Shown in pieces: positions 1 through 64,000 of a stretch of 64,000 nt of DNA. Made by a program: the position numbers and the translations under genes. Source of the stretch: Roseithermus sacchariphilus (lineage in GTDB: Bacteria; Bacteroidota; Rhodothermia; Rhodothermales; MEBIC09517); the NCBI GenBank assembly GCA_003285105.1, contig CP030158.1, positions 186,001-250,000 on the forward strand, written 5' to 3'. Within the stretch, counting starts at the first letter, position 1. Each line of letters opens with the position of its first letter. The notes under the pieces were generated by a model that worked only from the letters and a program-made list of their open reading frames with translations, had not been told where the DNA came from and ran no database searches.

Positions 1-1818
1 CTGAAACGGCTCGTGGACGACCTCCGGCAGGAGGGCCTCACTTTTCCGGTGCTGATCCGGTTCCACGACATCCTGCGCGCGCGCGTGGAGCACCTCAACG
101 CCGCCTTTGCCCGGGCGATCGAGGAATTCGGCTATGCCAATCGCTACACCAGCGTCTACCCGATCAAAGTCAACCAGCTGCACGAGGTGGTCGAGGAGAT
201 CCTGGACGCCGGCCGGCCTTACGGCCTGGGGCTGGAGTGCGGGTCCAAGGCCGAGCTGGTCGCCGCGCTGCCGCACCTGGAGTCCGACGACACGCTGCTG
301 ATCTGCAACGGGTACAAGGACCCCTCCATGTTGCGGCTGATTCTGACGGGGCAGCAACTGGGTAAGTCCGTCATCCCGGTGGTGGAGAAGTTCGGCGAAT
401 TCGAGGGACTGCTGCGGCTGGCCCGCGAGATGGACGTCCGCCCCCGCTTCGGAGTCCGCATCCACCTCTCCACGCGCGGCGCCGGCAAGTGGGCCGAGTC
501 CAGCGGCGACCGCTCGAAGTTCGGGGTCACCATCCCGGAACTGGTGCGCATCATCGAACGGCTCAAGGCGGAACGCCTGGAGGACGCCCTGGTCCTGCTG
601 CACTTCCACCTGGGCAGCCAGATTGCCGACATCCAGCCGCTGAAACAGGCCGTCAAGGAAGTCGCGCAGGTGTACGTCCAGCTGCACGCCCGCGGCATCG
701 GCGTGCGGTACATCGACGTCGGCGGAGGGCTCGGGGTCAATTACGCCTCGGGCTACAGCGACCACGCGGGCAGCATCAACTACTCACTGCAGGAATACGC
801 CAACTCGATCGTCTACGCGGTCAAGGAGGTGTGCGACGCGGCCCACGTGCCCGTGCCCGCGCTCGTCTCGGAGAGCGGACGCGCCCTCACGGCGCACCAC
901 TCGGTCCTCATCGTCGAAGCCCTGCAAGCCTACCGCAAGGACGAGATCCAGCCGGACTTCCGGCCGGCCGAGGCGGACCACCAGGTGATCCACGAGCTCT
1001 ATGCCACGCTGGAACAGGTCCGCGCCTACCGCACCGCCCCGCCGGATCGGCTCCCGGCGCGGCTGCTGGAGGCCTACCACGACGCCGCCGAGAAACGCCA
1101 GGAAAGCAACCTCCTCTTCAGCCTCGGCTACCTCCCCCTGGAGCAAAAAGCCCTCGCCGAAAACCTGTACTGGTCCATCTGCCGCGCCATCCACGAGCAG
1201 GTCGACTTCGACGCGGAGCTGCCCGTCCCGGCCGAACTCCTGGCCCTCGACGATCGGCTGATCGATCAGTACCTGTGCGACTTCTCCGTCTTCCAGTCGA
1301 TGCTGGACCACTGGGCCATCGGGCAGCGCTTCCCCATCATGCCCATCGCCCGCCTCGACGAACCCCCCGACCGCCGCGGCGTGCTGGTCGACCTGACGTG
1401 CGACTCGGACGGGAAGGTCAGCCACTACGTCGATGCGGACGAGGAGAAGGACTTCCTGGAGCTGCACACGCCCCGGCCGGACGAGCCGTACTTCCTGGCG
1501 TTCTTCCTGATGGGCGCCTACCAGGACATCATGGGGGACATGCACAACCTCTTCGGGCGCACCACCGAGGTGCACGTCTACTTCGATGAGGAGGAGCCGA
1601 ACAATTACTACATCGAGAAGACGATCCCGGGGGCGACGGTCGAGGAGATGCTCTCGCTGGTGCAGTACTTCCCCAACGACCTGCACCGGCGCATGAACGG
1701 GCTGATCCGCCGTAAGATCGAGGCGGGCCACCTCCGCCCGAAGGCCGGCATGGAGATCCTGGCCCGCTACGACGCGATGTTCAAGCAGATGACCTACTAC
1801 AACCCGCAGGATGCCTGA
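1..1818 (+). CDS. speA: Biosynthetic arginine decarboxylase SpeA (5' end outside window)
   Basis: Cytoplasmic PLP enzyme converting arginine to agmatine and CO2, first step of the agmatine route to putrescine. The frame is open from base 1. The GTG at base 13 is treated as internal, because family members run about 630-650 residues and have an N-terminal segment before the part seen here. Visible: the YPIKVNQ motif whose lysine (residue 52 counted from base 13) forms the PLP Schiff base, a glycine-rich VGGGLGVNY phosphate loop near residue 236, and a C-terminal block containing NNYYIEKTIPGAT typical of the family. The next two genes encode the remaining agmatine-to-putrescine enzymes on the same strand, so this is a pathway operon. 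Identification is firm; only the start is unknown. Confidence 0.95.
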   Translation: MKRLVDDLRQEGLTFPVLIRFHDILRARVEHLNAAFARAIEEFGYANRYTSVYPIKVNQLHEVVEEILDAGRPYGLGLECGSKAELVAALPHLESDDTLLICNGYKDPSMLRLILTGQQLGKSVIPVVEKFGEFEGLLRLAREMDVRPRFGVRIHLSTRGAGKWAESSGDRSKFGVTIPELVRIIERLKAERLEDALVLLHFHLGSQIADIQPLKQAVKEVAQVYVQLHARGIGVRYIDVGGGLGVNYASGYSDHAGSINYSLQEYANSIVYAVKEVCDAAHVPVPALVSESGRALTAHHSVLIVEALQAYRKDEIQPDFRPAEADHQVIHELYATLEQVRAYRTAPPDRLPARLLEAYHDAAEKRQESNLLFSLGYLPLEQKALAENLYWSICRAIHEQVDFDAELPVPAELLALDDRLIDQYLCDFSVFQSMLDHWAIGQRFPIMPIARLDEPPDRRGVLVDLTCDSDGKVSHYVDADEEKDFLELHTPRPDEPYFLAFFLMGAYQDIMGDMHNLFGRTTEVHVYFDEEEPNNYYIEKTIPGATVEEMLSLVQYFPNDLHRRMNGLIRRKIEAGHLRPKAGMEILARYDAMFKQMTYYNPQDA

Positions 1819-1835
1819 GCGTCCGGCACCGGCAA

Positions 1836-1863
1836 CCCCTAGCTCACAGCCCCTAGCTCACAG
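1836..1863. repeat. Two tandem copies of a 14-bp unit
   Basis: The unit CCCCTAGCTCACAG occurs twice head to tail between speA and aguB. It resembles the other low-complexity 'CAG/AGC' intergenic arrays in this window (17.9, 43.9 and 44.7 kb). No function is evident. Confidence 0.7.
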
Positions 1864-1880
1864 CCAACCGCCGCAACCCC

Positions 1881-2801
1881 ATGGGAGCTCGTCCCGACAC
1901 ACCGCGCTTGCTACACGTCGGTCTGGTGCAGATGCGCTGCTCGCCCGACCCCGCGCAGAACCTCGACCGTGCCCTGGCCCTGACGCGCGAGGCGGCCCGG
2001 CAGGGCGCCGAGGTGATCTGCCTGCCGGAGCTGTTCCTGTCTCCCTACTTCTGCCAGACGGAAGATTACGCCGCCTTCCGCCTGGCCGAGCCCGTCCCCG
2101 GCCCGACGACGGCGGCCTTCGAAACGCTGGCCGCCGAGCTGGACGTGGCCGTCATCGTGAGCCTCTTCGAGCGCCGCGCTGCCGGGCTCTACCACAACAC
2201 CGCCGCCGTCATCGACGGGCCGCGGGGCTATGTGGGCAAGTATCGCAAGATGCACATCCCGGACGACCCCCGCTACTACGAGAAGTTCTACTTCACCCCC
2301 GGCGACCTCGGCTTCAAGGCGTTTCGGACGGACAGGGCCTCGCTGGGCGTGCTCGTCTGCTGGGACCAGTGGTACCCGGAGGCGGCCCGCCTGACGGCGC
2401 TGCAGGGGGCTGACGTGCTGTTCTACCCGACGGCCATCGGCTGGCACCCGGAGGAGCGCGCCTCCCACGGCCGGCAACAGCACGAGGCATGGGAGCTGGC
2501 ACAGCGGGCCCATGCCGTGGCCAACGGCTGCTTCGTGGTCGCCGTGAACCGGACGGGCTTCGAGCCGACGCCCGGCACCGACCCCGACGCCGGCGAGGGC
2601 ATCCAGTTCTGGGGCCAGAGCTTCGTCGCCGCCCCGGACGGCCAGGTCATCGCCCGGGCTCCCGTCGATGAAGAAGCCACGCTCGTCGTCCGCCTGGACC
2701 TCAACCAGATGGAGGAGCTGCGCACCGGCTGGCCCTTCCTCCGCGACCGCCGCATCGACGCTTACGACCGCCTCACCCAGCGCTTCCTCGATGCCGACTG
2801 A
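1881..2801 (+). CDS. aguB: N-carbamoylputrescine amidase AguB
   Basis: Nitrilase-superfamily hydrolase that cleaves N-carbamoylputrescine to putrescine, CO2 and ammonia. The family catalytic triad is visible: Glu50 in CLPELFLSPYF, Lys123 in YRKMHIPDDPRYYEKFYF, and Cys160 in VLVCWDQWYPE. The last two contexts are typical of plant/bacterial AguB rather than of general nitrilases. Length (306 aa) is normal. The stop overlaps the start of aguA by 11 bases, and speA lies 62 bases upstream, supporting one operon. Confidence 0.94.
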   Translation: MGARPDTPRLLHVGLVQMRCSPDPAQNLDRALALTREAARQGAEVICLPELFLSPYFCQTEDYAAFRLAEPVPGPTTAAFETLAAELDVAVIVSLFERRAAGLYHNTAAVIDGPRGYVGKYRKMHIPDDPRYYEKFYFTPGDLGFKAFRTDRASLGVLVCWDQWYPEAARLTALQGADVLFYPTAIGWHPEERASHGRQQHEAWELAQRAHAVANGCFVVAVNRTGFEPTPGTDPDAGEGIQFWGQSFVAAPDGQVIARAPVDEEATLVVRLDLNQMEELRTGWPFLRDRRIDAYDRLTQRFLDAD

Positions 2802-3854
2802 CCCCGCCGCCGCCGTGCCGTCCCCCGCTCCGGCCGCCCTCGGCTACCGGATGCCGCCGGAGTGGGCCGCCCACCAGGGCACCTGGTTTTCCTGGCCCCA
2901 CAACCCCGACACCTGGGCGGACCACCTGGAGGCCGCCGAACGGGCGCTCGCCCGGGCCGTCCATGCGCTGGGCCTGGGCGAAACCGTCCACCTCAACGTC
3001 CTCGACGCCGCCCACGAGGATCGCCTCCGGCGGCTCCTGGGCACGGCGGCCGACGCCTACGTCCGCTACCACCGCATCCCGACGAACGACGCCTGGTGCC
3101 GCGACCACGGCCCCATCTTCGTCACCAACCCGGCCGCCGACGCCCCGCTGGCCGCCACCATCTGGCGCTTCAACGCCTGGGGCGGCAAATACCCCCCTAC
3201 GACCTCGACGATGCCGCCGCCGACCGCATGGCCGAAGCCCTGGGCGTCCCCCGCTTCCGCGCCGACCTGGTGCTGGAAGGCGGCTCGATCGAGGTCAACG
3301 GCAACGGCCTCCTCCTGACCACCGAACCGTGCCTGCTCAACCCGAACCGCAACCCCGGCCTGACCCGCGCCGACTGGGAACCCGTCCTGCAGCAGATGTT
3401 CGGCGTCGAGAAGGTGCTCTGGCTTGGGGGCGAACTGGCCGGTGACGACACCGACGGGCACATCGACAACCTGGCCCGGTTCGTCGACGACCGCACCGTC
3501 GTGGCGATGATCGAGGCGGATCCGACCGATCCCAACTACGCCGGCCTCCAGGACAACCTCCGCCGCCTCCGCACGATGACCGACCTGGCGGGCCGGCCGC
3601 TGGAGGTCCTGACGCTGCCGATGCCGGCTCCCGTCGTCATCGACGGCCGCCGGATGCCGGCAAGCTACGCCAACTTCTACATCGGCAACCGGGTGGTGCT
3701 GCTGCCCGCCTACGGGGACCCGAACGACGCCGTGGCCCGCGATCTGCTCCAGCGCTGCTTCCCGGATCGCCTCGTCGTCGCCATCGACTGCCGCGCCATC
3801 ATCTGGGGGCTGGGGGCTTTCCATTGCCTTTCGCAGCAGGTGCCGGCGGTGTAG
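2791..3854 (+). pseudogene. aguA: Agmatine deiminase AguA, split by a one-base frameshift
   Basis: Agmatine deiminase converts agmatine to N-carbamoylputrescine and would complete the pathway between SpeA and AguB. The N-terminal part (from ATG 2791, with GYRMPPEWAAHQGTWFSWP) and the C-terminal part (VLEGGSIEVNGNG, DTDGHIDNLARF, and the GLGAFHCLSQQ catalytic-cysteine motif) are both well conserved but lie in different frames. The break is at a run of six C at 3192-3197. A seventh C would restore GGKYPPYDLDD and give one protein of about 354 residues. Codon use is normal on both sides and no other damage is seen. A sequencing or assembly error in the homopolymer is therefore as likely as a true mutation. 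Confidence 0.88.
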
Positions 3855-3955
3855 CCCGGCCCGAGGCCGGGAGCCGCCCGCGGGGATCGCTTCTTCCACC
3901 CGGCCCGCTGTATATTGCCTGCCCCCTTCGCCCCACAGGTGCTTCCCTTTCCGGT

Positions 3956-5092
3956 ATGACGGCTCCCATCACCGTTCGCCCCGTGCGGTCGCGCGCCGAT
4001 CTCAAGCGCTTCATCGACCTCCCGTACCGGCTCTACCACGACACCCCGGCCTGGGTCGCCCCGCTGCGGCGGGACGTCGGCCGGACGCTCAACCCGAAGA
4101 CCAACCCGTTCTTCGAGCACGGCACCATCCAGCCCTTCCTGGCCGAGGACGCCCGCGGCACCGTCGTCGGCCGCATCGCCGCGATCGTCAACGGGATGCA
4201 CCTCAAGAAGTACGACGACGGCAACGGCTTTTTCGGGTTCTTCGAGACGATCGAAGACGAGACGGTCGCCCGGGCCCTGCTCGACGCCGCCTGCGCGTGG
4301 CTGCGGCAGCAGGGCCTGACGGGCGTGCGCGGGCCGGCCAACCCCTCGCTCAACGACACCGCCGGCCTGCTGGTCGACGGCTTCGACCGGGAGCCGTCGA
4401 TCCTGATGCCGTACAACTTCCCCTACTACGAGGACTACCTGACGCGCTACGGCTTCGAGCGGGCCATGACCATGTGGGCCTACTACGTCCACAAGAAGTA
4501 CGTCCGGGTCGATAAGCTGCGGCGCGGGGTGGAGATCGTCCGGCGGCGTAATCCGACCGTCACGGTGCGCAAGCTGGACATGAGCCGCATCGACGAGGAC
4601 GCCCGGCACGTGCTGGACATCTACAACGAGGCGTGGTCCGAGAACTGGGGCCACGTGCCGATGACCCCGGCCGAGTTTCAGCACCTCGTCCGGGACCTGA
4701 AGCAGATCGTCGACCCCGAGATCGTCTACATCCTGGAAGATGCCGGAACGCCCATCGCCTTTTCCGTGGCGATCCCCAACCTCAACCTGGCGCTGAAGCA
4801 CGTTCGCGACGGCCGCCTGCTGCCGCTCGGGCTGCCCCGGCTGCTGGGGGCCTCGACCTTCGGCGGGATCTATGAGTGCCGCATGCCGCTGATGGGCGTC
4901 CGCAAGAAATACCACGGGCGCGGCCTGGACAGCATCCTGATCTATGAAACCATCGTCCGGGGGCCGCAGGCCGGTTACGATGCCTGCGAGATGAGCTGGG
5001 TGCTGGATTCCAACAAGGTGCTGCTGAACGCGCTCCACTCCCTGGGCGGGGTGGTGGACAAGGAATACGCCATGTTCGAGAGGTCGCTGTGA
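3956..5092 (+). CDS. GNAT-like N-acetyltransferase family protein (uncharacterised)
   Basis: 378-residue protein starting MTAPITVRPVRSRADLKRF. This matches a widespread, poorly studied family whose members begin 'VRSRRDLKRFI.LP..LY....WVPPL' and carry 'NPFFEHG', 'GRIAAIVN' and 'GFFGFFE' blocks; the C-terminal half looks GNAT-like. Substrate is unknown. The open frame extends to 3824, but ATG 3956 is chosen because it gives the family N-terminus. A TATATT -10-like box lies at 3911-3916, about 40 bases upstream. It follows aguA on the same strand, but a link to polyamine metabolism (for example polyamine acetylation) is speculation. Confidence 0.75.
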   Translation: MTAPITVRPVRSRADLKRFIDLPYRLYHDTPAWVAPLRRDVGRTLNPKTNPFFEHGTIQPFLAEDARGTVVGRIAAIVNGMHLKKYDDGNGFFGFFETIEDETVARALLDAACAWLRQQGLTGVRGPANPSLNDTAGLLVDGFDREPSILMPYNFPYYEDYLTRYGFERAMTMWAYYVHKKYVRVDKLRRGVEIVRRRNPTVTVRKLDMSRIDEDARHVLDIYNEAWSENWGHVPMTPAEFQHLVRDLKQIVDPEIVYILEDAGTPIAFSVAIPNLNLALKHVRDGRLLPLGLPRLLGASTFGGIYECRMPLMGVRKKYHGRGLDSILIYETIVRGPQAGYDACEMSWVLDSNKVLLNALHSLGGVVDKEYAMFERSL

Positions 5093-5181
5093 TCCCGGTA
5101 GGGCCGGCCTCCCGTGCGCGGGCTGAGGAGCCCGGCACGTCGCCGGGGCGCCTGCACCCACCCGATTCCGATTCCGTTTCC

Positions 5182-5880
5182 ATGCCCACGCCCCGGTTCG
5201 TCTACTTCGACATCGACGACACGCTGCTGGACCACCGCCAGGCCGAGCGGGCCGCGCTCGCCGACGTGGTTGCGACCTACCGGGCGCAGTTCGCCGCTCA
5301 TCCCCTCGACGACGTCCGGGCCCGCTATCACGACCGCAACGTGGTGCTCTGGCGTCGCTATGCCGCCGGGGCCATCTCGAAGGAGACGCTGCGCCGGCAA
5401 CGCATCGCGGCGTGGCTCGAAGAGCTCGGCATCGACCTGGATGCGGCGGCCGTGGAACGGCTCTACATGGATCGCTACCGCGCGCACTGGGCCTTCATCG
5501 AGGGGGCCCGGGAGGTCTTCCTCACCATCGCCGACCACCTGCCCGTGGGGCTGCTGACCAACGGCTTTGCCGAGGTGCAGCACGCCAAGCTCGACCGCTT
5601 CCCCGAGCTGCGAGCCCGGGCCTCGGCCGTGGTCATCAGCGAAGAGGTCGGTGTCATGAAGCCGCACCCGCAGATCTTCGCCCATGCCACCCGCACCGCC
5701 GGCACCCCGCCCGGCGCCATCCTCTACGTGGGCGATTCGTTGCACTCCGACGTAGAAGGCGGGCTCCAGGCCGGCTGGCAGGTGGCCTGGTTCGCCCGGA
5801 ACGGCGCGACGGAGCAGCCCCCCGGCGCCTTCCGCTTCGCCGACTGGCCGGCCCTGCTGGCCCGGCTCGGCCTGGGCTGA
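5182..5880 (+). CDS. HAD-superfamily hydrolase, YjjG-like
   Basis: 232-residue haloacid-dehalogenase-like phosphatase. Motif I is FDIDDTLLDH with nucleophile Asp10 and acid/base Asp12, followed by LLTNGFAEVQ (motif II), the lysine of VMKPHPQIF (motif III) and VGDSLHSDVEGG (motif IV). The helical cap between motifs I and II resembles the YjjG noncanonical pyrimidine nucleotidase subgroup; the substrate is inferred only. ATG 5182 is chosen because it sits just before the conserved first strand; the upstream extension (from 5089) has no family similarity. Confidence 0.88.
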   Translation: MPTPRFVYFDIDDTLLDHRQAERAALADVVATYRAQFAAHPLDDVRARYHDRNVVLWRRYAAGAISKETLRRQRIAAWLEELGIDLDAAAVERLYMDRYRAHWAFIEGAREVFLTIADHLPVGLLTNGFAEVQHAKLDRFPELRARASAVVISEEVGVMKPHPQIFAHATRTAGTPPGAILYVGDSLHSDVEGGLQAGWQVAWFARNGATEQPPGAFRFADWPALLARLGLG

Positions 5881-5930
5881 CGGCATTCGCCGGAAGGGTG
5901 CCGCCCCGGGCACTCCGCCCGGCGCGGGCG

Positions 5931-6605
5931 TCAGAGCCCCAGCTTGTTCAGCAGATACTCCGCCTTGCCGCGCAGCCCCAGACCGTATCCGTAGCGCTCG
6001 GCCGTGCCGCGCCCTCGGTGGTAGACGTAGTCTTCGATGGGAAACGGGCAGAGCCGCAACCCCTGTGCAGCTGCCGCCTCGAAGTTGTGCAACGCCGGCA
6101 GGCCGTGGTGCACGAACGGCGGAAGCCGGTGATACAGCGCCCGCTTCAGGAGCATGTGGGCGCTGGCCAGCACCGGCACACCCTTCCCCTCCTCCACCCG
6201 GAAGCCCCGTCTGTTCACGTACACCCGCTGCCCCGCCCCGTAATGCAACGGATCGGCGGCAAGGGCCGCCAGCATCGCTTCCAGAAACCCACCGCGCCGG
6301 GTTTCCGTGTCGCTATCGAATACGTACACGTAAGGCGCCACCAACTCGGCCATGGCCCGATGCATCGCCGGACCATGATAGACGTTTCGCTCCAGCAGCT
6401 GCATGGATACCGGCGGTCCAAGTTCCGTGACCAGCCGACGGATCACCCCGGCCGACTCGTCCTGCGAGCCGTTGTCGATGATGAGCAGGGGCACCGTGGG
6501 ATAGGCGGCGTGGAACGTCCGCACCGCGACCTCCAGCAGGTCGGGTGTCTGGAAGTTGATCACAGCGGCGGCCACGTGCCGGGCAGGATCGAGGCGGGAT
6601 GCCAT
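5931..6605 (-). CDS. Family 2 glycosyltransferase
   Basis: 224-residue GT-A fold glycosyltransferase. Visible features are an N-terminal AAVINFQTPDLLEVAV strand-helix, a LLIIDNGSQDES nucleotide-binding segment, and a DSD metal-binding motif in YVFDSDTETRRGGF. No membrane segment is seen. The frame stays open upstream to 6656, but that extension runs through an intrinsic terminator hairpin (6627-6652), so ATG 6605 is preferred. Donor and acceptor are unknown. The gene stands alone, immediately downstream of the putative non-coding RNA unit. Confidence 0.85.
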   Translation of the reverse strand: MASRLDPARHVAAAVINFQTPDLLEVAVRTFHAAYPTVPLLIIDNGSQDESAGVIRRLVTELGPPVSMQLLERNVYHGPAMHRAMAELVAPYVYVFDSDTETRRGGFLEAMLAALAADPLHYGAGQRVYVNRRGFRVEEGKGVPVLASAHMLLKRALYHRLPPFVHHGLPALHNFEAAAAQGLRLCPFPIEDYVYHRGRGTAERYGYGLGLRGKAEYLLNKLGL

Positions 6606-6626
6606 GGACGAGCGGGGGATCAAACG

Positions 6627-6652
6627 AAAAAAGCTGCCGGGTGGGGCAGCTT
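6627..6652 (-). terminator. Intrinsic terminator
   Basis: Read on the minus strand: an 8-bp stem AAGCTGCC/GGCAGCTT with a 6-base loop (CCACCC), running directly into a T tract. It closes the putative RNA unit that starts near 7451 and lies 22 bases before the glycosyltransferase start codon. Confidence 0.8.
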
Positions 6653-7451
6653 TCACGTTTCGTCCGGTTGAAGTTCCCTCGACGCGAGGGCCTCCCCTGA
6701 TTCAGACGGGAACGGGGGCACGGCGGGCAGGCCAGGATGCCACCGCCCTTCTGGATCAGTGTGGGAGGCCGTCTCTGTGCTCACCGCACCGGCCGGAGCC
6801 GGCACAGCGTCGGAGGTCCTGCACAGCGGTGCGGCGTGATCCGGTACCCCGTGCCCGCTCCACATGGGCATATGGAGCGGCAGCCCTCCGGCAGCGTGTG
6901 AGACCTGCGGTTGCGGCTCCACCGCCTCGCCCTCCGAACGCAGCGCGTTGCGGCAAGCGGGGTCGGCGGTTGCAGGGGCAGCCGATACGACGCCGTGTGG
7001 CGTGGTACCAGGCTCCCTGCGTACGGCGCTCCGGGACCGGCGGCGACACCGTCCGGCGAGCCGGTCGGTGCGTCTCCTCATCCCTGCGCCGTGCCACCCG
7101 GCGGTTCGACGCGCCGTGTGGCGGCGTCTACGCCCTCCGGGCGTTCCGATGCTCGTCGGGTTCGTGCGGCCAGCGCATCGGCCTCGCGGGCCGGAGCCAT
7201 GGACTCACACGCACCACCCGTTGCCGTCGGTTCGCGGTTCCGACCAGGCAGCGGGCGCTACCGGGCCGGCCGGCTCGAACCGGGCGCGGGGCTCCTGCCG
7301 CGCATCCGGGCAGCGTCGGCCTATGCCGAGCATGACACCGAACGTCCGGCAGGAGGCGTCATCGGATGCCGCACGATCTCTCGACCCTCGCAGGTCGACC
7401 TCATGCAGCCTAGAGACTCAGTCGCGTCAAGGAACCGTGCCGTCAGGCACT
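6627..7451 (-). ncRNA. Putative structured non-coding RNA of about 825 nt, unknown family
   Basis: Inferred transcript bounded by a near-perfect sigma70 promoter (7458-7486) and an intrinsic terminator (6627-6652). No reading frame inside has credible coding signal. The longest minus-strand frame (6653-7081) has many A/T third positions and rare codons (aga, gta, gga, cca), unlike neighbouring genes, and matches no protein family I know. The sequence is rich in self-complementary segments. These include an 8-bp stem CCGCTCCA/TGGAGCGG at 6855-6862 and 6873-6880, an 8-bp long-range pair CTCCTGCC/GGCAGGAG at 7292-7299 and 7348-7355, a hairpin at 7438-7451, and two identical 12-bp hairpin elements CGCCGTGTGGCG at 6991 and 7112. 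It lacks the RNase P, tmRNA, SRP and rRNA signature sequences I could check. A long regulatory leader for the glycosyltransferase is an alternative. Confidence 0.6.
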
Positions 7452-7457
7452 GGACTC

Positions 7458-7486
7458 AGTATAGACGCGCCGGCAGGACCTGTCAA
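7458..7486 (-). promoter_or_regulatory. Sigma70-type promoter of the putative RNA gene
   Basis: On the minus strand: TTGACA (7486-7481), exactly 17 bp, TATACT (7463-7458), the closest match to consensus in the window. The region just upstream is T-rich and could act as an UP element. The predicted start is near 7451. Confidence 0.85.
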
Positions 7487-7576
7487 CAGAAAGAAATCAA
7501 CAACTCGTCAACAGGATATTCACAAAACGGCCGAGATGCGGAGCCGAAGAACGACGAGCAGGATGGCCCTGGAACA

Positions 7577-7607
7577 AAACGCTCGGCCAGGCTGCGGCCG
7601 AGCGTTT
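7577..7607 (-). terminator. Intrinsic terminator, possibly bidirectional
   Basis: Perfect 12-bp stem AAACGCTCGGCC/GGCCGAGCGTTT with a 7-base loop, followed by T-rich sequence on both strands. It most likely ends the rhomboid transcript (minus strand, ending at 7785) and insulates the RNA promoter at 7458-7486. No plus-strand gene needs it. Confidence 0.8.
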
Positions 7608-7703
7608 GTTTGCCCATGAGTTGATGCGACCGAGGCCCTCGGCAGAGGGTCCAGGCGGCATGAGGTGCGGGGAAGATACGGCTTCGTGCAGGACCGCGCA
7701 AGC

Positions 7704-7777
7704 ATCAATAACGGGCTCCGGCACAGAAAAGCAGGCACGCACCGCCAAAAAATAACGAATCAATAACGGTGCTCCGG
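7704..7777. repeat. Short direct repeat pair downstream of the rhomboid gene
   Basis: ATCAATAACGG followed by (T)GCTCCGG occurs at 7704-7721 and 7759-7777, in an unusually AT-rich patch for this genome. Apart from this and the hairpin at 7577-7607, nothing else is recognised between 7487 and 7784. Confidence 0.5.
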
Positions 7778-7784
7778 CGCGACG

Positions 7785-8414
7785 TCAGAGGCCGAAGTGA
7801 GCCAGGAAGATGGCGATGGCCTGCGGGTCGAGCAGGATGGTCAGCAGCAACCCGCCGACGGCTCCGCCCAGATGCGCCTCGTGTGCGATGCCGCCCTGCA
7901 CCCCTTCGGCCTGCGCCCGCCGCATGGCATAGATCGAACCGACCACATAGAGCAACGCGAACACGATGGCCGTGATCGGGATGGCGAAGAACACATAGAG
8001 TTTGGCAAACGGGCGATACAGACAGAAGGCAAAGACCACCCCGCTGACCGCCCCGGAGGCGCCGACGGCGGCGTAGGAGAGGTTATCCCGGTGCATCCAC
8101 AGCGAAAGCCCGTGCGCCGCCAGCTCCGCCCCGAAGAAGAGCACGAGAAACCGCAGCGTCCCGAGCCGCATCTCCAGCAGCGGCCCGAAGAAGTACAGCG
8201 TGATCATGTTGAAGGCGAGGTGCGCCAGGCTCACGTGGACGAAGCCCGCCGTGATGAGCCGGTAGTACTCCTTCTGATCCAGAATCCGCCGTGGCCGAAA
8301 CGCCATCCGCTCCACCAGCGACCCGTCGCCAAAGAGCGCATACCCGCTGATCAGCACGTTGAGCAACAGCAGGATGAAGGTCGCCGGGGCGGCGGAGAGG
8401 TCCAGGCCGATCAT
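7785..8414 (-). CDS. Rhomboid-family intramembrane serine protease
   Basis: 209-residue polytopic membrane protein, expected in the inner membrane. The Ser-His dyad is visible: Ser120 in the GxSG motif of AVGASGAVSG and His181 in HEAHLGGAVGG. The loop-1 region and an HLAFNM segment with conserved histidine/asparagine are also present. About six hydrophobic helices are predicted by eye. ATG 8414 is chosen because it begins just before the first helix; the frame runs open to 8621 but overlaps purQ. Substrate is unknown. Confidence 0.92.
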   Translation of the reverse strand: MIGLDLSAAPATFILLLLNVLISGYALFGDGSLVERMAFRPRRILDQKEYYRLITAGFVHVSLAHLAFNMITLYFFGPLLEMRLGTLRFLVLFFGAELAAHGLSLWMHRDNLSYAAVGASGAVSGVVFAFCLYRPFAKLYVFFAIPITAIVFALLYVVGSIYAMRRAQAEGVQGGIAHEAHLGGAVGGLLLTILLDPQAIAIFLAHFGL

Positions 8415-8536
8415 GGGTGGGGGCGAGGCAGCGGGGTGATACGGAGTGGTGCGGTGGGCCGCGTGGGCTGATCTACGGAGACGACGCCGAACGGTTCGCC
8501 GGACGACACGAACAACCCGTCCATCTCCTCGGGCGT

Positions 8537-9238
8537 CTACACCGCCGCCCCCAGCACGTGGTTGACCAGCGAGCGGAAGATCAGCAGGCCGTCCTCGCTG
8601 CCCAGGATCGCCTCGGCACACCGCTCGGGGTGCGGCATCATCCCGAGCACGTTGCGCCGGGCATTCACGATACCGGCGATGTTACGGGCGGAGCCGTTCG
8701 GGTTGGCCTCGGGGGTGACGGCACCGTCGGCCGTGCTGTAGCGGAACACCACCTGGCCGTTGGCCTCCAGATCATCCAGCACCTCCTCGCTCGCGTAGTA
8801 ATTGCCTTCCCCATGGGCGATCGGCACCTGGATGACCTGGCCGGGCCGCAGGGCGTTGGTAAACGGCGTATCCGTTTGCTCCGTGCGCAGATAGACGGGC
8901 TTGCAGATGAAACGCAGCGACGCGTTGCGCAGGAGCGCCCCCGGCAGCAACCCGCTCTCGCAGAGTACCTGGAATCCGTTGCAGATTCCGACGACCAGCC
9001 CGCCCTCGTTCGCAAAGCGGACGACGTCGTTCATGATCGGCGAGAAGCGGGCGATGGCACCGGCGCGCAGGTAATCGCCATAGGAAAACCCGCCGGGCAC
9101 GATGACGACGTCGACGTCACCCAGGCGCTCTTCCTTGTGCCAGATGAAGCGCGTGTCCTGACCCAGGACGTGCCGGGTCACATGATAGGCATCGTGGTCG
9201 CAGTTCGAGCCGGGGAAGACGAGAACGCCGAACGTCAT
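8537..9238 (-). CDS. purQ: Phosphoribosylformylglycinamidine synthase subunit PurQ
   Basis: Class I glutamine amidotransferase subunit of the FGAM synthase complex (PurL/PurQ/PurS). It supplies ammonia for step four of purine synthesis. Visible: start [12 protein letters not shown], nucleophile Cys86 in GICNGFQ, and the triad partners His203 and Glu205 in MMPHPER. Length (233 aa) is usual for the free-standing subunit. PurL and PurS are not in the window. A TATCTT box lies upstream on the minus strand near 9290. Confidence 0.95.
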
Positions 9239-9439
9239 GGAAGGCAGGGGGTCGGGTCGAGCAGGGGCCGGGGGAGACGCATCGCTTCAAGATACGACAC
9301 CTCCGGGAGAGGATCCCCGAAGAATGCGCAAAGCACGGGGCGCCCTCGCGCAAAGCACGGCGCGACTTCTCCCGCTCCGGGGCGGCCGATGATGACGGCA
9401 GGCATAGAAGCCGAGGCCGGCGGCAATCGGCGATCGGCC

Positions 9440-9913
9440 TCACAGCACACGCTCGAGGTAGACGACGCCGTCGTGCGGATTGGGGTAATACGGGGGTCGT
9501 TCCCGGAACCCGAGGTCGGCATAGAGCGCGCGTGCCGCCCGCATCGACGTCAGCGTGTCCAGCCGCATGACGGCATAGCCCAGGTCTTGCGCAGCGGCCA
9601 GGATGGCTTCGGCCAGCATCCGCCCGACCCCCAGCCCCCGGGCGCCCGGCTGCACGTACAGCCGCTTCATCTCACAGACGCCGGCCCCCAGGTCCCGCAC
9701 CCCCACCACCCCCACGGCGGCAGCGTCCATGCGGGCCAGCAGCAGCCGGCCGGCCGGCGGGCCATAGATCTGCGGCAGCGTCCTCAGTTCCTGCTCGAAC
9801 CCCTGGAAGCACAGGTCGATCTCCAGCTCGGCGGCATAGGCCTCGAACAGCCGCCGGCCCTCGGCGAAGGCCAGGGCCGTTACGGCCGGCTCGATCACGA
9901 CGCGGGGCTTCAT
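9440..9913 (-). CDS. GNAT-family N-acetyltransferase
   Basis: 157-residue GNAT protein starting MKPRVVIEPAV. The acetyl-CoA-binding motif A is QPGARGLGVGRML, preceded by the MKRLYV strand; the C-terminal ALYADLGF and YY segments are typical. Substrate is unknown. Its ATG overlaps the TGA of the phosphohexomutase gene by four bases, indicating translational coupling. The frame is open far upstream, but only because it runs inside that gene. Confidence 0.88.
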   Translation of the reverse strand: MKPRVVIEPAVTALAFAEGRRLFEAYAAELEIDLCFQGFEQELRTLPQIYGPPAGRLLLARMDAAAVGVVGVRDLGAGVCEMKRLYVQPGARGLGVGRMLAEAILAAAQDLGYAVMRLDTLTSMRAARALYADLGFRERPPYYPNPHDGVVYLERVL

Positions 9914-11349
9914 CCCGGCACCTGTGTCCGGGGCCCCGGGTCGAGGCCCAGTTGCCGCATGGCGTCCTCCACCAGCGCGCGGGCCGCGGCGGCCGTGGGC
10001 GCCTCGGCATAGACCCGCAACACCGGCTCGGTGCCGGAGGGCCGCACCAGCAGCCAGCCCCCGTCGGTCAGGTGCTTGTAGCCGTCCAGCGTGTCCACCG
10101 CCGTCACCGCGTGGCCGGCGATCTCGGTGAGGCCGCCGCCGTCGAGGCGCTCCAGGATCGCCTGCTTGCGGGCATCGGTCGTGTGCACGTCGATGCGATG
10201 ATACTCGTGCGGGCCGAACTCGTCGACCAGTTCCTGCACCAGCGCCGAGAGCGTCCGGCCGCGGCGGACCATCATCTCCACGATCAGCAGGCCGATGTAG
10301 AGGCCGTCGCGCTCGGGGATGTGGCCCTTCACGGCGATCCCGCCGGACTCCTCCCCGCCCACCAGCACGTCGCCCTCGATGATCTTCGGGGCGATGTACT
10401 TGAAGCCGATAGGGGTCGTGTGCAGCGTCAGCCCGTAGGCCGCGGTCATGCGATCGAGCAGGTGCGTCGTCGAGAACGTCTTGATGACGTCCCCGCGCAG
10501 CCCGCGCTCCTGCGAGAGGTATTTGACGAGCAGCGCCAGGATCTGGTGCGAGCTGACGAACCGCCCCCGCTCGTCGACCATACCGATGCGGTCGGCATCG
10601 CCGTCGTTGGCCAGGCCCGCGGCACAGCCCTCGCGCACGACGGCCTCGGCCAGGCGGGTCAGGTTGCGCTCGATGGGCTCCGGCGCCTGCCCCTGAAAGC
10701 CCGGGTTTTCCTCGCTGCGCAGGGCCACGACCCGGTCGGCGCCGAGCAGCCGGGCCGGCGCGCCCTGCCCGGCTCCGAACATGGCGTCGTGCGCCACCGT
10801 GATGCCGGCGGCGCGGATGGCGTCCAGATCCAGGCGGCGGCGCAGGAAGTCCAGATAGGCCTCGTAGAGGTCCACCTCCTCGATCCACCCCTCTGCCCGG
10901 TACGCCGCGTAGGGCCGGAGGTCGAGGCGGTCGTCCGGCAGGTCGTTGATGATCGCCTCGACCTCCGCGATCATGGCCGGGGAGGCCGGACCGCCGAAAC
11001 GGGACTTGATCTTGAAGCCGTTGTAGGCGGGGGGGTTGTGGCTGGCGGTGATGACCAGCCCGGCGTCGCACCCGTCGTGCCGGGCGGCCCAGCTGACGGC
11101 CGGCGTGGGGACGAACGTCTGGGCGAAGCGCACGGCGATGCCCTGGGAGGCCATCACCCGGGCGGTCCACTCGGCGAAGGCACGGCCCTGGAAGCGGGTG
11201 TCGTGCCCGATCACGACGCGGGGCGTGGCCCCGGCGGTGCGCTTCAGCCAGAGGGCCGTGCCGCGGGCGACGCGCTCCAGGTTGGCAAAGGTGTATCCGT
11301 CGGCGATGACGGCGCGCCAGCCGTCGGTTCCAAACGTGATGCGGGTCAT
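9910..11349 (-). CDS. Phosphoglucomutase/phosphomannomutase family protein
   Basis: 479-residue alpha-D-phosphohexomutase. Domain 1 carries the phosphoserine loop VITASHNPPAYNG (Ser103). Domain 2 has the metal loop DGDADR (Asp249, 251, 253). Domain 3 has the sugar-binding GGEESGGI segment. Domain 4 has the phosphate-binding RPSGTEPVLRVY. It interconverts hexose 1- and 6-phosphates for glycan or nucleotide-sugar synthesis; glucose versus mannose preference cannot be read from sequence. The downstream GNAT gene is coupled by ATGA overlap. Confidence 0.92.
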   Translation of the reverse strand: MTRITFGTDGWRAVIADGYTFANLERVARGTALWLKRTAGATPRVVIGHDTRFQGRAFAEWTARVMASQGIAVRFAQTFVPTPAVSWAARHDGCDAGLVITASHNPPAYNGFKIKSRFGGPASPAMIAEVEAIINDLPDDRLDLRPYAAYRAEGWIEEVDLYEAYLDFLRRRLDLDAIRAAGITVAHDAMFGAGQGAPARLLGADRVVALRSEENPGFQGQAPEPIERNLTRLAEAVVREGCAAGLANDGDADRIGMVDERGRFVSSHQILALLVKYLSQERGLRGDVIKTFSTTHLLDRMTAAYGLTLHTTPIGFKYIAPKIIEGDVLVGGEESGGIAVKGHIPERDGLYIGLLIVEMMVRRGRTLSALVQELVDEFGPHEYHRIDVHTTDARKQAILERLDGGGLTEIAGHAVTAVDTLDGYKHLTDGGWLLVRPSGTEPVLRVYAEAPTAAAARALVEDAMRQLGLDPGPRTQVPG

Positions 11350-11511
11350 GTAGACGTCGGATGGTTTACTGGCGGTGAAGGGCCGTGGAACGTGGAGCGC
11401 ACGACCCGGAAAGCCCGGAAAGCCCGGACGGCGCGGATGGCCCGGCCCAAGATAGGCGATCCGAGGGAGAGGAAAACGGCCACGACGCGACGGCGAAGAC
11501 GCCGGCCCGGC

Positions 11512-13233
11512 TCAGGGGGCCCGCTTGCCGGCGGCCATCAGCTCGCGGGCGCTTTCGAGCACGGCGTCGGTGACCTCCGCCCCGCCGATGAGCCGCGCCA
11601 CCTGCGCCGCCCGCTCGTGCTCGGCCAGCCGCCGGATCTGCGTCTTCGTCCGGCCCTCGTCGACGTGCTTCTCCACGACGAAGTGCTCGTCGCCCAGCGC
11701 GGCGATCTGCGGCAGGTGCGTGATGGCGATGATCTGATGGTAGCTGGCCAGGTCGCGCAGGCGCTGGCCGACCTGCCGGGCGATGGCGCCGGAGATGCCG
11801 ACGTCGATCTCGTCGAAGACGAGGATCGGCAGGCGGTCGCTCTTGGCCAGGATCGTCTTGAGCGCCAGCATGATGCGGCTGACCTCCCCGCCGGAGGCCA
11901 CCCGCGCCAGCGGCCGGGGCGCCTCGCCCACGTTCGTGGTCAGGAAGAACTCGACGCGGTCCATGCCGTGGGCATAGGCGGCGTAGCGGCGCGGCGGCTG
12001 GCCGGGCACCTCGAAGGGGATCCAGCCGGCAGGGTCTTCCTCGTGCTCGAAGCGCACCTCGAAGCGGCTGTGCGGCATTCCCAGGCCGGCCAGCTCCAGC
12101 CCGATGGCCTGCTCGATGCGCTCGGCCACCTCGCGGCGTTTGGCGGAGAGACGCTGCGCCGCATCGGCCAGGGCGCGCTCCGCCCCGGCGATGCGTTCGG
12201 TCAGGCGCCCGATGGCCCCCTCGAAGTCCGTCGCCAGCGCGTACGTCTCGCCGATCTCCCGGCGATAGTCCAGCACGGCCTCCAGCGTCCCGCCGTAGCG
12301 GCGCTTGAGGTGCTCCAGCTCGCCCAGCCGCGTGCGGATGGCCTCCAGCCGCTCCGGGTTGAACTCGATACGGGTGTTGTAATCCTGCAGAAACTTGGCG
12401 ACTTCCGAGACGATGATCTGGGCGGACTTGATCTCGTCGTACGCCTCGGCGAACTCGGGGTCGATGCGGGCCAGGTCCTGCAACTCGTTGCGGGCGACGA
12501 CGAGCAGGTCGTGCACGGCGCCGTCGCGCTCGTAGAGCAGCTGGTAGAGTTCGGCCGAGGCTTCATAGAGCCGCTCGGCGTTTTCCAGGATGCGGCGCTC
12601 GGCCTCCAGCGCGTCTTCCTCGCCCGGCTGCGGGCCGATGCGGTCGATCTCCTCGATCTGAAAGCCGTAGAGCTCCTTCTGCTGCTGCAACGCCCGCTCG
12701 CGGGCCCGCAGCCCCTCCAGCTCGTCGCGCAGGCGCGCCACCTCGTCGTACTGCCGGCCGTAGTGGCGGACCAGCCCGCCCAGGCTCCCGAAGCTGTCGA
12801 GCAGGTCGACGTGCGTCTCGGTGCGCAGGAGCGACTGATGCTCGTGCTGCCCGTGCAGATCGATGAGCTGCGCGGCGACCTCCCGCAGCAGGTGCAGCGT
12901 GGCCGGCGTGTCGTTGATGAAGGCCCGGCTCTGCCCCGCCGTCACCTCGCGGCGCACGATCATCTGCGGCCCCGCGTCGATGGCGTTGGCTTCGAGCAAC
13001 GCGCGCAGCTTCGGCGTGTCCGTCTCGTCGAAGATGCCCTCGATGACGGCCTTGCGGGCGCCCGTGCGGAGGGATTCGGTGGAGGCCCGCTCGCCCAGGA
13101 TCAGCTTCAGCGCGCCGACGAGGATGGACTTGCCGGCCCCCGTCTCCCCGGTGATGATGTTCAGCCCGCTGCCGAACTCACACGACAGTTCCTCGATGAG
13201 CGCGTAGTCCCGGATGTAGAGCGATCGGAGCAT
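11512..13233 (-). CDS. recN: DNA repair protein RecN
   Basis: 573-residue SMC-like ATPase of double-strand-break repair. Walker A is GETGAGKS (residues 29-36). Two long coiled-coil arms flank the middle, and the C-terminal half has the ABC signature VASGGEVSRIMLALK and Walker B PILVFDEIDVGISG. The start is at the conserved MLRSLYIRDYALIEEL. Upstream is a 150-bp gap to secA, and downstream a 160-bp gap with no gene. Confidence 0.96.
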   Translation of the reverse strand: MLRSLYIRDYALIEELSCEFGSGLNIITGETGAGKSILVGALKLILGERASTESLRTGARKAVIEGIFDETDTPKLRALLEANAIDAGPQMIVRREVTAGQSRAFINDTPATLHLLREVAAQLIDLHGQHEHQSLLRTETHVDLLDSFGSLGGLVRHYGRQYDEVARLRDELEGLRARERALQQQKELYGFQIEEIDRIGPQPGEEDALEAERRILENAERLYEASAELYQLLYERDGAVHDLLVVARNELQDLARIDPEFAEAYDEIKSAQIIVSEVAKFLQDYNTRIEFNPERLEAIRTRLGELEHLKRRYGGTLEAVLDYRREIGETYALATDFEGAIGRLTERIAGAERALADAAQRLSAKRREVAERIEQAIGLELAGLGMPHSRFEVRFEHEEDPAGWIPFEVPGQPPRRYAAYAHGMDRVEFFLTTNVGEAPRPLARVASGGEVSRIMLALKTILAKSDRLPILVFDEIDVGISGAIARQVGQRLRDLASYHQIIAITHLPQIAALGDEHFVVEKHVDEGRTKTQIRRLAEHERAAQVARLIGGAEVTDAVLESARELMAAGKRAP

Positions 13234-13385
13234 GACGGCTGCCTACGGAATCGGCAGGACCCGAAAAAATCGAGATAGCGGCCCGCGCGCTGCTTCCCTG
13301 CGGAAAGGAGGAAGGACGAGGGGCGAAGGCCGGGCCCGGAACACGGGTTCCCCTCCCCCCTTCGACCTTCCCCCCTCGTCCCGGC

Positions 13386-16300
13386 TCAATCGTCTTCTCT
13401 GGCGATCAGCGTCCAGCCCTGCTGCAGCTTCTGTTCGGCATACTTGTACTTGAGCGTCTCGGTATGGCCGGTCCGGGGGTTCTGGATCGTGACGCGGTCG
13501 TTGCGGCCGATCTTGTCCACGGTGATGGGCTGGCGGTTGACCGTCGGGTCGCGCTCGGCGGCCGAGGCGTCGCCGCCGTTGGCGCCCACGCCGTAGGAGG
13601 GGTCCGCGGCGTGCTGGGCGCGGGCGCGGCTCGGGTCCAGGCGGCGGCGCGGCGCCGGGCCGCCCTGGCGCGGCTGCTGCCGGGCATCGACCAGCGGGCC
13701 GGCCCGGAAGACGAGCGAGACCACCTCGCGGTTGATGTCCTCCATCATCTCCTTGAACAACCGGAACGCCTCCATCTTGTACTCGACGAGCGGGTCGCGC
13801 TGGCCGAAGGCGCGGAGGTGGATGCCCTCCTTCACCTCGTCGAGCGCGCGGAGGTGCTCCGTCCACTTCTCGTCGATGGTTGAGAGCAGCGCCACGCGCT
13901 CCAGGGCGTCGTTGATCTCCTGCCCCTGCGTGGCGAGGGCGTCTTCCACCTTCGCCACGGCGCGCAGCAGCCGGCGGCCGTCGGTGAAGTCGACGTAGAC
14001 CCGCTCCGGGCGCTTGTCCGGGTCCTGCTGCTGCACCTGCTGCATGGCCTGGAAGAAGGGCCGGGCCAGCGCCTCGCGCTTGCGGCGGTAGGCGGCCACG
14101 GCCTCCTCGAAGACCTTCTGGATCGTGCCGTCCTCCCCGAGCCGCACGAGCTCCTCGCGCTCGTGGTTGAAGTCGATCGCCAGCGTGCGGAGCAGGTCCT
14201 CCCGCATCTCGTCGAAGTTGCCCTCGTCGTAGTGGCGCTGCACGATCTCCTCGACGACCTGGCGGAGCATGTCCAGGATCTCGCCGCGCAGGCGCTCACC
14301 CTTGAGGGCGTGCATGCGGCGGTCATAGATCACCTGGCGCTGGGCGTTGAGCACGTCGTCGTACTCGAGCTGGCGCTTGCGGATGGCGAAGTTGTTCTGC
14401 TCCACCTTTTTCTGCGCCCGCTCGATGCTCTTGTTGACCCAGGGATGGGTGATGACCTCGCCCTCCTCGACGCCCAGGCGGTCCATGACGCGCGTGACGC
14501 GGTCGGAGCCGAAGAGGCGCATCAGGTTGTCCTCGAGCGAGACGTAGAACTGGCTCTCGCCGGGGTCGCCCTGGCGGCCCGAGCGGCCACGGAGCTGCAG
14601 GTCGATGCGGCGGCTCTCGTGCCGCTCGGTGCCGAGGATGGCCAGGCCGCCCAGCTCGCGGACGCCCGGCCCCAGCTTGATGTCGGTCCCGCGCCCGGCC
14701 ATGTTCGTGGCGATGGTCACGGCGCCCTTCCGGCCGGCCTCGGCGACGATCTGGGCCTCCTGCTTGGCGCGGTCGCGGCGGGCGTTGAGCACGTTGTGCG
14801 GAATGCCAGCGCGCTTGAGCATGCGGCTGAGCGTCTCCGAGACCTCCACGGACGTGGTGCCCACGAGCACCGGCTGGCCCTTCCTGTGGTATTCCTCGAT
14901 CTTCTCGATGGCCGCCCGGTACTTCTCCCGCCGCGTCTTGAAGACCAGGTCGTCGAGGTCCTTCCGGGCGATGGGCTTGTTGGTCGGGATGACGACCACG
15001 TCCATCTTGTAGATCTTGTAGAACTCCTCCGCCTCCGTCTCGGCCGTGCCGGTCATGCCGGCCAGCTTGTGGTACATGCGGAAGTAGTTCTGCAGCGTGA
15101 TGGTGGCGTAGGTCTGCGTCGCGGCCTGGACCTGCACGCCCTCCTTCGCTTCGATGGCCTGGTGGAGGCCGTCCGAATAGCGCCGGCCGGGCAGGACGCG
15201 CCCGGTGTGCTTGTCGACGATCTGCACCTTGCCGTCCTGCACGATGTACTCGACGTCCTTCTCGTAGAGCGTGTAGGCCCGCAGCAGCTGCTCGATGGCA
15301 TGCAGCCGCTCGGCCCGGTCGGCATAGAGGGCGTGCAGGTCGCGTTTCTTCTCCTCGTACTCCTTGCGGAGCACGCTGCGGTCGTTCTCCAGCTTGTGCT
15401 GGCGTTTCTCCTCGGTCAGATCGTCCCGGTTCTCCAGCTCCTGCTCCAGCTCCCGGAGCTTCTGCGCCAGTTCCTGGTCGAGCTTCGCCGAGAGATCCCC
15501 GAGGTCGGGCAGGACGAAGAGGTCCTCGTCTTCCCCGGCCGCCTTCGCCGCGAAGGCACGCCCCTTCTCGGTCATCTCGATGGCGTGGTTCTTCTCGTCG
15601 AGCGCGTAGTAGAGCGCCTCGTCGACGAACGGCATGTTCTTGGCGTTGTCCTGGAGGTAATAGGCCTCCGTCTTCAGCCGCAGCCGGTCCATGCCCGGCT
15701 CCTGGAGCAGCTTGATGAGCCGGTTGTTGCGGGGGAAGCCGCGCGAGGCCCGGAGCAGCGCCAGCCCGGCCTCCTGCTCCAGCCGCTGCGCCTCCTTGTT
15801 GTCGCCACGGGCCAGCGCCTCGTCCCGCGCCTTCAGCTTCTCCTCAGCCTCGCTGACGAACTGGGCCACGAGCTTCTTCTGCGCGTAGACCAGCTTTTCG
15901 ATGGTGGGTTTGAGTTCGGCGAAGCGGCTGTCGTTGGACTGCGGTACCGGGCCGGAGATGATCAGCGGCGTGCGCGCCTCGTCGATCAGCACGGAGTCCA
16001 CCTCGTCCACGATGGCGTAGTGATGCCCGCGCTGCACGAGCTGCTCCGGGTCGATCACGAAGGAGTTGTCGCGGAGGTAGTCGAAGCCGAACTCGTTGTT
16101 CGTGCCGTAGGTGATGTCGGCCAGGTAGGCGTTGCGCCGGCCCTCCGAATGCGGCTCGTACTTGTCGATGACGTCGACGGTCAGGCCGAGGTATTCGAAG
16201 ATCGGACCCATCCACTCGGCGTCCCGCTGGGCCAGGTAGGGGTTGACCGTCACCAGGTGCACGCCGCGCCCGGCCAGGGCGTTGAGGTAGACGGGGGCGA

Positions 16301-16871
16301 CGGCCACGAGCGTCTTCCCCTCGCCCGTCTTCATCTCGGCGATGCGCCCCTGGTGCAGCACGATGCCCCCGAGGAGCTGGACGTCGTAGGGGACCATGTC
16401 CCACTCGATCTCCGAGCCGCCGGCGACCCACTTTTTGCCGAGCATCCGGCGGCAGGTCTCCTTCACGACGGCGAACGCTTCCGGCAGCAACTCGTCGAGC
16501 ACGTCCTCGACGGTGTCGAGCCATTCCTGCTCCAGCTCGTCCAGTTCTTCGTAGAGGTCCTGGCGCTCCTCCAGCGTCAGCTCGGGTTCGGCCTCGGCGG
16601 GCTGGCCGTCCCCGCCGGCCACCTCTACGACCGCCTCGGCGGCCTGTTCGGCACCCCGCAGGCGGGCGTGGATCTCCTGCTGCCGCGCCTCGATGTCGGC
16701 CACGGCCTCGCGGATGCGCTGCTTGAAGACGTCGGTCCGGGCCTTCAGTTCGGCCTCCGACAGCGCGGTCAGGCGCTCGGCCTCCGCGTTGATCTGCTCG
16801 ACGATGGGCCAGAGCTTGGACAGCTCCCGCTCGTTTTTATCGCCAAACAGATTTTTGATGAACTTGATCAT
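13386..16871 (-). CDS. secA: Preprotein translocase ATPase SecA
   Basis: 1161-residue motor of the Sec export channel. Visible: Walker A in MKTGEGKTLVA, DEVDSVLIDEART (motif II), helicase-like TNMAGRGTDI and LQLRGRSGRQGDPG motifs, and the helical scaffold near the C-terminus. It is longer than E. coli SecA (about 900) because of extra charged segments near residues 85-130, 355-400 and 490-540, as in many Bacteroidota. The C-terminus ends in a KYKYAEQKLQQGW segment and lacks the zinc-binding CxCxSGx8CH tail, so SecB or lipid contacts through that tail are not expected. ATG 16871 starts MIKFIKNLFGDKNERE, the family N-terminus. Confidence 0.96.
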   Translation of the reverse strand: MIKFIKNLFGDKNERELSKLWPIVEQINAEAERLTALSEAELKARTDVFKQRIREAVADIEARQQEIHARLRGAEQAAEAVVEVAGGDGQPAEAEPELTLEERQDLYEELDELEQEWLDTVEDVLDELLPEAFAVVKETCRRMLGKKWVAGGSEIEWDMVPYDVQLLGGIVLHQGRIAEMKTGEGKTLVAVAPVYLNALAGRGVHLVTVNPYLAQRDAEWMGPIFEYLGLTVDVIDKYEPHSEGRRNAYLADITYGTNNEFGFDYLRDNSFVIDPEQLVQRGHHYAIVDEVDSVLIDEARTPLIISGPVPQSNDSRFAELKPTIEKLVYAQKKLVAQFVSEAEEKLKARDEALARGDNKEAQRLEQEAGLALLRASRGFPRNNRLIKLLQEPGMDRLRLKTEAYYLQDNAKNMPFVDEALYYALDEKNHAIEMTEKGRAFAAKAAGEDEDLFVLPDLGDLSAKLDQELAQKLRELEQELENRDDLTEEKRQHKLENDRSVLRKEYEEKKRDLHALYADRAERLHAIEQLLRAYTLYEKDVEYIVQDGKVQIVDKHTGRVLPGRRYSDGLHQAIEAKEGVQVQAATQTYATITLQNYFRMYHKLAGMTGTAETEAEEFYKIYKMDVVVIPTNKPIARKDLDDLVFKTRREKYRAAIEKIEEYHRKGQPVLVGTTSVEVSETLSRMLKRAGIPHNVLNARRDRAKQEAQIVAEAGRKGAVTIATNMAGRGTDIKLGPGVRELGGLAILGTERHESRRIDLQLRGRSGRQGDPGESQFYVSLEDNLMRLFGSDRVTRVMDRLGVEEGEVITHPWVNKSIERAQKKVEQNNFAIRKRQLEYDDVLNAQRQVIYDRRMHALKGERLRGEILDMLRQVVEEIVQRHYDEGNFDEMREDLLRTLAIDFNHEREELVRLGEDGTIQKVFEEAVAAYRRKREALARPFFQAMQQVQQQDPDKRPERVYVDFTDGRRLLRAVAKVEDALATQGQEINDALERVALLSTIDEKWTEHLRALDEVKEGIHLRAFGQRDPLVEYKMEAFRLFKEMMEDINREVVSLVFRAGPLVDARQQPRQGGPAPRRRLDPSRARAQHAADPSYGVGANGGDASAAERDPTVNRQPITVDKIGRNDRVTIQNPRTGHTETLKYKYAEQKLQQGWTLIAREDD

Positions 16872-17307
16872 GGTCAGCGTGTGCTTCGCTGCAGAGGGTG
16901 AGTGCGCCGGACCGGCAACCACCGGCCCATCCGGCAGGCGGGCCGGGCGCCGGCCAGAACCGCGCCGCTCCGCCAATCCGACGCGTCTAACGCATGGCTA
17001 CCGGGGTTGTTTTCCCGCCTGCTCACGGCCGCCGCGCTCCCCGGATCCCCCCCGCGGCAGCGGGCTGCTGCGCCCGGCCCGGCGCCGGCCCATCCGCCCT
17101 TCCGACGCGACGAAGGCCCCCCGGCGTGCATCGTCGGGACCGCGCCGGAACCGCGCCGGGACCGCGTAGCCGCGGCGTGCTCGAATCACCCGGCCGGTTT
17201 CTTCCACAGCACCCGGAGCGGATGCGCCAGATCTACCACGCGATGCGGACGAAGGTGATGCTTCTTGTTCGGGAAGCTCGTCCTTTCCGAAGCCGTACCG
17301 CACCCGT
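16872..17307. other. Intergenic region without recognisable gene
   Basis: About 435 bases between the divergent secA and small membrane protein genes. It must hold the secA promoter, but I see no convincing -35/-10 pair or repeat. Frames here are open only because of GC content. Confidence 0.5.
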
Positions 17308-17544
17308 ATGCCGTACCGTCGCGCTCCCCACCCTCGCCATCAGGCCCGTGCGATCGCCTGGATGCTGGTCGTGCCGTGGCTGGCCTTCGGCCTGGGGCTG
17401 TGGTACGTGCGGAGCTTCACGCAACGCATCCTCGAAGGCGGCACCGACTACACGGTGCTCGGCCTCGTCCTCCTGGTAGCCGGGCTGCTCTGGGTCGGCA
17501 CGTACCTGGCCCATCGCGGCTGGACGGCCCTGCGGCAGGGCTGA
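17308..17544 (+). CDS. Small two-helix membrane protein, unknown function
   Basis: 78-residue protein with a short basic N-terminus, two hydrophobic helices (roughly residues 16-34 and 49-67) and a basic C-terminus. Third-position GC is high, like that of real neighbouring genes, which is the main argument that it is coding. No family recognised. Confidence 0.6.
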   Translation: MPYRRAPHPRHQARAIAWMLVVPWLAFGLGLWYVRSFTQRILEGGTDYTVLGLVLLVAGLLWVGTYLAHRGWTALRQG

Positions 17545-17595
17545 TACCGGGGGGGCTTTCGGCGGTCAGCGATCAGCCGGCAGCCCACAGCTCTT

Positions 17596-17728
17596 CCCTT
17601 GCGAAGGGGAGGTGGCCCGCAGGGCCGGAGGGGTAGAACCCATGCCGGTGGCGACATCGCGGCGGTGATGACCCCCTTCCCCCCTCCGGGGACCTTCCCC
17701 CTGCGTGGCCTGCGGCCAGGGGGAAGGG
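17596..17728. repeat. 133-bp intergenic repeat, copy 1
   Basis: Differs from the copy at 17765-17897 at one position seen by eye. Each copy starts with a CCTTGCGAAGG-type palindrome and ends with a long inverted repeat (CTTCCCCCTG ... CAGGGGGAAG). It is therefore REP/BIME-like in architecture and could fold as RNA or DNA hairpins. Confidence 0.85.
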
Positions 17729-17764
17729 TCTGGCATCGCACGTTGTAGCAACCATCCAATCCTC

Positions 17765-17897
17765 CCCTTGCGAAGGGGAGGTGGCCCGCAGGGCCGGAGG
17801 GGTAGAACCCATGCCGGTGGCGACATCGCGACGGTGATGACCCCCTTCCCCCCTCCGGGGACCTTCCCCCTGCGTGGCCTGCGGCCAGGGGGAAGGG
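17765..17897. repeat. 133-bp intergenic repeat, copy 2
   Basis: Second copy, offset 169 bp from the first, in the same orientation. Confidence 0.85.
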
Positions 17898-17910
17898 CTT
17901 GTGCCGGCAC

Positions 17911-17966
17911 GAAGCCAGCAGCCTTCAGCCGTCAGCCAGCAGCCAGAAGCCAGTAGCCAGTAGCTT
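17911..17966. repeat. Degenerate AGCCAG(T/C/A)-type short array
   Basis: Irregular 6-9-bp units built from AGCC and CAG (for example AGCCAGAAGCCAGTAGCCAG). Similar patches occur at 17565-17592, 43871-43979 and 44690-44742. Confidence 0.65.
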
Positions 17967-17991
17967 CTCCTGACGGCGTACCCGCCGTTGC

Positions 17992-18222
17992 TCAATGGCC
18001 GCGGACGAGGCGTTGCAGTTGGAGCAGCACGTCGGCTCCGACGAAGTAGGCGACGAAGACCATCAGCGGCAGCGTCCACACGGCAACGACGACGCCCGCG
18101 CCCAGCGGCGCCAGCAGCGACTCGGGACGGCCGTGCAGATACAGCCACAACGACGCGACGCCCAGCGAGGTGGTGCAGAGATGCAGGCCCAGAAAAGCGA
18201 GTACTGCCTGGAAACGCTTCAT
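17992..18222 (-). CDS. Small membrane protein, unknown function
   Basis: 76-residue protein beginning MKRFQAVLAFLGLHL, with two hydrophobic helices (about residues 5-27 and 37-62) and a basic tail. Codon use looks coding. The frame extends upstream to 18333, but ATG 18222 places the first helix at the N-terminus, as expected. No family recognised. Confidence 0.6.
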   Translation of the reverse strand: MKRFQAVLAFLGLHLCTTSLGVASLWLYLHGRPESLLAPLGAGVVVAVWTLPLMVFVAYFVGADVLLQLQRLVRGH

Positions 18223-18521
18223 GGTCGTCCGTGACTCGGTGGGGGGAACTGAAATGCGCTTCACCATGCTACGCCCGCGACGGCGAGTGCGCATGGGCGC
18301 TTCCCGCCATCCTGCCCGGTGCATCCGGCGCATGGCTCACGGGGTTCTGGATGAAGCCCCATCGCCAGATCTCCCCGCCGCCGGGCCGCACGCCGGACGC
18401 CCGGAAAGGCGCTCCTGCCGGATCTCCGCCGCCGGGCCGGGGTATGCCCCTGTCGAACCCCGTCGGCACGCGCTCCTTCCGCCCGCGCGCCACCGCCATC
18501 GCTCTCAGACCCCGGTTTCCC

Positions 18522-19499
18522 GTGCGCCGCTTTCCGCTCTGCTTTCCGGCCCTGTTCGCCCTCGTCCTTCTCGTGCTCCCGGCCCGGGCGCAGCCGGGCG
18601 GGCTGACCGGCTTCTCCTTCCTGCGGCTGGAGCCCTCGGCCCGCGCCGCCGCGCTGGGCGGGGCGTTCTCTGCCCTGTACGGCGACGACGTGAACGGGAT
18701 CTTCTACAACCCGGCCCTGCTCAACGACCGGATGCACCGCAGCCTGTCGGTCTCCTACCTCAACCACGTCGCCGACCTCAACATGGGCTTCCTCGCCTAC
18801 GGCCATCACCGCGACGGCTGGGGAAGCTTCGGGGCGGGCTTGCGCTTCCTGAGCTGGGGCGAGCTACAGGGCGCCGACGAGAACGGCACCCTCACGGACA
18901 CCTTCGGCGCGGCGGACGTGGCCCTGACGCTGGGCTTCGCCCGTGCCCTGGACGACCGCCTGCGCTACGGCATCAACGCACACGCCATCCTCTCGAGCGT
19001 GGACGCCTACCGGGCCTCGGCGCTGGCCGCCGACCTCGGCGTCCTCTACGACCTCGCCGACCGGCTGCTCACCCTCAGCGCTTCGCTCCATAACCTCGGG
19101 GTGACGACGTCGTCCCTCGGCGACCGGCGGGATCGCCTCCCGCTCGACCTGCGGCTGGGCCTCGCCAAGCGCCTGCGCTACGTGCCGCTGCTCCTCTCCG
19201 TCACCGGCTACAACCTCCAGGCCCCCGGGCAGGACCTCCCGGACGGAGCCAACGCCCTCGGCGCCGTCATGCACCACCTCACCCTCGGCGGAGAGTTCCA
19301 GTTCAGCGAGGCGTTCAACGTCCGCTTCGGCTATAACCACCGCCGCCACGAGGCCCTCAAGACCAAGAGCCGGCTCGACCTGGCGGGCTTCGGCATCGGC
19401 TTCGGCCTCCGAATCACCCGCGTGCGCGTCGACTACGCGCTCAACTCCTGGTCCTCCTTCGGCCGGCTGCACCAGTTCACGGTGCGGACAGTCCTGTAG
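18522..19499 (+). CDS. porQ: Type IX secretion attachment-complex protein PorQ
   Basis: Outer-membrane beta-barrel protein of the PorV/FadL-like fold. In characterised T9SS systems PorQ belongs to the PorU-PorV-PorQ-PorZ complex that processes cargo and anchors it to the cell surface. The mature part begins with FLRLEPSARAAALGGAF, the family hallmark, and continues through amphipathic strands to the C-terminal RFGYNHRRHEALK and final strand. GTG 18522 gives a clean signal peptide (RRF..ALFALVLLVLPARA). An ATG at 18444 would add 26 residues ahead of it. The two T9SS cargo genes at 24-29 kb fit this role. Confidence 0.85.
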   Translation: MRRFPLCFPALFALVLLVLPARAQPGGLTGFSFLRLEPSARAAALGGAFSALYGDDVNGIFYNPALLNDRMHRSLSVSYLNHVADLNMGFLAYGHHRDGWGSFGAGLRFLSWGELQGADENGTLTDTFGAADVALTLGFARALDDRLRYGINAHAILSSVDAYRASALAADLGVLYDLADRLLTLSASLHNLGVTTSSLGDRRDRLPLDLRLGLAKRLRYVPLLLSVTGYNLQAPGQDLPDGANALGAVMHHLTLGGEFQFSEAFNVRFGYNHRRHEALKTKSRLDLAGFGIGFGLRITRVRVDYALNSWSSFGRLHQFTVRTVL

Positions 19500-19526
19500 C
19501 CGGCCCCCGGTATGCCCCGCCGTCCG

Positions 19527-20498
19527 CTATCGTTTGGCTTTGGCTGGCCTTTTGCCGGCCATCGGTGCCGCGGCAGTCTGATCAGCAGAGCCAGAAGAGA
19601 ACTGCAACTGATCGCCCCGCTTCGTCACGACCGTCACCAGGTCGCGGTCGTTGGCGCGGCGCAACGTGCCCTCGAAGCGCCGTGACGTACGGGGCGCATT
19701 GACCGTGACAACGTAGTTCGTCACGGCCGAGCCGCCATAGTAGTCGACCTCGACGCGGTAGGCGCCGTCGGGGGCGGTGTCGTCGAGCCAGAAGATGTTC
19801 TCCGGGCCAAACCCGTCGGTGTCGTCACGATCGAGCTGCCCACCGGTCGGGGACGTCCTGTTTCCGAAATAAATAAGGGTACCGGATGGATCCGTCACCC
19901 ACAAATCGAGGTCCGTGTCATCGGTGTTCCAAGACAGCGAGATCTGCAGCGCGCCCGACCCCAGCGCCAGCACGTCGACGCACGTCGTCACGACGTTACT
20001 GACGCGGTCTTCGGCATCATAGATGCAGTACGAGGTACAAAACTCACCCCCTCCTTCCAGCGACGGCGGCAGGGTGATGGGGAGTGTCACCTGTCCATTG
20101 TCATCGAACGTGGCACTGCGAGGCACGTCGAAGTAATAATCGGCATCGCCTAGTTCCAGGTATACCCCGGCGAAGGCCGCCGTCGACGCATATGTAAAGG
20201 GCAACACCAGCGTGCTCCCATTGGAGGCGGTCACGTCCCCGACGAGCCGGCCGACGACCGGAGCGTTGGGCGTGTTTGATGGCGGCGGCGGATTGCCCTC
20301 ATTCAACCGGGCACCCGGGATCTCCACGCATTGACTCAGGGCATCGAGGTCGTCGAGATCGAGGGTCTCCTCGCAATCGACGCCAGAATCATCGTCGCCG
20401 AAGAGATCGCATCCAGCTATACTCAGCGCGATCATGACCATAAGGGGGAGCAGGATACCATGTGTCCGCGTGTGCATTCGATCACCTCGACGCTGCAT
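19527..20498 (-). CDS. Lipoprotein with a DUF2135/YfaP-like domain
   Basis: 323-residue protein with a lipoprotein signal (LMVMIALSIAGC lipobox). An acidic, Pro/Asn-rich linker, a beta-rich middle and a block near residues 200-260 follow. That block (DTDLDLWVTDPSGTLIYFGN then SPTGGQLDRDDTDGFGPENI) has the DUF2135/YfaP pattern. The C-terminus is basic (KRPAKAKR). It is probably attached to the outer membrane; function unknown. A second in-frame Met lies seven codons into the frame. Confidence 0.8.
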   Translation of the reverse strand: MQRRGDRMHTRTHGILLPLMVMIALSIAGCDLFGDDDSGVDCEETLDLDDLDALSQCVEIPGARLNEGNPPPPSNTPNAPVVGRLVGDVTASNGSTLVLPFTYASTAAFAGVYLELGDADYYFDVPRSATFDDNGQVTLPITLPPSLEGGGEFCTSYCIYDAEDRVSNVVTTCVDVLALGSGALQISLSWNTDDTDLDLWVTDPSGTLIYFGNRTSPTGGQLDRDDTDGFGPENIFWLDDTAPDGAYRVEVDYYGGSAVTNYVVTVNAPRTSRRFEGTLRRANDRDLVTVVTKRGDQLQFSSGSADQTAAAPMAGKRPAKAKR

Positions 20499-20671
20499 AA
20501 CCTGGGATTGCCTGGCGCTGCGTCATCCCAGACCCGGTGGAGCCGGGTGGTTTACCGGCGCGAACCCGCAGGTCCCTCGCGTCACACCGGAACGGAGTCC
20601 CTGCGCGGGATGTCGTGTCCGACGAGGCGCAGCACCTGACGGCAACTTATGCTCCGCAGCACGCGAGCACC

Positions 20672-20689
20672 ATGGCGGAAACCCGCCAT
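20672..20689 (-). terminator. Stem-loop after the recombinase gene
   Basis: Perfect 7-bp stem ATGGCGG/CCGCCAT with a 4-base loop, just past the recombinase stop codon. There is no T tract, so factor-independent termination is uncertain. Confidence 0.4.
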
Positions 20690-20695
20690 TTCCGC

Positions 20696-21667
20696 TCAGC
20701 CCTCCGCCCGATAGAGCTTTTTCAGCTCCTCCGGGTCGCGTTCGAGGAGGCCCTGTTTCTTGAAGTAGATCATCGTCGTGTCGATGGTGCCGTGGCGCAT
20801 GCGCTGGCGCACCTCCTCCAGGCTCATGCCGTCGTTGAGCCAGATCAGCGCGGCGGTGTGGGTCAGGCTGTGCGGCGTCACACCGGGCCGTTTCAGGCCG
20901 GCTTTCTTGAGATGCAGGTTGATGCGGCTGCGGACGGAGCGGGTGTTGAGCCGCTCCCCCTCGGAGCGGTGGCCGTGGGAGACGAAGAGCGGGTCCTCGG
21001 GCCGGATGCGCCGGCGCGTGTCCAGGTACAACCGGATGGCATCCATCACCGGCGGGTCGACGGGCACCTGCTGATCCTTCACCGTGTGCCCTTTGCCCTG
21101 CACGCGCAGGTACCACCCCAGCAGCGTCTGCTCCAGGTCCTGCAGGTCTGCTCGCACCACCTCGATCTCGCTCAGCCCTCCGAAGAGCATCAGGTAAATG
21201 ATCGCCCGGTCCCGCTTGCCGATCCGCGTCGTCTTGTCCAGGCTCGCCACGAGGTGTTCGACCTCCGTGCGCGTCAGCACCGAGCGCGAGTGCGTGCCGG
21301 GCCGGCGGTTGCCCTTGACGCCCCGCGCCGGATTCTCGGCCAGCAACCCGATGTCCACCAGGTACTGGCAGAACCGCCGTACGGCCGTCAGGTAGGTCGA
21401 GACGGACACCTGATGCAGCCCCCGCTCCTCCATCAGGTAGCGCTTGTAGGCTTCGATGTCCTTCTCCCGAAACCGGAAGCGCCCCTTCTGCCGCACGAAC
21501 CAGCGCTCGAACTCGTTGAGCGAGCGGCGGTAGGTCCCCACCGTCTCCTTGCTCTTCCCCTTGAGATATTCGCGCAGAAAATCGTCCAGCCGCTTCTCCA
21601 GTTCACCGAGCGTGAGGGTGAGGCCGGCCGGAGCGGGGCGGTGGCGGTCGGATGCATCGTGGGCCAT
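20696..21667 (-). CDS. Tyrosine recombinase-like protein lacking both catalytic arginines
   Basis: 323-residue XerC/D-like protein: an N-terminal SAM-like core-binding domain (about 20-110) and a C-terminal catalytic fold (about 130-310). The active-site set R-K-H-R-H-Y is altered. Arg I is Ser166 (GGLSEIE instead of GLRxxE) and Arg II is Thr269 (HSLTHT instead of HxLRHT). Lys192, His266, His292 and the nucleophile Tyr301 remain. Both changes are full codons (AGC, ACC) in an intact gene, so they are not frameshift artefacts. No phage or transposon genes lie nearby. A DNA-binding or structural role is plausible; ordinary strand exchange is doubtful. Confidence 0.85.
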   Translation of the reverse strand: MAHDASDRHRPAPAGLTLTLGELEKRLDDFLREYLKGKSKETVGTYRRSLNEFERWFVRQKGRFRFREKDIEAYKRYLMEERGLHQVSVSTYLTAVRRFCQYLVDIGLLAENPARGVKGNRRPGTHSRSVLTRTEVEHLVASLDKTTRIGKRDRAIIYLMLFGGLSEIEVVRADLQDLEQTLLGWYLRVQGKGHTVKDQQVPVDPPVMDAIRLYLDTRRRIRPEDPLFVSHGHRSEGERLNTRSVRSRINLHLKKAGLKRPGVTPHSLTHTAALIWLNDGMSLEEVRQRMRHGTIDTTMIYFKKQGLLERDPEELKKLYRAEG

Positions 21668-21720
21668 GGGCCGGAAACGTCAACGTGGCGGAACAACCGG
21701 TCCGGGCACCTCTCTCTTAC

Positions 21721-21771
21721 GGGAAAGCCCCCGTCTACCGGTACGATCGCCGGTAAACAAGGGCCTTTCCC
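21721..21771. repeat. Nested inverted repeats upstream of the recombinase
   Basis: Outer arms GGGAAAG (21721-21727) and CTTTCCC (21765-21771), extendable with one bulge. Inner arms are ACCGG (21737-21741) and CCGGT (21750-21754). They lie between the recombinase and E2 genes and could be a recombinase binding site or a transcript hairpin. Confidence 0.55.
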
Positions 21772-21839
21772 GATCATTTTCAATAACGGTCTTAAAACCG
21801 TGCACCCGCCGCGCTACAGCATCGCGCTACAGCGTCGCG

Positions 21840-23618
21840 CTACAGCGTGCCGTCGGGGTCGATCGTCTCGAGCACCTCGACGAAGCGCTGGAGGAAGGAC
21901 GCCCCCATCGCCCCGTCGATGATGCGATGGTCGTAGGAGAGCGAGACGTACATCATGTGGCGGATGGCGATCACATCGCCCAGGGCCGGGTCTTCGACGA
22001 CGACCGGCCGCTTTTTGATGGCGCCCGTGGCCAGGATGGCCACCTGCGGCTGGTTGATGATGGGGGTGCCCATCAACGAGCCGAGCGACCCGATGTTGGT
22101 CACGGTGAACGTGCCGCTCTGGAGCTCATCCGGCTGGAGTTGCTTGTTGCGCGCGCGCTCGGCCAGATCCGCAGCGGCATGGGCGAGGCCGACGATGTTC
22201 TTCTGCCCGGCATCGCGGATGACCGGGGCGATGAGGCCGGTCTTTCCGAGCGCCACGGCCATGCCGATGTGGTACTCCTTTTTGACCAGGATCCGCTTCC
22301 CTTCGACCGAGGCGTTCAGCAGCGGGTGATCCCGCAAGGCCTCGACGGCGGCGTGGACGAAGAAGGGCGTGTAGGTCAGCTTGATGCCTTCGCGTTCCAG
22401 GAAGGCCTGTTTGTTGCGCTCGCGGAAGCGCACCAGGTTGGTCACGTCCGCCTCGGCGAAGGAGGTCACGTGCGCCGACGTCCGCTTCGAGTGGACCATG
22501 TGCTCGGCGATGATCTGCCGCATGCGGTCCATCTCGATGATCTCGACGCGGCCCTCGTAGGCCGTGCTGCGGCCGGCCGGAGCCGGCGTGCGCGGCGGCT
22601 CCGGCGCAGCGGCCGGCGCCGCCGGGGCGGACCTCTGCTTCCGGTTCTGGAGGTAGGCGAGCACATCCTCCTTCGTCACCCGGCCCTCGCGGCCACTACC
22701 CTCGATGGAGGCCAGCTCCTCCAGGCTGAGGCCTTCCTCCCGCGCGATGGCCCGCACCAGCGGCGAGTAGAAGCGGCCGCTCTCGTCGGTGCGGGGGACT
22801 TCGCCCGTATCGCCGGCCGGGGCCATCACCGCACCGTCGCCGCCGGAGGGCGCAGCGGTCTGCTCCGCCGCGGGCGCCGCCGGGCGGCCGGCACCGTCCC
22901 CGGCGGGCTCGTCCGGCGACGCCGCCGGGGCGCCGCCCTCTCCGGCCGACGCCCCCTCCGCCCCGGCCTCGGTGGCAATGACGGCCAGAGGCGTGCCGAC
23001 CTCCACGGTTTCGCCTTCGGGCACGAGGATCTCGGCCAGCACCCCGGCCGCCGGCGAGGGTACCTCCGTGTCCACCTTGTCCGTCCCGATCTCCAGCAGC
23101 GTCTCGTCCACCTCCACCGCCTCGCCCGGCTGCTTGTGCCAGGCGATCACCGTCCCTTCCGTGATGCTCTCGCCCATCTTGGGCATGACCACCTCGACGC
23201 GCCCGCCGCCCGCCGGAGCCTCGGCCTGCGGAGGCGCGGCGGTGTCAGCCAGCGTCTCCTCCGCTACCGGTTCCTCCACCGGAGCCTCCGCCTGCGCTGT
23301 GGTTGCGGTGTCGGCCTCAGCGGTGTCGGCCTCGGCCGGCGGGGCCTCATCGGGCGCGGCGTCCTCCGTGGCTTCCGCCTCCGTCTCGATCCGCGCGATC
23401 ACGGTGCCGACCTCCACGGTTTCGCCTTCGGGCACGAGGATCTCGGCCAGCACCCCGGCCGCCGGCGAGGGTACCTCCGTGTCCACCTTGTCCGTCCCGA
23501 TCTCCAGCAGCGTCTCGTCCACCTCCACCGCCTCGCCCGGCTGCTTGTGCCAGGCGATCACCGTCCCTTCCGTGATGCTCTCGCCCATCTTGGGCATGGT
23601 AACGTCTACCTTTGCCAT
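21840..23618 (-). CDS. Dihydrolipoamide acyltransferase (E2) with two lipoyl domains
   Basis: 592-residue E2 core of a 2-oxoacid dehydrogenase complex. Order: lipoyl domain 1 (about 1-80, lipoyl lysine 44 in GTDKVD), a long Ala/Glu/Pro linker, lipoyl domain 2 (lysine 181), a second linker, a peripheral-subunit-binding domain (SPLVRAIAREEGLSLEEL), and the catalytic domain with SLSYDHRIIDG (His564, Asp568). Whether it is the 2-oxoglutarate, pyruvate or branched-chain enzyme cannot be settled, since E1 and E3 are not nearby. ATG 23618 gives the standard MAKVDVTMPKMGES start. A TATATT box sits upstream at 23672-23677. The two lipoyl coding segments contain a 195-bp identical stretch. Confidence 0.9.
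   Translation of the reverse strand: MAKVDVTMPKMGESITEGTVIAWHKQPGEAVEVDETLLEIGTDKVDTEVPSPAAGVLAEILVPEGETVEVGTVIARIETEAEATEDAAPDEAPPAEADTAEADTATTAQAEAPVEEPVAEETLADTAAPPQAEAPAGGGRVEVVMPKMGESITEGTVIAWHKQPGEAVEVDETLLEIGTDKVDTEVPSPAAGVLAEILVPEGETVEVGTPLAVIATEAGAEGASAGEGGAPAASPDEPAGDGAGRPAAPAAEQTAAPSGGDGAVMAPAGDTGEVPRTDESGRFYSPLVRAIAREEGLSLEELASIEGSGREGRVTKEDVLAYLQNRKQRSAPAAPAAAPEPPRTPAPAGRSTAYEGRVEIIEMDRMRQIIAEHMVHSKRTSAHVTSFAEADVTNLVRFRERNKQAFLEREGIKLTYTPFFVHAAVEALRDHPLLNASVEGKRILVKKEYHIGMAVALGKTGLIAPVIRDAGQKNIVGLAHAAADLAERARNKQLQPDELQSGTFTVTNIGSLGSLMGTPIINQPQVAILATGAIKKRPVVVEDPALGDVIAIRHMMYVSLSYDHRIIDGAMGASFLQRFVEVLETIDPDGTL
22993..23187. repeat. 195-bp exact intragenic repeat, copy 1 (lipoyl domain 2)
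   Basis: Identical by eye, base for base, to 23404-23598 (offset 411 bp = 137 codons), including synonymous positions. Confidence 0.9.
23404..23598. repeat. 195-bp exact intragenic repeat, copy 2 (lipoyl domain 1)
   Basis: Partner of 22993-23187. Synonymous identity implies recent duplication or ongoing gene conversion. Confidence 0.9.
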
Positions 23619-24009
23619 GAGAGAAGCGCGCGTGCGCCCTGTTCCGTGATTCGTGTGATGCCGAGGCGTGCAATATAACCAACCGCCACCTGAGAGAAAG
23701 CCCGGCCCGATACGCGGCCCCTCCAACGACCCAATTCGATAAAAGTTGACCCCCCTGCACACCGGACGACCCGGATCGCAAGCGCCACCCGGCATCCTAT
23801 CCATGCGCCGCACGTCCCTGCATCCCGGCGCCTTTTCACCCCTCGTCCCTCCCACGCTATCGCCTCAGGTAGCCCCCGCGACCCGGCCGAGACGACACGG
23901 CCGATGTGCCGGACACGCACCGGTAGTTCCGGTGGAAGCGCAGCCGTTCCTGCCCCCCTTACACTACAATGCACCGTCCGAGCCCCCTTCATTTACCCGT
24001 ACTGTGATC
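23619..24009. other. Divergent intergenic region
   Basis: About 390 bases between the E2 gene (minus) and the T9SS cargo gene (plus). A TATATT -10-like box (23672-23677) suits the E2 gene. For the plus strand I see no clear promoter. No gene is supported, although frames stay open. Confidence 0.45.
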
Positions 24010-27000
24010 ATGCACCCCTGGTTACGATCTTTCCTGTGCCTGCTGATGCTGGGAGGGCTGTCCTCCGCATCGGCCCTCCAGGCCCAGTCGGTCTGGATCA
24101 ATGAACTGCATTATGACGACACCGGCGGTGACGTCGACGAATTCGTCGAGATTGCCGGGCCGGCCGGAACCGACCTCACCGGGTGGAATCTGGTCTTGTA
24201 CAATGGCAACGGCGGTTCGTCGTATGATACCGAAGCGCTTTCGGGGACGCTCCCGGACCAGGAAAACGGGTTCGGCACGCTGGCCTTCTACATCTCTCCC
24301 ATCCAGAACGGAACACCCGACGGCCTGGCCCTGGTCGATGCGTCGAACGCGGTCGTGCAGTTCCTGTGCTACGAGGGCACCTTCACCGCCTCGGGCGGCG
24401 CCGCCGACGGGATGACCTGCACGGACATCGGCGTATCTGAAACGAATTCAACGCCTGAAGGCTCTTCGCTGCAACTCCAGGGCACTGGGACCACCTATCC
24501 CGACTTCACCTGGGCCGGTCCCATCGCTGCCACCCCGGGCGCCATCAACACCGGGCAGTCGTTCCCCTCTCTGCCCGTCACCAACGTCACCCAGGGCACC
24601 TCCTACGCCACCATCCAGGCAGCCCTCGATGCAGCCAATGCAGGCGACGTGATCGAGGTCGCCAACGGGACGTACAACGAGAGCCTGACGATCACGACCC
24701 CGGTGACCCTGCGCGGCGAGAGCCAGAGCGGGGTAATGGTCATCGCCCAGTCGACGGCTTACGCCATCACCGTCGAAGCGGATGGCACCGTGCTGGAGCG
24801 CTTCACCGTCGATGCGTCGGCCGTCGGCTTCTATGGCATCAAGGCCCACGGCCCCGGCACGTTGCCCGGAACCGAAGATCGCCTGGACGGGCTGACGCTC
24901 ACGGACATCACCGTCAGCGGCGCCCACCGCTCGGAGTTTGACCTCAACGGCGTGGACAACGCCACGCTGACCGACCTGACGGCCAACGGCCAAGGTACGG
25001 GCGGCAACGCCGTCGCCTTCACCGACGTCACCAACGTAACGCTCGACGGGCTGACGACCGACGGGGCGAACACGTGGGGCGGCGTGGCGGTGTATACCTA
25101 CGGACGCTATTTCACCGGCGGCACCAGCAACGTCACCATTCTCAACAACGCCGCAGCAGAACCCAACCCGCTCTACGTGCAGGTCGGCAATTACAACGAT
25201 CCGCCCAACCCCTACCCGGTCACCGGGCTGAATGCCCCGGACTTTGGCTGGATCGTGACCAACCCGACCTTCCGGGCGGGCGGTGACGCCTACACGTTCT
25301 ACCAGCGCTCGGTCACGGATGCCACAGCCTTTGCCGCTGCGCTGGATACACCGGAGAACTCGCTCGTGCAGGAGCTGGCCACCGGCGAGTACTACGTCGG
25401 CCCCGGCATGAGCATCCAGACGGCCCTCGACGCCGGAACGGTGTCCATCACGGCGAAGATGGCCACCGGCACGACGGTCAACGTGCTGCCCGGCACGTAC
25501 AACACCAACGTGGCGCTGAGCACCGGGGACGTGCTGCAATCCACCGGCGGCGCCGCTGTCACCACGATCAACGGCAGCCTCAGCGGCGGGCTGGGGACGG
25601 TGTTGTTCCTTTCAGGCACGAGCGACGCCCGCCTGTCCGGCTTCACCGTCAACGGCTATGACAACACCAGCCCGGGCCTGGAGGTTGCCGCCGTGTACCT
25701 GCAGGGCAACCAGGACAACATCACCATCGAAGACAACGTCATCAACGCGGCCGGGGAGGCCGGCCTCCTCACGGAGTACGCGGCCACCGTCGAGGGGCTG
25801 GTCATCCAGCGCAACACGTTTGGCGGACAGACCTTCGACGGGCCTACCCCGGGCGGCGAGGGCTTCGGTAGCCAGTTCACCACCCCCAACGTGCCGCGCT
25901 CGCTCGTCTACATCAGCCCGGCAACGAACAAGAGCGCGATCACGTTCTCGGACAACAGCGTGAGCGGAACGGCCGGCGGGATCAACGATGCCGGCAACGA
26001 GCAGGGCAACACGCTCGTCACCATCGACGCCGCCGGGGCCACGATCTCGGGCAACACGTTCGACGGGGTCACGACCCGCTTCGCCGCCGCCCTGCGCGTC
26101 CGGGGCTCGATGACGTCCGTCTCCGGCAACACCTTCCGCGGCGAGGTACCCATCGGGCTGCTTCTGGGCGGCGCGTCGGGCGACGGCATCGAGGTCGTGG
26201 GCAACACGTTCGACGGCAACGGCCGCCGCCCCTCCGCCGGCATCAGCCTGTCTTTCTCGGGGCTGAGCGGAGACGGCACCACCATTCGCAACAACCTGAT
26301 CACGGACTGGGAAACCGGGGTCTTCAGCGACATGAACCTGTCGGACCTGTCGCTGCTGTTCATTTATGACAACTGTATCATCGCCAACGACGTCGGGGCC
26401 GTCCACCTCGGTAGCGCAACGCTGGGGATGGAAGACAACTGGTGGGGTGGGGCGTCCGGGCCGGGGGCCGGCGGCGCCAACGGCATCTCCGGCCACATCG
26501 ATGCGGACCCCTTCGCCACGACGCCGATCTCCGGCATCGACGGCTGCGGCAGCGACACGGGCACGTGCAGCTTCTCGGAGATCACGGACGAGCGCGTCGA
26601 GGTGCGCCCCGGACCGGACCACGGCATCGCCACGATCGAAAACCCGGACGGCATCACCCGCATCCGGCTCTACGGGCTGATCAACCTCAGCTTCGTCTCC
26701 ATCACCGGAAACAACGGTGCCACGTTCACGCCCGACGGGAGCGATCCGCTGGACTTTACCGTCACGGGCCTGCCCACCCAGATCGAAGTCACCTTCGAAC
26801 AGGTCGATGTCAGCAATCCGGCGGCGGCGTACAACGCGGAAACCTACAGCCCCTGTAACGGCGGCGCGCTGGTGAGCAACCTGGACCCGCCGCTGACGCT
26901 GGGCACGGAGGACGAGACGCCGACGCAGTTCGAGCTGGCGGGCAACTACCCGAACCCGTTCAACCCGCAGACGACCATCCGCTTCGCGGTGCCGGAGGCG

Positions 27001-27216
27001 GCCCACGTCACGCTGACCGTCTACGACGTGACGGGCCGGCTCGTGACCACGCTGGTCCGGTCGGAGATGGCCGCCGGACGGCATGAGGTGACCTGGGACG
27101 GCCGGGACGCCAGCGGGCGCCTGCAGGCCTCCGGGGTGTACCTCTACCGCCTCGAAGCCGTCGGCGCTGACGGCACGCCGCAGACGGCCACGCGTCGCAT
27201 GACGCTGTTGAAGTGA
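24010..27216 (+). CDS. Secreted beta-helix surface protein with T9SS type A sorting domain
   Basis: 1068-residue protein. ATG 24010 begins a signal peptide (HPWLRSFLCLLMLGG..ALQAQ). Next is a lamin-tail-like domain (about 28-175; VWINELHYDDTGGDVDEFVE). A long right-handed beta-helix region (about 195-850) follows, full of 'GNTFDG', 'ITIEDNVI' and 'NLIT' turns, then a linker, and a C-terminal T9SS domain (last ~95 residues) with AGNYPNPFNPQTTIRF and the VTLTVYDVTGRLV strand. It should be exported by Sec, crossed by the T9SS and attached or released. The fold suggests polysaccharide binding or lyase-like activity, but no catalytic residues can be assigned. Confidence 0.88.
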   Translation: MHPWLRSFLCLLMLGGLSSASALQAQSVWINELHYDDTGGDVDEFVEIAGPAGTDLTGWNLVLYNGNGGSSYDTEALSGTLPDQENGFGTLAFYISPIQNGTPDGLALVDASNAVVQFLCYEGTFTASGGAADGMTCTDIGVSETNSTPEGSSLQLQGTGTTYPDFTWAGPIAATPGAINTGQSFPSLPVTNVTQGTSYATIQAALDAANAGDVIEVANGTYNESLTITTPVTLRGESQSGVMVIAQSTAYAITVEADGTVLERFTVDASAVGFYGIKAHGPGTLPGTEDRLDGLTLTDITVSGAHRSEFDLNGVDNATLTDLTANGQGTGGNAVAFTDVTNVTLDGLTTDGANTWGGVAVYTYGRYFTGGTSNVTILNNAAAEPNPLYVQVGNYNDPPNPYPVTGLNAPDFGWIVTNPTFRAGGDAYTFYQRSVTDATAFAAALDTPENSLVQELATGEYYVGPGMSIQTALDAGTVSITAKMATGTTVNVLPGTYNTNVALSTGDVLQSTGGAAVTTINGSLSGGLGTVLFLSGTSDARLSGFTVNGYDNTSPGLEVAAVYLQGNQDNITIEDNVINAAGEAGLLTEYAATVEGLVIQRNTFGGQTFDGPTPGGEGFGSQFTTPNVPRSLVYISPATNKSAITFSDNSVSGTAGGINDAGNEQGNTLVTIDAAGATISGNTFDGVTTRFAAALRVRGSMTSVSGNTFRGEVPIGLLLGGASGDGIEVVGNTFDGNGRRPSAGISLSFSGLSGDGTTIRNNLITDWETGVFSDMNLSDLSLLFIYDNCIIANDVGAVHLGSATLGMEDNWWGGASGPGAGGANGISGHIDADPFATTPISGIDGCGSDTGTCSFSEITDERVEVRPGPDHGIATIENPDGITRIRLYGLINLSFVSITGNNGATFTPDGSDPLDFTVTGLPTQIEVTFEQVDVSNPAAAYNAETYSPCNGGALVSNLDPPLTLGTEDETPTQFELAGNYPNPFNPQTTIRFAVPEAAHVTLTVYDVTGRLVTTLVRSEMAAGRHEVTWDGRDASGRLQASGVYLYRLEAVGADGTPQTATRRMTLLK

Positions 27217-27262
27217 CCGCTCTCGTTTCTCCTGTTTCTCGAACCTGACGATACATACCGCT

Positions 27263-27415
27263 ATGAAATCGATCTCGCACACGACACCGAAGTCCGCCGG
27301 GCAGGCCTCGCGCCCGCCGGCTCGTCGGCCCTTCACCCCGCCGCGCCTGGAACACCATGACCTGACCGCCATCACGGCCGGGACCTTCACCTTCGGCGTC
27401 GCCGCCGCAAGCTGA
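27263..27415 (+). CDS. Small peptide resembling a RiPP (lasso-type) precursor
   Basis: 50-residue reading frame, ATG to TGA. About 86 percent of its third positions are G/C, as in real genes here. The centre reads FTPPRLEHHDLTAITAG, close to the leader pattern of lasso-type RiPP precursors ([Y/F]xxPxL, then a Thr two residues before a Gly that starts the core). The remaining GTFTFGVAAAS would be the core, but it has no Asp/Glu at positions 7-9 for macrolactam formation, so a classical lasso peptide is not predicted. No maturase is in the window. It starts 46 bases after a T9SS cargo gene and is followed by a strong hairpin. Coding status is an inference from codon bias and motif. Confidence 0.5.
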   Translation: MKSISHTTPKSAGQASRPPARRPFTPPRLEHHDLTAITAGTFTFGVAAAS

Positions 27416-27452
27416 TCCCCCCGCTGCCGGGCGCATGGGTTCCCGGTCGTAC

Positions 27453-27495
27453 GCAGGCGAGGCAGCTCCGGGCGCTCCGGGGCTGCCTCGCCTGC
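27453..27495 (+). terminator. Strong stem-loop after the small peptide gene
   Basis: Perfect 14-bp stem GCAGGCGAGGCAGC/GCTGCCTCGCCTGC with a 15-base loop. No T tract follows, so it may terminate with help of Rho or stabilise the upstream mRNA. A TATCTTGG -10-like box follows at about 27515, ahead of the next gene. Confidence 0.55.
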
Positions 27496-27570
27496 TTCTG
27501 GCACGGCACGATCGTATCTTGGGCGGCACGACCCGCCTCCGGCTGTCCCTGCCGCTGACCTGCTCGCACT

Positions 27571-29220
27571 ATGTCTTCGCTGTACCGCCCCCCCGGCTGG
27601 ATGCACCGGCCGGCCCTGCTGGCCGTGCTGGCCTGTGTGCTGACCGGCCCGCTGGCTGCCCAGCCGTTCGTCGTCGATGAGAGCACGCCCGCGCACGGCA
27701 CCGCCGGCGTGCCGCTGTCCTCCACCGTCCGCTTCGAGTTCACCGACGCCGTGGACCAGACCTCGGACCTGAACACGGTCGTGGCGTTCTTCCCACGCCA
27801 GGCCCTCACCTTCACCCGCGTCGACCTCATCCCCGACACGCCGGAACGCGACTGCCCCTCGCTCCCGGCCGGGCAGACGTGCCCGTCGGTCATCCAGTAC
27901 ACCGCACAGCACGAGCCCGACACCGACTACACGTGGCTGGTCTACGCACCGACGACCCCGCAGGGCAAGGCCATGAGCACGCCGTACGTGCTGCGCTACA
28001 CGACCGCCGGCACCCTCGGATCGGCCGAAGTCGGCGGGACGGTCGGGGAGGCGGCGGCGAAGGCCGGGGCCGTACGGGAGACGGCCCCGCTGGCGCGGCT
28101 GGCCGCACGCCTGGAGGCCGAAGGCTTCGGCCCGGTCGCCCTCCGCCCCGCCGCGGCTGCGGAAGCCCCCTACACGCTCGTGCTGCTCGTCCGGAGCTTC
28201 TCGCTGCTGGAGGCCACCTGGTCGGTCCAGGCCGCCACCGTGCTGGCAGGGCTGGAGGGCGCCTACACCCTGGACTACGTCCGCGAGGGCACGTACTGGC
28301 CGCTGGCCGTGCGCTACGCCGATACGGCCCGCCGCGAGATCGTGGCCCTGGGCTTCTACGACCCCGATGGCAATGGGGACCCGGATCCGCTGGACGTGAC
28401 CGCCGATGCCCCGACCGGCGTAACCCTGTCGATGACCCCCTTCTTGCTGGCCTCGGCGCAGGACCGGCTGGCGCTGGCCCGTGACGCGGCAGCGGCCCGT
28501 GCGCCGGATCAGCGCCTGATCGGGCTGCAGGCCGGCAACGGTGCCCGCCCCGCCGGCACAGCCTACACCTGGACGTACGACTTCTACGCCCCCTCGCTCG
28601 ACGAGCGCACCATTGTCACCGTGGACCCCCTGTCGGTCACCGTCCGCACCCGTGCCGCCACGGCCGACGTCGCGGCCCTCTCTCCCATCCCGGATTCCTT
28701 TCTGGACAGCCCGGACGCCCTGACGCGTCTGTTGCAGTCCGGTGGCGAAGCTTTCCTCGAGCCCTATCGCCCGGAAAACATCTCCACCGTCATGCAGGCC
28801 GGCCCACTCTACACCGGCGACCTGGGCTACTCGGCCTGGCGGGTGCAGTTGATCGCCTCCACCAGCACCCAGGTGCGCGTGTTCGAAGGCTTCGTCAACA
28901 TGACCAGCGGCACCGTCTCGCTCGTCGCCAACACCCCGGCGCCCGAGTCGCCCACGGCTGCCACGCTGGCCGCGCCCTATCCCAACCCGGCCCGCACGTC
29001 CGTCACCATCCCCTTCACCCTCCAGCACGCAGCACCCGTCTCCGTGACCGTCTACGACGCCCTGGGCCGGCGCGTCGCCACACCGCTGTCGCCGACCCTG
29101 CAGCCGCCCGGGCCACACGAGGTCCACTGGGCCCCCTCCGCCCTGCCTGCCGGCCTGTACCTGGTCCGCCTCTCCACGGGCGAACGCGTCCTGACCCGGC
29201 CGCTCCGGCTGCTCCGCTGA
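27571..29220 (+). CDS. Secreted protein with Ig-like and T9SS type A sorting domains
   Basis: 549-residue protein. It starts with a signal peptide (HRPALLAVLACVLTGPLAAQ). An SbsA-type Ig-like domain (about 33-145; STPAHGTAGVPLSSTVRFEF) and a middle region of unknown fold follow. A C-terminal T9SS domain (last ~90 residues) has APYPNPARTSVTIPF and VTVYDALGRRVA. No enzyme motif recognised. Probably surface-exposed, like the preceding cargo protein. Confidence 0.85.
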   Translation: MSSLYRPPGWMHRPALLAVLACVLTGPLAAQPFVVDESTPAHGTAGVPLSSTVRFEFTDAVDQTSDLNTVVAFFPRQALTFTRVDLIPDTPERDCPSLPAGQTCPSVIQYTAQHEPDTDYTWLVYAPTTPQGKAMSTPYVLRYTTAGTLGSAEVGGTVGEAAAKAGAVRETAPLARLAARLEAEGFGPVALRPAAAAEAPYTLVLLVRSFSLLEATWSVQAATVLAGLEGAYTLDYVREGTYWPLAVRYADTARREIVALGFYDPDGNGDPDPLDVTADAPTGVTLSMTPFLLASAQDRLALARDAAAARAPDQRLIGLQAGNGARPAGTAYTWTYDFYAPSLDERTIVTVDPLSVTVRTRAATADVAALSPIPDSFLDSPDALTRLLQSGGEAFLEPYRPENISTVMQAGPLYTGDLGYSAWRVQLIASTSTQVRVFEGFVNMTSGTVSLVANTPAPESPTAATLAAPYPNPARTSVTIPFTLQHAAPVSVTVYDALGRRVATPLSPTLQPPGPHEVHWAPSALPAGLYLVRLSTGERVLTRPLRLLR

Positions 29221-29239
29221 ACCGCCCTCGGCCTGCGAG

Positions 29240-30103
29240 TCAACCCGGCAAGGCGGACAGCCGTCGAAGCTTCTCAGGGTTGCGCATCACGAAGACCTGC
29301 CGGATACGGCCTCCTTCCACGTGGAAGCCGAGGATGTTCTCCACGGCGTCCCCGCGCGTAACCAGGAAACCCGGCTGGCCGTTGACCCGGACCGGATGAA
29401 CCCGGACGTCCGGACCGGCTTTGCGGGCGAGATTCAGGAAGAAGCGGGCGATGTGTGAGGCGGTACGAATCGGCTTCAGGGCGGCCGTCACCTGCCCGCC
29501 GCCGTCGGTGTAAAGCACGGCATCTTCGGCCAGCAACTCGAGCAAGCCTGCGAGATCGCCGGCCTGCACGGCCCGCGCGAAGCGGTCTGCCAGGCGGGCT
29601 GGCTCCCCGGGCGAGGCCTCGAAGCGAGGGCGTCCGGCCTGCACGCGCTTCCGGGCACGATGCGCGATCTGCCGGCAGTTCGCGGTCGTCTTGCCCACCA
29701 GCCGGGCCACCTCGGCGAAGTCGTAGTCAAACACATCGTGCAGGAGGAAGACGGCTCGTTCGACGGGCGAGAGGCGTTCGAGCACCAGCAGAAAAGCCAT
29801 TGAAAGAGTGTCGGCCCGCTCGACGTCGGCGTCGGGGGGCGGACGGTCCGACGCCACCAGCGGCTCGGGGAGCCAGGGTCCCACATAGGCCTCGCGTTGC
29901 ACCCGCGCCGAGCGCAGGTGGTCGATGCACAGACGGGTGACGACGGTGGTCAGAAACGCCCGGGGGCTCGCTACCGCATCCGCCCGTTGCCAGCGCAGGA
30001 AGGCATCCTGCACGACGTCTTCGGCATCGGCCACGCTACCGAGCATCCGGTAGGCCAGGCCAAAGAGGTGGGCGCGGTGTTGCTCGAAGGACTCGTGCGC
30101 CAT
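29240..30103 (-). CDS. ECF41-family RNA polymerase sigma factor (SigJ-like)
   Basis: 287-residue ECF sigma factor. Sigma region 2 (FGLAYRMLGSVADAEDVVQDAF) and region 4 (ERAVFLLHDVFDYDFAEVA) are followed by a SnoaL-like C-terminal extension. The extension has the ECF41 hallmarks YTDGGGQ and NPEKL. In characterised ECF41 members the extension modulates activity in place of an anti-sigma factor. The upstream gene is the CMD-family partner usual for this group. ATG 30103 gives the expected N-terminus MAHESFEQHRAHLF. Confidence 0.92.
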   Translation of the reverse strand: MAHESFEQHRAHLFGLAYRMLGSVADAEDVVQDAFLRWQRADAVASPRAFLTTVVTRLCIDHLRSARVQREAYVGPWLPEPLVASDRPPPDADVERADTLSMAFLLVLERLSPVERAVFLLHDVFDYDFAEVARLVGKTTANCRQIAHRARKRVQAGRPRFEASPGEPARLADRFARAVQAGDLAGLLELLAEDAVLYTDGGGQVTAALKPIRTASHIARFFLNLARKAGPDVRVHPVRVNGQPGFLVTRGDAVENILGFHVEGGRIRQVFVMRNPEKLRRLSALPG

Positions 30104-30123
30104 GAAGCGGTGCAGAAGGCGGA

Positions 30124-30693
30124 TCAGGCGGTCGATACGGCCGGCCGGTCCAGCCCGTTCCGGGCCGGCACCGTTCCGTGCAGGGAGAGGTCGGGGAGGC
30201 GACAGGCGGTGTCGTACCCCAGCGCGCGTTTGATGACGGGATAGACCCCTCCGGCCGCCAGCGCGTAGCCCAGTTCGACGAGCCCCCGGTCGCCGTACCG
30301 AGATCGCAGGCGCTCCCGATGAGGCCCGGGGTCCTCGTCCCGGTGGATGACGGCACGGGCGAACGCGAGGGCTTCGGCCAGCCTGGCGGGCAACGCTTCG
30401 GGGTGGTTTTCGAGGATCGCCCGCACGTGCTCCGGGGTGAGCCCGGCCCGCCGGGCCTGGTTGACGCCGATCTGCACGCAGTCGCCGCAATCCGCTGCCT
30501 GCGCGGCGACCAGGTGCGCCACGGCGTACACCCCTGGCGGCAGCACCCGCCGGTAGCGAGCCAGGGGCATGAACCCCAGGAAGGCCAGGAAGGCCGGCAA
30601 CGACGTGTCGGCGATGTGCTTGAGATAGTCCATCGAGGCGCCGAGGCGGCGGGCTTCGGCGTCGAGGCGGCGGTGGAGCAGAGATCGAAGCAT
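30124..30693 (-). CDS. Carboxymuconolactone decarboxylase/AhpD-like protein
   Basis: 189-residue alpha-helical protein with the AhpD-like CxxC segment ADCGDCVQIG in the first half of the CMD fold. Proteins of this type are thought to act as peroxidase/disulfide reductase-like enzymes, but the substrate is unknown. It precedes the ECF41 sigma factor gene with 20 bases between, the typical ECF41 partner arrangement, and sits directly behind an ECF41-type promoter. It is thus probably the main target of that sigma factor. An internal Met about 20 residues in is a possible alternative start. Confidence 0.85.
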   Translation of the reverse strand: MLRSLLHRRLDAEARRLGASMDYLKHIADTSLPAFLAFLGFMPLARYRRVLPPGVYAVAHLVAAQAADCGDCVQIGVNQARRAGLTPEHVRAILENHPEALPARLAEALAFARAVIHRDEDPGPHRERLRSRYGDRGLVELGYALAAGGVYPVIKRALGYDTACRLPDLSLHGTVPARNGLDRPAVSTA

Positions 30694-30721
30694 GGTGCGT
30701 CTCGTTCAGAGGAAGCAGCAT

Positions 30722-30740
30722 CCCGTGCGGATCACACGGG
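30722..30740. repeat. Inverted repeat in the ECF41 leader
   Basis: CCCGTG and CACGGG separated by seven bases, within the 5' untranslated region between the ECF41 promoter and the CMD gene. May be an operator or an mRNA hairpin. Confidence 0.5.
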
Positions 30741-30755
30741 CCCTTACAGCAACGA

Positions 30756-30782
30756 GACGAACCAGAGGCCCCGGATGTGACA
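30756..30782 (-). promoter_or_regulatory. ECF41-type promoter (TGTCACA-N16-CGTC)
   Basis: On the minus strand TGTCACA (30782-30776) is followed by exactly 16 bases and CGTC (30759-30756). This is the published ECF41 target consensus as I recall it. It drives the CMD-sigma gene pair, so autoregulation is predicted. Confidence 0.85.
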
Positions 30783-30847
30783 CCCCCCATCATCTGCCCA
30801 CCGTGCCGGCCCCGCCCCGCCGCCGTCGGGCCCGGCCCAGACGCCAC

Positions 30848-30879
30848 GCGCCCGGAGCCTCCGCAGAAGCCCCGGGCGC
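30848..30879 (-). terminator. Stem-loop downstream of the membrane pyrophosphatase gene region
   Basis: 14-bp stem GCGCCCGG(G/A)GC(T/C)TC with G-U pairs on the minus-strand transcript and a 4-base loop, located about 28 bases beyond the hppA stop. There is no T tract. Confidence 0.5.
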
Positions 30880-30906
30880 GCGTATCCGAAACCAGGGTGG
30901 CGCCGC

Positions 30907-33009
<2,103 letters not shown>

Positions 33010-33184
33010 GAGTCGTTGAAACGATGAGCGATGATGTCAGCGAGAAGTCCGTCGATTCCCCGTCCTCACCGGCCCACGCACCCCCGCAGAAGCGATTCCG
33101 ACGACGCAGCAGGCGGCGGACCAAGAACCATGCCGCCCGGGGCATCGAACAGCGAACACCCCCCCGAACGCACGGCAGGGCGGG

Positions 33185-33213
33185 AAGATAGGCGGCACAT
33201 CCCCGCGCGGACA
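33185..33213 (-). promoter_or_regulatory. Possible hppA promoter
   Basis: On the minus strand TGTCCG (33213-33208), 17 bp, TATCTT (33190-33185). The -10 is good and the -35 poor. The paired direct repeats at 33218-33264 lie immediately upstream. Confidence 0.35.
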
Positions 33214-33217
33214 GCGC

Positions 33218-33264
33218 TTAACGCATTATTCGAGGCCATCGGCGGGCCATTAACGCATTATTCG
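33218..33264. repeat. Paired 15-bp direct repeat upstream of hppA
   Basis: TTAACGCATTATTCG occurs at 33218-33232 and 33250-33264, 32 bp apart (about three helical turns) in a GC-rich setting. The arrangement suggests two sites for a DNA-binding protein. Confidence 0.7.
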
Positions 33265-33300
33265 CACCCGGAGCACCCGGAACGCAGGAGTTGCCAGAGG

Positions 33301-33900
33301 TCACGGGGAGGTCGGGCGGCGGGGCGTCTTGCGGTTGTATCGGTTCATGGCGACGGCCAGCCCGTCGCACACGAATGTGATGGCGGCATCCCGGGCCAGC
33401 GCGACGGCCTCCTCGACCAGCGGCTCCTCATCCGCCGCGAACGGCGACAGCACGTAATCCACCTGACCGCCCCGCGGAAAGTCGCTGCCGATGCCGACCC
33501 GCAGCCGGGGAAAGGCCTCCGAACCGAGTTCGTCGATGATGCTCTGAACGCCGTTGTGTCCTCCGGCGCTGCCGCCCGGGCGGAGGCGCACCGTACCCAG
33601 CGGCAGGTTCAGGTCGTCGTAGACCACGAGCACCTGATCCAGGTCGAGGCCGTAGCGTCCAACCAGGTTGCGCACGGCAGCGCCGCTGCGGTTCATGTAC
33701 GTCTGCGGCTTGGCGATCCCCACGGGGCGGCCGCGCACCTGGCCCCAGGCCACCAGCGCGTTCCCCTTCTCCAGGGCGAAAGAGGCCCGCGCCCGCTCCG
33801 CCACGGCATCGGCGACGAGGAACCCGGCGTTGTGCCGCGTCCGGGCGTACTCCGGCCCCGGATTGCCGAGCCCGACGATCAGTCGCTTGCCTCGCGCCAT
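33301..33900 (-). CDS. pth: Peptidyl-tRNA hydrolase Pth
   Basis: 199-residue enzyme releasing tRNA from stalled peptidyl-tRNA. Catalytic His23 and Asn13 lie in LGNPGPEYARTRHNAGF, and VVYDDLNLPLG and SAGGHNGVQSI are the other family blocks. It follows rplY by 48 bases in the conserved prs-rplY-pth order. Confidence 0.96.
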   Translation of the reverse strand: MARGKRLIVGLGNPGPEYARTRHNAGFLVADAVAERARASFALEKGNALVAWGQVRGRPVGIAKPQTYMNRSGAAVRNLVGRYGLDLDQVLVVYDDLNLPLGTVRLRPGGSAGGHNGVQSIIDELGSEAFPRLRVGIGSDFPRGGQVDYVLSPFAADEEPLVEEAVALARDAAITFVCDGLAVAMNRYNRKTPRRPTSP

Positions 33901-33948
33901 GCCACAGGGCCTGCCCTGAAGGCCTCCGGCATCCCGCCGGGTAGGGCC

Positions 33949-34566
33949 TTACGCCTCTTCGTCGCCTTCGTCGGTAGCCTCGGCCGGCGCGAGGTCGCCT
34001 TCCGCCTCCTCCGCAGACACCGCCGCGCGGGACGCCACCACCGTCACGAGCGTCCGCTCCGGGGCATCCGTGAACTCGACGCCCTCGATGCTGAGGTCGC
34101 CGACGTGGATGGACTCCCCGATCTTCAGGTGCGTCACGTCCACATCGATGTGCGAGGGGATCTTGCTGGGCAGGCAGTTCACCTCCAGCTCGTGCACGAG
34201 GTACTGCGTATCACCTCCGTCCGTCTGCCCCTTCGGCACCCCGTGAAACTGGACCGGAATCATCAGCGTGATCTTCTCACCGGCCGTCAGCGCCTGGAAA
34301 TCGGCATGGATCGGGCGATCCGTGACGGGGTGGAAGTCGACGTCCTTCAGGATGCAGCTCCAGGTCTGCCCATCGACCTGGAGGTTCAGCACGTGCGCCT
34401 CGGAGGTGTACACCAGGCGGTGGATGGTCAGCTCCGGCACCTGGAAGTAGATATTGTCCATGTGTTGGCCGTAGAGCACACAGGGCACGTATCCTTCGCG
34501 CCGCGCGGTCCGCGCCGCCCGTTTGCCGGTCTGCCGCGGGGCGGCCTCGATCGTAATGGCGTCCAT
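33949..34566 (-). CDS. rplY: Ribosomal protein bL25 (Ctc form)
   Basis: 205-residue 5S rRNA-binding protein of the long Ctc type: an N-terminal L25 domain (to about 100) plus a TL5-like beta C-terminal domain (to about 185), then an acidic Glu-rich tail. The stretch RQTGKRAARTARREGYVPCV and the DVDVTHLKIGESIHVGDL segment are typical. Lies between prs (31-base gap) and pth. Confidence 0.94.
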   Translation of the reverse strand: MDAITIEAAPRQTGKRAARTARREGYVPCVLYGQHMDNIYFQVPELTIHRLVYTSEAHVLNLQVDGQTWSCILKDVDFHPVTDRPIHADFQALTAGEKITLMIPVQFHGVPKGQTDGGDTQYLVHELEVNCLPSKIPSHIDVDVTHLKIGESIHVGDLSIEGVEFTDAPERTLVTVVASRAAVSAEEAEGDLAPAEATDEGDEEA

Positions 34567-34597
34567 GGTGTATCGGTGTTGATGAATAAACGTCCGT

Positions 34598-35539
34598 TCA
34601 GTCTACGAACAGGGTCGATACCGACTCGTCGGTGTAGATCCGGCGGATGGCATCGGCGAAGATGTCGGCTACGCTGACGACCTCGATCACGGGGGAGGGC
34701 CGCTTGAGCGGCACGGAATCCGTGACGATGACGCGGCTGAGCGCCGAGGCCTCGATGCGGTCGTAGGCCGGGCCGGAGAGCAGGGCATGCGTACAGGCCG
34801 CCATGATCTCGAGGGCGCCGGCCTCCCGCAGCGCGTTGGCGGCGTTGGTCAGCGTACCGGCCGTGTCGATGATGTCGTCGATCAACAGCACGTTCCGTCC
34901 CTCCACCTCCCCGATGATGTTCATCACCGTGGCCTCGTTCTGCCGGGGGCGGCGCTTGTCGATGACCGCCAGATCGGCCCCCAGGCGCTTGGCGTAGGCC
35001 CGGGCCATCTTGATGGCTCCGACGTCCGGCGCCACGACGACGAGGTTGGAGAGGTCGAAGCGGGCGAAGTAGTCGGCGAAAACGGCGGATGCGTAGAGAT
35101 GATCCACCGGCACGTCGAAGAACCCTTGAATGGGCGCGGCGTGCAGGTCCATCGTAAGCACACGATCGACGCCGGCGACGGTGAGCATGTTGGCCACGAG
35201 CTTCGCCGCAATCGACACGCGGGGCTGGTCCTTGCGCTCCTGCCGGGCGTAGCCGAAGTAGGGGATGACCGCCGTCACCCGCGCCGCCGACGCCCGCTTG
35301 GCCGCGTCGATCATGAGCAGCAACTCCATCCAGTGATCGCCCGGCGCGGGGGTACTCTGGATGATGAACAGATCCGAGCCCCGGATGGACTCCTGGTAGG
35401 CCACGTAGATCTCGCCGTCGGAGAAGTCCTTGATCTGCACCTGCCCCAGCTCCTGGCCGTACGCCTGGGCGATCGCGCGGGCCAGCGCCGGGTTGGAACG
35501 CCCGGCGAAGATGCTGATCGGACGGTCTTTCGTCGTCAT
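34598..35539 (-). CDS. prs: Ribose-phosphate pyrophosphokinase
   Basis: 313-residue PRPP synthase (ribose 5-phosphate + ATP to PRPP + AMP). Visible: SIFAGRSNPALA near the N-terminus, the FGYARQERKDQPR flexible loop, MDLHAAPIQGFF, and the PRPP-binding loop LLIDDIIDTAGT. ATG 35539 gives the usual N-terminus. First gene of prs-rplY-pth, located behind tRNA-Gln on the same strand. Confidence 0.96.
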   Translation of the reverse strand: MTTKDRPISIFAGRSNPALARAIAQAYGQELGQVQIKDFSDGEIYVAYQESIRGSDLFIIQSTPAPGDHWMELLLMIDAAKRASAARVTAVIPYFGYARQERKDQPRVSIAAKLVANMLTVAGVDRVLTMDLHAAPIQGFFDVPVDHLYASAVFADYFARFDLSNLVVVAPDVGAIKMARAYAKRLGADLAVIDKRRPRQNEATVMNIIGEVEGRNVLLIDDIIDTAGTLTNAANALREAGALEIMAACTHALLSGPAYDRIEASALSRVIVTDSVPLKRPSPVIEVVSVADIFADAIRRIYTDESVSTLFVD

Positions 35540-35674
35540 GGGGGTGCTGCTGAACGGAGCCGCTCGTCGAAGAGGAGGACGCATCATGTACCACGTGGGC
35601 CAACAAAAAACCCACACCCCGGGGATGCAGGATCACGTCTGGTCGCGCCCGGAAGGTCCCCGGCCCGCGATGCC

Positions 35675-35748
35675 TGGCTGCCCGGGGAGGACTCGAACCT
35701 CCACGTACGGCTCCAAAGGCCGCTGTCCTGCCATTAGACGACCGGGCA
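35675..35748 (-). tRNA. tRNA-Gln (UUG)
   Basis: Cloverleaf read on the minus strand: acceptor TGCCCGG/CCGGGCA, a D-arm starting GTCTAATGGCAGGAC, anticodon loop CTTTGGA (anticodon TTG), T-arm GAGGTTCGAGTCCTC, discriminator G and an encoded CCA (35677-35675). The tRNA-Gln, prs, rplY, pth order is common in Bacteria. A run of six T on this strand near 35590 has only a weak stem before it, so termination there is uncertain. Confidence 0.96.
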
Positions 35749-35785
35749 CTGAATCTGCGAGGGCACCCGCATGTTCAGATTGGTT

Positions 35786-35814
35786 AAAATAAGGTGCGTT
35801 CCTGCCCGAGTCAA
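35786..35814 (-). promoter_or_regulatory. Sigma70-type promoter of tRNA-Gln (and possibly prs-rplY-pth)
   Basis: On the minus strand TTGACT (35814-35809), 17 bp, TATTTT (35791-35786), ending about 38 bases before the tRNA. Confidence 0.75.
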
Positions 35815-35960
35815 CGCATCGCCTGCCGGGAGCCCGGTCGCCCACGGAGCCGGGGCGCGGTTTTGCAGAGTCTTCAAGCCCCCGCCGGAAACGCCCCCGG
35901 CTCCCGAAGCGCGAACGGAGCCAGCCCCGGATCGTTGACGCACGGGTCGACGGCGGGGCG

Positions 35961-35989
35961 TTGGGGAACCCGGCAGGGATCCCTATACT
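35961..35989 (+). promoter_or_regulatory. Possible promoter of the racemase gene
   Basis: TTGGGG (35961-35966), 17 bp, TATACT (35984-35989), 35 bases before ATG 36025. The -10 is strong and the -35 weak. Confidence 0.5.
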
Positions 35990-36024
35990 GTACGCGACTC
36001 GCCTCCTCACCGGCCGTGGTGGTC

Positions 36025-36786
36025 ATGCCCTCTCCCCCACTCATCGGCGTCATCGGCGGCATGGGGCCGTACGCTGGACTCCACCTGACGCGCAAGATCT
36101 TCGAGCACACCCGGGCTCAGGCGGATCAGGAGCATCTGCCCGTGGCGCTGCTGTCGCTGCCGAACCTGCCGGACCGGACGGCCTACCTGCTGGGGCAGGA
36201 TCCCGTGAACCCGGCCGGCGTCCTCGCCGACGTGGCCGCCCGGCTCGACGATCTGGGGGCGGCGGTGGCCGGGATGGCCTGCAACACGGCCCACGCGCCG
36301 GCCATCTTCGACGCGATCGTCGACAGGCTGCACCGCACCGGCCGCTCGATCCGCCTGCTCCACCTGATCGAGGAAACCGCCCGACACACCCGCACCCTGC
36401 TCGGGGCCGGGGCCCGGGTGGGCGTGCTGGCGACGCTGGGAACGTACCGGTTTCGGCTGTACCAGGAGGCCCTCCAGGCAGCCGGGCTGGTGCCCGTCGT
36501 GCCGGACGAGCCGTTGCAGGAGCCGCTCGTCCACCGCAGCATCTACGATCCGCAGTACGGTATCAAGGCCCGCAGCCATCCCGTCTCGCCGATGGCGCGG
36601 CAGGGGCTGCTCAGCGCCATCGCCCACCTGCAGCAGCACGGCGCCCGCGCCATCATCCTGGGCTGCACCGAGCTGCCGCTGGCCTTTCCCGAACCCGAAG
36701 TTCAAGGGCTTCCGCTGATCGACCCGAGCGACGTGCTGGCCCGCGCCCTCATCCGGGCCACCTGCCCCGAGCGGCTGCGCGAATGA
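36025..36786 (+). CDS. Aspartate/glutamate racemase family protein
   Basis: 253-residue PLP-independent two-cysteine racemase. The N-terminal IGVIGGMGPYAGLHLTRKI and both catalytic-cysteine motifs, GMACNTAHA and ILGCTELPLAF, are present. It is closer to aspartate racemases than to MurI, judging from the GGMGPxA start; the substrate is inferred. The frame is open upstream, but ATG 36025 follows a TATACT box and starts at the family N-terminus. Confidence 0.88.
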   Translation: MPSPPLIGVIGGMGPYAGLHLTRKIFEHTRAQADQEHLPVALLSLPNLPDRTAYLLGQDPVNPAGVLADVAARLDDLGAAVAGMACNTAHAPAIFDAIVDRLHRTGRSIRLLHLIEETARHTRTLLGAGARVGVLATLGTYRFRLYQEALQAAGLVPVVPDEPLQEPLVHRSIYDPQYGIKARSHPVSPMARQGLLSAIAHLQQHGARAIILGCTELPLAFPEPEVQGLPLIDPSDVLARALIRATCPERLRE

Positions 36787-36819
36787 CCCCCCGACACGTC
36801 GCCGTCGGTGCTCCGGTGC

Positions 36820-37272
36820 TCATTGCAGCACGAGGATCGTCAGATTGAAATGACGGTCCTCGATGGCAATCGGCGACGCATAATAGGGCACCAGGTATCG
36901 GCCCTTCTTGTCCCGCTCCAGGGTTTCCGAGTCGATCGTCAGCACCCGGCCGTCGATCGAGGTCGTCCCGAACGAATAGTCGAGCTCCGAGCGGTTGGAC
37001 GTGTAATAGCGCTCGATCTCATAGACCCGCTGGGTTTCGTCCCAGGCCACGAGCGCGACGGTCGTTTCTCCGAAGCCGCGCCGCACCTGGATGGTGTTCG
37101 GCGTGACGCCTTTCTCCCGCCCGTCGACGTAGATCCAGGCGGACGTACCGGGCGGCACCGTGGGCGTATCGGGGAGGGGGTTTTCCGGCAACTTCACCCG
37201 GGGCGTACAGCCCGCCGCCGCGAGCAGCACGGCGGCCATCATCCATGCAGCGATCTTCGGCATCGTGTTCAC
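36820..37272 (-). CDS. Small lipoprotein with PEGA-like segment
   Basis: 150-residue protein with a lipoprotein signal (MMAAVLLAAAGC). After it comes a short Pro-rich spacer and a PEGA-like beta unit (SAWIYVDGREKGVTPNTIQV), then beta-rich sequence ending LTILVLQ. Expected in the cell envelope. Function unknown. A second in-frame Met lies three codons in. Confidence 0.7.
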   Translation of the reverse strand: MNTMPKIAAWMMAAVLLAAAGCTPRVKLPENPLPDTPTVPPGTSAWIYVDGREKGVTPNTIQVRRGFGETTVALVAWDETQRVYEIERYYTSNRSELDYSFGTTSIDGRVLTIDSETLERDKKGRYLVPYYASPIAIEDRHFNLTILVLQ

Positions 37273-37440
37273 CCGCTATTCTGACAAACCTCGCCTCTGC
37301 ACGTGGTACGCCGTGCCGCCCGGTAGTTTCCCCGGTCCACACCCCCGGACGCTTGCCGCCCCTGGCACGGATCAAATCCCGGGGTCTTTCGGTTGAGGCC
37401 TTGCCTGTCGTTCGCCTCCCTGCCGTATCCCTCTCCGTCC

Positions 37441-38100
37441 ATGCTGAGCCAGGCCGTCGAAGACTATCTCAAGACGATCTACAAGCTACAGTCCGATGGC
37501 CCCGTCGCCACGACGGAACTGGCACGCGCACTGCAGGTCTCGTCGGCCTCCGTGACGAACATGGTCAAGCGCCTGGCCCAGATGGGGCTGGCGAAGTACC
37601 AGTCCTACAAAGGCGTCACGCTGACCCCCTCGGGCGAGAAGATCGCCCTGGAGATCATCCGCCACCACCGGCTGCTGGAGCTCTACCTGAAAGAGGTGCT
37701 GGACTATCCGTGGGACAAGGTGCACGAGGAGGCCGAGCACCTGGAGCATCACATCTCCGAGGAGTTCGAAGCCCGGATCGAGGCGCTGCTGGGCTACCCG
37801 ACCCACGATCCCCACGGCGACCCGATCCCGACGCGGGACGGGGAGATCGCCGAGGTGACCGTCGACACGCTGGCCCAGGCCGACGTGGGGCAAACCGTCG
37901 TCGTCCAGCGCGTCTCCGACGCCGATCCGGAGCTGCTGCACTATCTCGAAGACGTCGGGCTGATGCCCCGGGCCACGCTCGAGGTGCTGGCCAAGGCGCC
38001 CTTCGACGGGCCCATCACCGTGCGGCTCGAAGGGACGGAACAGGTCATCGGCCACGCCGTGGCCCGCAACGTCTTCGTCGTCCCTCCGCCCGAGGCGTGA
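37441..38100 (+). CDS. DtxR/MntR-family metal-dependent repressor
   Basis: 219-residue regulator: an N-terminal winged HTH (about 1-65; SSASVTNMVKRLAQMGL recognition region), a metal-binding/dimerisation domain (to about 140), and a C-terminal FeoA/SH3-like domain. Ligands look MntR-like: Asp8 (VEDYLKTIY), the HHRLLE histidine, and the EHLEHH Glu-Glu-His set, with no cysteine where DtxR has Cys102. The domain length is DtxR/IdeR-like. A Mn2+-responsive role is therefore favoured over strict Fe2+. Targets unknown; the haem operon operator is a candidate only. Confidence 0.88.
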   Translation: MLSQAVEDYLKTIYKLQSDGPVATTELARALQVSSASVTNMVKRLAQMGLAKYQSYKGVTLTPSGEKIALEIIRHHRLLELYLKEVLDYPWDKVHEEAEHLEHHISEEFEARIEALLGYPTHDPHGDPIPTRDGEIAEVTVDTLAQADVGQTVVVQRVSDADPELLHYLEDVGLMPRATLEVLAKAPFDGPITVRLEGTEQVIGHAVARNVFVVPPPEA

Positions 38101-38234
38101 GCCGCCGGCATCCCGGTCCGCACGCCCGGCTCCGCGCCCCCAGACACCCCTTAACTCCGCCTTCATGCGACCGATACAGGGGGAGACTGTCCACGTCATT
38201 CCTGATACCCTGTTGTGGTCCGCTCTGAAGGCTC

Positions 38235-41200
38235 ATGCATCGCCCCCTGTACGCTGCCCTGCTGCTCCTCTGCCTGGTGCACGCCACGGGTCTAGCCGCT
38301 CCGCTCCAGGTCCCAGAGGCACGCACCGACCGGTCCGATGCCCTGCCCGTGCTGACGAGCGTCGCCGAGGTTCGTAGTCTGAGCAACCAGGAAGCGGCCC
38401 GGCACTACCCGATCCGGCTGCGCGGCGTGGTCACCTTCTTCCACGACCGGTACCGTTTCTTTTTCCTGCAGGACGACACCGGCGGCATCTTCGTCCCGGA
38501 GTCCCCGAATCTATCCCTGGCGCCCGGCACGGTCGTGGAACTGACGGGGACGACGGAGGCCGGCTACTTTGCCCCGGATGTCGACGCCGGCTATAGCGTA
38601 CGGGTACTGGGCCAGGCCCCGCTCCCGCCTCCATCGGACCGCCCGCTCCTCTACCTTATGTCCGGCAACGAGGACGGCCGATGGGTGGAGCTGCACGGCA
38701 TCATCCGCTCGGTCCACTGGGTCGTGGATGCCGCGGGAGACACCACCCAGGTAAGTGCCCGGCTCGACATCGGCAGCACGCTCGTCGCGCTGATCATCAA
38801 CCGACCGGCAGGCCACACGCTGCCCGATCACCTCATCGGCGAACAGGTGCGGGTGCGCGGCGTCGCCGGCTCTTTCTTCAACGAACACCGCCAGATCACG
38901 GGCATCCGCCTGTTCGTGCCGGGCCTCGACGACATCGCCCTCGAGACATCGTCCACCGCAGCGGACCGGGCCACGGACCGGGTGCCGCTCCGGGCGATCG
39001 ACCAGGTCTTGCAGTTTTCTCTCGTTGAAGCCCCCGGTCGCCCGGTGCGGTTGCAGGGCACGGTGACCCTCGTGCAGCGCGACGGCGGGTTCTTCATGCA
39101 GGACCTGTCCGGTGCCATCCAGGTCCGGCCTGCCCCCGGCCACACCGTGCAGGTGTACGACAGCGGCCAGTTCGTGAGCACGACGCCCCCGGAGCAGCCC
39201 CTGAAGCCCGGTGATTTCGTGGAGGTCATGGGCTTCCCCACCCTCCAGCCCGGCGCTCCCATCCTGCAGGATGCCCTTCTTCGTTCCGTTCGGCCCGGCG
39301 TCATGCCGGTGCCACGCGCCTTCGACACCGGCCTGGCCGACACCACCGAGAACGTCCTGCTGCGCAGCTACAGCCATGGCCTCCTGGTGACCCTCGAAGC
39401 CACGCTGGACAATCTGAGCGTGTCCCCCGGAGGGATCGTGCTCACCCTGCACACGGACCGGTTGCCCTTCCAGGCCTTCCTGGACCAGCCGCTGCGGAAG
39501 CTGCGCCGGCTGCGCCCCGGCAGTCGCCTCCGCCTGACCGGGGTGGCCCTCTCGCACGACCCGATGCAATCCTCGATGCCGTTCTCGCTGCATCTGCGGG
39601 ACGAGCACGACGTCACGGTGCTCGAGGCCGGGCCCTGGCTCACCAGCGGCATCGCCGCCTACCTGCTGGGGGGCATCGGCCTGACGCTGTTGCTCGCGCT
39701 CGGATGGGTCGGCTCGCTCCGGCGTCGGGTCAAGGATCAGACGCTCACCATCCGCAAACGGCTGCTGAGCGAAGCCCGGCTCCGCGAAGAAGCCCAGGCA
39801 GCCAACCGGGCCAAGAGCGAGTTCCTCGCCACGATGAGCCACGAGATCCGCACCCCGATGAACGGCGTCATCGGCATGACCAGCCTGTTGCTCGACACGC
39901 CGCTGACGCCCACGCAGCGCGACTACGTGGAGATCATCCGCTCCTCCGGCGACGCCCTGCTCACCATCATCAACGACATCCTGGACTTCTCCAAGATCGA
40001 GGCCGGGCGGCTGGATCTGGAGTTTCATGCCTTCGACCTCTACGCGTGCATCGAGGAAGCGATGGACCTGCTGGCTCCCCGGGCCGCGGAGAAGCACCTG
40101 GAACTGGCCTACCACGTCGACCCGGCCGTCCCGCAGGCCGTCATCGGCGACTCGACGCGGCTGCGGCAGGTGCTGGTCAACCTGCTCTCGAACGCCGTCA
40201 AGTTCACCGAACAGGGCGAAGTCGTCCTGACGGTGCACCCGGACGACGGGGCCCCGGCGGACGGCTCGGGCTACCGGCTGCGCTTCACGGTGCGGGACAC
40301 CGGCATCGGCATCGCACCGGAGGCGCTACAGCGGCTCTTCGAACCGTTCAGCCAGGCCGACGCCTCCACCACGCGCCGCTATGGCGGAACGGGGCTCGGG
40401 CTGGCGATCTGCCGGCGCCTCGTGGAGCTGATGGGCGGCCACATCGAGGCGACGAGTGAACCGGGGCAGGGATCGACCTTCACCTTCACCATCGAGGTTC
40501 AGCCCACCCGGCTGGACGACGAAACCGACGATACCGCCCGGCAGCTACTCCAGGGCCAGTCCATCCTGATCGTGGACGACAACGAAACCAACCGCAAGCT
40601 GCTGACGACGATCACCTCCAACTGGGGCATGGTGCCGGACGTCGTGGACTCGGCCGAGGCGGCCCTGCAGCGCATCGACGAGGGGGGCACCTACGCCGCG
40701 GCCCTGCTGGACCTGCACATGCCCGGCATGAACGGCCTCGACCTGGCCCTCCGCCTGCGAGCGCGCCGCCCGGCCATGCCGCTCCTCATGCTCAGCAGCG
40801 CCTACGACCCGACCCCGCTGCGAAGCGACCTGCTCGACGCACGGCTGAGCAAACCCATCAAGCACGAACGCCTGCGCCGGGCGCTGCTGGACGTCCTGCA
40901 CCAGCGCACGGCCCCGGCTCCCCGGGCCGCGCCGAACCCCTCGCCCGAGGCCCCGCGCCCGGCCCCGGCACGGCCGCTGCGGATCCTGCTGGCCGAGGAC
41001 AACGTCGTCAACCAGAAGGTCGCCCTGCGCATGCTGGAGCGGCTCGGCCATCAGGCCGACGTCGCCGCGAACGGGCACGAGGTGCTCGACGCCCTGCACC
41101 GCCAGCCCTACGACCTCGTGCTGATGGACGTGCAGATGCCGGACATGGACGGGCTGGAAGCCACCCGACGCATCCGCACCACCCTGCCCCCCGACCGCCA

Positions 41201-41366
41201 GCCCGTCATCATCGCCCTGACGGCCAACGCCATGCAGGGCGACCGCGAGCGCTGCGTGGAGGCAGGCATGGACGACTACCTCAGCAAGCCCATCCGCCCG
41301 GCCCAGCTGACGGAGATGCTCCACCACTACGAGGCCCGGCTCCGCACGCCCGAAGCCACCAGCTGA
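38235..41366 (+). CDS. Hybrid sensor histidine kinase with two receiver domains
   Basis: 1043-residue membrane kinase. A signal/anchor at the start is followed by a large periplasmic region (about 25-470) that appears to contain repeated OB-fold-like units ([20 protein letters not shown] and [19 protein letters not shown]). One transmembrane helix (~472-493) leads to HisKA with His536 in [12 protein letters not shown], then HATPase ([26 protein letters not shown]). Two receiver domains (Asp826 in LLDLHMPG, Asp965 in MDVQMPD) complete it. There is no HPt domain and no response regulator nearby, so the downstream phosphotransfer partner is elsewhere. Confidence 0.92.
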
Positions 41367-41396
41367 TCGGCACGCCGGCCCCCCCGGCCGGATTCG

Positions 41397-42299
41397 CTAC
41401 TCCGCCTTCAGCGTGGCCGGATCCGGCAGAAACGTGTTCAACTGCGTCGCCCCGAGGCGGTAGGTCACGTCCCGGCCGTCGACGGCCAGCGCCAGGGCCT
41501 CGTCCCGCTCGGCCAGCGCAAGCGTCAGCGTCCCGCCGCCGGTGACCAGCGTGACGCGATGGGCGGCGGCCCGGCGCACGCTGTCGGCCGGGACGTTGTC
41601 GAAGAAGCCGGCCGCCCGCATCGGCGCAAACCGGCCGAGCCAGCGCTCGACCGCCGCCGAGTCGGCCGGCACGACGGCACCGGCCTCGTCGATCTGCCAG
41701 CCTTCGCCGCGCCTCACGGTGTAGGCCGTCTCCCCCTTGCGGACCTGCACTTCCGTGACGGCGGCCGGCGGCACCTCCACGACCGTCTTGTCCCGCCAGC
41801 GGGTCAGGTCCTCGGGCACCGTCAGGTTCGCCCGCGCCAGAAACACCCGCGGGTCCTCCCCGATGCGCACGTAGACCGACTGGAAGTCGGGCCCCTGCCG
41901 GCCCGGCACCACCCGCTGCTCGCCCCCGTCCCAGGCCAGCGTCAGCACCTGCGCCGTCGAGTCGACGCCGTAGCGCCCGTAGCGCTCGGGTTTGGTCGAG
42001 ACGACCGACTCCAGCTCCAGCTCCGCCAGCCCGTCGAGCAACCGGGCAACGGTGGCCGAGTCGGCCGGGAAGGACATCGGCGCCGTCAGGTGCCAGCCGG
42101 AAGCCTCCCGGCGCAGTTCGAGCGGGGCGTCGGCTCGCTCGATGCGGATGTGCGTGACGGCCTCGGTGGGGATCGTCACCTCCGGCACGTCCACCGTGGA
42201 GATCTCCGCGTCGAAGACGCCCGTCACGAAGGCCAGGACGAGCAGCGCCACCAGGGCGCCGAACAACCAGACAAGCTGCTTCTGCTGCATCGGGTGCAA
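41397..42299 (-). CDS. DUF4340 domain-containing protein
   Basis: 300-residue protein with an N-terminal transmembrane anchor (LVWLFGALVALLVLAFVTG) and a beta-rich exterior of the DUF4340 type (repeated WxIxEP/ADSAAVERWLGRF pattern). Such proteins habitually follow GldG-like genes in ABC-2 operons, as here. Role unknown. An alternative ATG lies three codons in. Confidence 0.82.
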   Translation of the reverse strand: MHPMQQKQLVWLFGALVALLVLAFVTGVFDAEISTVDVPEVTIPTEAVTHIRIERADAPLELRREASGWHLTAPMSFPADSATVARLLDGLAELELESVVSTKPERYGRYGVDSTAQVLTLAWDGGEQRVVPGRQGPDFQSVYVRIGEDPRVFLARANLTVPEDLTRWRDKTVVEVPPAAVTEVQVRKGETAYTVRRGEGWQIDEAGAVVPADSAAVERWLGRFAPMRAAGFFDNVPADSVRRAAAHRVTLVTGGGTLTLALAERDEALALAVDGRDVTYRLGATQLNTFLPDPATLKAE

Positions 42300-42339
42300 G
42301 GTCGAGTCGGTTCACGGAACGGGAGAGGCAGGGGCCGTG

Positions 42340-43866
42340 TCAGGCCGCGACCAGCTCGGCCGCCCGCCGGCGCCGCTGCTGCCAGCGGAAGAGGCCGAAG
42401 AGGATCACCAGCACGACGGGCGTCAGCATGCTGCCATACTTGATCCAGGGGCGCAGCCCCTCCGGGACCGGCTCCAGCGGGCGCGGCTCGATGCTCTTGG
42501 CCCGGATCGACAGCAGCGCGTCGTCCTGGGCCAGCCAGTCCACCATGTTCAACCCGAAGGCGATGTTGCCGGGCACGACCCCGATGAGCGATTCGTTGAG
42601 CAGATCGCCATCGCCGACGAGGACGATGCGCGAAGGCTCGCCCCGGCGGCCGGGGTCGAAGGCGCTCGGGAAGGGGCCCGTCAGCGCGGCCGCCAGCACG
42701 TACGGGCCGCCCTCCAGCGCACCCATCATCTGCTCCTGCATCATGGGCTGGATCATGAAGAACCCTTCCTGGATGCGGCTCTGCTCGGTGGAGTAGATCA
42801 GCGGCGTGAACGAGACGCCCTCCGGCAGCACCCCGGCCGTGTCGACGGTGCTGACGAAGTAGAAGCGCACGTCGCCCAGGCGGTTGACCATCATGTTCTC
42901 CGGGTTGAAGCGGGTGGCGATCGGCAGGAACGGGTATTCGATCTGCTGCACCACGCTGAACAGGCCGGCCTGGCGCTGCGTCGTCAGCGGCGAGCTCTGC
43001 CGGTCCATGACCAGGTTGGGCGCGACGGTGGCGCCGTAGGCGGTGAGCAGCCGGTCCAGCCCGACGGGCTGCACGGCGGCCTGGCCCTGCTGGAGGTTGG
43101 CCCGGACGGCGTTGAGCAGCACGCCCATCCGCCCGCCCTGCATCACGTAGGCATCCAGCGCGCGCAGGTGCGGCTCCGGCAGCGAATCCGACGGCGAGAC
43201 GATCAGCAGCACGTCCGGCCGCGTGCTGAGCGCCGTGTCCTGCACCGTCACCGTCTCCACGGTGTAGTTGCGGCTGAGCTCCTGCACGAACGTCTGCATC
43301 TGCGGCCGGCCCAGCTCGCCGTGGCCGCTGAGCAACCCCACCGTCGGCAGCTCGTCCCGCGTCAACCGGCGGATGGCGCTGGTGATGTCATACTCCAGCG
43401 TGGACAGGTCCTGGATCAGCGGCAGCACCTCTCGCTCGCCCCCGTACTCGATGGCCAGGCCCATGTAGGCGTTCTTGAGCTGCACGTTGTCGCTCTCGAC
43501 CACCTGGATCTGCACCGGCGGAATCCGATAGCGGGCCGCCTCGTCCCGCAGGTCCTCGTCCTCTCCGGGGTCGACGAAGCGGTACTGGACGTTCTGGCCG
43601 CCGTAGGCCCGGTAGTCGTCCAGCTTGTCCTTCAGGAAACGCCGGTACGCGCTGTAGGGCGCCGGCAGATCCTCCGTAAAAAACGCCGTCACCGTGACCG
43701 GGTCGTCCAGGTTCTCGACGAGTTCGATCGACGCCTCCGAGAGCGAATACACCCGGTCGTCGGTCAGGTCCAGGCGGGCGAAGACGTTGAGCCCGATCAG
43801 GTTGAGCACCACGAGGATCCCCGCGGCCAGCAGCAACGTCGTTCGGGAAGTCCAGTCGCGTTTCAT
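42340..43866 (-). CDS. GldG-family ABC transporter auxiliary protein
   Basis: 508-residue protein with an N-terminal transmembrane helix and a C-terminal one (SMLTPVVLVILFGLF). The large external region carries the family blocks RLDLTDDRVYSLSEAS, TAFFTEDLPAPY and VGLLSGHGE. In gliding Bacteroidota GldG works with GldA and GldF. Homologues are also common in non-gliding relatives, so motility is not implied. Follows gldF-like permease after a repeat-filled 113-base gap. Confidence 0.88.
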   Translation of the reverse strand: MKRDWTSRTTLLLAAGILVVLNLIGLNVFARLDLTDDRVYSLSEASIELVENLDDPVTVTAFFTEDLPAPYSAYRRFLKDKLDDYRAYGGQNVQYRFVDPGEDEDLRDEAARYRIPPVQIQVVESDNVQLKNAYMGLAIEYGGEREVLPLIQDLSTLEYDITSAIRRLTRDELPTVGLLSGHGELGRPQMQTFVQELSRNYTVETVTVQDTALSTRPDVLLIVSPSDSLPEPHLRALDAYVMQGGRMGVLLNAVRANLQQGQAAVQPVGLDRLLTAYGATVAPNLVMDRQSSPLTTQRQAGLFSVVQQIEYPFLPIATRFNPENMMVNRLGDVRFYFVSTVDTAGVLPEGVSFTPLIYSTEQSRIQEGFFMIQPMMQEQMMGALEGGPYVLAAALTGPFPSAFDPGRRGEPSRIVLVGDGDLLNESLIGVVPGNIAFGLNMVDWLAQDDALLSIRAKSIEPRPLEPVPEGLRPWIKYGSMLTPVVLVILFGLFRWQQRRRRAAELVAA

Positions 43867-43870
43867 GAGG

Positions 43871-43979
43871 TATCAGCGGTCAGCATTCAGCGGTCAGCAT
43901 TCAGGAGTCAGCGGTCAGGCAGCCGCCAGCTTCCAGGTCAGCACCGCTGATCGCTGAACGCTGACGGCTGATCGCTGGC
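43871..43979. repeat. Degenerate CAGCGGTCAGCATT-type array with inverted half
   Basis: The first part repeats (T/A)CAGCGGTCAGCATT. The last part is built from its complement (CGCTGATCGCTGAACGCTGACGGCTGATCGCTGG). A transcript across the gldF-gldG gap could fold into a long imperfect hairpin. Confidence 0.7.
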
Positions 43980-44687
43980 TCACTCCGGCCGGCGGGCCAG
44001 GTGGTAGGCCGTCAGCAGGCCGGCGAAGGCCGTGACCGAGAGGTAGTAGAGCACGTCGCGCGTGTCGATGACGCCGCGCAGCAGGTTCTGGTAGTGATAG
44101 TCGATGCCCAGGTACTGGAGCACACCCGCCATCCAGCCCGGCACGAAGGCCGTCACCTTGTCCAGCAGGTAGAGGACGAAGATGATGCCGAAGCCCAGGA
44201 TGAAGGCGACGATCTGGTTGCGCGTGATGCTGGAGGCCAGGATGCCGATGCTGCCGCACGTCATCCCGAACAGGAACAGCCCCAGGTAGCCGCCGACGGT
44301 CGCCCCCAGGTCCAGGTCGCCCAGCAGCGCCAGCACCAGCGCGTAGAGGGCCGTCAACGCGATGGAGACGAGGACGAACAGCGTCACGGCCAGCAGCTTG
44401 CCGGCAATGACCTGCCCGTCGCGCACCGGCAGGGTCAGCAACAGCTCCAGCGTCCCGGCGCGCCGCTCCTCGGCGAAGGTGGACATCGTGATGGCCGGAA
44501 TGAAGAACAGAAACAGGAACGGCACGATGTCGAAGACCGATCGCAGCGAGGCCACGTTCTCCAGAAACAACGTGTTGCCGAAGAACCATCCGGTCAGCAG
44601 CAGAAACACGCTCAGGACGACGTAGGCGGCCGGGCTGTCGAAGTAGGCCCGCAACTCGCGCCGCGTCAGAATCCAGACGGGGTTCAT
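43980..44687 (-). CDS. GldF-like ABC-2 permease
   Basis: 235-residue membrane protein with six predicted helices. The N-terminus MNPVWILTRRELRAYFDSPAAYV and the FAEERRAGTLELLLTLPV coupling segment are characteristic of this permease family. Partner of the GldA-like ATPase just upstream and the GldG-like protein downstream. Confidence 0.88.
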   Translation of the reverse strand: MNPVWILTRRELRAYFDSPAAYVVLSVFLLLTGWFFGNTLFLENVASLRSVFDIVPFLFLFFIPAITMSTFAEERRAGTLELLLTLPVRDGQVIAGKLLAVTLFVLVSIALTALYALVLALLGDLDLGATVGGYLGLFLFGMTCGSIGILASSITRNQIVAFILGFGIIFVLYLLDKVTAFVPGWMAGVLQYLGIDYHYQNLLRGVIDTRDVLYYLSVTAFAGLLTAYHLARRPE

Positions 44688-44689
44688 GT

Positions 44690-44742
44690 CGATGGACGAT
44701 GGTTGATAGCCGATGGTCGATAGCCGATAGCCGATGGTAGAA
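44690..44742. repeat. Degenerate GATGGT(T/C)GATAGCC-type array
   Basis: Short irregular units of GATGGT/CGATAGCC between the ABC ATPase and permease genes. Same kind of intergenic array as at 43871-43979 but with a different unit. Confidence 0.65.
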
Positions 44743-44795
44743 GGTCGAGTCCGGGAGCCGTTTTCCCTTTTGCCCTTCTCCCATCGACGTCTCTC

Positions 44796-45728
44796 CTACC
44801 CGGCCGTGAGCTGGCGGAAGACGTCTTCGAGGTTGGCCTGGTCGCGGTGCAGCTCGGTCAGCGTCCAGCCCTGCTCGACGGCGAGGCGGAAGAGGTGCGG
44901 GCGCAGGTCGTCCTTCGTATCAGCCCGCAGCGTGAAGAGCGTGCCGCTGTCGCCATCCTGCTGGGACTCGACGATCTGGACGGGGCCCCAGTTTTCGAGC
45001 ACCTCGGCCACGGAGGCGGCGTGGCCGTTCTGCACGCCCAGCCGGATGCGCTGCCCGCCGCTGAAGCTCGCCTGCAGGTCGTCCGGCGTCCCGTCGGCCA
45101 CCAGCTTGCCCTTGTTGATGATGAGCACGCGGTCGCAGGAGGCCTGCACTTCGGGCAAGATGTGCGTGGAGAGGATGACGGTCTTCTCCCGGCCGATGGC
45201 TTTGATGAGTTCGCGGATCTCGACGATCTGGTTCGGGTCGAGGCCGGTCGTCGGCTCGTCGAGGATGAGGATGGGCGGGTTGTGGATCATCGCCTGGGCG
45301 AGCCCGACGCGCTGCCGGTAACCCTTCGAGAGCGTGTCGATGCGCTTGCCGAGGACGCCCTGCAGGCCGCACAGCTCTGCCATCTCCCCGATGCGGCGGC
45401 GGTGCTCCGAGGCCGGAAGGCCCCGCATGGCCGCCATGAAGGCCAGGTAGTCGTAGACCACCATGTCCAGGTAGAGCGGGGTATGCTCGGGGAGATAGCC
45501 CAGCCGCTGCCGGATGGCGAGCGTGTCCCGGCGGACGTCCAGCCCGTCGACGAGCACCGTGCCGGCGGTGGGGGGCAGGTAGCAGGTGATGATCTTCATC
45601 GTGGTCGACTTCCCGGCCCCGTTCGGCCCGAGAAAGCCGAGGACTTCCCCGGGCTGCACCACGAACGAGATGTCATCGACCGCGCGCTCGGAACCGTACG
45701 TCTTGGTCAGATCGCGAACCTCAATCAT
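44796..45728 (-). CDS. GldA-like ABC transporter ATP-binding protein
   Basis: 310-residue ATPase: Walker A GPNGAGKS (34-41), signature LSKGYRQRVGLAQAM, and Walker B PPILILDEPTTGLDP. A C-terminal extension of the GldA/multidrug type (about 220-310) follows. ATG 45728 gives MIEVRDLTKTYG; the frame is open upstream but without family similarity. First gene of the ATPase-permease-GldG-DUF4340 operon. Transported substrate unknown. Confidence 0.92.
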   Translation of the reverse strand: MIEVRDLTKTYGSERAVDDISFVVQPGEVLGFLGPNGAGKSTTMKIITCYLPPTAGTVLVDGLDVRRDTLAIRQRLGYLPEHTPLYLDMVVYDYLAFMAAMRGLPASEHRRRIGEMAELCGLQGVLGKRIDTLSKGYRQRVGLAQAMIHNPPILILDEPTTGLDPNQIVEIRELIKAIGREKTVILSTHILPEVQASCDRVLIINKGKLVADGTPDDLQASFSGGQRIRLGVQNGHAASVAEVLENWGPVQIVESQQDGDSGTLFTLRADTKDDLRPHLFRLAVEQGWTLTELHRDQANLEDVFRQLTAG

Positions 45729-45993
45729 ATCGCTTCGTCGCGGATTGCGGCGAGCGGGGGAGCCTGCCCCCTCGGAGGCGACCGATCGTCGACCGCAGCG
45801 AACCGGCTCGCACCGCACGCCCGTCACCGATGCTTCATGTGGGCTCCTTCTTTTGCACGATGGCGGGAATTGTTCCATCCGCGGCGGGCCGCCGGCGTCT
45901 CGATTTTGACGGGCGCGGGCGCTACACTGGGGCGTGCGGCTCCTTCGCCGACGGGCCGCGTCCTCCATCCACGTGCTGCCCCTCCACCCCGCA

Positions 45994-47238
45994 ATGCCGC
46001 CCTCCCGTTCGTCCTTCCTCGTCGCCCTCGGCGCCATCGGACCGGGCCTGGCCGTGGCTGCCACGGGGGTGGGCGCGGGCGACGTGATCGCAGCCGCCGT
46101 CTCGGGCGCCACGTACGGAACGGCGATCCTGTGGGCGGCCGTCGTGGGCGCCGTCATCAAGGGGACGCTGAACGAGGGCATCGCCCGCTGGCAACTGGCC
46201 ACCGGCATGACGCTGCTGGAGGGCTGGGGCCGCCACCTCCACCGCGCGGTGCTTCCGGGCTTTGCGGTCTACCTCGTGCTGTGGACGTTCATGGTGGCCG
46301 GAGCCCTGATGGCGGCCTGCGGGCTGGCCGCGCACGCCCTCGTGCCGGGCCTGCCGGTGGCGGCCTGGGGAGCGCTGCACGCCGTCGCCGCCTTCGTGCT
46401 GGTGCTCGTCGGTCGCTACGCGCTGTTCGAGCGGCTGATGAAAGGGTTCATCGCGCTGATGTTCGTCACCGTCGTCTCCAGCGCCCTGCTCGTCCGGCCG
46501 GACTGGAGCGCCGTGGTGGCGGGGCTGGCGATCCCCTCCGTCCCGGACGGCGCGGGGCCGTTTCTCCTCGGCGTGATCGGTGGCGTGGGCGGGAGCGTGA
46601 CGCTGCTCAGCTACAGCTACTGGATCCGGGAACGCGGGTGGGACGGCCCGGCCTTCCTGGCGCAGGCCCGCCTGGACCTGGGCGCGGCCTACCTGCTGAC
46701 GGGGCTCTTCGGGGTGGCGATCATGGTGGTGGCGTCCGGCCTCGAACCGGGCGAGGCCACGGGAACGGCCCTGGCGCTGGAGCTGGCCCGGCAGATCGAA
46801 TTGGTGGCCGGGCCCGCCGGCCGCTGGATCTTCCTCCTCGGCTTCTGGGGGGCCGTCTTCACCTCGATGCTCGGCGTCTGGCAGGGCGTGCCCTACCTCT
46901 TCGCCGACGTCGTGGAAACCCTCCGCCGCCCGGCCGACGCCCCCCCGGCGGCCCCGGCCGTACGCACCGACTCGCCGTGGTACCGGGCCTACCTGCTCTT
47001 CATCGCCTTCCCTCCCATGACGCTCCTGCTGGCCGACCGCCCGGTGTGGGTCGTGCTGATCTACAGCATCGCCGGGGCGTTCTTCATGCCGTTCCTCGCC
47101 GCCACGCTGCTCTACCTGAACAACCGCCGCACCCTCCCCACGCGCCTCCGTAACGGCCGGATCGCCAACGCCCTGCTGCTCACCGCCTGCCTCGTCTTCG
47201 GCTACCTCTGTGCCGCCGAACTGGCCCAGCGGCTGTGA
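45994..47238 (+). CDS. Divergent Nramp-family transporter
   Basis: 414-residue membrane protein with about 11 hydrophobic helices in Nramp order (GPGLAVAATGVGAGD in helix 1, NEGIARWQLATG after helix 2). The canonical metal-binding DPGN of helix 1 is replaced by GAGD, and the MPH of helix 6 by a SYSYW segment. Transport of Mn2+/Fe2+ by the usual site is thus uncertain. ATG 45994 is chosen since earlier codons precede no family sequence. Convergent with the haem operon (84 bases apart). Confidence 0.82.
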   Translation: MPPSRSSFLVALGAIGPGLAVAATGVGAGDVIAAAVSGATYGTAILWAAVVGAVIKGTLNEGIARWQLATGMTLLEGWGRHLHRAVLPGFAVYLVLWTFMVAGALMAACGLAAHALVPGLPVAAWGALHAVAAFVLVLVGRYALFERLMKGFIALMFVTVVSSALLVRPDWSAVVAGLAIPSVPDGAGPFLLGVIGGVGGSVTLLSYSYWIRERGWDGPAFLAQARLDLGAAYLLTGLFGVAIMVVASGLEPGEATGTALALELARQIELVAGPAGRWIFLLGFWGAVFTSMLGVWQGVPYLFADVVETLRRPADAPPAAPAVRTDSPWYRAYLLFIAFPPMTLLLADRPVWVVLIYSIAGAFFMPFLAATLLYLNNRRTLPTRLRNGRIANALLLTACLVFGYLCAAELAQRL

Positions 47239-47322
47239 ACCGGATGCCGCGGGGAACGGCTCGGAGGGCGAGGGGCGGACGGGCACACGCCTCCCGGCCT
47301 CGCCCCTCGCCCTGCGCGTGCC

Positions 47323-48387
47323 TCACGCCCGGGGCAGCGCGGCCACGATGGCCCGCCAGTCTTCCCGCTCCGGCAGGCCGGGCTTGCGCTTGCCGAAGAA
47401 CTGGGCGATGACGTCTCCGCCGGCGTCGAAGAGCTCCAGCGCCGTCACCGTCCCGTCGCGCGTCGGCTTGCGCACGACCCATGCCGACGCGATCCCCTCT
47501 TCGTTCAGATGGAGCTGGAATCCCGGGTCCAGCACGTTGAACCACGGCGGCGTGGCCTTGAGCCGCCGCACCGGCCCCGTGTGGATCTGGATGCACCCCG
47601 GATTCCCGACGAACACCATGATCGGCGTCTCCGTCGCAGCGGCGTGCTCGAGGGCCTGCCGCGCACTGGCCGGCTCGACCCGCTCGGTGAACGTCCCCTC
47701 GGCCAGGCGAAGAGCCTGCGGGCGGCTCACGCCATGCGTCTTCAGCATCGGGAAGAAGTCGTGCGTGTCCCGGAGTTCGGCCCAGTCCTGGAGCAGCGCG
47801 GCCCGGTCGACGGCCGCGTCCGGCGTCTCCGGCTCCGGCACAGGGCGCGGCTCGACCGGCGGCAGCGGCTCCGAGCCGGCATAGCGGTACTTCGCCACGA
47901 GGCGGTCGTAGGCGGCCACGTCGCTCCGGCGCGTGAGGAAGACTTTGTGGACGGCCGTGCCGTGGGCATCGAAGAATTGCAGGCTACGGCGCAGGCCGTC
48001 CTGTCCGCCCTCCCAGGGCGTCTCGACGGCGAAGCCGAAGCGCCAGCGCTCCAGGAAGAGCCGCAGGTCGATCTGCTCATCCAGCACGAGCCCCATGCGG
48101 TGGCTCTCGAAGAGCTTCACGTTCCGGTAGACGCCCGTCTTTTCATGCACGCAGGCGTCGTTGCGCGTCAGCGCCATCACCTCGCCCAGGGCTTCCAGTT
48201 CTTGCAGGAGCGCCCCCCAGCCGCCGTCGAGGCGCGTGACCCCGTCGCCCTCGTCGGCGGCGAGCAGGTCGGCCTCGCTCACGCCGAGGTCGGCGGCGGC
48301 GTTGCGGATGCGGGTGGTGGGGTGTGCGCGGCGGTAGGCGTGCCAGCGCTCTTTGAGGTCGGGCCGTGTCAGGGTCGTCGGTTCCAT
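47323..48387 (-). CDS. hmuS: Hemin-degrading factor HemS/HmuS
   Basis: 354-residue cytoplasmic haem-handling protein of the HemS/ChuS family, made of two homologous halves. The N-terminal part has RIRNAAADLGVSEADLLA and GEVMALTRNDACVHEKTGVY. The C-terminal part has GNPGCIQIHTGPVRRL and FNVLDPGFQLHL. It accepts imported haem for storage or degradation. Last gene of the haem operon, 43 bases after hmuV. Confidence 0.93.
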   Translation of the reverse strand: MEPTTLTRPDLKERWHAYRRAHPTTRIRNAAADLGVSEADLLAADEGDGVTRLDGGWGALLQELEALGEVMALTRNDACVHEKTGVYRNVKLFESHRMGLVLDEQIDLRLFLERWRFGFAVETPWEGGQDGLRRSLQFFDAHGTAVHKVFLTRRSDVAAYDRLVAKYRYAGSEPLPPVEPRPVPEPETPDAAVDRAALLQDWAELRDTHDFFPMLKTHGVSRPQALRLAEGTFTERVEPASARQALEHAAATETPIMVFVGNPGCIQIHTGPVRRLKATPPWFNVLDPGFQLHLNEEGIASAWVVRKPTRDGTVTALELFDAGGDVIAQFFGKRKPGLPEREDWRAIVAALPRA

Positions 48388-48430
48388 GGCAGGATGCGGA
48401 TCGGTTCGAGGTAGGGGATGCAGAAAGCGT

Positions 48431-49297
48431 TCAGGAGCCCGGGGCGAGGTCGGGGGCGTAGGCGAAGGCGCCCGGATGCCCGTTCGGCGGCGGGCGGACC
48501 GTGGCCCCGGCGCCCCGGGCGTCGGGGATGGGGACCACGAGCGGGCAGGTGGCGCACGGGTGCCGGGTGACGAGGACGGAGATGTCGAAGGCGCGGCGGA
48601 TGATCTCCGGCGTGAGCACCGCCTCCGGCGGCCCCTCGGCCAGGAGGCGTCCCCGCCGGAGCACGGCGATCCGATCGGCGTGCTGCGCGGCCAGGTTGAG
48701 GTCGTGCAGCACGGCCAGGACCCCCACGCCGGCGGCCGCACACCGGCGCGCCACGCCCAGCACCGCGTGTTGATGGGCCAGGTCCAGGCTGGCGGTCGGC
48801 TCGTCGAGCAGGAGGTAGCGGGCGCCCGGCCCGGAGGCCTCCCAGATCTGCGCCAGGGCCCGGGCCAGGTGGACCCGCTGCTGCTCGCCCCCGGAGAGCG
48901 TGGGGTAGCGGCGGGCGGCGAGGTGCGCCACCCCGGCGGCCTGCATGGCTCCCGCGGCGATCTCGAGGTCACGCGCCGGCGGCGTCCGGTGCGGCGTGCG
49001 CCCGAGCAAGACCACCTCCTGCACGGAGAACCCGAAGCCGAGCGTCGAGTGCTGCGGCAGCACCGCCCGGCGCCGCGCCAGGTGCTCCGGCGCGAAGGCC
49101 CCGAGCGGCCGGCCGTCCAGACACACCGCCCCGCTCGACGGGCGCAGCTCGCCGCTCAGCAGGCGGAGCAGCGTCGTCTTCCCCGCCCCGTTGGCCCCGA
49201 CCACGGCCAGCACCTCGCCCGGCCGGAGCGCGAGCGTCACGCCGTCGACGAGCGTGTTCGGGCCGATGCGGTAGGTGGCGTCGTGCAGATGCATCAT
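48431..49297 (-). CDS. hmuV: Hemin import ATP-binding protein HmuV
   Basis: 288-residue ATPase: Walker [10 protein letters not shown], signature [17 protein letters not shown], Walker [13 protein letters not shown]. Powers haem uptake across the inner membrane with HmuU. Starts in a four-base overlap with the upstream small CxCC gene. Confidence 0.93.
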
Positions 49298-49647
49298 GAG
49301 GCGGGTCGATTCGTGCCCAGCGTCTCCCCCAACAGCGCGTCGAGCTCATCCATCGCCGCCGCGCCGGCGAGCAATTCGCGCAGCTCGTCCATCTCCTCCT
49401 GCGTGAAGGCCAGGCCGATCTGCCGGTTCGCGGTGTGGAGGTGGTAGCAGCGGGCCCCGGCGTGCCGGACCGGATCCACCTCGGGCCTCAGACGGTCGAT
49501 CAGCGTGCGCAGATCGTTGAACCCCCGTCGATCCTGAGCCAGGATGACCGGCCCGAACACCACGTTGAACCATCCGCAGCAGCGACAGCGAAAGACGATG
49601 CCCTGCTCGGTCTGAAACAGCGGGTCGAGGGGATGGGTGCAGCTCAT
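49294..49647 (-). CDS. Small CxCC protein in haem operon, copy A (unknown)
   Basis: 117-residue soluble protein with an N-terminal Cys cluster (Cys21, Cys23, Cys24 in [14 protein letters not shown]) and a helical C-terminus ([20 protein letters not shown]). It may belong to the Bacteroidota family catalogued as DUF6686, which I could not verify. Position between haem permease and ATPase genes, with four-base overlaps on both sides, suggests a role in haem or iron handling. Paralogous to the next entry. Confidence 0.75.
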
Positions 49648-50027
49648 GATGCTGAAGGGTTGGGAGGGTTGGATGACGGATCGGGGCCCAGCGTCTCCTG
49701 CAGCAGCGCATCGAGTTCGTCCATCGCCGCCGCGCCGGCGAGCAATTCGCGCAGCTCGACCAGGTCGGGCCGGGTGAGCAGGAGGCGGACCTCCACGGGG
49801 GCGTCCGGTGGGGTCAGGCGCAGCACGGCGTAGCTGCCGGCTTCCCACCGGGCGGTAGCGAGGCCGTGCACCTCACGCAGGAGATCGGCGAAGTGCGGCC
49901 GGTCCAGCCGGACGTGGGCCGTGCGGAAGGCCACCTCGTAGCGGTCGCAACACGTGCAGCGCAGCACGTGGCCGTGCGGGGTGTGATAGCGAAAGGGGTC
50001 CTGGAAGCCCGGATAGGGGTGTGCCAT
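49644..50027 (-). CDS. Small CxCC protein in haem operon, copy B (unknown)
   Basis: 127-residue paralogue: Cys24, Cys26, Cys27 in LRCTCCDRYEVAFR, and a C-terminal [18 protein letters not shown] nearly identical to copy A. The DNA encoding that tail is the same over about 39 bp in both copies. Overlaps copy A by four bases and follows hmuU by 34. Function unknown. Confidence 0.75.
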   Translation of the reverse strand: MAHPYPGFQDPFRYHTPHGHVLRCTCCDRYEVAFRTAHVRLDRPHFADLLREVHGLATARWEAGSYAVLRLTPPDAPVEVRLLLTRPDLVELRELLAGAAAMDELDALLQETLGPDPSSNPPNPSAS

Positions 50028-50061
50028 GACAGGCAAGAGTCTGGGTCGATCAGGAGGTCGA

Positions 50062-51213
50062 TCAGGAGGCCGACCAGGCGGTACGTTGCCGGCGCAGAAG
50101 CAAGGCGAGGAAGAAAGGCGCACCGGCCAGCGCGGTGAGGATGCCGATGGGGATCTCGGCCGGCTGCACCACGGTGCGGGCCAGCAGGTCGGCGGCTACC
50201 AGCAACACCGCCCCCAGCAGGGCCGAGGCCGGCACCAGCACGCGATGATCCGGGCCGAGCAGGAGCCGCCCCAGATGCGGGACGACCAGCCCCACGAAGC
50301 CGATCAGCCCGCTCACGGCTGTGGCCCCGCCCACGGTCAGGGCCGCCAGGGCGATCACGCGCCGCTTCGTGCGCTCCGTGTTCACCCCGAGGTGTCGCGC
50401 CTCGGCTTCTCCGAGCAGCATCACATTGAGCGCCCGGGCCAGGCGGGGGGCCGCGAGCAACGCCGCTCCCACCAGCGGCGCCACCACGGCCAGGGCCCCC
50501 CACGTGGCCCCGCCCAGGCTACCGAGGGTCCAGAAGGTCAGGTCGCGGAGTTGCCCGTCGTCCGAGAGCAGGACGAGCACCCCGGTGCCGGCTCCGCAGA
50601 GGGCGTTGAGCGCGATCCCGGCCAGCAGCATCGTCGTGACCGAGGTGGTACGGCCCCGGGTGGCGAGGCGGTAGACGAGCAGCGCCACGGCCAGCCCGCC
50701 GGCGAAGGCGGCCGCCGCCACGCCGAAGGCCCCGAGCACCGACGCCATGGCGCCCGGCACCAGCGCCCCCAGCACGATCATCGACGCCGCCCCCAGCGCC
50801 GCTCCGCTGGACACGCCGATGAGGCCGGGGTCGGCCAGGGGGTTGCGGAACAGGCCCTGCAGGTAGGCGCCGCTCACCGCCAGCCCGGCCCCCACGAGCA
50901 CGCCCATCAACACCCGCGGCAGCCGGATCCCGGTGAGTACCAGCGCCTGCTGCACCTCATACTCCCACGGCAGCGCCACCCCCACGTGGGCCGCCAGGAT
51001 CGCCAGCACCTGCGCCGGCGCGATCCGCACCGCCCCGATGCCGACGGCCAGCAGGACCACCCCGCCGAGCACCACCGCCAGCCCGGCCAGCACCACGACC
51101 GCCCGACGGCGAGCCGCCGCCGGGCGCGCTGCCGGGGCCGCTGCGCCGGGGTCCGTGGCCCCCTCCGGCAGCACCACGTCCAGGGAGGCGGACAGAGGCA
51201 GGGCGGTGTTCAT
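50062..51213 (-). CDS. hmuU: Hemin ABC permease HmuU (FecCD family)
   Basis: 383-residue polytopic permease. Family blocks: ILAAHVGVALPWEYEVQQAL near the start, LRLPRVLMGVLVGAGLAVSG-type region (IRLPRVLMGVLVGAGLA), GLFRNPLADPGLIGVSSGA, and the cytoplasmic coupling and GFVGLVVPHLGRLLLGPDH segments. Start overlaps the hmuT stop by four bases. Confidence 0.93.
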   Translation of the reverse strand: MNTALPLSASLDVVLPEGATDPGAAAPAARPAAARRRAVVVLAGLAVVLGGVVLLAVGIGAVRIAPAQVLAILAAHVGVALPWEYEVQQALVLTGIRLPRVLMGVLVGAGLAVSGAYLQGLFRNPLADPGLIGVSSGAALGAASMIVLGALVPGAMASVLGAFGVAAAAFAGGLAVALLVYRLATRGRTTSVTTMLLAGIALNALCGAGTGVLVLLSDDGQLRDLTFWTLGSLGGATWGALAVVAPLVGAALLAAPRLARALNVMLLGEAEARHLGVNTERTKRRVIALAALTVGGATAVSGLIGFVGLVVPHLGRLLLGPDHRVLVPASALLGAVLLVAADLLARTVVQPAEIPIGILTALAGAPFFLALLLRRQRTAWSAS

Positions 51214-52163
51214 CGGCGGCCTCCCTCCTCGCCCGCGGGCCGCTCCGAGCGCAGCGCCCGGGAGAGCCGCAGCACCCCCTCGCCCAGGCGCGGGCCGAAG
51301 GACAACAGCAGGGCATCGTCCACCGCCACGACGCGCCGCTGCCGGCCGGCCGGGGTCAGCGCCAGCCCCGGCTGCCGCAACAGCCCGTCCACCCCGCCCA
51401 GGCTCTCCAGCCCGCGCTGCGGGACGACGATCACCTCCGGCGCCGCGGCCACGGCGGCTTCGGCCGTGAGCGGGCGGTAGCCCTCGTACGCCGTGACGAC
51501 GTTCTCGCCACCGGCCAGGCGAATCACGGCATCGGCCGCCGTGGCCCGCCCGGCCACGTTGACCAGCCCGGCGCCCCGCGCGTAGATGAACAGCACCCGG
51601 GGCGACGCCGCCCCCTGCTGCGGCCGCGCCGCGGCCAGCTCAGCCTCCATGCGGGCGACGATCTGCTCCCCGGCGGCGTCCCGGCCGAGCGCACGCGCCA
51701 GCGTGCGGATGCGATGCACCGCCGCCTCCACCGTGTGCGCCTCCTCCAGCAGCAGCACCGGCACCCCCGCCGCCCGGAGTTGCTCGATCACGGCCGGCGG
51801 CCCCAGCCCCTCCGGCGCAACGACCAGCGTGGGGCGCTGTGCCAGGATGCCCTCGGCCGACGCCTGCCGGTAATACCCCAGCCGCGGCTTCTCCAGCACG
51901 TCCGGCGGGTACAGGCTCGACGCGTCCGCCGCCACCACCCGGTCGCCCAGCCCCAGGGCGTAGACGATCTCCGTGATCGCCCCGCCCAGCGTGACCAGCC
52001 GCCGGGTGTCCTCCACCCGCGTCGCCACACCGTCCACGCCTCGTACCGGCTCGCTCGTAGCCGGCTCGCTCGTAGCCGGCTGGGCCTGCAACCCCATCGG
52101 CAGGACCACGAGCCAGCCCATCATCCAACCCATCCATCGACGCATCATCGGCCCCTCCCTCAT
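51210..52163 (-). CDS. hmuT: Hemin-binding periplasmic protein HmuT
   Basis: 317-residue substrate-binding protein of the FepB/BtuF fold with a signal peptide (MGWLVVLPMGLQAQ). LVTLGGAITEIVYALGLGDR and GYYRQASAEGILAQRPTLV are typical. A near-duplicate PATSEPATSEP follows the signal peptide. The ATG at 52163 overlaps the hmuY stop by four bases, which favours it over the internal Met codons. Confidence 0.92.
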   Translation of the reverse strand: MREGPMMRRWMGWMMGWLVVLPMGLQAQPATSEPATSEPVRGVDGVATRVEDTRRLVTLGGAITEIVYALGLGDRVVAADASSLYPPDVLEKPRLGYYRQASAEGILAQRPTLVVAPEGLGPPAVIEQLRAAGVPVLLLEEAHTVEAAVHRIRTLARALGRDAAGEQIVARMEAELAAARPQQGAASPRVLFIYARGAGLVNVAGRATAADAVIRLAGGENVVTAYEGYRPLTAEAAVAAAPEVIVVPQRGLESLGGVDGLLRQPGLALTPAGRQRRVVAVDDALLLSFGPRLGEGVLRLSRALRSERPAGEEGGRR

Positions 52164-52858
52164 TCGGTGGTCAGATCCCGCGAGCCGTCCGGCTGCAGCA
52201 CGTACTCGAACGTGTAGTACCGGCTGGGCGCCGTCGGGTCCGGCGGATCGGGGTTGCCCTTGTAGTAGCTCAGAATCCGGAGCTTCGCGTAGTTCCCACT
52301 GGCCGACCGGAGCACGATGGTACGGCCCGGAATCGGCGCGACCAGGTTGTTCTGCGGGTTGTAGTTGTACCAGCCATTGTCCGACCCCGTGCAGATCGCG
52401 TAAGGCGGACCGGGCACCGGACCGGCCGGCGTCTGCACCGCCGGGCAGGTGTTTTCCCCGTCGGCCACGTACCCGTCGGCCGGGGCTTCGGTGACGTCGG
52501 CAAAGGGCACGGCCAGCAACTGCGCCACCGCATCGCCCGGGCCACTCGTCCCCCCGTTGAAGATGATCGTCGTCCCACGGAAGCCGATGTCCCAGACCGT
52601 GGAGACGGAATCCTGCTGCCGGACGGCGGCATCCGTCTCGGACGAGGACAGCACGACCTCACCGGCTTCGAGATCGTAGAGCGTGAACAGGTTGTTGCTG
52701 ATCGGAGCACCGGTCTCCGGGTCCCGGCCGGACGTCGGATCGGCCTCGATGTCTGCGGCCAGGCGGACGTTGAGCGGCTCAGGCTCGGGCTCGGGACCGG
52801 TGGTATCGCAGGCCGCCAGCAGGAGCGACCCCATCAACACGACGAACAGAATACGCAT
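52160..52858 (-). CDS. hmuY: HmuY-family haem-binding lipoprotein
   Basis: 232-residue lipoprotein (VVLMGSLLLAAC, lipidated Cys17) with an acidic Pro-Glu stretch and a beta-rich domain of HmuY type (WDIGFRGTTIIFNGG; YAKLRILSYYKGN; YYTFEYVLQ). In Bacteroidota HmuY captures haem at the surface and passes it to HmuR. ATG 52858 lies 26 bases after hmuR; the upstream open frame is not used. Confidence 0.9.
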   Translation of the reverse strand: MRILFVVLMGSLLLAACDTTGPEPEPEPLNVRLAADIEADPTSGRDPETGAPISNNLFTLYDLEAGEVVLSSSETDAAVRQQDSVSTVWDIGFRGTTIIFNGGTSGPGDAVAQLLAVPFADVTEAPADGYVADGENTCPAVQTPAGPVPGPPYAICTGSDNGWYNYNPQNNLVAPIPGRTIVLRSASGNYAKLRILSYYKGNPDPPDPTAPSRYYTFEYVLQPDGSRDLTTE

Positions 52859-52884
52859 GGGAATACGACAGAGCATGATCGGGT

Positions 52885-55023
52885 TCACAGGGAAAGACGA
52901 AGGGCGGCGTACCACCGCCGCCCGGGCAGGGACGGCACGTACGCCGGACGGGTGACGTCGAAGAGGTTGTCCACGCCGAGTTGCACCTCGGCCTCGGCCC
53001 GCCGGGCCAGCGGGAACGCCCGGGTGAGGGTGGCATCGAAGACCGCGTACGCCGGGACGAACTCATCGGGGCGGTTGGCCAGGCCGTTGCCGTCCAAGTC
53101 GCTGTACCCGTAGCGGCTGCGCCAGCGGCCCCGGAGGCTGGCCGTCAGGTCGGACGGCAGGTGGTCGTAGCGCACCTGAAGCGTGGCCGCATGAGGAGAG
53201 CGGCCGAACAGGCCGGTGTAGTCCGCCACCCCCAGGCGATACTCCCGCCCGCCCGGGTCGCGTCCGTACACGGTGCCGCGTTCGAGCGCCCGGACGACCT
53301 CCCGGTCGCGGGCCTGCAGGAACTGATACCCCAGCGCCACCTCGGCCCGATGGCCCGGCCCTACCGGCGGATGCAGCCGCACCTCGGCCTCGACCCCACG
53401 GGTGTAGATCCGGGCCAGGTTGAAGTAGCCGTAGACGAACTGCCCGTTCGTCTTACGCGCCACCGGCTGCGTCTCGATCAGGTCGTGGACGTCGTTGTAG
53501 AAGCCGTTCACCGTGACCGCCAGCCCGGGCCCGGGCTGGACCGTCCCGCCCACGTTGACGGCCACGGAGCTTTCGGCACGCAGCGGATCGAGCCCGGCCG
53601 GGTCGAGCAGCACCTGATCGAGTTGCCCATCGGCCTGCAAGCGCGCGATGCCCTCGGCCAGGCGGGTGGAGCCGAAGACGGAATAGCCGGCGGCGGCATT
53701 CGTGAAGGCCAGGTAGAGCTGGCGGAACGCCGGCGCTTTGAAGCCGCTGCCGATGCTGGCACGGAGCCGGAGCGCCTCGGCCGGCTTCAGGAGCAGCGCC
53801 AACCGGGGGGTCAGCCGGGCGGCATAATCGTCGTGGGCATCGTAGCGCGCGCTCGCGTTGAGCTCCACGGAGGCGCCGGGGAGCCAGGCGTGCTGCAGGA
53901 AGGCGTAGCGCTGCCGGGCCTCGGGGAAGGCCCGGTCGGCCTCGCCCGCATAGCGATCTCCCCCGAGCCGCTCCTGCACCAGGCCGGCGCCGACGCTGGT
54001 GAGGTGGCGCGCGCTCCAGAGGGCGTCGAGTTGCGCCTCGGCCTTGAGGTACCGCTGGTCGAAGTCGTCGGCATAGTACAGGGCATCATCCTGCTGCCGG
54101 CGCTGCCGCACCCGGGTCCGGTAGCCCGCGCCGTAGAGCGTGGTGGTGAGGCGAAACCGATCGGCCAGACGCAGCATGGCCTCCGGGTGCAGGCTCCAGT
54201 CGACCCGGTGGCCCCGGTCGTCGTACCGCACCGCCGCGCCGTCCGGCCCCGTCAGCGCGAAGCCCCCCTGCTGATCCTGCCGGCTGATCCGCCCCCCGAG
54301 GCGGACCTCCAGCCGCTCCGCGGCGTCCCAGCGCAGCCGCGCGTCCGCCGTCCAGTCGGTGAACGCCGGGGCCGTCGGGCCGAAGGAGGCCGGCGTCAGG
54401 TCGTAACCGTCCGAGGCATAGCGGTTGAGCAGCAGCCGCAGCCCGGCCCGCTCCCGCCCCACCCCGGCCGAGAGCGTCGCCTCCGACGTACCGAAGGAGC
54501 CGGCACGCAGGGTGGCGCTCAGCTGCTCGCCCTGGTCGGGGAGGGCGGTGATCAGGTTGACCACGCCGGCCAGGGCCTCGCTCCCGTAGAGGGACGAGGA
54601 CGGCCCGCGGACGATCTCGACGCGCTCCAGCCCCTGCACCATCAGCCGGTCCAGGTCGAGCGTGCCGGCCGTGCGGCCGATCACCGGCTCGCCGTCGAGC
54701 AGGATGAGGGTGTATTCCGGCGCGAAGCCCTGCACCTGCAGGCCGGTCCCGTGGTCGTCGAAGAGCAGCAGACCGGGCACCGTCACGAGCACCTCGCTCA
54801 AGCGGGTCGCCCCCTGGCGGCGCATCGCCTCGGCGGAAAGCACCGTCGTGGGCACGGCAACGTCTTCGAGCGCCTTCTCCGCACGGGTGGCCGTCACGAC
54901 GATGGGGCGCAGCACGACGCTACGCAGCGTGTCGGCGCCTCCCCCGGGGGTCGGCTGCGCCGCCACGCGTCCCACCCCCAGCACGGCCCCCAGCCAGATC
55001 ACACAGATCGCCCGGTACGTCAT
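52885..55023 (-). CDS. hmuR: TonB-dependent haem receptor HmuR
   Basis: 712-residue outer-membrane receptor with signal peptide and TonB box region (VVTATRAEKALEDVAVPTTV). The plug has ILLDGEPVIGRTAGTLDL and ERVEIVRGPSSSLYGSEALAG. A 22-strand barrel ends in a final strand WYAALRLSL. First gene of the haem operon behind a promoter overlapped by a 27-bp palindrome. Confidence 0.93.
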   Translation of the reverse strand: MTYRAICVIWLGAVLGVGRVAAQPTPGGGADTLRSVVLRPIVVTATRAEKALEDVAVPTTVLSAEAMRRQGATRLSEVLVTVPGLLLFDDHGTGLQVQGFAPEYTLILLDGEPVIGRTAGTLDLDRLMVQGLERVEIVRGPSSSLYGSEALAGVVNLITALPDQGEQLSATLRAGSFGTSEATLSAGVGRERAGLRLLLNRYASDGYDLTPASFGPTAPAFTDWTADARLRWDAAERLEVRLGGRISRQDQQGGFALTGPDGAAVRYDDRGHRVDWSLHPEAMLRLADRFRLTTTLYGAGYRTRVRQRRQQDDALYYADDFDQRYLKAEAQLDALWSARHLTSVGAGLVQERLGGDRYAGEADRAFPEARQRYAFLQHAWLPGASVELNASARYDAHDDYAARLTPRLALLLKPAEALRLRASIGSGFKAPAFRQLYLAFTNAAAGYSVFGSTRLAEGIARLQADGQLDQVLLDPAGLDPLRAESSVAVNVGGTVQPGPGLAVTVNGFYNDVHDLIETQPVARKTNGQFVYGYFNLARIYTRGVEAEVRLHPPVGPGHRAEVALGYQFLQARDREVVRALERGTVYGRDPGGREYRLGVADYTGLFGRSPHAATLQVRYDHLPSDLTASLRGRWRSRYGYSDLDGNGLANRPDEFVPAYAVFDATLTRAFPLARRAEAEVQLGVDNLFDVTRPAYVPSLPGRRWYAALRLSL

Positions 55024-55043
55024 GAATGCAGCAGTAGCTCGCT

Positions 55044-55070
55044 ATTAATTTAGACTGAGTCTAGATTAAT
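55044..55070. promoter_or_regulatory. 27-bp palindromic operator of the haem operon
   Basis: Half sites ATTAAT(T/C)TAGACT on either side of one central base (55057), with one mismatch in 13. It covers the hmuR -10 box and the presumed start site, so repressor binding is predicted. The responsible regulator (Fur- or DtxR/MntR-type) is not known. It is the clearest operator in the window. Confidence 0.85.
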
Positions 55071-55091
55071 GAGCCAGACGCAGGGAGTCAA
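55063..55091 (-). promoter_or_regulatory. Sigma70-type promoter of the haem operon
   Basis: On the minus strand TTGACT (55091-55086), 17 bp, TAATCT (55068-55063), about 40 bases upstream of the hmuR start and overlapping the palindrome. Confidence 0.8.
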
Positions 55092-55156
55092 TCCTTCCAG
55101 CGGACTTCACAGAAAAAAAGAGCGGGCGGATGCCGAGCGGGCGGAGGGGCCGGGGC

Positions 55157-55627
55157 TCAGTATGCGATGCGAGCCGGGTAGGCCCGCCAGGCCTCGAAGG
55201 GGGCCTGCGCCTCCTCGCGCAGGAGCGGCACCATCGGGATCCGGCGCGCCTCGGGCGGACGGGTGAGTTCCTCGTAGATGTGCGCGTCGTCGAAGCCGGC
55301 CGCGGCGGCATCGGCGCGCGTGGCGGCGTAGCACACCCGCGCCGGACGGGCCCAGTAGACGGCCCCCATGCACATGGGGCACGGCTCGCAGGTGGTGTAG
55401 AGCGTGCACCCGGTCAGCTGAAACGTACCGAGCGCCCGGCAGGCCTCCCGGATGGCGACGATCTCGGCGTGGGCCGTCGGGTCGTTGGCCGTCGTCACCT
55501 GATTCGTGCCGCGCCCGATGATGGCTCCGTCGCGGACGACCAGGGCGGCAAACGGTCCGCCTCGCCCGGCCCGCACGTTCTCGACGGCCATCTCGATGGC
55601 GGTTTGCATGAAGTCGCGATCGGTCAT
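55157..55627 (-). CDS. Nucleoside/guanine deaminase (CMP-dCMP deaminase superfamily)
   Basis: 156-residue zinc deaminase: His53-Ala-Glu55 (TAHAEIVAIRE) and the PCPMC zinc cysteines (Cys83, Cys86). The C-terminal IYEELTRPPEARRIPMVPL resembles bacterial guanine deaminase GuaD rather than TadA, so guanine is the likely substrate. ATG 55627 starts MTDRDFMQTAIEMA. Confidence 0.85.
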   Translation of the reverse strand: MTDRDFMQTAIEMAVENVRAGRGGPFAALVVRDGAIIGRGTNQVTTANDPTAHAEIVAIREACRALGTFQLTGCTLYTTCEPCPMCMGAVYWARPARVCYAATRADAAAAGFDDAHIYEELTRPPEARRIPMVPLLREEAQAPFEAWRAYPARIAY

Positions 55628-55702
55628 AACGGAAGCGGGATCATGGGAAGAAAGGAAAGGCACGCCCCCGGCCTTCGAACCCATCGGAGCGGGCACCGCT
55701 CC

Positions 55703-56218
55703 TCACTCCCCCATCATCCGAAGCGGCAGGAGCACCAGGAGCACGAAGCACACGACGGCACAGGCAAAAAAGGCATCGCTGAGGAGGGCGTCGGCTTCCA
55801 GCCAGCCGACCCGGCCCAGCAGGTAGTGCCAGTCGTGGATCGACCGGCTACCGCCCAGCAGCGGCAGGGCGCGGGCACGGGCGTCTCCGGCGTAGACGCT
55901 GATGTTGATGAAGTTGTGCCCGAGCCAGAGCAGCGAGAGCTGCACCCCGAAGCGGTAATGATGAACCAGGAAGTGCCCGACGAGGATCGAGGGCAGGAGG
56001 ATCTGCATGAGCGTCCCGCCGAGCACGTGCATGACGGGTCCGAAGAACCGGAAAACGAAGTGACCCGCTTCGTGGATGATGAGGTCGGCGTGATCGAGAA
56101 ACGTGTAGCGCCCCCGGTTGAGCACGAAGAAGAGGCAGACCGGCAGGAGCACGAGCGAGGGCACCCATTCGCGCAGGGTGTCCCGGTGCCGGTTCCAGAC
56201 GTCGATCCAGGCGTGCAT
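55703..56218 (-). CDS. Membrane protein with HEAGH metallopeptidase-like motif
   Basis: 171-residue membrane protein with hydrophobic helices near residues 18-35, 55-80 and 150-168. It contains a HExxH motif (His49-Glu50-x-x-His53 in LIIHEAGHFVF) like M50 site-2 proteases. A possible third ligand (DWHYLLG region) is only a guess, and the usual M50 NxxPxxxLDG is not seen. Proteolytic activity is therefore unproven. Confidence 0.65.
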   Translation of the reverse strand: MHAWIDVWNRHRDTLREWVPSLVLLPVCLFFVLNRGRYTFLDHADLIIHEAGHFVFRFFGPVMHVLGGTLMQILLPSILVGHFLVHHYRFGVQLSLLWLGHNFINISVYAGDARARALPLLGGSRSIHDWHYLLGRVGWLEADALLSDAFFACAVVCFVLLVLLPLRMMGE

Positions 56219-56319
56219 GAGGCAGGCGGGGCGGGCCGTGGGGTTCCCTGCCGTATCGTCGGTTCGGGCATCCGACTTGAGCCGCCGGCTCCGGCCGGGC
56301 CGGCCCCGAGGGCATTCTT

Positions 56320-56347
56320 AACATACCGGCCCTGCCCTTTTTGACAA
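56320..56347 (-). promoter_or_regulatory. Possible promoter of the HEAGH gene
   Basis: On the minus strand TTGTCA (56347-56342), 16 bp, TATGTT (56325-56320), about 100 bases upstream of the start codon. Confidence 0.45.
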
Positions 56348-56438
56348 CAAACCGTTAACATGGGCCGGGTCGCCAGACGCACGACCCTCCGCCTTCCTGC
56401 TGCGCCGGAAGGGGCTCTCGCGAAGCCCCTCGACCGCC

Positions 56439-58229
56439 ATGTTCGATCTCGACACCCTGGCTCCCCTGCCCATCCTGACCGGCCTGGCCGGCGGGCTGGC
56501 GTTGTTCCTCTTCGGGCTGGACCTGATGAGCGGCGCGCTGAAATCGACGGCGGGGCACCGGATGAAGCGGCTGCTGGCCCGGCTGACGACGAACCGCTTC
56601 AAAGCCGCCTTCGCCGGCGCCTTCGTGACGGCCGTGATCCAGTCCTCCTCCGTCACCACGGTGCTGGTGGTCGGCTTCGTCTCGGCCGGGCTGATGACGC
56701 TGCAGCAGTCGGTGGGGGTCATCATGGGCGCGAACGTCGGCACGACGATCACGGCGCAGATCATTGCCTTCAAGGTCAGCCGCTATGCCCTGCTGCTGAT
56801 CGCCCTCGGCTTCGGCCTGCAGTTCCTCGCCCGGCGCGACCGCCTCCGGCACTACGGCACGGCCCTGCTCGGCCTCGGGCTGATCTTCTTCGGCATGGAC
56901 CTGATGAGCGGGGCGACGCGTCCGCTACAGGACTACCCGCCGTTCATCGAGGCGATGCGGCGCATGGATCACCCGCTGCTGGGCATCCTCGCCAGCGCGG
57001 CCTTCACGGCCCTCGTGCAGAGTTCGTCGGCCACGACGGGCGTCATCATCGCGCTGGCGTTGCAGGGGTTCGTCACGCTGGAGGCCGGCATCGCGCTGAT
57101 CTTCGGAGCCAACATCGGCACGTGCGTGACGGCGTTGCTGGCTGCCATCGGCAAGCCGCGCGCGGCGGTGCAGGCGGCCCTCGTCCACGTGCTGTTCAAC
57201 GTGCTGGGGGTGTTGATCTGGCTCGGGTTCATCGACCAGCTGGCGTGGATCGTCCGGGCCATCTCGCCGGCGGCCGAGGGGCTGACGGGCGCGGCCCGCC
57301 TGGCGGCCGAAACGCCGCGACAGATCGCCAACGCCCACACCGTCTTCAACGTGGCCAACCTGCTGATCTTCATCGGCTTCACGCGGCCCATCGCGTGGCT
57401 GGCCCAGCGGCTCGTGCCGGAACGGGCCGCCCCGGCCGGGGCCGGCGTCACGCCCCGCTACCTCGACGACATCCTGCTCGACACGCCGATGCTGGCGCTG
57501 GACCGCGTGCGCATGGAACTGCGCCGCCTGGGTGAGCGCGCTGCCGAGATGGTGGAGCGCTCCCTGCCCGTCGCGCTCCACGGCGACGAGGACGACCTGC
57601 GTGCCCTGGCCCGGTTGGACGACGAGATCGACGCGCTGCACGAGGCCGTGGTGGCCTACCTGGGTCGGCTATCCCGGCAGCACCTCGGCGCGGCCGAATC
57701 CCACCAGTTCCACGTGTACCTGACGGCCGCCAACCTGATCGAAAGCATCGGGGACATGATCGAGACGAACATCGTCCGGGCCGGGTGGGAGCGGCTGCAC
57801 AACGACCTGCACGTCAGCCCGGCCACGGAGGAGGCCCTCGGGCGGCTCCACGGGAAGGTGGTCTGGGCGGTGCAACGGGCCCTCGAAGCCCTCGACGCCT
57901 CGGATGCCGGGGCGGCCCGGGCGGTGATCGACGCCAAGGAGGAGATCAACCGCCTGGCCGAGGCGGCCGAGCACCACCTGGCGCTGCGGCTGGCCGCCCC
58001 GGAGGCGCACCGCCTGCCGCTGTTTCGCCTCGAATCGGAGTTGATCGAGTACTTCAAGCGCGTCTACTACTTTGCCAAGCGTATCGCCAAGCTCCTCACC
58101 GAACCCCCCGAGAACCATGCTCCAGACCCCCGATCACGCGACGCTGCTCCAGCGCATCAGCCAGACCCATCCGGATCCGTCGCTACAACGCCGCGCCCAC
58201 CTGCTGCTGCTGTACGCCGAAGGCCGTGA
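56439..58229 (+). CDS. Na+/phosphate cotransporter family protein with PhoU-like domain
   Basis: 596-residue protein. The N-terminal two thirds holds two inverted Na/Pi repeats with the QSSSVTTVLVVGF and QSSSATTGVIIAL signatures and GANVGTT/GANIGTC. The C-terminal part (about 350-560) is a helical PhoU-like domain. It should import or export phosphate with Na+. The final ~37 residues overlap the next gene by 113 bases and look unlike the family (Pro/Arg/Ala-rich), so the frame may run past its natural end. Confidence 0.9.
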   Translation: MFDLDTLAPLPILTGLAGGLALFLFGLDLMSGALKSTAGHRMKRLLARLTTNRFKAAFAGAFVTAVIQSSSVTTVLVVGFVSAGLMTLQQSVGVIMGANVGTTITAQIIAFKVSRYALLLIALGFGLQFLARRDRLRHYGTALLGLGLIFFGMDLMSGATRPLQDYPPFIEAMRRMDHPLLGILASAAFTALVQSSSATTGVIIALALQGFVTLEAGIALIFGANIGTCVTALLAAIGKPRAAVQAALVHVLFNVLGVLIWLGFIDQLAWIVRAISPAAEGLTGAARLAAETPRQIANAHTVFNVANLLIFIGFTRPIAWLAQRLVPERAAPAGAGVTPRYLDDILLDTPMLALDRVRMELRRLGERAAEMVERSLPVALHGDEDDLRALARLDDEIDALHEAVVAYLGRLSRQHLGAAESHQFHVYLTAANLIESIGDMIETNIVRAGWERLHNDLHVSPATEEALGRLHGKVVWAVQRALEALDASDAGAARAVIDAKEEINRLAEAAEHHLALRLAAPEAHRLPLFRLESELIEYFKRVYYFAKRIAKLLTEPPENHAPDPRSRDAAPAHQPDPSGSVATTPRPPAAAVRRRP

Positions 58230-58713
58230 GACGGCCGCCGTCGCCGCGGCCGTCGGGCTGTCCCCGAGCACGGCCCGACGCTGGCGCCGGCGCTACCTCG
58301 ACGGCGGCCTGGAGGCGGTCTTCCCCGCCGAGGTGCTGGCTGCCCTCCCCGCCGAGGCCCCGGCTCGGCCGGCACCCGAGCCGGCAGCCGAGCCCGCCGC
58401 CGCCCCCACTCCGGCCGCCCCGCCACGCTCGGACGACGCGCCGGCCCCCATCGAAGCCCGCATCCGCGCCCTGTTCGACGACGTGGCCGAGGCGTTCGGC
58501 GGGAAGAAGAAGCTCAAGGCCCTGCGCAAGCGGAAGCCGGCCAAAGCGTTGCGGAAGCTCGGCAAGCGGCTGAGCAAATACCGCGACCGCGTGCGCAAAC
58601 GCCTGAACCAGGACGGCCTTTCCGCCCGGCAGCGCCGCCGGCTCGAGAAGCAGCGCAAGGCGCTCAAGCGCTTCCTCCGACGGGCCCGGGCGCTGCTGGA
58701 CGAACTCTCCTGA
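58117..58713 (+). CDS. HTH protein with basic C-terminal tail (unknown)
   Basis: 198-residue protein. An N-terminal Homeodomain-like/IS630-type HTH (LLLYAEGRETAAVAAAVGLS then STARRWRRRYLDGGLEAVF) is followed by a long Ala/Pro linker (about 75-110) and a very Lys/Arg-rich helical C-terminus (about 125-190; KKKLKALRKRKPAKALRKLG). The tail could bind polyphosphate or nucleic acid. Its neighbours are a phosphate transporter (113-base overlap) and a CHAD protein 17 bases later, suggesting a phosphate/polyphosphate role by context only. Confidence 0.75.
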   Translation: MLQTPDHATLLQRISQTHPDPSLQRRAHLLLLYAEGRETAAVAAAVGLSPSTARRWRRRYLDGGLEAVFPAEVLAALPAEAPARPAPEPAAEPAAAPTPAAPPRSDDAPAPIEARIRALFDDVAEAFGGKKKLKALRKRKPAKALRKLGKRLSKYRDRVRKRLNQDGLSARQRRRLEKQRKALKRFLRRARALLDELS

Positions 58714-58730
58714 CCCCCCACCTGCGCCCG

Positions 58731-59768
58731 ATGCCTTCGCCGCCCGCTCGACCCGAGCACACCACCAAACCGGCCCTGGCGCTCGACCCCGGCGAACGCG
58801 CCGACGCCGCCGCCCGGCGGGTGTTGCTGGCCTTGCTCGACGTCGTCGAAGCCAACGAACCCGGCGTCCGGGCTCAGCGCGACCCGGAGTTCCTGCACGA
58901 CTTCCGGGTCGCCGTCCGGCAGACCCGCTCGGTGCTGGGCCAGCTCGAGCGCGTCTTCCCGGACCCGCCCCTCGGCCGCTTCCGGGAGGACTTTCGCTGG
59001 CTCGGCCGGGCCACCGGCCCCGCTCGCGACCTCGACGTCTACCTGCTCCGCTTTCCCATGTACCAGGCCTGGCTGCCCCCCGAGGTCCGGGGCGATCTGG
59101 AGCCCCTCCGCGCCTTCCTGCACCAGCAGCAACGGGCCGAACACGCCCGGCTCGTCGCCCTGCTCGACGGCGCCCGCTACCGCGCGCTGCGGGCCGACTG
59201 GCGGGCTTTCCTGACGGCACCGCTCACCACGCCCACGGCCCACGGGCAGCGACCGATCCGGGCCGTGGTGTCGAAGCGGATCCGCCGGCTCTACAAGAAG
59301 GCCGTGCGGCAGGGCCGCGCCATCCTCGCCGACGCCGATGCGACGGACGCCGATGCACCGGGCGCCGATGAGATGGACGCTGCCCTCCACGCGCTGCGGA
59401 TCACGTGCAAGAAACTCCGCTACCTGCTGGAGCTGTTCGGCTCGCTGTACCCGCCCAAGGCGCTCGCCCCGCTCATCGACGCGCTAAAAGGGTTGCAGGA
59501 CGTCCTGGGTGAACACAACGACCTCGTGGTGCAGCGGGCGCGGCTCCGGGGGTTCGCCCGGGAGATGATGCAGCAGGGGATGGCTCCGGCGGACACCTTC
59601 CTCGCCATGGGCCGTCTGGAGGCCCACATCGACCAGGCGCGCCTCCAGACGCGGGCGGCGTTCCGCCGTCGGTTCCGCCGGTTTGCCCGCAAGAAAACGC
59701 GGCGCCGCGTGCGGGCGCTGTTCCGCGCGGCAACGCCCCCCGGAACGGCCGCACCACCGGCCGGTTGA
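58731..59768 (+). CDS. CHAD domain protein
   Basis: 345-residue helical protein with two CHAD halves. Conserved basic residues include His56, Arg59 and Arg63 (FLHDFRVAVRQTRS) and the second-half HALRITCKKLRYLLELF. CHAD domains bind polyphosphate in characterised cases. The C-terminus is Arg-rich. Third gene of the phosphate-linked cluster. Confidence 0.88.
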   Translation: MPSPPARPEHTTKPALALDPGERADAAARRVLLALLDVVEANEPGVRAQRDPEFLHDFRVAVRQTRSVLGQLERVFPDPPLGRFREDFRWLGRATGPARDLDVYLLRFPMYQAWLPPEVRGDLEPLRAFLHQQQRAEHARLVALLDGARYRALRADWRAFLTAPLTTPTAHGQRPIRAVVSKRIRRLYKKAVRQGRAILADADATDADAPGADEMDAALHALRITCKKLRYLLELFGSLYPPKALAPLIDALKGLQDVLGEHNDLVVQRARLRGFAREMMQQGMAPADTFLAMGRLEAHIDQARLQTRAAFRRRFRRFARKKTRRRVRALFRAATPPGTAAPPAG

Positions 59769-59822
59769 CCCGTCCGTCCCGCCGTCGTCGGGGGTCTGTC
59801 CCTCCTCCAGCCGATTCCTCGC

Positions 59823-61004
59823 ATGAAGCCGCTCGCCGCACGCACCGCTGCGCTGAAGCAGAGTGACATCCGTGCCATCACCGCCCTGACCCGCGAGGTC
59901 GGCGGCATCAACCTGGGTCAGGGCATCTGCGACATGCCCACCCCTGCGCCCGTCAAGGAGGCCGCCTGCCGGGCCATCGCCGGCGACCGCTCCACCTACA
60001 CCGGCTACGCCGGCATCCGCCGGCTGCGCGAGGCCATCCTGCACAAGGCGCAGACCTACAACCGCCTCCCCGCCACCTCCGACGCCGAGGTGCTCGTCAG
60101 CGCCGGCTCGACCGGCGCGTTCGTGACGGCCATCCACGCCCTGCTCGATCCCGGCGACGAGGTGCTGCTGTTCGAGCCCTTCTACGGCTATCACCGCAAC
60201 CTGCTGACGCTCATCGGGGCCTGCCCCCGCGTGGTGCCGATGCACGCCCCCGACTGGCGGATCGACTTCGACGCCGTGCGGGCCGCCATCACCCCGCGCA
60301 CCCGGGCCGTGCTGGTCTGCACCCCCGCCAACCCCTGCGGCAAAGTGTGGACCCGCGACGAACTGGCCGCGCTGCTGGCGATCCTCCAGGAGCACGACCT
60401 CTACGCGCTCACGGACGAGATCTACGAGTATATGCTCTATGACGGCCGCGAGCACGTCTCGCTGGCCTCCCTGCCCGGCGCCTACGAGCGGACCATCACC
60501 ATCTCGGGGTTCTCGAAGACCTACAACATGACCGGATGGCGGCTCGGCTACGCCGTCGGCCCGGCCCCCCTCCTGGAGAAGATGGGGCTCATCAACGACC
60601 TGCTCTACATCTGCGCGCCCACCCCGCTGCAGTACGGGGTGACGGCCGCCTTCGAGATGGACGCGGCCTACTTCGCCGAGATGCAGGCGGCCTACGCTAC
60701 GAAGCGCCGGATGCTCTGCGAAACGCTGGAGCGCATCGGCTTCGGGGTGTCGTGGCCCCAGGGGGCCTACTACGTCCTGGCCGACGTCCGCCCGTTGCGG
60801 GGCCGGGTGCCGGGCTTCGAGGATGCCCGTACCGCCTGCGAAACGCTGATCCGCCGCGCCCACGTCGCCGCCGTCCCCGGCCCGTCGTTCTTCCAGCATC
60901 CGGAAGACGGCGAGCCCTACCTGCGGTTCTGCTTCGCCAAGGAGCAGCCGGTGCTGGAGCAGGCCTGCCGGCAGCTGTCCGAGGCCTTCGGCGGCCGGGC
61001 CTGA
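59823..61004 (+). CDS. Class I/II PLP-dependent aminotransferase
   Basis: 393-residue aspartate-aminotransferase-fold enzyme. Features: YTGYAGIRRLREAI, nucleotide-type TPANPCGKVWT, PLP aspartate/tyrosine region ALTDEIYEYM, and the Schiff-base lysine in SGFSKTYNMTGWR. Substrate is not determinable from sequence; methionine/glutamine-type or kynurenine-type transaminases are similar. Convergent with the transporter gene that follows. Confidence 0.9.
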   Translation: MKPLAARTAALKQSDIRAITALTREVGGINLGQGICDMPTPAPVKEAACRAIAGDRSTYTGYAGIRRLREAILHKAQTYNRLPATSDAEVLVSAGSTGAFVTAIHALLDPGDEVLLFEPFYGYHRNLLTLIGACPRVVPMHAPDWRIDFDAVRAAITPRTRAVLVCTPANPCGKVWTRDELAALLAILQEHDLYALTDEIYEYMLYDGREHVSLASLPGAYERTITISGFSKTYNMTGWRLGYAVGPAPLLEKMGLINDLLYICAPTPLQYGVTAAFEMDAAYFAEMQAAYATKRRMLCETLERIGFGVSWPQGAYYVLADVRPLRGRVPGFEDARTACETLIRRAHVAAVPGPSFFQHPEDGEPYLRFCFAKEQPVLEQACRQLSEAFGGRA

Positions 61005-61025
61005 CGCGCCGGCGCGGCACGCCGT

Positions 61026-62645
61026 TCAGAGCAGCAGCGAGAGCAGCACCTGGGCCAGGATGATCTTGGTGATCGTGGCGACCGGGAAGACGGTGGCGTA
61101 GCCCACGTTGGGCAGGTCGTTCCCGGTCTGCTCCAGGGCAAAGCTGAGAACGGCCGGCTGGGTCTGCAGACCGGCCAGCATCCCCGTCATCACCCCCATC
61201 GGGATGCGGAGGACGCGGTGCCCGATGACGAGCGCCGCCAGCGCCACCGTGCACGTGATGATGGCCCCGGCGCCGAAGATCAGCAGGCCCCCTCCCTGGC
61301 TGAGCGTGTCGAAGAACGCATAGCCGGCGCGCGTGCCGACCCCGGCGAAGAACAGCACCAGGCCGAGCTGCCGCAGCAGCAGGTTGGCGCTGTACGGGAG
61401 ATACCACAGGAGCGGACCGGTGCGCCCCACCCGCCCCAGCACCAGCCCCACGACCAGCGGCCCCCCGGCCAGGCCGAGCCGGAACGTCACGTCGCCCGGC
61501 AGCGGCACCGGGATCATCCCGATGAGCAACCCGGCCAGCAGGCCCAGGCTGAGCGTGAGCAGGTTGATCTCGCTGAGTGCCCGGTAGGAATCCCCGAAGA
61601 GCCGGCTGATGGTGCCCATCACCTCCGGGCGCGCCACGACCCGCACCCGGTCGCCCAGCTCCAGCACCGTATCGCCATGCACCAGCCACTCCACGTCACC
61701 ACGGCGGACGCGGGTGACGATGGCATCGTACTGACGCAGGAAGGCCAGGTCCCGGACCCGGCGGCCGGCCACGTTCGGGTTGGAGACGAAGATCCGGCGG
61801 AAGTCGAACACGCGGCGATCCTGTTCCAGGTGCTCATCGGCCCAGCGGCCGAGGGCCTGCTGCACCCGCTCGGCCTCGTCCTGCGTGGCCACCACGCTCA
61901 CCAGGTCGCCGGGCTGCAGGCGCGTGGTGCCCTCGGCCAGTTCGTAGGTGCCGTCGGCGCGCTTGACGCGGCCGAAGAGCACGTCCCATCCCTCCTGCTC
62001 GGCCAGCACCTCCAGCGGCGCCAGCCCCTCCCGCTCGACCCGTATCGAGTAGCTGTGCAGGTCCTGCCCCACCGCCTCCCCTCGCATCTGCTCCGCCTCG
62101 GCCGCGTAGTCGACCTTCCAGAGGTGCTGCATCAGCACGATGGCGAGGATCATCCCGACGACCCCCATGGGATAGGCGATGGAGTACCCCACGACCGCCG
62201 CGTCGCGGAGCGCCGGACGGCCCTCCCCCAGGAACTCCAGCACGGCCGCCAGCGCCGGCGTGTTGGTCAGGCTTCCGGCAAACATCCCGGCGACCGTTGC
62301 CCCGTCGAGCCTGAAGACGGCGTAGGCGGCCAGGGCAAGCCCGAAGGCGCCGAGCAACACCCCGACCACGAGCAGGTTGTCCCGCAGCCCCTTCCGGCGC
62401 AGCGCCGCGAAGAAGCCGGGGCCGCTGCTGAGTCCGACGGCATACACGAACAGCACCAGCCCCAGCAGGGTGGTGAACTCGGGCAGCTTCAGGTCCGGGT
62501 GCAGGGCGCCGACGCCGAGCCCGGCGAACAGCACGGCGGCCACCCCCAGGCTGCTCCCTTTGATCCGAACCTGCCCCAGCAGATAGCCGAGCGCCGAGAC
62601 GACGACCAGCAACAGGATCGGGTGTGCGATGAGCAGGTCGATCAT
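61026..62645 (-). CDS. AspT/YidE/YbjL-type transporter with RCK_C domains
   Basis: 539-residue membrane protein. Two halves of about five helices each (SLTNTPALAAVLEFLG in the first; LAGGPLVVGLVLG in the second) are separated by two TrkA-C/RCK_C domains (about 200-370). This is the aspartate:alanine exchanger-like family; the substrate is unknown. Start MIDLLIAHPILLLVVV is usual. Confidence 0.9.
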   Translation of the reverse strand: MIDLLIAHPILLLVVVSALGYLLGQVRIKGSSLGVAAVLFAGLGVGALHPDLKLPEFTTLLGLVLFVYAVGLSSGPGFFAALRRKGLRDNLLVVGVLLGAFGLALAAYAVFRLDGATVAGMFAGSLTNTPALAAVLEFLGEGRPALRDAAVVGYSIAYPMGVVGMILAIVLMQHLWKVDYAAEAEQMRGEAVGQDLHSYSIRVEREGLAPLEVLAEQEGWDVLFGRVKRADGTYELAEGTTRLQPGDLVSVVATQDEAERVQQALGRWADEHLEQDRRVFDFRRIFVSNPNVAGRRVRDLAFLRQYDAIVTRVRRGDVEWLVHGDTVLELGDRVRVVARPEVMGTISRLFGDSYRALSEINLLTLSLGLLAGLLIGMIPVPLPGDVTFRLGLAGGPLVVGLVLGRVGRTGPLLWYLPYSANLLLRQLGLVLFFAGVGTRAGYAFFDTLSQGGGLLIFGAGAIITCTVALAALVIGHRVLRIPMGVMTGMLAGLQTQPAVLSFALEQTGNDLPNVGYATVFPVATITKIILAQVLLSLLL

Positions 62646-62791
62646 GACGGGTCGGCCGAACCGTTACGGGCACCGCAAACCGGCCGGGAGCGGACCGGCG
62701 GGACGGCAAGGTAACGGCGCACGACCCGGGGCGCACGGCGGCCGCGTGAATTCTTCCCGCATCCCCACCCCGCGCCGGCCATCCGGCCGCC

Positions 62792-63775
62792 CTACTGCAC
62801 GCCGACGGCCTTCAGCGCCGCGATCACCTGATCGTGGAGAGGGCCGTTGGTGACGATGACGCCCCGGTTCTGCTGCAGGCCCCAGCCCTGGTCGAAGGCC
62901 AGCGGCTTGCCGTGTATGTCCGTCACCCGCCCCCCAGCTTCGGTCACCACGAGCGAGCCGGCGGCGTGATCCCAGATCTTCTCGACGTAGCCCGGACGGG
63001 TGGGCAGGCGCATGTAGATGTCCGCCTCGCCCCGCGCCACGACGGCATACTTGGCCTGGCTGTCGAGGCGGACGGGGTCGGCGGTGATGCCGAGCCGGGC
63101 CGCCACCTCGGCGGCGTCGTTGTGCGAGGTATGGCCGGCTTCCACCGACTCGCAGAAGCGGGCGTGCGCGGGCACCCGCAGGTCGCTCGTCCGCACCGGC
63201 ATCGGCTCGCCGTCGCCGTCGAGGGGGACGCGGAAGGCCCCCTGCCCCCGCACGGCGACGTAGACCACCCCGGTCTCCTCGGCGTCCGGCGTCGGCGGCA
63301 GGTTCGGACAGGCCAGCACCGCCACCTGCACCTCTCCGCCCACGATGAGCGCCAGCGCGATGGCGTATTGCTCACGCCGGAGGAAGCCTTTCGTGCCGTC
63401 GATGGGGTCGAGCGTCCAGAAGCGTTCGCTGTAGTCCTGCGCGCCGCCGTAGTCGATCCAGGCACGGACCGTCTCCGCATCGACGCCGGGCCGCTGCGCC
63501 GCCACGTGGGAGACGACCTGGTCCAGAATCGCCGGGTTTTCGCGGAGCGCCGCGCTGTCCTCTTCCGCAATGATGGGGTCGTCCGGGAACGCCTCCCGAA
63601 TCGCCCGGCATACCAGCGCCTGACTGCCGAAGTCGGCCACCGTCACGGGGCTACGGTCCTTTTTGCTGAGGATGTCCGGCGTGATCTGTGCCTGGACCGC
63701 CCGGCAGAGTGCCGTGGCTTCGCGCACCGCCTGAAGCGCCACGCTCCGCTCGCGCGAGTACCCGGTATGCGTCAT
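62792..63775 (-). CDS. 3'(2'),5'-bisphosphate nucleotidase (CysQ/HAL2-like)
   Basis: 327-residue inositol-monophosphatase-fold enzyme, expected to hydrolyse PAP/PAPS or related 3'-phosphates. Metal-site motifs: SPVTVADFGSQAL, IIAEEDSAALRE, WTLDPIDGTKGFL and WDHAAGSLVVTEAGG. Length and motif spacing match the eukaryote-like HAL2/SAL1 branch. ATG 63775 is preferred; the upstream open frame (to 63988) has no similarity. Confidence 0.92.
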   Translation of the reverse strand: MTHTGYSRERSVALQAVREATALCRAVQAQITPDILSKKDRSPVTVADFGSQALVCRAIREAFPDDPIIAEEDSAALRENPAILDQVVSHVAAQRPGVDAETVRAWIDYGGAQDYSERFWTLDPIDGTKGFLRREQYAIALALIVGGEVQVAVLACPNLPPTPDAEETGVVYVAVRGQGAFRVPLDGDGEPMPVRTSDLRVPAHARFCESVEAGHTSHNDAAEVAARLGITADPVRLDSQAKYAVVARGEADIYMRLPTRPGYVEKIWDHAAGSLVVTEAGGRVTDIHGKPLAFDQGWGLQQNRGVIVTNGPLHDQVIAALKAVGVQ

Positions 63776-64000
63776 CGTGATCGTCGTCGAATGAGGTCGA
63801 ATGAGAAGGGGAAGCAGGTCCGCATGACGAGCCCGACGAACGTAGCCGGCTCTGTCGATGCCGGCCGCGTCGTTCCGGCGCATCCGGCCCTCACCTATGG
63901 CGAGCCGCCCCAAACGTTCCCGGTATGCCGCGATCCACTGGAGACGTGACCAACTCGTTCGGCTACGAGAGAAGAGAATACACCGCACAAAAAACCATCG

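Follow-up and report, generated by a model that had tools for sequence, protein, structure and literature searches.

The window analysed here, 64 kb of Roseithermus sacchariphilus DNA, carries on its minus strand a transcription unit of about 825 nt (positions 7452 to 6627). It is predicted to specify a large structured non-coding RNA with its 5' end near 7452 and its 3' end near 6627, a prediction that rests on promoter and terminator, conserved 5' and 3' blocks, and covariation in relatives. The sigma-70 promoter TTGACA-17-TATACT (7486 to 7458, minus strand) matches the consensus at 11 of 12 positions and is the sole site in the entire 64 kb scoring above 9 of 12. The unit is closed by an intrinsic terminator (6654 to 6627, minus strand) consisting of a 10-pair stem at 6654 to 6629 and a T run, and a 12-bp hairpin with T run further upstream (7607 to 7573, minus strand) forms a terminator separating it from the rhomboid gene. 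An earlier reading of the window from its letters (the sequence-only reading) had pointed out these three elements without giving a strand, including the rank of the promoter as the best of the window, and all of them were borne out. It had also noted a repeated 12-bp hairpin element at 6991 and 7112; the repeat is exact, but the hairpin comprises merely 4 bp and was given no weight.

Mechanically called open reading frames within the unit reach 259 aa. In an alignment of 13 sequences from relatives, 205 of the 246 gaps were not multiples of three and each of the three RNA-strand frames contained stops; no conserved reading frame ran across the RNA. A hidden protein gene was rejected, since no frame is kept among relatives, which agrees with the earlier judgement that the unit holds no credible ORF. 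The 826-nt strand folds at -472 kcal/mol as compared to -408 ± 5 kcal/mol for dinucleotide shuffles (z = -12.7). Fold stability of a GC-rich RNA is weak evidence by itself, and the case therefore rests on comparison.

A covariance model of the 5' block of the RNA (R1) was used to search genomes. It matched 56 of 114 Rhodothermales genomes in 11 families, normally once per genome; the carrier genomes are related by descent, so these counts are not independent events. Conservation in the syntenic region of relatives, which the sequence-only reading had suggested examining, was thus found across 11 families. Outside the order, R1 gave no match in 245 genomes of the class or 394 drawn from the phylum, and the RNA was absent from the viral, plasmid and phage collections searched. 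A BLASTN comparison of the unit with 60 relatives gave matches in 34, nearly always to the same first 50-100 nt of the RNA, and each matched locus had its own promoter, followed by the hairpin CAGUGCC..GGCAC and then by GUUCCUUGACGCGACUGAGUCUCUAGGCUGCAUGAGG. Additionally, scanning the genomes of 84,980 species for a pattern returned 39 loci, the named records of which were Rhodothermales, Rhodothermia or Bacteroidetes plus one Ruminiclostridium; the latter (L071) lacks promoter and P1 hairpin and was dismissed as a chance match.

The neighbouring genes were traced with the window proteins, which were assigned by Pfam as rhomboid, HAD hydrolase, family-2 glycosyltransferase (PF00535) and PurQ-like amidotransferase. 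Of the 56 loci, 45 have the rhomboid gene upstream of the RNA at a distance of up to about 1.5 kb; downstream, the usual next gene is a convergent HAD hydrolase gene (39 loci). Several absences among these counts are contig ends. The HAD gene is adjoined in most loci by a conserved 380-aa protein (window positions 3950 to 5092, plus strand) without a Pfam match at E<0.001. In families f9 and f12, none of the traced genes was found near the RNA. Half of the order, same-family relatives included, is without the RNA (58 of 114 genomes), and empty sites were observed in RNA-less G012, G047 and G032, where the rhomboid and HAD genes end some 13-45 bases apart. The idea that genomes lacking a match might hold a diverged RNA at the syntenic site was rejected on account of these abutting genes, and likewise for the rhomboid-HAD gaps of G039, G046 and G053, which were read by eye as small lipoprotein-like genes. 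Such genes occupy the position between rhomboid and HAD at L158, L160 and L162, where other families hold the RNA. Judged by this distribution, the RNA forms a unit of its own; it can disappear or change place independently of the neighbours, which argues for action in trans.

The RNA is organised around its two ends. A near-invariant 5' block begins at the expected transcription start, and a 3' block, CAGGGGAGGC-GUCGCGUCGAGGAA, follows about 430-1050 nt downstream of it and is itself followed by the terminator. All helices described below are on the minus strand. P1 is the 5'-terminal hairpin CAGUGCC-UGAC-GGCAC (7452 to 7436). P2, which closes the entire RNA, pairs GUUCCUUGACGCGA of the 5' block (7435 to 7422), nearly invariant across the order, with the last strand of the 3' block (UCGCGUCGAGGGAAC, 6687 to 6673) and is present in nearly all copies. 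P3 joins GUCUCU (7417 to 7412) and AGAGAC (6776 to 6771) over about 635 nt; among relatives it pairs GAGUCUCU with AGAGACUC, likewise hundreds of bases apart. P4, located between P3 and P2, is a hairpin of the form ACCUCCC...GGGGAGGU, its strands being GGCCUCCC (6770 to 6763) and GGGGAGGCC (6697 to 6689) in the window. P5 (7410 to 7393) is a hairpin with the near-invariant loop GCAUGAGG. The long-range complementarity noticed by the sequence-only reading proved to be the conserved part of the RNA.

An 11-bp hairpin capped by a GCCC tetraloop was found at 6880 to 6855, and many relatives have the same loop at 114-204 nt from the 3' end, where the stems differ; 27 copies have such a hairpin with at least six pairs in this range. 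A core is kept constant, comprising the P2 5' strand, CUGAGUCUCU, the GCAUGAGG loop and the GCCC-capped hairpin, while the interior helices, 300-900 nt in all, vary in size; natural length variants span about 460 to 1050 nt. The constancy of the P2 5' strand and of the GCAUGAGG loop exceeds what pairing needs and points to contact with a protein or an RNA, or to self-contact. Inspection of the alignments by eye for kissing of the GCAUGAGG loop with the GCCC loop revealed no consistent complement. In family f9 (L142, L145, L147), extra hairpins are present between P1 and P2, together with a family-specific conserved stretch, GGAGAAAATGTGTCTGG, within the RNA.

The helices were analysed by an alignment-free strand-swap test, in which the duplex energy of each RNA's own strands was compared with that of strands exchanged between genomes (2000 permutations). 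Cognate and swapped energies were -19.49 and -19.06 kcal/mol for P2, -11.15 and -9.14 kcal/mol for P3, and -16.53 and -12.71 kcal/mol for P4, with 0 of 2000 permutations reaching the cognate value in each case. The effect for P2 is small because its 5' strand hardly varies, and P1 and P5 show too little variation for the test to discriminate. P3 was treated in this way because the structural alignment of both ends offsets it by two bases in some rows. Compensation in P3 is illustrated by GUCUUU with AAAGAC in L123 and L127 and by GAAUCUC with GAGGUUC in L121.

Furthermore, RNAalifold recovered P1 to P4 unaided from the 13-sequence alignment, which covers one family, with 118 pairs, 54 of them changed on both sides. 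The energy was -117 as compared to -37 ± 5.5 for shuffled columns (z = -14.6). Paired cells amounted to 94.0% versus 84.9% in shuffled and 40-46% in slid alignments, and the covariation score was 0.385 versus 0.215 and at most 0.106. Compensatory changes exceed both the shuffled and the shifted controls, as is characteristic of a structured RNA; covariation among relatives, proposed at the outset as a check on the unit, was thus found in the swaps of P2, P3 and P4 and in the alignment. Families f6, f13 and f14 were left out when a 3'-domain model (R2) was built, and the best match of this model lay at the expected place in 8 of 10 held-out loci (E 7e-13 to 6e-4: 7e-13 for f6, 4e-9 to 6e-4 for f13, about 1e-5 for most of f14); of the other held-out loci, L139 gave no match and L140 just E = 0.017. 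Families f8, f9 and f12 fit the 5' or 3' domain models less well, and poorly with R2. By these comparisons, selection clearly maintains the shape of the RNA.

The promoter is also conserved. In 50 of 56 loci it was found at the same position with a 17-bp spacer and at least 9 of 12 matches; relatives show TTGACN-17-TATAAT at a distance unchanged from that in the window, and in family f12 the promoter was not recognised. Just upstream of the -35 element, sequences of the type TTATNCACA/TGTGNATAA, resembling DnaA boxes, are present in nearly every copy. The window has the weakest kind of array (7524 to 7494, minus strand): a degenerate one with 11-bp phase, in which one box with one mismatch (TGTGAATAT, 7524 to 7516) is followed by two poorer repeats, TGTTGACGA and TGTTGATTT. 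A perfect DnaA box was present upstream in 22 of 56 loci versus 9 of 1120 background windows of the same loci, so that such sites near the RNA promoters exceed chance expectation; a box with at most one mismatch was counted in 53 of 56 loci, the background figure referring to perfect boxes. The TGTG repeats lie at about -101, -90, -78 and -67 from the start of P2, spaced by 11 bp (35 cases) or 12 bp (15 cases).

Boxes placed 2 bp apart, that is with an 11-bp period, favour DnaA oligomers (PMC10316083; PMC6070618): Thermotoga DnaA pairs best on same-orientation boxes 2 bp apart (PMC10316083), and weak sites of E. coli oriC have the same spacing (PMC6070618). DnaA also functions as a transcription factor (PMC8203912). 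The array upstream of the RNA resembles the oriC arrays in box sequence and in its period of about 11 bp, but differs from them in lying directly upstream of an RNA promoter and away from the GC-skew switch. That switch is at about 1.0-1.4 Mb in G000, the genome of the window, with the RNA at 0.19 Mb, and at about 0.54 Mb in G024, with the RNA at 1.12 Mb; the RNA locus was accordingly rejected as the main oriC in these two genomes. Binding of DnaA to the array is our inference from the boxes, which another factor could also bind.

Four other explanations of the locus were weighed. The sequence-only reading had considered a long 5' leader, a riboswitch or attenuator, controlling the glycosyltransferase in cis. 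This gene is the next same-strand gene in the window, just past the terminator, but it was found at only 9 of 56 loci, the opposite-strand HAD gene being next in 39, and the RNAs of f9 and f12 have none of the traced genes nearby. The constant gene linkage expected of a cis regulator is absent and the terminator closes the RNA unit, so that a leader is contradicted and appears highly improbable. The GC-rich window and its mechanical ORFs might suggest a GC-rich intergenic remnant without function, or a coding region overlooked because of its frame; we give this practically no credence in view of the covariation, the conserved promoter, the matches of the held-out model, the out-of-frame gaps and the stops in every frame of the RNA strand.

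The locus could also act as DNA, titrating DnaA or resembling an origin, with the RNA as a by-product or as an origin primer in the manner of ColE1 RNA II. The arrays upstream of nearly every copy would fit this proposal, but the covariation within the RNA requires a functional RNA and the distant GC-skew switches in G000 and G024 speak against a main origin; we consider it unlikely. Size and ornate structure, which recall OLE, GOLLD and ROOL (PMC12286853), might point to a known family (RNase P, tmRNA, 6S, OLE, GOLLD, ROOL or other) of which the RNA would be a strongly diverged member. A search of the window with the whole Rfam 15 library, however, yielded nothing at gathering score or with E<1, and no family reached the gathering score in 17 relatives; the OLE, GOLLD and ROOL models matched neither window nor relatives. 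This Rfam search, which had been proposed with the initial description of the unit, agrees with the statement made there that signatures of RNase P, tmRNA, SRP and 6S were not seen. The unit matches none of the covariance models of bacterial RNase P RNA (RF00010), tmRNA (RF00023) and 6S (RF00013), and genuine genes for RNase P RNA (G000:C1:4096762) and tmRNA (G000:C1:2532478) are present elsewhere in the same genome. In none of 113 genomes from the order did a 6S RNA exceed the Rfam cut-off, and a missing 6S could be hiding here; yet RF00013 misses the Bacteroides control too, so that this absence means little, also with regard to a possible complementary distribution of the RNA and 6S, and the multi-helix fold of 460-1050 nt is unlike the 6S rod. 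Descent from a known family is thus very unlikely. Weak RF00013 matches occurred in six genomes, five of them in family f15, which is without the RNA. A sub-threshold BjrC68 match in L008 (1328 to 1381) was set aside because it is not part of the RNA, from which about 180 nt separate it on the upstream side.

With synteny, covariation, the lack of an Rfam match and the lack of a conserved frame in its favour, the main proposal of the sequence-only reading, an independent unit for a new structured RNA, is supported. Quite probably, the unit encodes a large, structured non-coding RNA that acts in trans and represents a new class in the order Rhodothermales. The class is previously undescribed and absent from Rfam 15, and no description of such an RNA was found in the open-licence papers searched. 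RNA polymerase with the housekeeping sigma factor would use the near-consensus promoter and start at the P1 hairpin, and the RNA would end at the intrinsic terminator; P2 joins its two ends, and P3 and P4 build a compact core around P2. The sequences establish the conservation of promoter, ends and core structure, the absence of coding and the independence from neighbouring genes. Control of transcription by the replication initiator DnaA seems rather likely from the boxes: DnaA would bind the 11-bp phased boxes just upstream of -35, and the RNA level may then track the replication state or ATP-DnaA. There is perhaps an even chance that the RNA acts as a stable particle, its invariant core serving as a scaffold for a protein or for further copies of the RNA; the RNA would then work as proposed for OLE, GOLLD and ROOL and not on a neighbouring gene. 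Alternatively, the RNA may be a ribozyme or may act as antisense through its invariant single-stranded segments. A large structured RNA whose synthesis is set by DnaA and which helps in trans to control replication or the cell cycle, or a DnaA-timed RNA particle, is a tentative and somewhat doubtful extension; if true, it would be a replication-linked large RNA of a kind not known in any bacterium.

To our knowledge, few bacterial RNA classes of such size have been found, most of them without known function. OLE (577 nt in C. acetobutylicum) is, like the Rhodothermales RNA, large, structured and chromosomal, and its biochemical function is unknown (PMC12286853); it occurs in Gram-positive bacteria and not in Rhodothermales, the order of the RNA described here, for which neither a constant partner gene nor an Rfam match was found. 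GOLLD and ROOL, of 659 to over 800 nt and also of unknown function, share size and ornateness with it (PMC12286853), but are encoded by phages and prophages, in many cases close to tRNA islands, and not as a single chromosomal copy. The RNA can be placed loosely with these three, size and complexity being the only tested defining features shared; a further mark of OLE, GOLLD and ROOL is the ordered homo-oligomer observed by cryo-EM. CcnA of Caulobacter is a cell-cycle-tied non-coding RNA whose gene, like that of the Rhodothermales RNA, carries DnaA boxes, weak ones in its case (PMC8959179); it differs in its length of 182 nt, its location at the origin and its presumed activation by CtrA. The RNA adds another large class in bacteria; it is conserved across an order, its ends are defined, its core covaries and its length variants are numerous. 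The DnaA-box array upstream suggests, as a concrete starting hypothesis, that the RNA is linked to chromosome replication, and comparison is possible between members of one family that have the RNA and others that lack it.

The phased triple TGTGNAT gave 14 matches in 113 genomes and none with a reversed-pattern control. Seven of the matches, spread over six genomes, are located at RNA promoters. Another two belong to RNA-less genomes and lie some 200 bp before a DnaA-like frame recognised by eye from its N-terminal residues; at these loci (L239 and L240, in G084 and G054) TTGTGGATAACTTGTGTATAAAATGTGGATAA forms an 11-bp phased array about 200 bp before the apparent dnaA start. Two others, in G078 and G090, fall within origin-like clusters of perfect boxes, with dense TTATCCACA/TGTGGATAA clusters at L237 (G078) and L241 (G090) that are probable replication origins. 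At L236 (G043:C321:52244-52274), tandem TGTGGATCACAC extends into the beginning of what may be a tRNA dimethylallyltransferase gene and is likely a simple repeat. DnaA-family genes over the curated cut-off numbered two each in G024, G034, G029 and G058, and one in G000, G010 and G011.
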